Source: Candidatus Gastranaerophilales bacterium (lineage in GTDB: Bacteria > Cyanobacteriota > Vampirovibrionia > Gastranaerophilales > Gastranaerophilaceae). Taken from it: a DNA stretch of 32,456 bases. A model generated the notes under the pieces. It did no database searches, was not told where the DNA came from, and saw only the letters and a list, made by a program, of their open reading frames with translations. Location: positions 1 to 32,456 of the forward strand of contig CALVCA010000016.1 of the NCBI GenBank assembly GCA_944325895.1, read 5' to 3'. Below are positions 1 through 32,456 of the stretch, piece after piece; positions within the stretch are counted from its first letter, which is position 1; each line of letters begins with the position of its first letter. A program made the position numbers and the translations under genes.

Positions 1-20
1 CTATCCTATCCTATCCTATA
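1..20. repeat. Short tandem repeat of ctatc
   Basis: Three complete copies of a five-base unit (ctatc) and a partial fourth open the window. The array is cut by the window edge, so its full length is unknown. No coding function can be assigned. Confidence 0.6.
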
Positions 21-345
21 AGGCATTATAACAGGGTTCCAGCCTTTTTTAAATCATCTTTACAATTCGTTACATTTGATATTATATTACAATCTCTTAA
101 TATTATTATGACTTATAAGTCATTAATTTGAATTATAGTTTGGGGCGACTTCACCGAATATCATGTCTTACGTTTTTAATAAACACTAAATTATTGTAGT
201 ATTTGATTTTTAAATTACAAATTGTAACAAAGTATTAGAAAAACAACAATTTTTATTTTGAGCATATTTATAATACTTAAAAGGTGAATAAATATTCATC
301 CGTCTTACCCCTATAAATTTTCAATATAAAACAACTAAAAACAGT
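21..345. other. AT-rich intergenic stretch with promoter-like and operator-like elements
   Basis: No gene is visible here. A TATAAT box lies at 269-274 and a perfect palindrome TGAATA-aa-TATTCA at 285-298, upstream of the orphan gene that starts at 346; these could be its -10 box and an operator. At 142-151 there is GGGGCGACTT, the same string that follows the poly-G tract of the prepilin leader near 14090 (minus strand). No Shine-Dalgarno plus ATG precedes it, so it may be a decayed relative of that leader. Confidence 0.4.
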
Positions 346-1133
346 GTGCAAAATCACCGTGTAACGAAACCGACTCTTGCACCATTAGCGTATGATACTG
401 TTTCATTCGGTGCAATGAAAAAAAATCAATTTAAAGGGATAGATTTAGCAGTTGTTCAAAAATTCAAAGCACCTATTGAAAAATTTAACAATAATGAAGA
501 TTTGCAGAACTGGGCAGGAGAAAAAGCAAGAGCGATTTCAGACAAAGACTTTGGCGGACGGAGCGAAGAAACAAAAATTCAGCGAGAAACAATGCTAAAA
601 GAATGGTTTGACTACGTTTTCATTGAAAATAATGCTTACAAAAATACAACGGCTCTGTTAATTTTGACTGCAATCACAAAAAACTTAAAACCCGATAGCG
701 ATGATATTCCGCCAGCGTTGAATAAAGGTGTTCTTGCTGATTGTATATATGAAATTGATAAAAATAATGACCCCAAATACCAGTTTGATTTGAACAAAAT
801 GTATCAAAATAAACTGCGTACCTTTTATATGGATGACGCACAAACCTGTACCGGCTAAACTAATACAAAATGGGTAGTTATTCCGTCTAAAGAACACGAC
901 CCGGAAAATTTTGAAGCTAATGTAGAAAAATTAAAGGCTTTATCTTACAAAACATGGTGTACAAAAAGTTTTAACGCTGAACCTTATCTAAATAAAAGAT
1001 TTAGGGAAGCTTGAAGCAATAAGCTGGCAGCGATTTAAAAGATTTACAAACAACAGATTTGGATAAAATTAAAGCTATCCGCAGGGATATAAAGACAAAA
1101 GTTTCCGAATTAGAGGAAAAATATTTGCTCTAG
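346..1133 (+). pseudogene. Decayed clade-specific orphan protein gene
   Basis: An open frame starts at GTG 346 and stops at TAA 856. The same frame then stays open and protein-like to TGA 1012 (for example WVVIPSKEHDPENFEANVEK), so the stop at 856 looks like an interruption rather than the natural end. A second piece in another frame, 1032-1133, reads DLKDLQTTDLDKIKAIRRD and ends at TAG 1131 in a charged helical tail. Together these suggest one longer protein that has lost its middle and acquired a stop and a frame change. The N-terminus contains NQFKG, an F-x-G motif also seen at the N-termini of two other orphan proteins in this window. I cannot assign a function. The start is uncertain: there is no convincing Shine-Dalgarno before the GTG. 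Confidence 0.6.
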
Positions 1134-1180
1134 TCACCTAATAGACAAAAATAGATGCTAAATAATGTATAGACATTACC

Positions 1181-1230
1181 AAAAAAGCCCTTTATTAGGG
1201 CTTTTTTATTATGTATTGGAGACGGTGGGA
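1181..1230 (-). repeat. Extra copy of the tmRNA 3' tail plus terminator
   Basis: These 50 bases are identical to 1389-1438, which is the last 14 bases of the tmRNA and its terminator hairpin (stem AAGCCCT/AGGGCTT, flanked by A and T runs). The spacing between copies is 208 bases. The copy carries only the acceptor-side end of the RNA and cannot form a tmRNA. It resembles the partial gene copy left beside an integration site in a tRNA or tmRNA gene. Confidence 0.85.
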
Positions 1231-1388
1231 ATGTCTTGGTCGCTCGCATTTAACGGGTCTGCGGTTGACGCCGGCAATGGCACTGCCATTTTGTCGTCAA
1301 GCCTTCGCCCTCAGCTCGCTCCCGCTCGAACCCAATGACAAGGCTCCGCCTTGTGCGGGTTCTCTTCCGCCAACTGCACACACATAAT
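1231..1388. other. GC-rich 158-bp insert between the two tmRNA tail copies
   Basis: This segment is visibly richer in G+C than its surroundings. It has inverted repeats: AATGGCA-c-TGCCATT near 1276-1290, nested within TTGACG/CGTCAA arms, and AAGGC-tcc-GCCTT near 1340-1352. No convincing open frame is visible. Bounded by 50-bp direct repeats, it could be a relic of an integrated element or a structured repeat; neither can be shown from the sequence alone. Confidence 0.45.
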
Positions 1389-1416
1389 AAAAAAGCCCTT
1401 TATTAGGGCTTTTTTA
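1389..1416 (-). terminator. Intrinsic terminator of the tmRNA gene
   Basis: A/T-flanked hairpin with stem AAAAAGCCCT/AGGGCTTTTT and a five-base loop, starting a few bases beyond the tmRNA 3' end. The symmetry means it can act in both directions. Confidence 0.8.
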
Positions 1417-1424
1417 TTATGTAT

Positions 1425-1812
1425 TGGAGACGGTGGGACTCGAACCCACGTCCAAAATGGACCAACATAAACCTCTACGTGTGTAGATACTTATTTTCTC
1501 GACAGATTCAGGAAAGTATCACTACCCTTAAATCAGTCAAAGTATTTTTTCCGGAAATACTTAACCTTTAATGGTTATCTTGATATGTCTACCATCATCA
1601 ACATACTGCGTCTTGCATAATGGACCCCAACAGCCGGCAAGCTGGGCTATTGAAGTGGCTGACCTTACGCAGCAAGAGCGTATGCTCTTGAGAAATCAGC
1701 TTTGATTACATTGTCTTTAGCATTTAATTTGCTATGCCCGTTGATAACCGAGTACAGCTCTCGGACACGCAGCCTATATTAATCAATCATCCTGTCAAAT
1801 CCGGACGTCCCC
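1425..1812 (-). ncRNA. ssrA: Transfer-messenger RNA (one-piece tmRNA)
   Basis: This RNA rescues stalled ribosomes and adds a degradation tag. The minus strand begins GGGGACGTCCGGATTTGACA, the hallmark 5' end, and closes with a T arm (GGGTTCGAGTCCC) and CGTCTCC, which pairs with the 5' GGGGACG through one G-U pair. The base after the acceptor stem is A, and CCA does not appear to be encoded. The tag frame is 1721-1665: GCT resume codon, then AKDNVIKADFSRAYALAA, then TAA, 18 residues ending in the protease-recognised ALAA. The 388-nt length fits one-piece tmRNAs. It is followed by its own terminator and then a duplicated tail. Confidence 0.95.
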
Positions 1813-1965
1813 AAGTTTTCAATGTTCTGTATTTATATTATAACTTCTATTTTCTAAATTTCAAGAGCTTCATGTTACATAATGTAAACTTGAATATAAA
1901 CCGCCGCAAACATCCTATCCATAAGACTTTTCATTGATTAACCAAAGTTTATCCTGAAATTTCTG

Positions 1966-2160
1966 TTAAAGAAAAAATTAAAAAATGCCGATAACGGGAA
2001 TAAGTGTGAATAGAAAGGAGAAAACATGGTAGATAAAATTCCTGAAAATAACCTAAATCGGGTAGATTTTACTAAAAAGAAATCAGACACTCCGCAAACA
2101 GACTCTACGCCGACAGTACCAATGGTCGGTGAAACAAAACCTGATTTGGATAAAGGTGTT
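1966..2160 (+). repeat. Promoter/N-terminus repeat, copy 1 (inverted partner at 6667-6861)
   Basis: The upstream region, ribosome binding site and first 45 codons of the gene at 2026 match, in inverted orientation, those of the gene starting at 6801. Inside the coding part I see one mismatch (codon 20, TCA versus TTA). Upstream, identity declines gradually from the Shine-Dalgarno outward. The near-perfect match implies recent duplication or gene conversion. Confidence 0.9.
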
Positions 2161-3348
2161 TCTGTACAAAAAGCTGAACCGTTCCCCGATGCTGCATATG
2201 AAGCCTGGGGTATAAATAATTTATCAGAAGAAGAAATAGCAGCCAGAAAAGAAGCCGCAAAACAACAGCAAGGCGAATTAAAAGAACCGCAATCGGTGTT
2301 AGAAAAATCACGTAATAACTTCATATATAATATAAAAGAAAGTAATTTCTCTAAATATGTGGCGAATTTATTATATAATGTAGTTGGTATAGCTGCTCAA
2401 ACATACGCTGCTATTGTTACAGCCCCAGTTTCTTTATCAAGCTGTTCTAATGATTTAAACGAACCCGTTGTAGATACAGGTGCAGAAGTTACGGTTGAAA
2501 TCAATATAGATGAAGAAATAATAGACCAGCTTGATAAAACTGCTCCTGATGGCGGATATAAAACAAAAGATGGCATCAAATACGAATATAAATATGATTA
2601 TTATGAAAATAAACCATATGTTGAATTTGAAAACAATTTTACACACTATATAGGTGAAAGAACAGATGTAGATCCAAATAGTGCGACAGCAGCATTAAGA
2701 AATGTTTTTGAACAAATAGGTATAGATGTTCCAAAAAAAAGTACAATCGTTTTAACGGATGTTTCTACTCAAAACGGGTCTAATTCAGGTAAAGCAGGTC
2801 TTTCGATGAGTATTGCACGTGGCAATGGATGGCCTGCTGACCTGAAGGAGATTGCCGAAGGAAAACCATGTATTAATTTTGGAGTCGGCGATTTACAAGT
2901 TCGAGGTGATCTTGAAAAAGTTGAGAATCCTGGCGTGTATAATTTAATATCTAACGGAAAAGATGGTGTAAGCCAGGCCGGCGGGCTTTATATTAAATCC
3001 GATGACGGTCGTGAAATATACATGCAATATGAAACAGGATTTTATACAGGGCCTACTGATCCGCACAGCGATTCACCCAATGATACAAAGGACTGTTTAG
3101 TAGTTTACATAAAAGGAAGTGACAAGAAATTTAAAGAAGCTTATGCATTAACCGTTAACCCGAATGATACTACAAACATCATGATTGGACAAATTAATCG
3201 AGAAAGAGGTACAACTTTTGAATTTTATGATAAAAATGAAGTAGGAACATTTAATGCTGATGTAACGGCTATTGATGATTTATATAATAATACAAAACTC
3301 AAAATTACAGTCGATGCAGATGCCACAACAGATATAACAATCAAATAA
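2026..3348 (+). CDS. Orphan exported-looking protein with internal lipobox-like cysteine (440 aa)
   Basis: I do not recognise the family. ATG 2026 follows AAAGGAG at good spacing. Residues 1-45 are a charged, Pro/Thr-rich segment shared almost exactly with the protein at 6328-6801. Residues about 61-90 are charged and helical. A hydrophobic stretch (about 112-136) ends in LSSC with Cys140, which fits a lipoprotein signal placed unusually deep in the chain. The remaining 300 residues are soluble, rich in Asp, Asn and Tyr, with many short beta-like stretches such as VTVEINIDEEI, suggesting an extracytoplasmic beta-rich domain. If Cys140 is lipidated, the first 139 residues would be an extended signal; this is inference. 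The gene is monocistronic, with a terminator directly after it. Confidence 0.75.
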   Translation: MVDKIPENNLNRVDFTKKKSDTPQTDSTPTVPMVGETKPDLDKGVSVQKAEPFPDAAYEAWGINNLSEEEIAARKEAAKQQQGELKEPQSVLEKSRNNFIYNIKESNFSKYVANLLYNVVGIAAQTYAAIVTAPVSLSSCSNDLNEPVVDTGAEVTVEINIDEEIIDQLDKTAPDGGYKTKDGIKYEYKYDYYENKPYVEFENNFTHYIGERTDVDPNSATAALRNVFEQIGIDVPKKSTIVLTDVSTQNGSNSGKAGLSMSIARGNGWPADLKEIAEGKPCINFGVGDLQVRGDLEKVENPGVYNLISNGKDGVSQAGGLYIKSDDGREIYMQYETGFYTGPTDPHSDSPNDTKDCLVVYIKGSDKKFKEAYALTVNPNDTTNIMIGQINRERGTTFEFYDKNEVGTFNADVTAIDDLYNNTKLKITVDADATTDITIK

Positions 3349-3351
3349 TTT

Positions 3352-3374
3352 AGGAGCCTTTTGGCTCCTTTTTT
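3352..3374 (+). terminator. Intrinsic terminator after the orphan exported protein
   Basis: AGGAGCC-tttt-GGCTCCT hairpin followed directly by a T run, starting a few bases after the stop codon of the gene that ends at 3348. Confidence 0.9.
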
Positions 3375-3378
3375 ATGT

Positions 3379-3384
3379 TATAAT
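3379..3384 (+). promoter_or_regulatory. Extended -10 box placing the transcript start at the ATG
   Basis: TGT-TATAAT ends six bases before ATG 3391. There is no Shine-Dalgarno, only a T run, between box and ATG. Transcription starting about seven bases after the box would begin at the start codon, giving a leaderless mRNA. Confidence 0.6.
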
Positions 3385-3390
3385 TTTTTT

Positions 3391-3795
3391 ATGAAAAAAA
3401 CTTTAGCACAATTTGTTCAAGAGAAAAGGGATAATTTAGGGCTTTCAGCCAAAGGTTTGGCAATGAAATCTAATTTGGATATAAATTTGATTGAAGATAT
3501 TGAAGCCGGAAAAGAATTATTTTTGTCGGTTACTGTCAGACAAAATCTTGCAAAAGGATTGAAATGCCATCCTGAAGAAATCAGACGGCTTGAAAAAGAT
3601 TTCAGAAATGATTTTGTATCACAACAGATTATTGACAGCTTGAAAGAATTGATACTTAACGGTGCAGGCGGTCTGAAATGTCCCAAATGCGGAGCATCGC
3701 TTGCTACTAAAATAGAAAAAATGTATGACTTGGAAGACAACCTCGTTTTACATCCCAAAGCTCATTGTACAAAATGTGTTTTTCAAATACATTAA
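3391..3795 (+). CDS. XRE-like helix-turn-helix protein with C-terminal zinc ribbon
   Basis: A 134-residue protein whose N-terminus (MKKTLAQFVQEKRDNLGLS, then a helix-turn-helix-like stretch AKGLAMKSNLDINLIEDIEAG) fits a Cro/C1-type DNA-binding domain. The C-terminal half has CPKC and CTKC about 30 residues apart, a probable zinc ribbon. ATG 3391 is preferred to an upstream TTG at 3361, because that TTG lies inside the terminator of the preceding gene and upstream of the -10 box. It probably acts as a small transcriptional regulator in the cytoplasm; its target is unknown. Its stop shares four bases with the convergent gene 3792-4613. Confidence 0.7.
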   Translation: MKKTLAQFVQEKRDNLGLSAKGLAMKSNLDINLIEDIEAGKELFLSVTVRQNLAKGLKCHPEEIRRLEKDFRNDFVSQQIIDSLKELILNGAGGLKCPKCGASLATKIEKMYDLEDNLVLHPKAHCTKCVFQIH

Positions 3796-4613
3796 TCTGA
3801 ATATTTTGCCATTTGTACAATTTCATCAAGGTCTTTTACGGTTGCTTCAACATTTATATAATGATAATCAGTTCCGTGGCTGCTCAAAATATCATTAATT
3901 AATAAATTATTACCGTACTGTTCTTTATCCAAATAACCCGGTTCTATAGAGCCTAATTCCTCAAAAGCACCGGCATGCTCACCATTTTTTTGGTATTGAT
4001 AAACCATTACTTTTTTACCGTCACGGGATTGCATAAAAATATCATCATACATTACACCACCCATGCCTTTTCTGACACTTCCGTCTTTATCATAAAATTC
4101 ATATTCGTTGCCGCTTTCTAAAATTTGCAGCGGGAAAGTTTTGGTTTTATCTTTTGTTCTATAATCATAGAATGCAATTTCTTTTGATGATTTAGGCAAA
4201 TTTAACTCAAATACTCCGGGGTTATCATAATCCCAGTTATTTTCACCGTAGAGTTTTGTCAATACTCTGTTATCCAATCCGTTTTCATCACCGGCAGCAG
4301 GTATTCCCAAAATATAACGGTAATAATTCAAAGAATCAAATACTCTGACAGGTAAATCCGTTGTATCACTTGGCGGTTCATCCGGACAAGTCGGATCAAT
4401 TGTTACTGTTGCCGAAGCACTTGCACTTACATTTATTTCATCACAACTTGACGGCAATGCCGCTAAAGGTATAAACATAACTGCAGCTAAAGGTCCTTTT
4501 ACTGCATGCATAAAACCGTTTGAAGGTGCTTGATTAACCTGCACCGCCTTATCGTGTTTGCGTTTACCATGAAAATTTACACCGCTGAATGAATTAATCG
4601 CATTTACTTGCAT
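3792..4613 (-). CDS. Orphan exported-looking protein with internal lipobox-like cysteine (273 aa)
   Basis: Family not recognised. ATG 4613 follows a strong AGGAGG. The N-terminus MQVNAINSFSGVNFHGKRK contains the F-x-G motif (NFHG) seen in other orphan proteins here. A hydrophobic segment (about 41-53) ends in LPSSC with Cys57, an imperfect lipobox. A short Ser/Ala/Thr- and Pro-rich linker follows, then a soluble domain rich in Tyr, Asp and Gly. The layout (polar N-terminus, hydrophobic stretch, Cys, acidic linker) parallels the proteins at 2026 and 6328, although the sequences differ. Probably anchored outside the cytoplasmic membrane. It lies between an XRE-like gene and recA and is read in the same direction as recA, but downstream of it. 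Confidence 0.7.
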   Translation of the reverse strand: MQVNAINSFSGVNFHGKRKHDKAVQVNQAPSNGFMHAVKGPLAAVMFIPLAALPSSCDEINVSASASATVTIDPTCPDEPPSDTTDLPVRVFDSLNYYRYILGIPAAGDENGLDNRVLTKLYGENNWDYDNPGVFELNLPKSSKEIAFYDYRTKDKTKTFPLQILESGNEYEFYDKDGSVRKGMGGVMYDDIFMQSRDGKKVMVYQYQKNGEHAGAFEELGSIEPGYLDKEQYGNNLLINDILSSHGTDYHYINVEATVKDLDEIVQMAKYSD

Positions 4614-4697
4614 AAAGAACCTCCTACTGTTTTATTAAAAACAAAAGTAAAATAATTTGCTATCTTGCAAAATTGAGATTTACAAATGTTTACAAAA

Positions 4698-5714
4698 CTA
4701 TTGTTCAGCAAGTTTTGCTCTGACAAGTGATTCAATTTCGCTTAACATTTCAGGGTTTTGTGACAAAAATTCTTTTGCTTTATCTCTGCCTTGCCCGAGT
4801 TTTTCATCTCTGAAACTAAACCAGGCACCTGCTTTTTTAACAATATCAAGATTTACCGCAACATCAAGTATATTACCGATTTTGCAAATACCTTTGCCGA
4901 AAATAATATCAAATTCAGCAGTTCTGAAAGGCGGAGCCACTTTATTTTTCAAAACTCTGACTCTAACGTGGTTCCCCACATCACCATCTTCACCTTTAAG
5001 TCCTTCAACTCGTTTAATTTCCATACGGACGCTTGCATAATATTTTAACGCATTACCGCCTGTTGTTGTTTCAGGATTACCGTACATTACACCAATTTTC
5101 ATACGCAGTTGATTGATAAAAATTACGGTTGTATTGGTTTTGCCTATAACACCTGTCAACTTTCTCAATGCTTTTGACATTAATCTTGCCTGTAAACCCA
5201 TCTGCTGATCTTCCATAGAACCTTCTATTTCAGCCTTTGGCACAAGTGCCGCAACAGAATCCACGACTACAACATCAACTGCCCCTGATCTGACAAGTTC
5301 TTCTGTTATATCAAGAGCCTGTTCTCCCGTGTCAGGTTGAGAAATTAACAAATCATCTATTTGTACACCTAAATTTTTTGCATATTCAGGATCAAGTGCA
5401 TGTTCTGCGTCAACAAATGCTGCAATACCGCCTCTTTTTTGACATTCTGCAACAATATGCTGTGCTAAAGTAGTTTTACCTGAGCTTTCAGGACCATATA
5501 TTTCAATTATTCTGCCTCTGGGGACTCCGCCTATTCCAAGGGCTATGTCAAGTGCCAAAGAACCTGTCGGTATAGCATCAACATTTACCGTAGCTTTATC
5601 GCCAAGCTTCATAATTGAACCTTTACCAAAATCTTTTTCTATTTTTTCTATTGCCAGCTTTAAGGCTTTATTTCTTTCTTCCGTATTAGTTGTTAATTCT
5701 TCTTTTACTGCCAT
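4698..5714 (-). CDS. recA: Recombinase RecA
   Basis: RecA forms filaments on single-stranded DNA, pairs homologous strands and triggers LexA self-cleavage in the SOS response. The 338-residue protein has the complete core: Walker A GPESSGKT at residues 74-81, the [15 protein letters not shown] Walker B region, and the L2/hinge signature [13 protein letters not shown]. The C-terminus is a little shorter than in E. coli. Start ATG 5714 gives MAVKEEL, normal for the family. It follows the MerR-like gene by only six bases, so the two are probably co-transcribed from the promoter near 6217. I saw no obvious LexA box there. Confidence 0.98.
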
Positions 5715-5720
5715 AATTCT

Positions 5721-6188
5721 TTATTCCCATACATGTCGTTCTTTTTTCTTATACAGCCCCAAACCTACATGTTTGTAGCTGTTTAAATCATTTTTAAGCT
5801 GATAAATTTCTTTATTTAAATCAATAATCTTTTGTTTCAATGTTTCATTATCTGTTTTGCAACGAATCAGTTCAACCACAACCTCATCCATACCTTCAAG
5901 TTTTTCGTCTATGACTTTTGAAATTTTATCACTCAAGGTATTTTCCATATTCTTTATGGATGCTAAAATCCCGGCAACTGCAGAAGTCTTTTGCTCTACG
6001 GGATAAGCGGCTTTCTGTATTTCTCTTAAATGTTTTACTTCATCATATGAAAAATAAGTTTGTCCCTTAGAATTCTTTTTAGGCAAAATAGATGCACGCC
6101 TGCACAAATCAACTATTTCTTTATTATCGGCATTTAAAATATTTCTTACTTCTCTAGGTGATAAGGTTTTAACTCCTCTTTCTTCCAT
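5721..6188 (-). CDS. MerR-like DNA-binding protein with coiled coil, upstream of recA
   Basis: A 155-residue protein. Residues about 7-55 resemble a MerR-type winged helix (LSPREVRNILNADNKEIV, then YFSYDEVKHLREIQ). Residues about 75-140 are heptad-like and rich in Glu, Lys, Ile and Leu, predicting a coiled coil. No metal-binding or drug-binding domain is visible, so it may be a DNA-binding architectural or regulatory protein rather than a classical MerR sensor. It lies six bases upstream of recA on the same strand, so it may be involved in recA expression or DNA maintenance; this is inferred from position only. Confidence 0.7.
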   Translation of the reverse strand: MEERGVKTLSPREVRNILNADNKEIVDLCRRASILPKKNSKGQTYFSYDEVKHLREIQKAAYPVEQKTSAVAGILASIKNMENTLSDKISKVIDEKLEGMDEVVVELIRCKTDNETLKQKIIDLNKEIYQLKNDLNSYKHVGLGLYKKKERHVWE

Positions 6189-6214
6189 TTTTTGTATCCC
6201 TCAATGTTTCCCCA

Positions 6215-6220
6215 ATTATA
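6215..6220 (-). promoter_or_regulatory. -10 box for the merR-like/recA operon
   Basis: TATAAT on the minus strand, about 27 bases before the start codon at 6188. A short leader containing a GAGGG-type ribosome binding site follows. Confidence 0.55.
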
Positions 6221-6296
6221 TTCTATTAAAATTTTTTTTAAAAGACAAATAGTTAACATATTCTTGTTACATCGCTTAATATATTTTTAAACAAAA

Positions 6297-6323
6297 AAAG
6301 AGCCAAAATAATTTTGGCTCTTT
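6297..6323 (-). terminator. Intrinsic terminator after the gene at 6328
   Basis: A 12-bp perfect stem (AAAGAGCCAAAA/TTTTGGCTCTTT) with a three-base loop and flanking A/T runs. It separates the orphan gene 6328-6801 from the recA promoter. Confidence 0.85.
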
Positions 6324-6327
6324 ATAT

Positions 6328-6801
6328 CTATTCTTCTTTCGGCACATCCGGCATAGGAGGCTGAACGTCCGTAGGAAAACCGTCTGTCTGAGGCGATGCA
6401 TCCGGTACCGGAGGCGAATAATCCGGCGGCATATCCTTTAATTCATCTTTAATACATCCGGTCATTAACCCCATAATAAGTGCTCCGGCTCCGCCAACAA
6501 TTGCACCGGCGACAGTACCGGCTCCGGGAATAATACTGCCTGCAACAGCTCCGACAGCTGCACCGCCGCCAACCAAACCGGCTAAACTGCCTAATTGTTT
6601 TGCTATTGTCTTATTACCTGACGGTTTAGCTTCATTTTTTACATCTTGTTTTTGCTTTTCGACTACAACACCTTTATCCAAATCAGGTTTTGTTTCACCG
6701 ACCATTGGTACTGTCGGCGTAGAGTCTGTTTGCGGAGTGTCTAATTTCTTTTTAGTAAAATCTACCCGATTTAGGTTATTTTCAGGAATTTTATCTACCA
6801 T
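6328..6801 (-). CDS. Orphan protein with glycine-zipper segment and internal lipobox-like cysteine (157 aa)
   Basis: Residues 1-45 are the same N-terminal segment as in the protein at 2026, with one difference (L20 for S20). A Gly/Ala-rich hydrophobic region (about 70-112, with repeats such as AAVGAVAGSIIPGAGTVAG) resembles a glycine-zipper membrane segment. It ends in MTGC at Cys116, which fits a lipobox. The last 40 residues are Pro- and Asp-rich and probably unstructured. ATG 6801 follows AAAGGAG. The function is unknown. The shared leader plus a different C-terminal half suggests modular reuse of one N-terminal cassette. Confidence 0.75.
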   Translation of the reverse strand: MVDKIPENNLNRVDFTKKKLDTPQTDSTPTVPMVGETKPDLDKGVVVEKQKQDVKNEAKPSGNKTIAKQLGSLAGLVGGGAAVGAVAGSIIPGAGTVAGAIVGGAGALIMGLMTGCIKDELKDMPPDYSPPVPDASPQTDGFPTDVQPPMPDVPKEE

Positions 6802-6861
6802 GTTTTCTCCTTTCTATTCACACCTATTCCCATTATCGGTATTCTTTATTTTTTTCTTTAA
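6667..6861 (-). repeat. Promoter/N-terminus repeat, copy 2 (inverted partner at 1966-2160)
   Basis: Inverted counterpart of 1966-2160. The two copies bracket about 4.5 kb containing recA, so recombination between them would invert that segment. Confidence 0.9.
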
Positions 6862-6988
6862 TAAAAATGTAACAATTGATAAGAATTGTTACATTTAAAT
6901 TATTCATATTTTAATACACCATCATGAATAAAAAATCTATGTACTGCAAACCGTATCAGCTGACGATTTTTCCGGCGACAGAACAATA

Positions 6989-7567
6989 CTATTTTATAAA
7001 CCACTCAATAAGAGGTTTTTTCTCGCCAAACTTAAATTTAAACCCGTTTTCAAAATCAGCATCCGTCAAAAATTCGTAATTTGTATTAAAAGCCAAAGGT
7101 TCTTCTTTAACACCGAGTTTTTTAAACTTTTCCATAGATACTTTATTGCCGTCCATTACATTTGAATAATTTAATCCGTCGAAACAGCAAAACGGCACTT
7201 TCATTTTGCCGTCAGAACCTACATTAGCCAACCCGAAAGAACGGCAGATTATCCCTCTATAATTATATACACTGCAAACATTATCTATTAAAAACGGACA
7301 ATCATATCTGAAATTTTCACCTTCAAAGTTTTCTTTTTCTGCCAAAACTTTCCCTATATTTTCAGAAATAATATTTCTTGTTTCCATATCAAGTTGACGG
7401 GCACCTAAAAGTAAATATTCAAATTCTATCTGAGAATATGGAAATTGAGCTTTTTGGCAACATTTGGCACAACCTTTTTTGCAAAAAATATACGGCTTTT
7501 GCTTTTCAAAAAATTTATTCAGCTTTTGTTCCATAAATCTTAAATAAAGAACATAATTCTCTAACAT
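6989..7567 (-). CDS. YkgJ-family cysteine-cluster protein
   Basis: This belongs to the YkgJ/UPF0153 group, proposed to bind zinc or iron. Visible signature: CKKGCAKCCQ near the N-terminus, then CPFLIDNVCSVYNYRGIICR (C..C plus a Y-x-x-R-x-x-x-C-R pattern), then a CC pair. I chose ATG 7567 (MLENYVLYLRF): a TATACT box lies about 12 bases upstream, whereas the ORF can extend to 7597 across that box. A third candidate is MEQKLNKFF at 7534. The function of the family is not firmly known; it may relate to metal handling or metal-dependent modification. It is divergent from the gene at 7668. Confidence 0.75.
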   Translation of the reverse strand: MLENYVLYLRFMEQKLNKFFEKQKPYIFCKKGCAKCCQKAQFPYSQIEFEYLLLGARQLDMETRNIISENIGKVLAEKENFEGENFRYDCPFLIDNVCSVYNYRGIICRSFGLANVGSDGKMKVPFCCFDGLNYSNVMDGNKVSMEKFKKLGVKEEPLAFNTNYEFLTDADFENGFKFKFGEKKPLIEWFIK

Positions 7568-7667
7568 AAACAACACCATAGTATACCTGTTAAGCATTTA
7601 CATCATACAATATAAGTATTTGTTATTTTCCTGAAAAATGCTAATAATAAAAATACGGAGGAATAAC

Positions 7668-8489
7668 ATGTTAAAAAAATTATTCACGGCAGCTTTAATA
7701 TTTGCACTGCTGCAAACAAATTTAGTACTTGCAAAGGAGATGAAAAATATGACAAGAGAAGATATTTGTAAAGCAAACTATAAAACCCTGTTTAAAGGTG
7801 AAGCATTAAACGGAGATGACATGCTGATTATTTTACAAAAATATATTTTTGGAGAAGTATTTACGGTAGGGAATTTGGATATAAAAACAAGGGAAATGCT
7901 GACTGTCACTTCTCTTGCCGTACAACAAACAATGCCGCAGCTGAAAGCTCATATAAATGCTGCTTTAAATGTCGGAGTTACGCCTGTTGAAATACGTGAA
8001 TTAATTTATCAATGTGCCCCATTCATCGGATTTCCGAAAACATTAAACGCAATATCCGTTATGAATGAAGTATTTAAAGAACGTAAAATAGAACTCCCGA
8101 ATGAAAATACAATTAGCGAAAATGACCGCTATAAAAAAGGATTTGAAATCCAAAACCCGCTTTACGGCGATGAAATTCAAACCTCACTGCAAGGTCTGCC
8201 CGATAACATGGGAGAAAACGTTTCAAAATTTTTAACAGAAGTGTGTTTCGGTGATTTTTACTCAAGAAAAGGTCTTGATATTAAAACAAGAGAACTTTTG
8301 GTTATAAGTATTTTGGTAACAACAGGCAATACTTCTACTTTAAAAAGCCACATCAAAGGTAATCTTAAAGCCGGAAATTCAAAAGAAGATATTACGGCTG
8401 CAATAATACAATGTCTGCCTTATGTAGGTTTCCCGAATACTATAGCAGCCCTAAAAGCACTTAAAGAAGTTTTAAAAAATATTGACTGA
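7668..8489 (+). CDS. Secreted protein with two carboxymuconolactone-decarboxylase-like domains
   Basis: ATG 7668 follows GGAGG; an in-frame start at 7638 lies upstream of this site and is rejected. The first 22 residues (MLKKLFTAALIFALLQTNLV, then LA) are a clear signal peptide, so the protein is exported. Two CMD/AhpD-type repeats follow (DIKTREMLTVTSLAVQQ and DIKTRELLVISILVTTG), each with a later G-F-P stretch. The AhpD CxxC pair is absent, with a single Cys in each YQCAPFIGFP / IQCLPYVGFP segment, so a peroxidase-type thiol mechanism is not supported. It lies directly upstream of the aldo/keto reductase, a frequent pairing in gut anaerobes, suggesting a shared small-molecule redox pathway of unknown substrate. 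Confidence 0.85.
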   Translation: MLKKLFTAALIFALLQTNLVLAKEMKNMTREDICKANYKTLFKGEALNGDDMLIILQKYIFGEVFTVGNLDIKTREMLTVTSLAVQQTMPQLKAHINAALNVGVTPVEIRELIYQCAPFIGFPKTLNAISVMNEVFKERKIELPNENTISENDRYKKGFEIQNPLYGDEIQTSLQGLPDNMGENVSKFLTEVCFGDFYSRKGLDIKTRELLVISILVTTGNTSTLKSHIKGNLKAGNSKEDITAAIIQCLPYVGFPNTIAALKALKEVLKNID

Positions 8490-8527
8490 TATCCGCCATT
8501 TTATATAATTAAATAAAAGGAGCAATA

Positions 8528-9747
8528 ATGAAACGCAGAGATTTTATAATAAATTCAGCATTGGCAATTACCGGAGCAACACTTCTTTCAGGATGCGGAA
8601 AAAAAGAAGTTAAAAAGACTGAAAATCAAGTCGTAAAAAGAAAATTCGACAATTTAGAAATTCCTTTAATCGCTTTAGGATGTATGCGGCTTCCTATGCG
8701 TAACGGGAAAATCGATATGACAGAATTAGACAAAATGGTCGAATATTCAATGGCTCACGGAGCAAATTATTTTGATACCGCATATATGTATGTAGAAGGT
8801 AAATCCGAAAATGCAATAGGCGAAATTCTAAAACAATACCCTAGAGAAAGCTTCCTTTTGACCGACAAAAATCCGGCTTATCTTGTAAATTCTCCTTCTG
8901 ATGTTCATAAACTTTTTAATGAACAATTAAAAAAATGTCAGGTTGAATACTTTGACAACTATATGGTCCATAACATTAATAAAAATACATTACGTAATTA
9001 TCGTGACAACGATATGTACGGTGAATTATTAAAACTAAAAAAGACGGATTAATAAAACATTTGGGATTTTCTTTCCACGGAGATCCCGTAATGCTAAAAG
9101 AGGTAATTCACGAACACAAATGGGATTTTTGCCAGCTGCAAATCAACTACCTTGATTGGGAAGTTATAAACGCAAAAGAACTTTATGAAATAGCTGATGA
9201 AGCAAAAGTGCCGGTGATTGTTATGGAACCCTTACGAGGCGGTGGTTTGTGTAATTTACCTGAAAAGGCGGCACAAAAATTAAAAGCTGATTGTCCAAAT
9301 GATACTCAGGCTTCCTTCGGGCTTCGTTGGGTTACAAGCAAAAAACGTGTATTTACTATTCTCAGCGGAATGAGCAACCTGCAGCAATTAAAAGAAAATA
9401 TTGATACGTTTACAAACTTTAGAGAATTTACACAAACAGAAGAAAAAATTGCCGCAGAAATCGCAAAAATTATTCAATCTCAAGGTGCGATAAATTGTAC
9501 AGCCTGCAGATACTGCATGGAAGTTTGTCCGAGAGGAATTAACATTCCGGCAATTTTCGGGCTTTATAATGTTTACAAATCAAACGATAACGGATTTATG
9601 TTTAATGTAAATTACGAAGCTTTAAAAGAAGATGAACGTGCCGATAAATGTATAAACTGCCACCTGTGCTCAAAAAATTGCCCGCAGGGACTTGATATAC
9701 CGGCATTATTAAAACAAGTTGAAGACACAGTAAAAAAAGTCGGATAA
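8528..9747 (+). CDS. Ferredoxin-fused aldo/keto reductase, interrupted by a -1 frameshift
   Basis: One protein of about 406 residues is split into two frames. The first part (8528-9052) has a twin-arginine-like, lipobox-bearing start (MKRRDFIINSALAITGATLL, then SGC) and an aldo/keto reductase N-terminal half (FDTAYMYVEGKSENAIG, then a catalytic-like LLTDKN). The second continues in the -1 frame from about 9044 (GFSFHGD, LGLRWV-like barrel strands) and ends with two ferredoxin motifs, CTACRYCMEVCPRG and CINCHLCSKNCPQG. The junction is A-AAA-AAG at 9037-9043, in phase with the zero frame, with TAA two codons later. Either one A was lost from a seven-A run or ribosomes slip here. If made whole, it is probably an exported flavin-independent reductase fed by Fe-S clusters. 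Confidence 0.85.
9037..9087 (+). promoter_or_regulatory. Possible -1 ribosomal frameshift site
   Basis: Heptamer A-AAA-AAG (9037-9043) is in the correct phase for -1 slippage, and the zero frame stops at 9050. A hairpin with a nine-pair stem including two G-U pairs (9063-9071 with 9079-9087, loop of seven) follows, but its 19-base spacing is longer than the usual 5-9. No clear Shine-Dalgarno-like enhancer is seen upstream. A simple deletion or sequencing error is equally possible. Confidence 0.4.
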
Positions 9748-9752
9748 CAATT

Positions 9753-11021
9753 ATGCAGAACAAAAATTTATACAAAATCAGAATTACTTCGGCAATTATT
9801 ATTTTCATCATTGCTGTGATCGGTATGCTTGGAATATTCTATCCCTTAAACCTCTTTGACATACAATTTTTACCGGTTTTACAAAGAGTTTTAAATAACT
9901 TTTCCATAACCCCACTTCTGATTTTAATTGCCCTTATACTATTAACACTGATTTTCGGAAGAATTTATTGCTCTTTAATCTGCCCTTTGGGAATTTTACA
10001 GGAAATCATAGGTTTTATAAAAAATAAAACATCTGATTCAGTACATAAAAATTATCCATTAAAATATTTTCTTGCAGCATTTGTATGGGGAATATTTATA
10101 GGCGGAAGTTCTTTAGTAATAAGATATATCGATCCTTATACAATATTTGGTTCTGCAATATCAAAAACTACAGCCGGTTTAATTCTTGTAGGTTTAATAA
10201 TTTTAGCAGTATTTTTTAAAGACAGAATTTTTTGTACAAATTTTTGCCCTGTAGGCACCATTCTCGGGCTTATTTCTAAAATTTCGTTCAATAAAATCTA
10301 TATATCCGACGTTTGTGTATCTTGCGGACAATGTGAAAAAAATTGTCCGGCAGCCTGTATTAATTCCAAAGAAAAAACCGTTGATAATGAAACTTGCATC
10401 AAATGTTTAAAATGTCTTGAAATATGCCCTAAAAACGGCATAAAATACGGAAAAATACCGCCAAAAGCCCTAAAATTCGACATAAAAAGAAGACAGCTTA
10501 TTATAGCATCAACTGCTTTAGCATTATTCGGAATAATGGCAAAAGCAGGACTTGAATTAAAAGAGAAAATTACGGAAAAAATAAAAGATGTAATTCTTCC
10601 GCCGGGAGCTGAAAATAAAGAAAAATTTTTAAACAAATGTTTGAATTGTAACTTATGTATAGAAAACTGCCCGAATAAAATTATAAAAAAAGCGGACAAT
10701 GAATATCCTGCCGTCCACATTGATTATTCAAAATCATTTTGCAAATTTGATTGCAATGAATGTTCAAAAATTTGTCCGTCAGGAGCTATAAAACGAATAA
10801 ATAAAAAAGAAAAACAGCAAACAAGAATTGCAATGGCAATGATTAATGAAGAAAAATGTGATAAATGCGGCAGATGTATTGAAGCTTGTCCTAAACATGC
10901 TATAATCAAAGAAAACGGTATGATATCACTTAATGCTGCAAAATGTATCGGATGCGGTGCTTGCAAAAATATATGTACAGCAATAGAAATCTTTCCGATA
11001 AAAGAACAAAAACTTATATAA
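9753..11021 (+). CDS. Membrane-bound NapH-like polyferredoxin
   Basis: A 422-residue protein. The N-terminal half has about four membrane segments (roughly 10-30, 48-70, 103-125, 137-157) with the paired CSLICPLG and CTNFCPVG motifs of the NapH/MauN/RnfB-like membrane ferredoxins. Then come two 4Fe-4S motifs (CVSCGQCEKNCP, CIKCLKCLEICP), a twin-arginine-like hydrophobic stretch (KRRQLIIASTALALFG), and further clusters: CLNCNLCIENCP, CKFDCNECSKICP, CDKCGRCIEACP and CIGCGACKNIC. It probably moves electrons across or along the membrane to the ferredoxin-tailed reductase directly upstream (five-base gap). The fusion of a NapH-like half with a NapG-like half is inferred from motif order. Confidence 0.85.
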   Translation: MQNKNLYKIRITSAIIIFIIAVIGMLGIFYPLNLFDIQFLPVLQRVLNNFSITPLLILIALILLTLIFGRIYCSLICPLGILQEIIGFIKNKTSDSVHKNYPLKYFLAAFVWGIFIGGSSLVIRYIDPYTIFGSAISKTTAGLILVGLIILAVFFKDRIFCTNFCPVGTILGLISKISFNKIYISDVCVSCGQCEKNCPAACINSKEKTVDNETCIKCLKCLEICPKNGIKYGKIPPKALKFDIKRRQLIIASTALALFGIMAKAGLELKEKITEKIKDVILPPGAENKEKFLNKCLNCNLCIENCPNKIIKKADNEYPAVHIDYSKSFCKFDCNECSKICPSGAIKRINKKEKQQTRIAMAMINEEKCDKCGRCIEACPKHAIIKENGMISLNAAKCIGCGACKNICTAIEIFPIKEQKLI

Positions 11022-11033
11022 AGGAGAATAATT

Positions 11034-11225
11034 ATGTCACTCGGATTTACGGACTGCCGCCTCAGACTGCATAAAAAACTTGCCCGTATAGAAATCCCAA
11101 CAGAACAATTTTCTGCTTTTGTATCATCAAACATAACATCTGAGCTAAAAAAACTCAACATTGAATACGTAACTCTTGATACAGAAGGCATAAGAAGTAT
11201 TGATAAACAAAATTTCACAGCCTGA
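11034..11225 (+). CDS. Free-standing C-terminal domain of LarE (63 aa)
   Basis: The whole protein resembles the end of LarE, the ATP-dependent sulfur transferase that helps make the nickel-pincer cofactor: LGFTDCRLRLHKKLARIEIP, then LNIEYVTLDTEGIRS, where full LarE ends in LDLEGYRxGSMN-like sequence. The N-terminal ATP-pyrophosphatase domain and the sulfur-donating region are absent. It has its own ribosome binding site (AAAGGAG, seven bases before ATG 11034), 12 bases after the polyferredoxin gene, so it is probably translated as part of that operon. It may be a truncated relic or a small binding domain used alone. It overlaps the convergent pgeF gene by 11 bases. Confidence 0.65.
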   Translation: MSLGFTDCRLRLHKKLARIEIPTEQFSAFVSSNITSELKKLNIEYVTLDTEGIRSIDKQNFTA

Positions 11226-11913
11226 TTACGGCATTATGACGGTTTGCAGTAGCATTTTCTTTTCTGTAAGAAAAAAACATATCATTATCCAAATATGTAC
11301 AATAAGGACAAACATCAATAATTTCAACCCCGGTTTCTTCAAGCTGACGGGCATTAATAGCCTTTAAATCAACAAACATTTGTCCTTCAAAAAACCTGTA
11401 TAAACCCTCAAAATTTTGAACCGTAGATTTCAATTTTTCAAATACATCTTCACCAACATTATAACAACTCAAAGATATTGCAGGACCGATAAGTGCAATA
11501 ATATCTTTGGGATTTGAATTCATTTTTAAAACGGTTTTTGGAGCAATTTTTTCCGCCGTGCCTCGCCATCCAGCATGAGATATAGCAGCAATATTTTGCT
11601 TTTTATCATACAAAATAACCGGAGTACAGTCAGCAAAATTTAAAAATACCGCCTGCTTATCATTATCCAAAATCAAAGTATCCGTATTTGGATAATCAGT
11701 CTTACCGGGTCGTACAAAATCGACATTCGCACTATGCACCTGAACAGGAGATACAAGCTCTGATACATCCAAATATTCGCAAATATCATTTCGATTTTCA
11801 AGAACAATACCTTCTTTTGAGGTCAAAAATGATTGTCTTGTTGTAAAAAATCCCTTATCAAGAAAATCGGATTTCAAAATGTATTTATCTTTAATTTTAT
11901 CAAAATAAAACAT
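11215..11913 (-). CDS. pgeF: PgeF/YfiH-family multicopper-oxidase-fold (laccase domain) protein
   Basis: This family hydrolyses misplaced UDP-MurNAc-L-Ser precursors (PgeF in E. coli) and also shows purine nucleoside activity in some members. Visible hallmarks: SPVQVHSANV, FADCTPVILYD, SHAGWRGT, IGPAIS.SCYNVG and a C-terminal CPYCTY...FSYRKENATANRHNAVI. ATG 11913 (MFYFDKIKDKY) is chosen over the longer open frame to 11958: a TATTAT box ends seven bases before it, and the extra 15 residues do not look like the family N-terminus. It is divergent from nagZ; both act on cell-wall material. Confidence 0.9.
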   Translation of the reverse strand: MFYFDKIKDKYILKSDFLDKGFFTTRQSFLTSKEGIVLENRNDICEYLDVSELVSPVQVHSANVDFVRPGKTDYPNTDTLILDNDKQAVFLNFADCTPVILYDKKQNIAAISHAGWRGTAEKIAPKTVLKMNSNPKDIIALIGPAISLSCYNVGEDVFEKLKSTVQNFEGLYRFFEGQMFVDLKAINARQLEETGVEIIDVCPYCTYLDNDMFFSYRKENATANRHNAVIRL

Positions 11914-11971
11914 ATAATAAATAATACAACAAAAATTATGATACAATAAAAACATCAAAGGATTTTAAAAA

Positions 11972-12928
11972 ATGGATTTAAGAGAAAAACTTTATCAAAT
12001 GTTCATCTTAGGAACTGACGGCGGAGGATATAAAACCGCATTACAAAACAACTTAGGCGGCATTATATTTTTTACGCACGATATAAAATCCTCAGAGCAA
12101 TTCAAATCATTAATCAAAGAATGTAAATTATTAGCAAAAACCCCGCCTTTTTTATCAATCGATCAAGAAGGAGGAAGAGTTGAAAGAACAGAAAATATTC
12201 ACAAAAAATATCTATCTGCAAAATACGCTTACGAAAAAGGATTGGAATTTTTAGAGCGGCAATCGAATGAAATAGCAAAAGAATTAAAAGATTACGGCAT
12301 AAACCTTAATTTTGCTCCGTGTGTTGACGTAAATACAAACCCGAATAACCCTATAATCGGCGAAAGAGCATTTTCTTCAAAACCTGATGAAGTTATAGAA
12401 GCTGAAAAAATCGTTGTTGCTGCATTTCTAAAAAACGGTATAATACCATGCCTCAAACATTTCCCCGGACACGGAGATGCAAATGCCGATAGCCATCTTA
12501 CATTACCTGAAATAAATTTATCGCTTGAAGAAATGGAAAAAACTCATATAAAACCTTTTAGTTTAAACAATGTCGAAATGATTATGGCAGCACATCTTCA
12601 TTGCACATGTTTTGACAAAGAAAAAATCCCTGCGAGTTTAAGTAAAAATGCAATTTCTTATTTGAGAAATAAACTGAGCTTTAACGGAATAATAATTTCA
12701 GATGATATGATAATGAAAGGAGTTGCGGAATATGGGGCTGCAAATGCCATTGAAACGGGTATCCTTGCAGGTTTAAATATGTTTATTTACAGGAATTCAA
12801 ATTCCGAAACAATTGACGCAATTGAACTTGTCGCCCAAAAGGCTCAAAATGACAAACCTCTTTCCCAAAATATCGAAAAGTCCTTTGAAAAAATTATTAA
12901 TTTAAAATCAAAATTCCTAAATATTTAA
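11972..12928 (+). CDS. nagZ: Beta-N-acetylhexosaminidase, glycoside hydrolase family 3
   Basis: NagZ removes N-acetylglucosamine from muropeptides during cell-wall recycling. The 318-residue single-domain protein has GGIIFFTHD, DQEGGRVER, the family motif KHFPGHGDANADSH (His and Asp for catalysis) and the nucleophile region IISDDMIMKG. There is no signal peptide, consistent with cytoplasmic recycling. It is divergent from pgeF, with a TACAAT box near 11944. Its stop codon overlaps the prepilin gene's stop by four bases (ttaa). Confidence 0.93.
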   Translation: MDLREKLYQMFILGTDGGGYKTALQNNLGGIIFFTHDIKSSEQFKSLIKECKLLAKTPPFLSIDQEGGRVERTENIHKKYLSAKYAYEKGLEFLERQSNEIAKELKDYGINLNFAPCVDVNTNPNNPIIGERAFSSKPDEVIEAEKIVVAAFLKNGIIPCLKHFPGHGDANADSHLTLPEINLSLEEMEKTHIKPFSLNNVEMIMAAHLHCTCFDKEKIPASLSKNAISYLRNKLSFNGIIISDDMIMKGVAEYGAANAIETGILAGLNMFIYRNSNSETIDAIELVAQKAQNDKPLSQNIEKSFEKIINLKSKFLNI

Positions 12929-14113
12929 AACCACGGATAATCCTCTTTAATCTGCCAGCCATCCATATAGATAAGACGACCGCAGGTTGATGCACCATCA
13001 TCGGTTGAACATGCATTAAGATAATAAGTTCTACTATAGCCTGAAGACGTATTGCCAAATGTATATTGATACATTTGAAAAACTTTTTCCCTAAGATTAA
13101 ACATCATATAAAAAATATCTTTGCCTTTAGTATTTGGTTTTTGAAACCCATTTATATCAACCCAAAAAATTACATGTGTATATCTGATATCAGTACAATT
13201 ATCATTCTCATCGTATGCATAACAATGAGTACCTAATCCTATATTTACCAATACATTATTAGATAACAAGACTAAATATTCTTTAACTTGCGAAATTTTT
13301 CTATTTGAAGCCGGGGCATACGGACCATCATATCCTAAACTGCTTAATGAAGCATATCCGTAATCTTTGGCAACTTTTATGTATGGTATAAAATATGTTT
13401 GTGCAAACGTTGTAATAACGTCCTCTCTATTAAAATTTTCATCCTCAGTATTAGTACCTGTAATGCCGGCAACTTTCCAAGTTGTAGTATCACCATGTTC
13501 AGTCTGTGCCATGGTTAAAGCCTGTGAGATTATTGAATACGTCTGCTTTAATTTTGACAACGTTTGCTTCTTTTGATAGTTATTTATTAAAGTCGGAATA
13601 GTCATTGCCGCAACAATTCCTATAATCCCGAGGGTGATAAGAACCTCAGCTAAAGTGAAGGCGGCACGACGATTATTGTCAAACGTACCTACGTGCGTAG
13701 CACCTTCGCTCCGCTCAGGATGACGGGTAGAAGGCAAACCTGATGTGTTTACGTACTTAGTACTGTCATCCTGAACTTGTTTCAGGATCTTACCAGTGTT
13801 GAATGGTATGCAATCGTGCGGCTTAAAGATTTTTTTAAAAGATTCTTTGCTTTGCTCAGGATGACAGGTTGTATGGAATAAGTTCGTTAATAGGTTATTT
13901 TGGTGTAATACATTAACAACTTTATTAAAAATACCGCTCTTTATCTTCTTATTACTTAAACTATAATTCATTATATTAAAATTATAGTTTAATTTTAATA
14001 CATAGTCAATCGGGGTAAAAAACAATCTTAAAAACGCTTTTAAACACTTTATTCCTGAAAAATCAATTCCGGCTAAGCTTTGAGCAAGTCGCCCCCCCCC
14101 CTATCTTTTTCAT
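12925..14113 (-). CDS. Prepilin-like protein 1 with long leader; poly-G tract puts it OFF
   Basis: The mature part begins at AAFTLAEVLITLGIIGIVAA, a type IV pilin/pseudopilin N-terminus with the prepilin-peptidase site and Glu5. The C-terminal part has VDINGFQKPNTKGKDIF, like the calcium loop of GspG-type pseudopilins, and several Cys. The only well-placed start is ATG 14113, with AAGGAGG six bases upstream and an extended -10 at 14134-14139. It is followed by AAA AAG ATA and a run of ten G (14092-14101). As written, this frame ends after 16 codons (TGA at 14063-14065). With nine G it runs uninterrupted through about 150 leader residues into the prepilin. The unshifted frame has no ATG with a ribosome site near FTLAEV. 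The leader contains palindromic repeats read in frame. Confidence 0.75.
13690..13868 (-). repeat. Palindromic repeat cluster inside the prepilin 1 leader
   Basis: Three related elements: 13690-13725 (translates HPERSEGATHV on the minus strand), 13764-13790 (gtcatcctgaacttgtttca, read as ILKQVQDD), and 13827-13868 (read as CHPEQSKESFKK). These belong to the widely scattered gtcatYctgagc/gcttcaggatgac repeat type. All keep the reading frame open. Confidence 0.8.
14092..14101 (-). repeat. G10 homopolymer tract in the prepilin 1 leader
   Basis: Ten consecutive G on the coding strand, four codons after the ATG. The flank AAGATA-G(n)-CGAC matches, with the tract inverted, AAGATA-GTCGCC(n) of the leaders at 24354 and 32350. 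Runs this long are rare in a low-GC genome and are prone to slippage during replication. Confidence 0.85.
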
Positions 14114-14133
14114 AAATTTCCTCCTTTTTGTTA

Positions 14134-14139
14134 ATTATA
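14134..14139 (-). promoter_or_regulatory. Extended -10 box of the prepilin 1 gene
   Basis: TGT-TATAAT on the minus strand, 20 bases before ATG 14113, with AAGGAGG (14120-14126) in between. Confidence 0.6.
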
Positions 14140-14222
14140 ACAATACATCAGAAATATTGCAATAGCAAATTTACCATATGTAAAGATTACGTTAAAAATA
14201 GACTTTGCAAGGATTTTTATGA

Positions 14223-14228
14223 TATAAT
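14223..14228 (+). promoter_or_regulatory. Extended -10 box of gyrA
   Basis: TGA-TATAAT, followed by a short leader containing GAAGGAG seven to eight bases before the TTG start of gyrA. Confidence 0.6.
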
Positions 14229-14254
14229 TTAATTAATAAAGAAGGAGAAAAGTT

Positions 14255-16771
14255 TTGAGCCAGCAAAATATATTTGATGACGGGAAAATTGTTCAGGTTA
14301 ACATAAGAGAAGAAATGAAACGCTCATATATAGATTATGCAATGAGCGTTATTGTAGGTCGTGCACTACCGGATGTACGTGATGGTCTAAAACCGGTTCA
14401 CAGACGTATTTTATACGCAATGAACGAACTTGGCATGACACCTGATAAACCGTTTAAAAAATGTGCCCGTATAGTTGGTGAAGTTTTAGGTAAATACCAC
14501 CCGCACGGCGATACTGCCGTATACGAAGCACTTGTACGTATGGCACAAGATTTTTCAACAAGATATCTTACAGTCGATGGTCACGGAAACTTCGGTTCAG
14601 TTGACGGCGACGGAGCTGCTGCTATGCGTTATACAGAAGCACGTATGCACAAAATAACCCAATCTATGCTGGCTGATATTGACTGCGAAACAGTAGAGTT
14701 TGAACCGAATTTTGACGGTTCTTTACAAGAACCTTCCGTATTGCCCGTAAGACTTCCTATGTTGTTATTGAACGGTGTTTCGGGTATTGCTGTCGGTATG
14801 GCTACAAACATTCCGCCTCATAACCTTTGTGAAGTAGTTGACGGTACTATTGCTCTTATTGACAATCCCAATATATCAGTTGCAGAGCTTATGGAATATA
14901 TTAAAGGTCCTGACTTCCCGACAGCTGCGACTATTATCGGCTTAAACGATATAAAACAAGCCTATGAAACCGGCAGAGGCTCTATAAAAATGTCTGCCGT
15001 TGCTAATTTTGAAGAAATTGCCGGAGGAGGCGGACGCCAAGCACGTACAGCAATCGTTGTCACTGAAATTCCTTTCCAGGTAAACAAATCAATGCTTATT
15101 GAAAAAATTGCAGAGCTTGTTAAAGATCAGAGGATTAATGGTATCTCTGATATCCGTGATGAATCCGACCGTGAAGGCATGAGAATTGTTATTGAACTGA
15201 AACGTGATGCAAAACCTGATGTAGTTAAAAATAATCTATTTAAATACACCCAGCTTGCAACAACCTTCGGGGTAAATATGCTCGCATTATGCGGAAAGCA
15301 ACCACGACTTATGAATTTAAAGCAGGTTTTGGAAGAATTTGTTGAACATAGAGTTGAAATTGTTACCAGAAGAACTATTTTCTTCCTTAAAAAAGCCAAA
15401 ATCAGAGCTCATATTTTAGCAGGTTTAATTATTGCTCTAGGTTCAATTGATGAAGTTATTGAAATCATTAAGAAATCAAAAACTATTGATGATGCAAGAA
15501 CTGCCTTAATGTCAAGATTCGGACTTGATACCGACCAGTCAAATGCTATTTTGGAAATGCAATTAAGACGTTTGACAGGATTGGAACAAGATAAAGTTAA
15601 AGCCGAATATGACGAATTAATCAAAAAGATTGCCGAATATGAAGAAATTTTGGCAAGCAGACATAAAGTCTTAAACATAATTAAAACAGAACTTTTAGAA
15701 GACAAAGAAAAATACGGCGATGACAGAAAAACCCAAATCCTGCCGGAACAAGGCGAGGTAACAATAGAAGACTTAACTCCGAATACACCAATGGCAGTAT
15801 TTATTACGCATCAAGGTTATTTAAAACGTATTTCTCTTGATACATTTGAACGCCAAAATCGTGCAACAAGAGGTAAATCCGGAATTAAAACAAAAGAAGA
15901 TGATGATATTCAACATTTCTTTACTGCAATGATGCATGATAAAGTGTTGTTCTTCTCGTCAAAAGGTACTGTGTACAGCTTAAATGTATATGATTTTCCT
16001 GAAGGCGGACGTCAGGCAAAAGGATTGCCTATAATTAACGTATTGCCTATTGCTCAGGATGAAAGCATTACAGCCGTTGTACCGGTAAGCAATTTCTCAC
16101 ATGATTTAAATTTAATAATGCTAACACAAAAAGGTTACATAAAACGCATTGAACTTGATAATTTTGCAAATATAAGAAGAAACGGAATTATTGCAATAGG
16201 ACTTGAAGAAGGCGACAACCTCAACTGGGTTAAACTTGCCACCGCAAAAGATGAAATAATTATCGGTACATCTTGCGGTATGGCAATCAGATTCCCTATT
16301 CAGGATTTAAGACCTCTTGGAAGAAGTGCCCGTGGTGTTACCTCAATGAAACTAAGAACAGGTGATGAAATCGTAGGCTGTGATATTGTTCCAAAAGATT
16401 ACGATGCGGATCTTCTCGTTGTTACATCCGACGGATTTGGAAAACGTACTAAACTTTCCGAATTCAGAACTCAAAACAGAGGAGGCATCGGACTTATTGC
16501 AACAAAATTTAAATCAAATACATCAAGACTTGTTGCTTTAACTATTGTAAAAGATAGTGATGATATTATGCTTGTAACGGCTAACGGCATTGTAACAAGA
16601 ATAAATGCCGGATCTATCTCCCGTCAAGGACGTCCTGCAACCGGCGTCAGAGCTCAAAACTTAATCGGTAATGATACTGTTGTTTCAGTTAATAAAATTA
16701 TTAATCCCGATGAAGATGATATAAAATCGGATTTACCGAAAGAAATTGAACAAACAAGCCTTCTTGACTAA
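14255..16771 (+). CDS. gyrA: DNA gyrase subunit A
   Basis: GyrA cuts and reseals DNA in the A2B2 gyrase that introduces negative supercoils. The 838-residue protein has the winged-helix and tower region ([20 protein letters not shown]), catalytic Tyr126 in [11 protein letters not shown], and a six-bladed C-terminal wrap domain with a GyrA-box-like NRATRGKSG near residue 530, which favours GyrA over ParC. The quinolone-determining region reads [15 protein letters not shown]; Thr and Glu at the E. coli 83 and 87 positions are normal in many wild-type species, so resistance cannot be inferred. The start is TTG 14255 with a good Shine-Dalgarno. It is monocistronic. Its stop overlaps the convergent gene at 16768 by four bases. 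Confidence 0.95.
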
Positions 16772-17058
16772 GCCTGTTCACTATATTTCTTATACGTATT
16801 CACAACCGTATTATAACCGGCAGGTATACGCAAAATTTTGTGTGGAATGTAATAAGGATTTGTAAATGCCGAAAATACGTCTGCCGTTACATTGAAAGCA
16901 GTATTTATAGTACTTCTCAAATATTTATTTTTAATCTTATCTTCCGAAAATTTAACCCTGAAAGGATTTCCGGGAGAATCATAAATATCATAAGTATACT
17001 TATCTATTTTTGATGTAATATCATTATAGGTTTCTGTACCGGTAAAATTTATTCGCAT
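16768..17058 (-). CDS. Small orphan protein with N-terminal F-x-G motif (96 aa)
   Basis: Not recognised. From ATG 17058 the protein begins [13 protein letters not shown] and thus carries the same short N-terminal F-x-G motif as other orphans here. The open frame extends five codons further to 17073, but a TATTAT box sits six bases before 17058, so the shorter form is preferred and the mRNA would be leaderless. The protein is rich in Tyr, Lys and Asn, with a weakly hydrophobic middle (about 55-75). No enzyme motifs are visible. Confidence 0.6.
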
Positions 17059-17093
17059 ATTTATATAATACACGTAAAAAAATTTTTTTCCTA

Positions 17094-17504
17094 TTATTTA
17101 ACAAAAAATTGTGAAGCACATAAAGTCTTTGTCGGATTATCTTTTGAATATACTTTCATAATATATGCTCCCGGCTCAGATATCACAACATAATCATCGT
17201 AATAATACATTTGATCATCTTTTAAATACGCTGAATAACTCCAATACAATTTGTAGCCAAACCGTGCATATGCATTGTCTTTTTTAATAACTTGAATATC
17301 TATTGAACGGGTTAAAATCTTTTTAGGAATCAAAATAAGATAATAAATACGTTGATTAGCTTGGAATTCATTAGAAAAATCCATAATATTTTCTGCAGTT
17401 ATTTTATTTTGATTAAACAATATTGCAGCTTTTTCTTTCGAACAAGCACAGCACAAAAGAGTTAAACTTAAAAAAATTAATATGTTTATAAAAATTTTCT
17501 TCAT
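17094..17504 (-). CDS. Small lipoprotein (136 aa)
   Basis: The N-terminus MKKIFINILIFLSLTLLCCA, then C, is a classic lipoprotein signal with lipobox LCCAC. The mature part (about 116 residues) is rich in Tyr and Lys, with beta-like stretches ending in AYIMKVYSKDNPTKTLCASQ. This would suit a small beta-sandwich on the outer face of the membrane, but I recognise no family. It overlaps the upstream TPR gene by four bases (ATGA), so it is translationally coupled to it and probably works with that exported TPR protein. Confidence 0.75.
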   Translation of the reverse strand: MKKIFINILIFLSLTLLCCACSKEKAAILFNQNKITAENIMDFSNEFQANQRIYYLILIPKKILTRSIDIQVIKKDNAYARFGYKLYWSYSAYLKDDQMYYYDDYVVISEPGAYIMKVYSKDNPTKTLCASQFFVK

Positions 17505-19519
17505 TTTTCCAAACTTTTAATTCTGTCTTGAACTTGAGAAACATTAGCTAAATCTTTGTTGTATTGCAAAAACAATTTATAATTTTTTAAAGCTTCTGTT
17601 TTATTTTTTTCAGTTTCAGCAGCAATAGCTAAAGCATAATACGCATAAGCATATTGGGGATCTGCTTCAATAACCCTGTTGAATGAATTCTTTGCTTCCG
17701 TAATATTATTCTCATTTGCATAAACCAAACCTAAATTAAACCAACCGTCTGTATAATCAGGTTTTACGACAATTGATCTTTTATAAAATTCTGCCGCATT
17801 TTTATTATCATTTTTTAATTTATAAATATTACCCATTTTCAACAAAGTAACTTCATCACTCGGATTTATATCCAACGCACTTTGATAATTTTTCAAAGCT
17901 TCTTCATAATCTTTTTTTCTGTAATTTTCATCCCCTAATAAAATTAAATCTTTATTCTTCTTCAACAAATCAGGATTATTATTAACCAACTGCCCGTCAT
18001 CTGACAACGAAATTTCAGGCAAATCATCCGCAACTTCCGTATTTTGATTATACAAAGCAGCTATAAATTCACCGTACTCATTACTGTATAAAGTTTTTTC
18101 GGGATTCAAGGCAATAGCTTTTTCATACATTTCACCGGCTTTTTCATTTATTTCTAACCCCCGGTATGCTTTTGCTAAGCCGTAATATGCATAATCATTT
18201 GCACTATCTTTTGTTATCGCTTTTTGGAAATATTCTACTGATTTTGAATAATTATTTGCATTCAAATAAACAAAACCTTCAGATATAATCGCCTTAATTA
18301 AATTAGTTTCTACAGTAGGATTATCTTTTACGGCAAGGACTTCCTCGTATAAAATAATTGCGTCCTCAAACCTATCTAAAGCATGCAATGCAATAGCTTT
18401 GTTTGTTTTAGTATCAATATCATCAGGTTCAACTTTTAAAATTTCATCATAATATTTTAAAGCCTGTATATAATTTTTCTTTTGATGATAACAAGATGCC
18501 AAATCTTTCTTTACATCCAAATCATCCGGTTTAATCGTCAACGTTTTTTCATAATTTTCTATTGCCAAGTCCAAATTATTCATACGCTTATAGACAATAG
18601 CACTATTTTTATAGGCCCTGATATCATTAGGATAATTTGCTATATATATTTTATATTGTTCCAAAGCTTCAGGATTTTTCTTCATATCTGCCAAAAGATT
18701 TGCATAATCCAGTCTTATTGAATGTAAATTTGGAAGTTGTTTAAATACAATATTATACTGTTCCAATGCTAGATCATTATTTCCGAGTTCTTGATATGCC
18801 AGTGCTAAACTCACATGACAGGATGTATTTTCTGAATCATTTTCAATTGCTTTTTCTAAAATTTCAGCACCTTTTGCATATTCCCCAACTTTGACCAAAG
18901 CAATACCGTAATTTGCTAAATTTTTAAATTTTGAAGAATTTTTATTATAAAGAGTTGTATATTCTTTTACTGCTTTTTCAGGCATATTTAATGCCAAATA
19001 AGCCGCCGCCAAATTTTCACGAGCATCCCAATGCTGCGGATAAACCTCTAAAAATCTGCCGTAAGTAATAACCGCATTTTTATAATCACGCATTTGATAT
19101 TGAGCATTTGCAATATTTAAATAATTATATTTATACTCTGGAAAAATCTCCATAGCTTTGCTATAAGCCTGAAACGCTTCATTAAATTTCCCCTGAGTTT
19201 CGTAGATGCTTCCCACACTGATATATATAAAAGCATCGTCAGGTTTCAATTCTATAGCTTTTTGATAAGCTTCCAATGCTTTATCATAATCACCTATATC
19301 AGAATATATACCGGCTAATTTAGTATACAAAAGACTGTCATTACCTTCCATACTTATAGCCTGTTTTAATTTTTCAATCGCATCAGGTATATTGTTTTGG
19401 TATTCAGCAGAACAGGCCTGTTGATATAATGCATTAACTTCTGCAGACATATACGCTTGTGCAGACATTACACTAAAAGATATTGCTACTATGAAAGATA
19501 TTAAAAAACGTCTGTTAAT
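17501..19519 (-). CDS. Exported TPR-repeat protein, probable AUU start
   Basis: A 655-residue array of tetratricopeptide repeats from the first ATG at 19468 (units such as DNSLLYTKLAGIYSDIGDYD and KALEAYQKAIELKPDDAFIY), more than ten in number. TPR arrays hold protein partners. From ATG 19468 no signal peptide is visible. The frame is open further upstream, however, to an ATT at 19519 that lies eight bases after GAGGAG (19528-19533). From there the protein starts (M)NRRFLISFIVAISFSVMSAQ, then A, a textbook signal peptide. An in-frame stop at 19532-19534 rules out a longer form. I infer an AUU start, as in E. coli infC, and export. It is coupled to the lipoprotein gene downstream. Confidence 0.8.
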   Translation of the reverse strand: MNRRFLISFIVAISFSVMSAQAYMSAEVNALYQQACSAEYQNNIPDAIEKLKQAISMEGNDSLLYTKLAGIYSDIGDYDKALEAYQKAIELKPDDAFIYISVGSIYETQGKFNEAFQAYSKAMEIFPEYKYNYLNIANAQYQMRDYKNAVITYGRFLEVYPQHWDARENLAAAYLALNMPEKAVKEYTTLYNKNSSKFKNLANYGIALVKVGEYAKGAEILEKAIENDSENTSCHVSLALAYQELGNNDLALEQYNIVFKQLPNLHSIRLDYANLLADMKKNPEALEQYKIYIANYPNDIRAYKNSAIVYKRMNNLDLAIENYEKTLTIKPDDLDVKKDLASCYHQKKNYIQALKYYDEILKVEPDDIDTKTNKAIALHALDRFEDAIILYEEVLAVKDNPTVETNLIKAIISEGFVYLNANNYSKSVEYFQKAITKDSANDYAYYGLAKAYRGLEINEKAGEMYEKAIALNPEKTLYSNEYGEFIAALYNQNTEVADDLPEISLSDDGQLVNNNPDLLKKNKDLILLGDENYRKKDYEEALKNYQSALDINPSDEVTLLKMGNIYKLKNDNKNAAEFYKRSIVVKPDYTDGWFNLGLVYANENNITEAKNSFNRVIEADPQYAYAYYALAIAAETEKNKTEALKNYKLFLQYNKDLANVSQVQDRIKSLEK

Positions 19520-19699
19520 TTTCGCTACTCCTCAATAATATTCTAACAAAAAATTATATTTGTGTAAAGTTATTAATTATTTTTGAAGAATAATTTTCAG
19601 CCAAAAATCTTTACAAAATTTTACATATTTTTTTCAATAATTAAGCAAAATTTAATTTTTAGCCGTTTTAGACCACTAGAAAAAAATATTATTTTATGG

Positions 19700-19734
19700 T
19701 ATAATGCAAACGAAAAGTTATAATTTAACTTTAA
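19700..19734 (+). promoter_or_regulatory. Two -10 boxes and a palindrome upstream of the 52-aa gene
   Basis: TGG-TATAAT (box at 19700-19705) and a second TATAAT (19719-19724). The second sits inside a palindrome, AAAGTTA-taatt-TAACTTT (19716-19734), which may be an operator. An AAGGAG ribosome site follows. Confidence 0.5.
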
Positions 19735-19753
19735 GAAAAAGGAGAAGGATTCT

Positions 19754-19912
19754 ATGACAACGCTTGTGACAAAAAAGAAAGAGAAAAAAGTCAAATCCAA
19801 ATTCAACGATGAGTTCGAAAATTACCTGAAAGCTCAATGCCTGAAAACAACATTTAACGGAGTTGAATTGGAAACATTCTCATGGTACAAGAAAGTCTTA
19901 GGACTTGCTTAA
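19754..19912 (+). CDS. Small basic protein of 52 residues
   Basis: A short gene with all the signs of expression: strong promoter boxes, AAAAAGGAGAAGG before ATG 19754, and an intrinsic terminator 16 bases after the stop. The N-terminal third is very lysine-rich (TKKKEKKVKSK). The rest (FNDEFENYLKAQCLKTTFNG, then VELETFSWYKKVLGLA) looks like a compact helical unit with one Cys. No family is recognised. The basic tail suggests nucleic-acid or ribosome contact, but that is only inference. Confidence 0.7.
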   Translation: MTTLVTKKKEKKVKSKFNDEFENYLKAQCLKTTFNGVELETFSWYKKVLGLA

Positions 19913-19927
19913 AAAGAAAAATTAAAA

Positions 19928-19957
19928 AATCGGCTGTCATCGAAAGCCGATTTTTTT
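19928..19957. terminator. Bidirectional intrinsic terminator
   Basis: Stem AATCGGCT/AGCCGATT (19928-19935 with 19945-19952), with A and T runs on both sides. It ends the 52-aa gene on the plus strand and the TPR gene 19956-21707 on the minus strand. Confidence 0.85.
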
Positions 19958-21707
19958 ATGACAATTTTCTAATAAGCTCATGAGCTTCTTCGCAATCGGG
20001 GAAAATTTCGACAGCCTTTTCCAGCAGCGACAAAGCCGCATTATTATCATTTAATTTTTCCCAGCATTTAGCACTGTTTAAAAGTAAATTAATATTCATA
20101 GGATTTGTTTTAAGCAAATTATTGAAAATATTATTTGCCTGTTCAAAGTTTTTTAGCTCAAAATAACACAGTCCTAAAAGATTTTCGCAATCAACAGTCG
20201 GTTCTTTTTCAAATGATTTTATCAAATACATTTTAGCATCTTCATAGTCATCTGATAAAAATCTGATTTTACCGGCAATAAATAAGAAAAATGGCTGATC
20301 ATTGGCAAACTTTAAAGCACGATCAATTTGTTCTTTTGCTTTATCTAAATTTTTAAGCTGAATTTTATTTAAAGCGGAAAATGCCAGTGCATTCGGATTG
20401 TCAGGTTCGATTGCCAAAGCGTTTTGATACATTTCATCAGCTTCTTTAAATTGAGTTGTTGCATGAAGATAATTTGCATACTCAAAAAGAATTGAAAAAT
20501 CATCAGGAGCTATTTGGTAAGCTTTTTCAAATTCATCTTTTGCGTAATCAAAAAGGCGTTTTGTCAGATATATAACACCCAAATCCTTATGAGCCATGGC
20601 ATAGTCAGCTTTTAACTCAATTACCTTTTTTAGAATTTTTTCAGCTTTGTCAAAGTCATTTGTCTTAATACAAATATGAGCAAATTCATAATGTATTTCA
20701 AAAGAAACATTTCCTAACTTTAAAATCCTTTCATAAACCTCTTTTGCCCGCATTGGCTGATCAATTTTTAAATACAAATTTGCTAACTTTTGAGCCATTT
20801 TTACGGATTTAGGGTTAAGCATAACAAGGTTGGAAAGAATATTAACAGCCTTTTCAAATTCACCGGTCAATTCATAACAACACACCAAATTATATTGAAA
20901 ATTATGTTTTTCGGGATAATGCACTATTAAATACTTATAATGTTCTATTGCGGAAGTAATATTGCCTGATTTAACTTCAGAAAGAGCAAGTGCAACCATG
21001 TAACTATCCAGCGGTTCTTTTTCATAAGCCTTTAAAAAATAGTCACAAGCTTCTTTATGTTTATTTTGAATTTGTAAAATTGAACCTATGTTAAAATAAG
21101 TCACAGAACTTTCAGGATTTAGTTCACAAGCTTTCAAATAATTTTCATAAGCTTTTTCCAAATTACCTATTGTGACATAAGATGTTCCTAAATTATTATA
21201 AAGTTGAGCATGCTGAGGGTTAAGCTCAAGAGCTTTTTCCAAATAATATAAACTCTCCTCAAACTTTTTAATGGACATACAAGCCGTACCAATTATATAG
21301 TAGACAGAATAATCATCCTGAACAAATTGTAAAGCTTTTTTGCCTAATTCAATTGCCTTTTCGGCATCATTATCTTTCATGTATATAACGCAGAGATCTT
21401 TGTAAGCCTCAACATATTCATTACGCAATTCAATAACTCTTAAATAAGCACTTTTAGCATGCAGCAAATCATTCAAATTATCATAACAACCGGCGAGATA
21501 AAACCAGCTGGAAGCATCATCCGGCAAATATTTAACAACCGTTTCAAAAACACTTTTCCCTTTATCAAATTTTTGCAAATTAACATAACAAAGTCCGAGC
21601 AGCTTTAAGGCATCCAAATTTTTCTCGTCTGTTTCTAAAATTTTTTCCAATTCAAGTTCAGCTTGTTTAAAATTTTTATCGGCAATTAAATTATTAATCT
21701 CTTCCAT
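19956..21707 (-). CDS. Cytoplasmic TPR-repeat protein (583 aa)
   Basis: An almost uninterrupted array of tetratricopeptide repeats (for example AQLYNNLGTSYVTIGNLEKA, AYENYLKACELNPES). It has no signal peptide when started at ATG 21707 (MEEINNLIADKNFKQAELEL). The frame is open to 21806, but those extra residues would run across the promoter and into the opposing mnmE gene. A TATAAT box ends exactly six bases before ATG 21707, so a leaderless mRNA is likely. The role is scaffold or partner binding; no catalytic domain is present. It is divergent from mnmE. Confidence 0.8.
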   Translation of the reverse strand: MEEINNLIADKNFKQAELELEKILETDEKNLDALKLLGLCYVNLQKFDKGKSVFETVVKYLPDDASSWFYLAGCYDNLNDLLHAKSAYLRVIELRNEYVEAYKDLCVIYMKDNDAEKAIELGKKALQFVQDDYSVYYIIGTACMSIKKFEESLYYLEKALELNPQHAQLYNNLGTSYVTIGNLEKAYENYLKACELNPESSVTYFNIGSILQIQNKHKEACDYFLKAYEKEPLDSYMVALALSEVKSGNITSAIEHYKYLIVHYPEKHNFQYNLVCCYELTGEFEKAVNILSNLVMLNPKSVKMAQKLANLYLKIDQPMRAKEVYERILKLGNVSFEIHYEFAHICIKTNDFDKAEKILKKVIELKADYAMAHKDLGVIYLTKRLFDYAKDEFEKAYQIAPDDFSILFEYANYLHATTQFKEADEMYQNALAIEPDNPNALAFSALNKIQLKNLDKAKEQIDRALKFANDQPFFLFIAGKIRFLSDDYEDAKMYLIKSFEKEPTVDCENLLGLCYFELKNFEQANNIFNNLLKTNPMNINLLLNSAKCWEKLNDNNAALSLLEKAVEIFPDCEEAHELIRKLS

Positions 21708-21713
21708 AAGATT

Positions 21714-21744
21714 ATTATACATTAAAAGTTTTTTAATGTATAAT
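21714..21744. promoter_or_regulatory. Mirror-symmetric divergent promoter
   Basis: A 14-bp inverted repeat with a three-base centre. The minus-strand TATAAT (21719-21714) and plus-strand TATAAT (21739-21744) form its two ends, joined by the arms TACATTAAAA/TTTTAATGTA. Each box ends six bases before its own ATG (21707 minus, 21751 plus). The symmetric DNA could also be an operator. Confidence 0.65.
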
Positions 21745-21750
21745 CCAAAT

Positions 21751-23088
21751 ATGAATATAACACAAGAATTTGAAACAATTGCAGCAATCGCAACGCCAAT
21801 AGGCACCGGTGGAGTAGGTGTAATAAGGATTTCCGGCAGCGAGTGTTATGACATTATAAAAAAAATATTTCCTCAAAATAATCTTATAGCCGGTAAAATT
21901 TCACATGGATGGATAGAAAATAACGGTACAAAAATTGATGAAGTAATAATTTTACCGTTCAAAGCACCTTTTAGCTATACCGGAGAGGATGTAATAGAAA
22001 TCCAATGTCATGGCGGGATAAATGTTGTCAGAAATATATTGGATTTAGTTTTACAAAATGGAGCAAGACTTGCCGAAAGAGGAGAATTTACAAAACGAGC
22101 TTTTTTAAACCAAAAATTAGATCTTGCACAAGCTGAAGCAGTAGCAGATTTGATACATGCAAAAACACAAAAATTCGCAATCAAATCAGCTAAAAATCTT
22201 TACGGAGTTCTTAGCCAAAAAACAAATGAAATCAAACGTATAATATCTGAAATTTTAGCAAAAATAATTGCGGGCATTGATTTTTCAGATGATGTAAAAG
22301 AACCTGATTATGATTATCTTAAAGAACAAATAAACAATGCTTTAAAAACAATTGAAGAAATTATTTCTTGTGCAAAAGCATCAAATATATTAAGACAAGG
22401 AATAAAAGTTGCAATACTCGGTAAACCTAATGTCGGGAAATCTTCACTTTTTAATAAACTATTAAATATGGAAAGAGCCATCGTAACTGATATTGCAGGT
22501 ACCACAAGAGATGTTTTAAAAGAAACATTAGATATGGGTGTTTCAGTAACATTAATTGATACAGCAGGAATCAGAAATTCAAACGACACCGACAAAGTAG
22601 AAGAAATCGGTATTGAATATTCTAAACAATCAGCACAGGAAGCTGACTTAATCTTATTTTTGTATAATGCACAATCAGGAATGAATGATGAAGATAAAGC
22701 TATATATGAATTAATCAAAGATAAGCCACATTTAATAATAGCCAACAAATGTGACTTAATAAAAGAACATACAGACAACAACTGTTTATATATATCCACC
22801 CTCACGAGCGAAGGTTTGGATGAATTAAAACAGCAAATGGAAAATATAATACACAACTTTTCAAACGAAGATACAGAATTCATAACCAATAAACGCCAGC
22901 AAGACTGCCTTTTCAGATGTAAAAAAAGTTTATTGAATGCACTTGACGGAGTAAATAATAAAGTATTACAAGATTTGATATCAATAGACGTAAAAGAGGC
23001 ACTCATGTGCTTAAACGAATTAACGGGCGAAAACATTACGGACGAAATTTTAGCCGACATTTTTGACAATTTTTGTATAGGTAAATAA
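21751..23088 (+). CDS. mnmE: tRNA modification GTPase MnmE
   Basis: MnmE works with MnmG to build the 5-aminomethyl or carboxymethylaminomethyl group on wobble U34 of certain tRNAs. The 445-residue protein has the N-terminal folate-binding domain (TIAAIATPIGTGGVGVIRIS), a helical domain, an inserted G domain (GKPNVGKSSLFN, DIAGTTRDV, DTAGIR, NKCD) and the essential C-terminal CIGK. ATG 21751 is used; the longer frame from 21736 starts inside the -10 box. hydF follows two bases after the stop. Confidence 0.96.
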   Translation: MNITQEFETIAAIATPIGTGGVGVIRISGSECYDIIKKIFPQNNLIAGKISHGWIENNGTKIDEVIILPFKAPFSYTGEDVIEIQCHGGINVVRNILDLVLQNGARLAERGEFTKRAFLNQKLDLAQAEAVADLIHAKTQKFAIKSAKNLYGVLSQKTNEIKRIISEILAKIIAGIDFSDDVKEPDYDYLKEQINNALKTIEEIISCAKASNILRQGIKVAILGKPNVGKSSLFNKLLNMERAIVTDIAGTTRDVLKETLDMGVSVTLIDTAGIRNSNDTDKVEEIGIEYSKQSAQEADLILFLYNAQSGMNDEDKAIYELIKDKPHLIIANKCDLIKEHTDNNCLYISTLTSEGLDELKQQMENIIHNFSNEDTEFITNKRQQDCLFRCKKSLLNALDGVNNKVLQDLISIDVKEALMCLNELTGENITDEILADIFDNFCIGK

Positions 23089-23090
23089 AT

Positions 23091-24317
23091 ATGAAAACTC
23101 TAAAATCAATGAGATTACATATTGGAATATTTGGCGGGACAAACGTCGGAAAATCATCTATTTTAAACAGAATTGCAAATCAAGACATTTCAATAGTTTC
23201 TGATATTGCCGGTACAACTACTGACGTTGTCGAAAAATCAATGGAACTTTTGCCTGTAGGCCCTGTAACTTTTTTAGACACAGCGGGGGTTAATGATAAA
23301 ACCGACTTGGCAGGCAAACGGATTGAAAAAACAGTAAAAATTCTTAACCGTACAGATATTGCTGTTATTGTATGCGACTACAACGGAATTGATAAAGAAG
23401 AAAAAGATTTAATAAAAAAGTTAACAGAGCTAAAAATTCCATACTTTGTTGTGATAAATAAAAATGATGAACAAAAAATTTCTCAATCCGAATATGAAAA
23501 AATTATAAATTTCACGGGCGGCAATATTAAAATCATTATAACTTCAGCTAAAAATGATAAAGAATTGGTATTTAAATTTAAAGAAACATTGATAAAACTT
23601 TTACCTGAAGATTATATAAATCCGCCTAAAATTGTCGGTGATTTAATTCCTGAAAAAAGCACGGTAATTTTGGTTGTACCTATTGATAAAGAAGCTCCGA
23701 AAGGAAGGCTTATACTGCCGCAGGTACAAACAATAAGAGATTTACTTGATAATAATTGCATAGTAAATGTTTTAAAAGAAACCGAGCTTAAAGAAGCTTT
23801 AAACAATTTGAATAAGAAACCTGATTTAGTAATAACAGACTCACAAGCATTCAAAAAAGTTGCCGAAATTGTACCGCAGGATATACCTTTAACTTCTTTT
23901 TCCATTTTATTTGCGAGATTAAAAGGTGACATAAAAGAATTTGTAAACGGTGCAAATGCAATTGAAAGATTAAGGGACGGTGACAAAATTCTAATACTTG
24001 AAAGCTGTACACATCACGCAATAGAAGATGATATAGGCAGAGTAAAAATTCCGAATCTTTTAAAACAAAAAACCGGAAAAAATTTGATTATAGAAAATTA
24101 TGCAGGTCATGATTTCCCGAACATCGAAAAATACAGCTTAATAATCCACTGCGGGGCATGTATGACAAACCGACGTGAAGTTTTATCAAGAATTTTGACA
24201 GCCAATAATTTAAAAATTCCTATAACAAACTATGGCATAGCAATATCATACTGTTTAGGGATCTTACCGAGAGCAATTGAAATATTTAAAGATATACTAA
24301 ATCTTGACAAAATTTGA
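23091..24317 (+). CDS. hydF: [FeFe]-hydrogenase maturation GTPase HydF
   Basis: HydF is the scaffold on which HydE and HydG assemble the 2Fe subcluster before transfer to HydA. The 408-residue protein has an N-terminal GTPase (GGTNVGKSS at about 15-23, DIAGTTTD, DTAGV, NKND). Its C-terminal Fe-S ligands fit the family pattern C-x-H...H-C-x-x-C: C306-T-H308 in ESCTHH and H353-C354-G-A-C357. The presence of hydF predicts HydE, HydG and an [FeFe] hydrogenase elsewhere in the genome, hence a fermentative anaerobe. It lies two bases after mnmE, so the two are probably co-transcribed. The promoter of the next leader overlaps its last codons. Confidence 0.95.
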   Translation: MKTLKSMRLHIGIFGGTNVGKSSILNRIANQDISIVSDIAGTTTDVVEKSMELLPVGPVTFLDTAGVNDKTDLAGKRIEKTVKILNRTDIAVIVCDYNGIDKEEKDLIKKLTELKIPYFVVINKNDEQKISQSEYEKIINFTGGNIKIIITSAKNDKELVFKFKETLIKLLPEDYINPPKIVGDLIPEKSTVILVVPIDKEAPKGRLILPQVQTIRDLLDNNCIVNVLKETELKEALNNLNKKPDLVITDSQAFKKVAEIVPQDIPLTSFSILFARLKGDIKEFVNGANAIERLRDGDKILILESCTHHAIEDDIGRVKIPNLLKQKTGKNLIIENYAGHDFPNIEKYSLIIHCGACMTNRREVLSRILTANNLKIPITNYGIAISYCLGILPRAIEIFKDILNLDKI

Positions 24318-24332
24318 GAAATAATATTTAAT
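24304..24332 (+). promoter_or_regulatory. Promoter of the prepilin 2 leader
   Basis: TTGACA (24304-24309) and TTTAAT (24327-24332) at 17-base spacing, overlapping the end of hydF. The same pair with the same spacing precedes the leader at 32350. Confidence 0.6.
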
Positions 24333-24353
24333 TAAGAAAAAAGGAGTTAAGAG

Positions 24354-25537
24354 ATGAAAACTATTGAAATAAAAGCGGGTAAGATAGTCGCCCTCCCCCT
24401 GCAACGTGCTTAATTAGAACCTTTCGGGCTGTTTTTGGAAGTTTATTCCACGCTGCTCGTCATTCTGAGCGGAGCGGAGGTGCTACGCACGTAGACATAT
24501 TAGATTTTGCATTGTCTTCTACACGTCATTCTGAGCGGAGCGAAGAATCTTTTAATGAGATTCTTCGGGCTAAAGCCCTCAGAATGACGAATACAAATAT
24601 AACTACTTGTAAAGCGGCACACCATAACCACTTATTAACGAACTTATTACCTCATTCACTTATTCCCTCATTCCCTTCCACCCGTCATTCTGAGCGTAGC
24701 GGTGCTACGCACGTAGACACATTAGATTTTGCATTGTCTTCTACACGTCATTCTGAGCGTAGCGAAGAATCTCTTAATGAGATCCTTCGGCTGAAGCCTC
24801 AGGATGACGTATACCACCCAACCCCCAGAACATTTGACAAAAATCGTCGTGCCGCCTTCACACTCGCCGAGGTTCTTATCACCCTCGGAATTATCGGGGT
24901 CGTTGCCGCTTTGACTATTCCGACCGTTATTTCAAAAATTCAAAATATGGTGTATAAAACTGCATACAAAACCGCTTTCAGTGATTTAAATCAGGCATTT
25001 AAAATGCTTACCTATGAAGGAACTCAATTCCAAAAAATTGTTTATTTGAAAGATGAAAATGGTAACCCAAGACCCGGATATGCTCCTGCTTACGGTGAAA
25101 ATTTTAAGATTTTGGCACAATATTTTAAAGCTACTAAAACTTGTTTTGATCATAAACGTGGAGATTTATGCTGGAAATGTAAAGGCGGTGAACAGGCAAA
25201 TACAACATATACAGATAGCGAATGGAAAGGTACAAGAGAATGTACCGGAAACGCATATTCATTTGTTGATGCTCAAGGCAGAAATTGGGCAATGTATTCT
25301 AATAATGAACCGGTGTTTTTAGTAGATACAAACGGTTTTAAAGGCCCTAATCAACTCGGTAAAGACAGATTTCCATTTGCAATGGCTGCCAACAGTGAAA
25401 ACGAAAATTTTAATTCAAATGCTGCCCCTGACCACGTTGTTCCCGGCTCAAAAACCGATTACACCAATAAAGAACGCTGGTGTCCTTCCGGTGAATGCTA
25501 TTATATTTCATGGTTATTTGGAAGAAGCAGGTATTAA
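24354..25537 (+). CDS. Prepilin-like protein 2 with long leader; C-rich tract puts it OFF
   Basis: The mature part begins AAFTLAEVLITLGIIGVVAA, a pilin/pseudopilin N-terminus, and later has VDTNGFKGPNQLGKDRFPF, resembling the GspG calcium loop, plus several Cys. The only ATG with a good ribosome site (AAGGAG, seven bases) is 24354: MKTIEIKAGKIVA, then a C-rich tract (24391-24399, CCCTCCCCC). As written, it stops at TAA 24411. One added C joins it to the stop-free frame that runs from 24398 through all the leader repeats into the prepilin. Without this, the first possible start is a TTG at 24512 with no ribosome site. The nucleotides for FDxNRRAAFTLAEVLITLG nearly match those of prepilin 1, whereas the C-terminal parts differ. 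Confidence 0.75.
24391..24399 (+). repeat. C-rich tract in the prepilin 2 leader
   Basis: CCCTCCCCC directly after GTCG. It aligns with C9 in the copy at 32387-32395. The single T makes it less slippery than an uninterrupted run, so this copy may be partly locked. Confidence 0.7.
24458..24809 (+). repeat. Tandem palindromic repeat units in the prepilin 2 leader
   Basis: Two copies of a unit of about 130 bp (24458-24589 and 24683-24809). Each contains a cgtcattctgag half-site, a shared gctacgcacgtagaca segment, and a long hairpin (24524-24589 with 12-bp perfect terminal arms; 24746-24809 with one mismatch). They translate in the prepilin frame as RHSERS...ATHV and RHSERSEES and keep it open. 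The gctacgcacgtag part also occurs, on the other strand, in the prepilin 1 leader. Confidence 0.85.
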
Positions 25538-25576
25538 AATAAAAAATTTTTTAAATATGACAAAAGACCTCATACA

Positions 25577-26095
25577 TCACAAAACAGTCAAAAAAGTTAC
25601 AAATTTATCGCCGTATTTTTTTTGTTTTATTAATTTATAACCGCTAAAATCAACCTCATTAATGTGTTCCAAAATTATAATATCAGATGCAATATTTTTT
25701 ATCACATTCAAACTCTTTTCATAAATCCCTGAAAAATACGGAGGATCAATATAAATTACATCAAACTTATAGTTAAGTTTAGGACAAATTTTCAAACTGT
25801 CACCTGACATTAAAACAGGTGCCTGATCAAATTTCTTAAAATTATTTTTTATAATAACCGATACCTTAACATTCTTTTCAATAGCAACAGCTTTTGCAAA
25901 ACCCCTGGAAATTGCCTCAAGCCCCATAATACCTGAACCTGCAAACATATCAAGAAATGTTTTATCCTCAAAATCAATAATTGATTGCAAAGTATTAAAA
26001 ACACTCATCCTTACTTTTGAAAGAGTAGGACGGGTAATATTTTCATCCGGTGCGGCAATTTTTTGTCCTTTATATTTACCTGCAGTTATAATCAT
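25577..26095 (-). CDS. rsmD: 16S rRNA (guanine-966-N2)-methyltransferase RsmD
   Basis: Modifies G966 of 16S rRNA during small-subunit assembly. The 172-residue protein shows the family start IITAGKYKGQKIAAP, then TRPTLSKVRMSVFNTL, the SAM-binding FLDMFAGSGIMGLEAISRG and the catalytic DPPY (IYIDPPYFSG). It ends just beyond the prepilin 2 gene on the opposite strand and is divergent from fixC. Confidence 0.93.
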   Translation of the reverse strand: MIITAGKYKGQKIAAPDENITRPTLSKVRMSVFNTLQSIIDFEDKTFLDMFAGSGIMGLEAISRGFAKAVAIEKNVKVSVIIKNNFKKFDQAPVLMSGDSLKICPKLNYKFDVIYIDPPYFSGIYEKSLNVIKNIASDIIILEHINEVDFSGYKLIKQKKYGDKFVTFLTVL

Positions 26096-26127
26096 ATTAA
26101 CTATTTTACAACGAATAAAATTTAGTG

Positions 26128-26133
26128 TATAAT
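26128..26133 (+). promoter_or_regulatory. -10 box close to the fixC start
   Basis: TATAAT nine bases before ATG 26143. A transcript beginning about seven bases after the box would have a leader of only about three bases, without a ribosome site. Confidence 0.5.
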
Positions 26134-26142
26134 AGAGTTACA

Positions 26143-27450
26143 ATGCCGCAAACAAATAAAACAGATGTAATAGTAGTCGGGGCAGGACCTGCCGGAATTT
26201 CTTGTGCAATAACGATTGCAAGAGCCGGCAAAAAAGTTGTATTAATTGAACGTGGTGCTTTTGCAGGAAGCAAAAACGTTTTTGGCGGGGCAGTTTATAC
26301 GCAACCCGTAAAAGAAATTTTCCCTGACTTTGAAAAATCCGCACCTCTTGAACGCAGAAATGTTGAGCATAAATTTGCAATTTTAGGCGAAAAGGACAGT
26401 ACCGTTGTTTCTTATAGAAACAAATCCGAAGTTTGCGGAAGCTATACGGTTATTCGGGCAAAATTTGATCGCTGGATGGCTGATGAAGCAAAAAAAGCCG
26501 GGGTATATTTAGTTGAAAAAACTGTTGTCCTTGAGCTTTTACAAGATAAAGGAAAAGTTATCGGTGTAAAAACCGAATTAGAAGATTATTATGCAGACAT
26601 TGTTGTTTTAGCAGACGGAGTAAATTCATTACTTGCAAAACAAATCGGATTACGTGAAGATATTTTGCCAAAAGATGTTGCGTTAAGTGTTAAAGAAGTA
26701 ATTAAACTTGACAAAGAAAAAATTAATGATCGCTTTAACATTTCCGATGACGAAGGATGCATTTACGAAATTTTTGGCGGACCTATGCTTGGTATGCTCG
26801 GCTTAGGATTTATATATACAAATCAAAATTCTGTTACAATCGGCCTGGGAATAACATTAAGCGAACTTACAGAACGGGGGCTTAGACCTTACGACGTTTT
26901 AGAACAATTAAAACAGCATCCTGCAATCGCACCGTTAATAAAAGATGGAGAATTGCTTGAATATTCGGCACATCTTATTCCTGAAGGCGGATATAAAAAA
27001 ATCCCCAAACTTTACGCTGACGGAGTAATGGTTGCGGGAGATGCCGCAATGTTAGTTAACAATTTACATTGGGAAGGCACAAATCTAGCTATGATTAGCG
27101 GAAAACTTGCAGGCGAAACCGCATTAGATGCTTTAATCAACAACGATTTTTCTGCTAAATTTTTGCAAAAATATGAAGAAAAACTCAATAATTCTTTTGT
27201 AATGAAAGATTTAAAAACTTATAAAGACTTAATGGACATAGCACATCAAAAAAGCGATGCCTTTTTGGATTACTATTTAAAAACAATCAATGCATTTTTC
27301 AAAATGTTTACGTCAGTTGACAGCATACCAAAACGTGAAAAATATTATCATTTTATAAAAACATTTTTTAAAGAACGAAAATTTTTGAATATTTTAAACG
27401 ACTTTTGGTACGGTATAAAACTTTTATGGAGTATCTTTAAATGGTATTAG
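26143..27450 (+). CDS. fixC: FixC-like flavoprotein (electron-transfer flavoprotein:quinone oxidoreductase family)
   Basis: FixC carries FAD and, with FixA/FixB (ETF) and FixX, passes electrons between NADH, quinone and ferredoxin. The 435-residue protein starts MPQTNKTDVIVVGAGPAGIS (Rossmann FAD motif), has GAFAGSKNVFGG and, near residue 300, VMVAGDAAMLVNNLHWEGTN, typical of the family. ATG 26143 is preferred over an upstream in-frame start at 26125 that precedes the -10 box. It overlaps fixX by 10 bases, so the two are translationally coupled. fixA and fixB are not in this window. Confidence 0.92.
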   Translation: MPQTNKTDVIVVGAGPAGISCAITIARAGKKVVLIERGAFAGSKNVFGGAVYTQPVKEIFPDFEKSAPLERRNVEHKFAILGEKDSTVVSYRNKSEVCGSYTVIRAKFDRWMADEAKKAGVYLVEKTVVLELLQDKGKVIGVKTELEDYYADIVVLADGVNSLLAKQIGLREDILPKDVALSVKEVIKLDKEKINDRFNISDDEGCIYEIFGGPMLGMLGLGFIYTNQNSVTIGLGITLSELTERGLRPYDVLEQLKQHPAIAPLIKDGELLEYSAHLIPEGGYKKIPKLYADGVMVAGDAAMLVNNLHWEGTNLAMISGKLAGETALDALINNDFSAKFLQKYEEKLNNSFVMKDLKTYKDLMDIAHQKSDAFLDYYLKTINAFFKMFTSVDSIPKREKYYHFIKTFFKERKFLNILNDFWYGIKLLWSIFKWY

Positions 27451-27716
27451 AGGACAAATTATTTACAGTTAAATATACACCGGATACAGTGTCACACTTA
27501 AAACCTGATAACGAAGTTTGCAAAACTTGTGAGAAAAAAATTTGTACAATAATTTGTCCGGCTAAAGTCTATGAATGGGATGATGCAAATCAAAAATTAA
27601 TTGTAAACTTTGAAAATTGTTTAGAGTGCGGAGCATGCAGAATTGCCTGCACAAAAAAATGTTTACAATGGCAGTATCCAAAAGGTACTAAAGGTGTTAC
27701 ATTTAAATTAGGATAA
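27441..27716 (+). CDS. fixX: FixX-like ferredoxin
   Basis: A 91-residue ferredoxin-like partner of FixC. It shows an incomplete first cluster motif (CKTCEKKICTIICPAKVY) and a full second one (CLECGACRIACTKKCLQW), as in FixX proteins. It overlaps the end of fixC and is followed 11 bases later by a small repeat protein gene with its own ribosome site. Confidence 0.92.
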   Translation: MVLEDKLFTVKYTPDTVSHLKPDNEVCKTCEKKICTIICPAKVYEWDDANQKLIVNFENCLECGACRIACTKKCLQWQYPKGTKGVTFKLG

Positions 27717-27727
27717 AGGAGAAAAAG

Positions 27728-28087
27728 ATGAAAGAAGAGTACAGTAACCAGCAAAGAAGATGGTATGACAAAGATCCTGTGTTATCGCAAGCTATAAGGA
27801 CATTAGAGCATAGTGATGATCAAACCCAAATAAGAATTGCTTTAAATTTGATTAAAATTATTATTGAACACAACATTGAAGACGAAAAATATGAAGCTGT
27901 AGAAGACATTATCAATGCAGTTGGCTCAGGGCTTGACGATGACAGAAAAGGCCGCTGGTATGATATTGATTCTACACTAAGAACAGCGATGAACATGCTG
28001 CAAAATTGTCCTGAAGCGACCCAGCATTTAATTGCAAAAGAAATGGCAAAAATGGTTGTAGATAAAATTAAAACCGATGAATGCTAA
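27728..28087 (+). CDS. Small protein with two RWYDxD repeats (119 aa)
   Basis: ATG 27728 follows AAAGGAG. The protein is an internal duplication: RRWYDKDPVLSQAIRTLEH with a following helix (about residues 10-50) and GRWYDIDSTLRTAMNMLQN with its helix (about 77-115). The shared pattern is RWYDxDxxLxxAxxxL followed by a Q-xx-IA helix. It looks all-helical and soluble. I cannot assign a function. Its position directly after fixC-fixX suggests co-transcription. No metal-binding motif is seen. Confidence 0.7.
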   Translation: MKEEYSNQQRRWYDKDPVLSQAIRTLEHSDDQTQIRIALNLIKIIIEHNIEDEKYEAVEDIINAVGSGLDDDRKGRWYDIDSTLRTAMNMLQNCPEATQHLIAKEMAKMVVDKIKTDEC

Positions 28088-28118
28088 AAATTCAATCGGT
28101 TGATAATTTATATACAAA

Positions 28119-29495
28119 TTAATTTTGGCAACTATTTTTAAAGCTTTCAATTTTATCTAAACTATCGCTTTCAAAATATATCCTTAAAAGGGGTTCAGTA
28201 CCGCTTGCACGGACTAGAACCCAGCTTGTATTGTCTGTTAAATACAATTTTACTCCGTCTTTAAAATCTTTCTTTAAAATTTTCATGCCGGCAAAATCCT
28301 CGGCATTTTTAAACTTTTCAATAATTTCTTTTATATCTTCACGTGAATTAAGCTTCAAATCAATCCTATCATTGAAAAATTGACAACCGGTGAACTTTAT
28401 CAAATCCTTTTGCAATTCAACTAAAGTTTTATTTTCATAAGCCAAAGCTTCCAACACCAATAAATTAGCAAGTATGCCGTCTTTTTCCGGTATATGTCCT
28501 TTTATAGTAAGCCCGCCTGATTCTTCACCGCCAATAAGAGTGTCATATTTTCTCATCGCTTCGCCGACATATTTGAAGCCTACAGCTGTTTCTATAACGT
28601 CAATACCTGATTTTTCAGCAAGCATATCAAGCATAAGACTGGCTCCGACCGTTTTTACAATACTGCCCGTCATATGTTTATTTTTTTTCAAATGCAGCAT
28701 TAAAATTCCGATAATTTCATTAGGTGTAACATATAACCCGTTTTCATTTATAATACCAAACCTGTCACCGTCGCCGTCATTAGCAAACCCTATAGCATTT
28801 GAATAATTTTTAACCATTTCAATTAAATCGTTTAAATATTTGGGTTTCGGTTCGGGCATACCGCCGCCGAAATTAACATCATGCATCATATGTATACTGT
28901 TAAATTGTATATTTTCACTGCACAACAATTTATCAAAATAACCTATTGTTGCTGAATATAAACCGTCAAAAATAATATTTTTTTCAAGCTGACGTATTTT
29001 ATCAAAATCTATTATTTTCTTTATATGTTCAAAATAAGCGGGAGCAAAATCGTATTTTTTAACGCAGCCTGAAATTTTTTTATCAAATTCCAACCCGATA
29101 TTTGACACAATTTCATTTGTGATATCACTTGTTGCAGGTCCTGCATAATCAGGAATAAATTTTATACCCAAATATTCAGGCGGATTATGAGATGCCGTAA
29201 ACATAACGGCACAAGCATCCAAAACTTTAGCACTGTATGCTAAAATCGGTGTCGGAATAATTCTTTCACTTAATAAAACGGTAAATCCTTTATCGGCCAA
29301 AATTTCTGAACATTGAAGTGCAAATTCATACGCTTTATTCCTTGGATCATAACCTACAAGAATTTTTTTATAAATCCCAAAATTATCAAAAACATATTTA
29401 CCTATTGCTTTTGTAACCAAAGATACGTTTTCTTCATTAAAATCGCTGCCTACAACAGCCCGCCAGCCGTCTGTTCCAAAATTAATATTTGTCAT
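28119..29495 (-). CDS. Phosphohexomutase (phosphoglucomutase/phosphomannomutase family)
   Basis: Interconverts hexose 1- and 6-phosphates. The 458-residue protein has the phosphoserine loop TASHNPPEYLG, the metal loop FANDGDGDRFG, the sugar-binding GGEESGG and the C-terminal phosphate site VRASGTEPLLRIY, so all four domains are present. Which sugar it prefers (glucose, mannose or glucosamine) cannot be decided from motifs alone. ATG 29495 (MTNINFGTDGWR) is preferred to the TTG one codon upstream. It is divergent from pheA. Confidence 0.9.
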   Translation of the reverse strand: MTNINFGTDGWRAVVGSDFNEENVSLVTKAIGKYVFDNFGIYKKILVGYDPRNKAYEFALQCSEILADKGFTVLLSERIIPTPILAYSAKVLDACAVMFTASHNPPEYLGIKFIPDYAGPATSDITNEIVSNIGLEFDKKISGCVKKYDFAPAYFEHIKKIIDFDKIRQLEKNIIFDGLYSATIGYFDKLLCSENIQFNSIHMMHDVNFGGGMPEPKPKYLNDLIEMVKNYSNAIGFANDGDGDRFGIINENGLYVTPNEIIGILMLHLKKNKHMTGSIVKTVGASLMLDMLAEKSGIDVIETAVGFKYVGEAMRKYDTLIGGEESGGLTIKGHIPEKDGILANLLVLEALAYENKTLVELQKDLIKFTGCQFFNDRIDLKLNSREDIKEIIEKFKNAEDFAGMKILKKDFKDGVKLYLTDNTSWVLVRASGTEPLLRIYFESDSLDKIESFKNSCQN

Positions 29496-29556
29496 CAAAT
29501 TTGCCCTTTTTATTATTTTTGGTATAATTTTAACTGAAATACAAAGTTAAGTAAAT

Positions 29557-30411
29557 ATGGAATTAAAAAATGTTTTAAATATTGCATATCTTGGTCCGGA
29601 AGCGTCATTTTCAGAAATGGCAAGAGATATTTTTTGTCAAAAATACGGAATTAATACATTTTCCACACCTTTAAAAACAATAACAGAAGTTGTGGATTTC
29701 GTAGACAAAAACCCTTTCACACTCGGTGTTGTTCCTTTGGAAAACTCAATAGACGGAACTTTAAGAATTGCTTTAGACAGCATTATGTATACAAAAAATC
29801 CTAATATAAGAATTCTATCAGAAGTAGTTTTACCGATTGAATACTGTCTTTTATCAAGGACAACGGAATTCTACAGCATAACCGGTATAATCGGGACACC
29901 TTATCTTTTAGGGAAATGTCAGGAATTTATAAAACATGAACTGCCCTTAAACTTAAATATTATTGAAAATACCACCATGTCTGAGTGTGCAAGAAATCTT
30001 TCCAATTACAATTTAACATACGGCTCCATAGGCAATCGAAAAACAGCGGAAACATTCAGATTAAATATTTTAAAAGAAAATATAAACGACGATAAAACAA
30101 ATCAAACCAAATATATTTTAATAGGAAATTTTGAGACATCACCCACCGGTAACGATAAAACGACAGTAGCTTTTGCGACAAGCAACACTCCCGGTGCACT
30201 GCTTGAAATTTTGAAAATATTTTTAGAAAATGATATAAATTTAACATATATTTCATCACAACCGTCAAAAGATGATATGGAAGAATATATTTTTATTGTT
30301 AATTTTAACGGTCATATAAATGATGAAAAAATTAAAAAAGCACTATCCGCAATAAAAACAAAAACAGTATTTTACAGGCTTTTAGGTTCATACGAAAAAA
30401 GTCATGCATAG
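29557..30411 (+). CDS. pheA: Prephenate dehydratase with ACT domain, divergent active site
   Basis: Converts prephenate to phenylpyruvate for phenylalanine synthesis. The 284-residue protein has the N-terminal IAYLGPEASFSEMA, VVPLENSIDGTL, and a C-terminal ACT domain (NTPGALLEILKIF, then YISSQP where ESRP is usual) for feedback by phenylalanine. No chorismate mutase domain is fused. The catalytic Thr-Arg-Phe of the family reads Thr184-Lys185-Tyr186 here, and the usual HPQ region reads TPYLLGKC. The enzyme may still work, since the Thr is kept, but it is divergent. A TATAAT box lies at 29523-29528. It ends just before tyrS, with a very short overlap or gap depending on the tyrS start. Confidence 0.85.
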   Translation: MELKNVLNIAYLGPEASFSEMARDIFCQKYGINTFSTPLKTITEVVDFVDKNPFTLGVVPLENSIDGTLRIALDSIMYTKNPNIRILSEVVLPIEYCLLSRTTEFYSITGIIGTPYLLGKCQEFIKHELPLNLNIIENTTMSECARNLSNYNLTYGSIGNRKTAETFRLNILKENINDDKTNQTKYILIGNFETSPTGNDKTTVAFATSNTPGALLEILKIFLENDINLTYISSQPSKDDMEEYIFIVNFNGHINDEKIKKALSAIKTKTVFYRLLGSYEKSHA

Positions 30412-30430
30412 ATTTATAAGAGGAAAAGAT

Positions 30431-31657
30431 ATGGAAATAAGAGAAGAATTTATAGAACAGGCAAAAAGACTTGCTAGAGGGGCAGAAGTATTACCCGGCG
30501 GCATTGAAGAACTTGCCGTAAAACTTCAACACGCAAAAGATACAAATACTCCGTTAAGAATAAAACTTGGTATGGATCCTACAAGACCGGATTTACATTT
30601 AGGACATACTGTTGTTATGAGGAAGTTAAGAGAATTTCAAAAATTAGGTCATAAAATTGTTTTAATAGTAGGAGGAGCAACGGCAATGGTGGGCGATCCG
30701 TCCGGAAAATCAGAAACACGTCCTTCTCTTTCAAAAGAACAGGTAGAAGAAAACGCAAAATCATATTTTGAACAGATGTCGAAAGTTGTTGATGTTGAAA
30801 AAGCCGAAGTTACCAACAATGCCGACTGGCTGCACAAAATGAGTTTTGTAGACTTGTTAAAATTAGCTTCTAAAATGACCGTAGCACAAATGATGACAAG
30901 AGATGATTTTGCGAAAAGATATTCTGAAGGCAAACCTATTTCAGTTCACGAATTTTTCTATCCGCTAATGCAGGCATATGATTCAGTAGTAATTGATGCG
31001 GACATAGAACTTGGCGGAACAGACCAAAGATTCAATACACTTTTAGGCAGACAAATTCAAGAAGCATACGGCAAAAAATACCCGCAAATGGTAATGCTTT
31101 TACCATTAATTGAAGGAACAGACGGGGTCGTCAAAATGTCCAAAACATATCCTGAACATTGCATTTCATTAACTGACAGTGCAAAAGACATGTTCGGCAA
31201 ATTAATGAGTATCCCTGATACTCTTATTCTAAAATATTATACACTTTTGACAGACGTATCTGATTTAAAACAAATTGAAGAAAAACTTAAAAATCCGGAA
31301 GTTAACCCGAGGGATTTGAAACTTCAACTTGCACATATGATTACGGAAGAATACAACGGAAAAGAAAATGCTGATGCTGCACAACAGGAATTTATAAATG
31401 TTGTATCAAACAAAGGTATTCCAGAAGATATTCCGCAAATAGAAATTCAAAAAGGAAAAAATATTATTGACTTACTTGTTGAATTAAGTTTTGTTCAATC
31501 AAAAGGTGAAGCAAAACGGCTTATTGCAGGCGGAGGGGTCAAACTTGACGGTGAAAAAATTACCGATGTGACTTATTCTGTTAATACGGAAAAAAGCGTA
31601 ATATTACAGGCAGGTAAACGTAAATTTGCAAAATTAAATATGAGGACAGATGTTTAA
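30431..31657 (+). CDS. tyrS: Tyrosyl-tRNA synthetase
   Basis: Charges tRNA-Tyr. The 408-residue protein has the class I HLGH (residues 56-59) in [20 protein letters not shown], the tyrosine-site [13 protein letters not shown] instead of the common KMSKS around residue 238, and a C-terminal S4 RNA-binding domain ([20 protein letters not shown]). ATG 30431 (MEIREEF) follows AAGAGGA. The in-frame ATG 30404 overlaps pheA and lacks a ribosome site, but cannot be excluded. cysE overlaps its end by eight bases. Confidence 0.95.
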
Positions 31658-32294
31658 ACTTTTAAAACGGGGAATTATAAAAGTAAAAGAGGATATTCAG
31701 GTAATATACGATAAAGACCCGGCAGCAACAAACATTTTAGAAGTATTATTATGTTATCCGGGGCTGCATGCACTGATAGCTTACCGGTTTGCACACAGAT
31801 TGTATAAATGGCATATTCCCTTGATACCCCGCATAATTTCGTACTTAACAAGAATTATTACAGGGATAGAAATCCATCCCGGAGCAAAAATCGGGCGAAG
31901 ATTTTTTATTGACCACGGTGAAGGCGTTGTAATAGGGGCGACAACTGAAATAGGCAATGATGTTTTGATTTATCAACAGGTTACCCTTGGCGGAACAGGT
32001 AAAGAACAAGGGAAACGACATCCGACTTTAGGTAATAATGTAATTGTAGGAGCCGGTGCAAAAATTCTAGGCAACATAAAAATTGGTGATTACGTAAGAG
32101 TCGGAGCAGGTTCAGTTGTTGTGGAAGATGTCCCTGAATATTCAACTGTTGTCGGAGTTCCGGGAAGAATAGTCCATCGCAAAATCCGTGATAAAAACGG
32201 TGTTTTAATGCACAACAGAATTCCGGATCCGGTAAAATGCGAGATAAACAGACTTAAATACGAAGTTCAAGAACTAAAAGAAAAACTAACATAA
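31650..32294 (+). CDS. cysE: Serine O-acetyltransferase
   Basis: Makes O-acetylserine, the precursor of cysteine. The 214-residue protein has the short N-terminal helical part ([20 protein letters not shown]) and a left-handed beta-helix with hexapeptide repeats ([40 protein letters not shown]). The catalytic His lies in [12 protein letters not shown] and in the [10 protein letters not shown] region. The C-terminal tail is a short helix. Its start overlaps tyrS by eight bases, so pheA, tyrS and cysE probably form one transcript. Confidence 0.95.
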
Positions 32295-32299
32295 TCAAC

Positions 32300-32328
32300 T
32301 TGACAAATTATGTGAAATAATATTTAAT
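32300..32328 (+). promoter_or_regulatory. Promoter of the right-edge leader
   Basis: TTGACA (32300-32305) and TTTAAT (32323-32328) at 17-base spacing, just after the cysE stop; same arrangement as at 24304-24332. Confidence 0.6.
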
Positions 32329-32349
32329 TAAAGAAAAAGGAGTTAAGAT

Positions 32350-32456
32350 ATGAAAACAATTGAAATAAAAGCGGGTAAGATAGTCGCCCCCCCCCTGAAA
32401 TTAACGTAGCTGAACGCTTTCCGGCATTTTTTAAGTTTATTGACTTCTTTTTTATT
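32350..32456 (+). CDS. Start of a third poly-C leader, probably of another prepilin (cut by the window edge)
   Basis: AAGGAG then ATG 32350 encodes MKTIEIKAGKIVA, almost identical in DNA to the prepilin 2 leader over about 90 bases including its promoter. A run of nine C follows (32387-32395). As written, the frame ends at TAG 32407. With ten C it would stay open to the edge as PPPEINVAERFPAFFKFIDF, whose ERFPAFFKFIDFF part resembles TFRAVFGSLFH of prepilin 2 and CLKAFLRLFF of prepilin 1 in their joined frames. With eight C it stops at once. No prepilin core is visible before the window ends, so the downstream gene is inferred. Confidence 0.55.
32387..32395 (+). repeat. C9 homopolymer tract in the right-edge leader
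   Basis: Nine consecutive C after GTCG, at the same place as CCCTCCCCC in the prepilin 2 leader and, inverted, the G10 run of the prepilin 1 leader. Confidence 0.8.

Follow-up and report, generated by a model that had tools for sequence, protein, structure and literature searches.

A homopolymeric G tract as a candidate frame switch in one of many tract-bearing prepilin genes of an uncultured Gastranaerophilales gut bacterium

Introduction

What does a run of ten guanines, placed four codons behind the start of a prepilin gene, do in an uncultured gut bacterium of the Gastranaerophilales (Melainabacteria), which is related to the cyanobacteria but does not photosynthesize? Most known contingency loci come from pathogens and mucosal commensals belonging to a few groups. 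In Neisseria, a single major pilin exchanges sequence with silent copies by recombination, and a few pilus-associated genes carry tracts. Phase-variable pilus genes of that genus have been described (PMC4877100, PMC5953494), and Campylobacter jejuni possesses a 'phasome' of poly-G/C contingency loci with translational phase variation (PMC6321876, PMC8355987), in which run lengths of 9 (53%) and 10 (26%) have been reported (PMC6321876). An earlier note on the stretch of DNA analyzed here, the whole of which (32,456 nucleotides) we call the window, had proposed that a pseudopilin gene within it, prepilin 1, is a contingency gene that stands OFF in the assembled sequence, and knew of no description of this in such organisms. 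Our own search of the open-licence literature likewise found no phase-variation report in this bacterial group.

Results

The start of prepilin 1 lies on the minus strand, where AAGGAGG precedes ATG 14113 and the codons ATG AAA AAG ATA lead directly into G10 (Table 1). Translated as assembled, this start gives MKKIGGGATCSKLSRN and stops after 16 codons, and with 11 G it stops after 13; with 9 or 12 G the same ATG reads through 151 or 152 codons, respectively, into the FTLAEV core, whose first F codon is at 13659, within an open frame of 395 or 396 residues. The extended -10, the ribosome site, the start, the four codons, the tract and the 16-codon stop had all been described in the earlier note and held to the base, as did its statement that nine G would open about 150 residues into FTLAEV. 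It had added that no other ATG with a ribosome site serves the prepilin: from tract to core there is indeed no in-frame start with a Shine-Dalgarno sequence, but it had missed the in-frame ATG 13971, 9 nt downstream of TTGACT-17-TATAAT (promoter P2), which would need no ribosome site if the transcript is leaderless. A chance run as the origin of the G10 was rejected, with about 0.001 G/C runs of at least 10 expected in the window. In the manner of contingency loci, which carry G/C runs of at least 7-8, the tract lies within the reading frame, near the 5' end of its gene, the cut-off of 7 for run length being taken from PMC6321876.

Table 1. Coordinates of the prepilin 1 locus and of the other tract loci in the window
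Feature	Position	Strand	Basis or remark
Promoter P1 (predicted), TTGCAA-17-TATAAT, extended -10 (TG)	14134-14162	-	Consensus scan, 10/12; consensus only
Shine-Dalgarno (AAAGGAGG) and ATG start codon (14113-14111)	14111-14127	-	Sequence
G10 tract	14092-14101	-	Translation at 9-12 G: frame joins prepilin at G9/G12, early stop at G10/G11
Long leader, 144 codons open in core frame, with palindromic repeats (HPERSEG) inside	13660-14091	-	
Leader peptide of prepilin 1, example: LAQSLAGIDFSGIK			
Internal promoter P2 (predicted), TTGACT-17-TATAAT (14009-13981), with near-leaderless in-frame ATG 13971	13969-14009	-	11/12 match
Prepilin core and mature pilin (FTLAEVLITLGIIG...), stop codon included	12925-13659	-	Pfam N_methyl, AlphaFold2, profile match
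Prepilin 2: SD-ATG 24354, interrupted C tract CCCTCCCCC (24391-24399), FTLAEV core at 24857	24354-25537	+	
Further C-type locus, start module only: SD-ATG...GTCG-C9 (32387-32395), truncated at contig end	32335-32456	+	

Judged by its N-terminus, the product of prepilin 1 is a type IV pilin-like subunit, a designation that does not distinguish pilin from pseudopilin. The core matches Pfam N_methyl above the cut-off (7e-06) and carries the class III signal, with F at +1, E at +5 and a hydrophobic helix (FTLAEVLITLGIIG). Position -1 of the prepilin 1 cleavage site holds alanine in place of glycine (RRAA/FTLAEV); alanine is also the -1 residue in most tract prepilins of the own genome, and glycine in others of the group. 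The AlphaFold2 model (pLDDT 87.9) has a long N-terminal helix, a fold search of the pilin against the PDB gave no match at E <= 0.001, and the PDB matches of its sequence profile were pilin N-termini only. Curated family models that passed their cut-offs were likewise those of N-terminal domains only, and the type II secretion pseudopilins (GspG/GspH etc.) were not matched, the GspG score of 27 bits falling short of the 88.85 cut-off. One prepilin peptidase (Peptidase_A24, C12:19191-19583) is encoded in the genome.

This genome (G000; 1.69 Mb in 47 contigs, of which the window is contig C16) contains 68 N_methyl prepilin motifs and 37 G/C runs of at least 8, where about 2 would be expected, and for 33 of the 37 a prepilin core follows no more than 600 bp downstream (expected, about 1). 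About 30 prepilins carry a tract module, and most of these sit one step off in-frame in the assembly. The earlier note's view that a homopolymer sets the reading frame near the start of a gene for a surface filament is supported, but its scope was too narrow, with some 30 loci in the genome. We compared 174 tract loci from the own genome and its relatives, and the recurrence of the same module grammar among them led us to reject a single-gene oddity. Runs of G9 were present in 16 of 16 genomes of the genus and in 67 of the 78 genomes sampled from the family, where counts ranged from zero to several hundred matches, and the other families of the order have mostly few; runs of up to 18 G occur in other genera. 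Among the sampled family genomes, genera such as g24, g31, g33, g37 and g39 had no G9 run at all. Scanning the contigs of other genomes with the window's own flank gave no same-species match, and a second scan, with the flank of the relatives, returned MAGs but no strain pairs.

The 174 loci share one order of elements, namely Shine-Dalgarno sequence, ATG, 4-18 codons, run, leader and core, with the Shine-Dalgarno start preceding the tract in a conserved phase. At least three families of tract module occur across the genus. The G-type module of the own genome consists of the run and CGACTTGCTCAAAGC, its C-type module of an ATG, usually 37 nt and then C9, and the relatives have a CGWCTC type with G9 or G10 as well as a G10-G12 type. 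In the CGWCTC family, the start-to-tract phase is 0 (a multiple of three) in 85/85 loci and the core frame is 2 in 82/85, despite core distances that range from 29 to 691 nt. Leaders are open in 165 of the 174 loci overall, and in the core frame they are open in all 26 of the own genome (0.5 expected from composition) and all 45 of G005 (2.5 expected), the other two frames being almost never open (0/26 in the own genome). An excess at the third codon position is strong in the cores and is not seen in the leaders; conservation of the leader as a protein was accordingly rejected. Since the leaders are open in the core frame without such an excess, they appear to be translated with their residues unconstrained, which, we infer, fits a leader piece that is cut off.

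Palindromic repeats (RHPERSEG / RHSERSEESLNEILRLKPQ) are inserted in frame in prepilin leaders of the window (13660-13910 and 24512-24850), and some paralogues carry duplications of GATHVGTFDNNRRAAFTLAE. The L113-L154 leaders of G005 (alignment A1) contain a stem of about 22 pairs, of which 11 have pair-keeping changes on both sides, and between L120 and L185 a segment between such stem arms matches in inverted orientation; the segment may flip or insert both ways while the leaders stay open. Rickettsia palindromic elements are likewise palindromic repeats in frame within coding sequence, a likeness in description; here the repeats sit in prepilin leaders.

One-base changes of the run shift these genes in and out of frame, both when prepilin 1 is translated at 9-12 G and among the open loci of the CGWCTC family, in which 9 G are out of frame (n = 69), 10 G in frame (n = 11) and 11 G out again (n = 2). 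In the G-type loci of the own genome, whose paralogues have the same downstream flank, 9 G are in frame, and 10 and 11 are out; the C-type loci are mostly C9, with one C8 and one locus in frame. Overall, 23 of 174 loci are in frame, which is below one third, although the loci are related and the comparison is therefore only indicative. Run length also differs between otherwise alike loci, in 8 of 47 close pairs with alike flanks and at one orthologous locus in two related MAGs (L120 with G9, out of frame, versus L185 with G10, in frame), where the flanks are 97-98% identical and a neighbor gene is shared. Counting runs in related genomes had been suggested as a check by the earlier note, and the lengths do vary among paralogues and orthologous loci, with the frame changing to match. 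Out-of-frame pilins without P2 have a median dN/dS of 0.22 over 20 pairs, and so are not simply dead but under purifying selection.

The geometry of P2 (TTGACA/T-17-TATAAT, followed after 6 or 9 nt by an ATG) was found in 58/174 tract loci, prepilin 1 included, with about 0.1-0.2 expected per shuffled set, and is absent in the other 116. The P2 ATG is nearly always in frame with the core, and the hexamers and the 17-nt spacing persist while the spacer sequences differ. In the tract-less locus L063, and in G005 loci including L140, L149, L153, L155 and L161, this ATG gives a classical prepilin leader of 9-12 residues. Between tract and P2 the core frame has no stop in 56 of the 58 P2 loci, versus 7.7 expected. 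From its sequence, P2 may express prepilin 1 whatever the tract length; because a conserved promoter with an in-frame ATG may do so, the OFF state proposed earlier stands for the upstream Shine-Dalgarno start and is not secured for the pilin.

Elsewhere in the window, prepilin 2 has a broken run and a leader open in the core frame, and its offset from that frame equals that of its C9 relatives; it is possibly a locked-off copy. Locus L056 is similar; the short-run loci L059 and L076 are in frame. The third start module (Table 1) is common to about 19 other loci of the own genome. The window contig ends 61 bases past this C9 start module and contig C11 starts inside such a run, which suggests that assemblies are interrupted at these repeats.

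The genome has two MutS-family genes, so that a loss of mismatch repair finds no support as the explanation. The runs of G000 are one-sided in orientation, 80 of 86 G8 matches being reverse, i.e. nearly all runs are C on the contig plus strand; contig orientation should be arbitrary, and GC skew did not account for it. At L060 (own genome, C7:12202), and at L144 and L146 (G005), G runs adjoin or lie inside glycan-type genes, which by eye resemble aminotransferase, glycosyltransferase and cytidylyltransferase families, recalling glycan phase variation elsewhere.

Discussion

We regard the G run of prepilin 1 as probably a contingency-locus frame switch, in a gene belonging to a genome-wide set of such prepilins. 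This reading builds on the observed anatomy, the conserved phases, the length differences among paralogues and orthologues and the purifying selection on out-of-frame members, and it supposes that slippage would occur within one population and that the pilins would be expressed. Transcription would begin at P1 and translation at the Shine-Dalgarno ATG, proceeding for four codons to the run, the length of which replication slippage would alter in single-base steps. With 9 or 12 G, translation would carry on across the long leader, otherwise unconstrained, and reach the prepilin, from which the prepilin peptidase would then cut the leader away; with 10 or 11 G it would end within 16 codons. Cells would therefore differ in which few pilins they make, a putative role in pilus composition. 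Several points count against a switch: the small share of loci in frame, with most of a family at one length, a pattern that random slippage alone would not predict; the capacity that P2 could have to make the pilin without it; and the broken run of prepilin 2, whose leader is nonetheless open. A leader of about 150 residues would also be unusual for a type IV prepilin.

The pilin could instead come mainly from P2 and its near-leaderless ATG, the upstream start and its tract being a second, alternative or vestigial one, in which case tract length would alter the length of the leader or the level of product and not turn the gene on or off. The recurrence of the P2 geometry far above the shuffled expectation, and the classical short leaders at L063 and several G005 loci, speak for such an arrangement, which we nevertheless hold to be rather unlikely, given that the tract loci without P2 keep an open frame and purifying selection, and that translation from P2 alone does not need the open stretch between tract and promoter.

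It is quite improbable, in our estimate, that the tract is fixed and that RNA polymerase or the ribosome slips on it in a programmed manner, with a fraction of the products entering the prepilin frame. Such slippage would agree with the selection on out-of-frame genes and with the single length, one step off, that they share (C9 in most of the own C-type, G9 in most relatives), but the sign of the shift varies (-1 for the own G10, +1 for C9 and the relatives' G9, -1 for the G11 of another family), some members need no shift at all, a single base separates orthologues, and other genera have runs of up to 18 G. We give hardly any credence to lengths that are off by one base through assembly error, or to out-of-frame genes that are dead relics. 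Homopolymers are error-prone and some contigs end at or near tracts (C11, C16), but the same pattern is present in MAGs whose contig names imply different assemblers (NODE, k127/k141, IDBA scaffolds), both flanking frames are conserved, and the out-of-frame pilins have a dN/dS of about 0.22.

Beyond the frame switch itself, a wider picture is possible, though we consider it doubtful, in which dozens of prepilins in Gastranaerophilaceae are selectively held one slip off frame, each cell showing a small random subset, and some loci are layered on an internal leaderless promoter that would give pilin with and without the long leader.

As in Campylobacter jejuni, G/C runs of at least 7 occur in the 5' part of surface-related genes, the run length sets the frame, lengths peak at 9 and then 10, and each genome has many loci. 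Unlike in that organism, one family, the prepilins, dominates here, the run lies in a long leader without amino-acid constraint, some loci have an internal promoter, the host belongs to the Gastranaerophilales, and slippage within a strain is what we infer. Neisseria shares homopolymer or recombination switching that alters type IV pili; here, in contrast, there are many separate prepilin genes, each with its own switch.

In this uncultured gut lineage, a neighbor of the cyanobacteria, contingency-type loci dominate a family of prepilins. Annotation pipelines that rely on one assembled tract length would overlook dozens of pilin starts per genome or put them in the wrong place and, if slippage is confirmed, pili would vary between individual cells of these gut bacteria.

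Follow-up and report, generated by a model that had tools for sequence, protein, structure and literature searches.

A dispersed family of type IV prepilin genes led by C or G tracts in a Gastranaerophilales genome, with tract orientation tied to the replication strand

Results and discussion

The feature at the right edge of the window (the whole stretch of 32,456 nucleotides analysed here, which is the complete contig C16 of a 1.69-Mb MAG that is 99.8% complete) is very probably the 5' end of a type IV prepilin gene switched by its tract, one of about 40 such genes in this genome, with slippage in vivo being inferred. The family is far larger than the earlier note on this DNA had assumed: it has a poly-G half, members in related species and genera, and a rule that ties tract orientation to the chromosome strand. 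The anatomy of these genes, their copy number, the relation between tract and frame, the variable tract lengths, the ON members and the strand rule are direct observations. Slippage in vivo, protein production, pilus function and the expression of a random subset are inferences, with no reads, strains or expression data behind them.

A nine-C leader at the edge of the window

The edge copy occupies positions 32300-32456 of the plus strand. It begins with a sigma-70-like promoter (32300-32328), with TTGACA at 32300 and TTTAAT at 32323-32328 separated by 17 nt. This element was read by eye and is kept in most leader copies; it was absent from the output of a consensus promoter scan and is therefore a reading rather than a test. 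A ribosome binding site, AAGGAG (32337-32342), recognised from the sequence and from the other leader copies, lies 7 nt before the ATG at 32350. Twelve codons separate the ATG from the tract, and these leader codons (MKTIEIKAGKIV, 32350-32386) end in the conserved motif GCGGxTxAGATAGTCG, here GCGGGTAAGATAGTCG. The tract itself is C9 (32387-32395). Translated with nine C, the gene yields MKTIEIKAGKIVAPPLKLT and stops after 19 codons at the TAG at 32407-32409, whereas ten C give MKTIEIKAGKIVAPPPEINVAERFPAFFKFIDFFFI, with no stop in the spacer, of type A (32396-32456), before the contig ends. Versions with C8 or C11 stop immediately. Translation and the frame table of the family both assign the consensus C9 to the OFF state and ten C to the ON state. 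The leader is identical to that at 24303-24400 at 89 of 98 positions. The near-identical leader, the early stop with nine C and the frame opened by ten C had all been described in the earlier note, and all were recovered here. Runs of at least eight C or G gave five matches in the window, belonging to two tracts, against 0.09 expected per shuffled window; counted as C alone, there are two runs of at least eight, and shuffles give almost none.

The last 41-43 bases of the window are found again on two other contigs, at the start of C39 and the end of C7, and neither of these contig ends has a leader. Continued through either contig, the ten-C frame reads NNRRAA-FTLAEVLITLGIIG and comes to a prepilin core (FTLAEV) at codon 150 or 153, while the nine-C frame stops at codon 20 through the same joins. 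The true neighbour of the window remains undecided between the two, and the core assigned to the edge copy is thus seen only by sequence overlap. A third prepilin beyond the edge, as had been predicted, is supported to that extent, its switching being inferred; neither of the outcomes that would have refuted it, namely the lack of a core in any frame or immediate stops in the ten-C frame, was encountered.

Two further prepilin loci lie within the window. Prepilin 2 (24303-25537, plus strand; ATG at 24354) has the same leader, an interrupted tract (CCCTCCCCC, 24391-24399), a repeat-rich spacer and an N_methyl core at about 24857, and one added base opens a 394-aa ORF. Prepilin 1 (12925-14113, minus strand; ATG at 14113) has a G10 tract (14101-14092) and is OFF; one G fewer gives a 395-aa prepilin ORF. 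The description of both as poly-C loci needs correcting, given the interruption in the former and the G10 in the sense strand of the latter. Likewise, the residues after the edge tract had been said to resemble those of both loci, which holds for prepilin 1, with its related ...FFxPxxYxxxxNYN... stretch, but not for prepilin 2, whose spacer is of a different type.

Imperfect palindromic repeats (GTCATTCTGAGCG...CTCAGGATGAC, read as RHSERSEESLNEILRLKPQDD) were observed at 24440-24820 of the window and in the spacers of most tract-led prepilins. They are inserted in frame between tract and core in varying number, and may be compared with the Rickettsia palindromic elements found in genes.

A prepilin family dispersed in the genome

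The leader has 28 matches in this genome, a few of which are fragments, and nearly all those with enough sequence lead to an FTLAEV core in the frame opened by one extra base, in keeping with the dispersed gene family suggested earlier. We counted 63 prepilin cores, about 28 with poly-C leaders and about 10 with poly-G leaders (about 40 tract-led in total); some of the 63 are conventional, with MKKTGFTLAEV and no tract. Family members meet the type IV prepilin criteria (F at +1, E at +5 and a small residue before the F, as in A-FTLAEV). PF07963 (N_methyl) was detected in all four mature bodies scanned, with no other Pfam domain, and the genome encodes four T2SSE-family ATPases and one prepilin peptidase. 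Nearly all copies have a ribosome binding site and an ATG, and most share the same promoter-like stretch. A layout of the pilE/pilS type, with one expression locus and promoterless silent cassettes, was not seen in this genome, and neither leader type was found on viral contigs.

At the poly-C loci of this and related species, translation in the assembled frame meets a stop at about 17-21 codons; adding one C yields an ORF of about 200-420 aa that runs through the core. Although poly-C copies differ by hundreds of bases in the length between tract and core, they keep this frame relation. One locus (L005/L037) is ON through a compensating base. The poly-G copies of this genome are mostly G10 and OFF, and one G9 copy is ON. 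Three tracts in this genome are interrupted (CCCTCCCCC twice and CCCCTCCCC), and their +1 ORFs are open to the limit of the sequence.

Some individual loci depart from this pattern. Partial duplicates of the core start (NRRAAFTLAEGATHV) precede the real core at L015 (contig C15) and L164 (contig C7), which suggests repeated recombination at the border between spacer and core. A 542-aa N_methyl protein at C1:11388 (L212:9790-11415, minus strand) has a G10 tract, is ON as assembled, and is followed by many NTAIGxxAL repeats resembling those of fibres or adhesins. Three similar prepilins (C4:6774, C4:19675 and C10:27351) have a G9 some 220 bases before a conventional MTKRFGFTLAEV start, with a flank unlike that of the main motif (on C4, G9TATACTTCC at both loci). 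These three tracts are possibly vestigial switches.

Tract lengths and reading frames in related genomes

The 97-bp leader is present in most genomes of the genus. The strict motif ATAGTCGCCCCNCC was found in 9 out of 16 genomes, and, in a sample of 41 genera of the family, G8C(A/G)AC(C/T) was present in 11. After deduplication, we retained 150 tract-led prepilins from this and related genomes, with tract lengths of 7-13 and both ON and OFF members. In 128 the consensus tract leaves the frame off by one base (OFF), and 22 are ON, fewer than the one third expected by chance (binomial P about 2e-7). The OFF excess is clear in genus g1; outside g1, 6 out of 26 are ON, and the deviation is not significant (P=0.19).

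The offset is not uniform. The poly-C loci and most poly-G loci of g1 need one base more, while the poly-G loci of the window's own genome and those of G028, from another genus, need one fewer (mostly so in G028, where tracts are G11-13). Most poly-G loci of related species have G9 and are OFF, and most G10 members there are ON. In-frame C7, C10, G9 and G10 members exist, and C9 is strikingly uniform across species. Two criteria of simple-sequence contingency genes are met: a 5' tract whose length sets the frame, and length differences accompanied by ON and OFF homologues. In spacer type A, synonymous changes were not in excess in the ON frame (3 synonymous and 28 non-synonymous variant codons), and the amino acids of the spacer gave no evidence of purifying selection.

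The G-run follows the replication strand

In this and related genomes, contig tables place the G-run of the motif G8CG(A/T)C on one strand per contig. Contigs with several tracts are uniform (12/12 in G010 C1, 11/11 in G012 C4, 13/13 in G002 C1, 8/8 in G028 C1 and 6/6 in G028 C3), and our own count from the tables gives about 164 neighbouring pairs that agree in strand and 5 that disagree. The sign of the GC skew, corrected for gene strand, matched the strand of the G-run in nearly all contig blocks of seven genomes. We call the G-rich strand leading, following the usual convention; origins were not mapped. On contig C4 of the window's genome, the skew and the orientation of the tracts reverse together in the stretch from 25 to 92 kb (the skew near 50-60 kb), and in G021, from another genus, the single change of tract strand coincides with a change of skew sign. 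The skew of contig C7 in the window's genome was at first unreadable, with too few plus-strand genes, and agreed once more sequence was added. Exceptions were a weak skew of the wrong sign beside a flip (G012 C1, 135-155 kb) and a skew near zero (G008 C30, 98-118 kb).

Genes on the leading strand thus carry poly-G and those on the lagging strand, including the copy at 32300, carry poly-C, with the same AGTCGC9 motif. In a tree of the prepilin bodies the two labels intermingle, changing 7 times against 6.9 in shuffles, which indicates that the tract base follows gene direction; ancestry was rejected as its cause. Most branches of this tree are weak, and one clade with 100/99 support holds both kinds. 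A mild GC skew alone was also rejected as the cause of the rule: by our own estimate, a skew near 0.05 would give a preference of about 2.5 to 1 for nine bases, against the near-total bias seen. A subfamily with CTCA-G-CA(G/A) in G002 and G008 (L214, L243-L246, L323 and L328) is fixed on the opposite replication strand, with tracts mostly longer than those of the main motif (G11-12, and two G8). The strand-dependent mutability of G tracts has been noted in general by a review (PMC10710837). We found no report of a replication-strand rule for contingency tracts in the literature, which is weak evidence.

Proposed replication slippage and its alternatives

In the model that we favour, each gene would comprise a promoter, ribosome binding site, ATG, about 12 leader codons, C9, an in-frame spacer with little conservation, and the prepilin core. 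With C9, translation would end after 19 codons, and a replication slip to C10 would restore the full prepilin. Since each copy has its own start region and its own tract, mostly set to OFF, the pilins made by any one cell may be a small subset, random and changing. The tract would act at the DNA level during replication, through one AGTCGC9 motif whose G-run lies on the leading strand whichever way the gene is read. What stays constant across genes of opposite direction is a DNA motif and a replication strand, not an RNA or a peptide, and this points to replication slippage. A fuller version is only tentatively offered, and we doubt that it holds in every part: a mutational switch tuned to the replication strand, with G on the leading strand and mostly longer G11-12 in the lagging subfamily, with each gene resting at an OFF length a single slip away from ON, where selection or orientation-specific spreading keeps dozens of dispersed prepilin genes oriented and the cell displays a small random subset of pilins. 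Several observations speak against this model: the uniformity of C9 across species exceeds that expected of freely drifting tracts; the three interrupted tracts are hardly capable of slipping, yet their +1 ORFs are open; spacer type A lacks a synonymous excess in the ON frame; and the excess of OFF loci is not significant outside g1. Loss of mismatch repair as a cause of instability is unsupported, the genome having two MutS-family genes.

The uniformity of C9 and G9, together with consensus tracts almost always exactly one base short in g1 and a zero-frame stop close behind the tract, would also suit programmed recoding, in which the tract is held at nine and a -1 ribosomal shift on the C or G run, or slippage of RNA polymerase, yields a fixed full-length share from every copy. 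We consider this improbable. The required shift is +1 in some sets and -1 in others, so homologous sites do not share a direction; these opposite offsets and the varying lengths, in-frame C7, C10, G9 and G10 members among them, argue against a programmed ribosomal shift and for replication slippage. Moreover, C in one transcript and G in another is unlike slippery signals, the shared feature being the replication strand. The case against slippage in transcription is weaker than that against a ribosomal shift. The tract might instead serve chiefly as a recombination hot spot that shuffles prepilin cassettes, with a secondary effect on frame; the guanine-rich element upstream of pilE in Neisseria offers a comparison. 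At the tract the conserved leader gives way to a mosaic spacer, one and the same tract motif follows different 5' ends, poly-C and poly-G bodies mix on the tree, and the motif is locked to one strand, a property that polar recombination signals can also have. Nevertheless, this remains unlikely: no array of promoterless cassettes was seen, most copies having a promoter and ribosome binding site, nearly every copy preserves the frame, although a site serving recombination alone would not require it, and nine G are, by our reasoning, too few for an intramolecular quadruplex.

We give very little weight to the idea that the short ORF serves as a leader peptide or attenuator and that the prepilin starts at an internal codon, leaving tract length irrelevant. 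In some bodies an ATG does stand in frame nine codons ahead of the core (MFDKNRRAA-FTLAEV), and a match to TTGACT-17-TATAAT lies in type A spacers, but that ATG is missing in many copies and has no proper ribosome binding site, L081-like loci have no ATG, GTG or TTG from tract to core, and spacers of very different length all keep the core in frame with the leader ATG once one base is added. An artefact of homopolymer assembly or sequencing can hardly account for the family, since motif, length and frame relation are alike in many MAGs from different projects and assemblers, even though contigs break at these repeats and a MAG consensus tract length may hide variants.

Relation to known phase-variable systems

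The Opa family of Neisseria, which comprises about 11 phase-variable loci (PMC3745409) with a tract of the pentamer repeat CTTCT (PMC5953494), offers a parallel, being likewise a set of dispersed genes for surface proteins in which every gene has a slippage tract near its start that sets the frame. However, Opa combines a pentamer with an outer-membrane protein, whereas the family described here combines C or G mononucleotides with prepilins in about 40 copies, with the base tied to the replication strand. Phase-variable poly-G genes of Neisseria such as pilC, with 9-20 G (PMC5953494), share the principle of a G or C homopolymer in the coding region, which in pilC switches a pilus-associated protein. 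Unlike the present family, pilC has one or two loci and encodes a pilus-associated adhesin, not a prepilin; no strand rule for these genes was found in the literature searched. The pilE/pilS system resembles ours in its many prepilin variants per genome and nearby G-rich element, and tracts have been noted in some pilS copies (PMC5953494), but there one expression locus is fed by recombination from silent cassettes, whereas here nearly every copy has its own leader.

Our literature search retrieved no account of phase variation or tract-led prepilins in Gastranaerophilales, itself only weak evidence. If the proposed switching is real, an uncultured gut lineage related to Cyanobacteria would be among the more heavily phase-variable bacteria known. 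Annotation misses this large repertoire of potentially switchable pilins because the consensus of almost every copy is frameshifted. The strand rule also makes an old question testable, namely whether a homopolymer's orientation to the replication fork determines how often and in which direction it slips, and whether evolution exploits this.

Other features of the window

An Rfam scan of the window returned only a tmRNA gene (RF00023, 1422-1812, minus strand), and no riboswitch or attenuator family. Two ORFs, at 2026-3348 (plus strand) and 6328-6801 (minus strand), share a near-identical N-terminus of about 45 aa (MVDKIPENNLNRVDFTKKK...) and differ in their C-termini.
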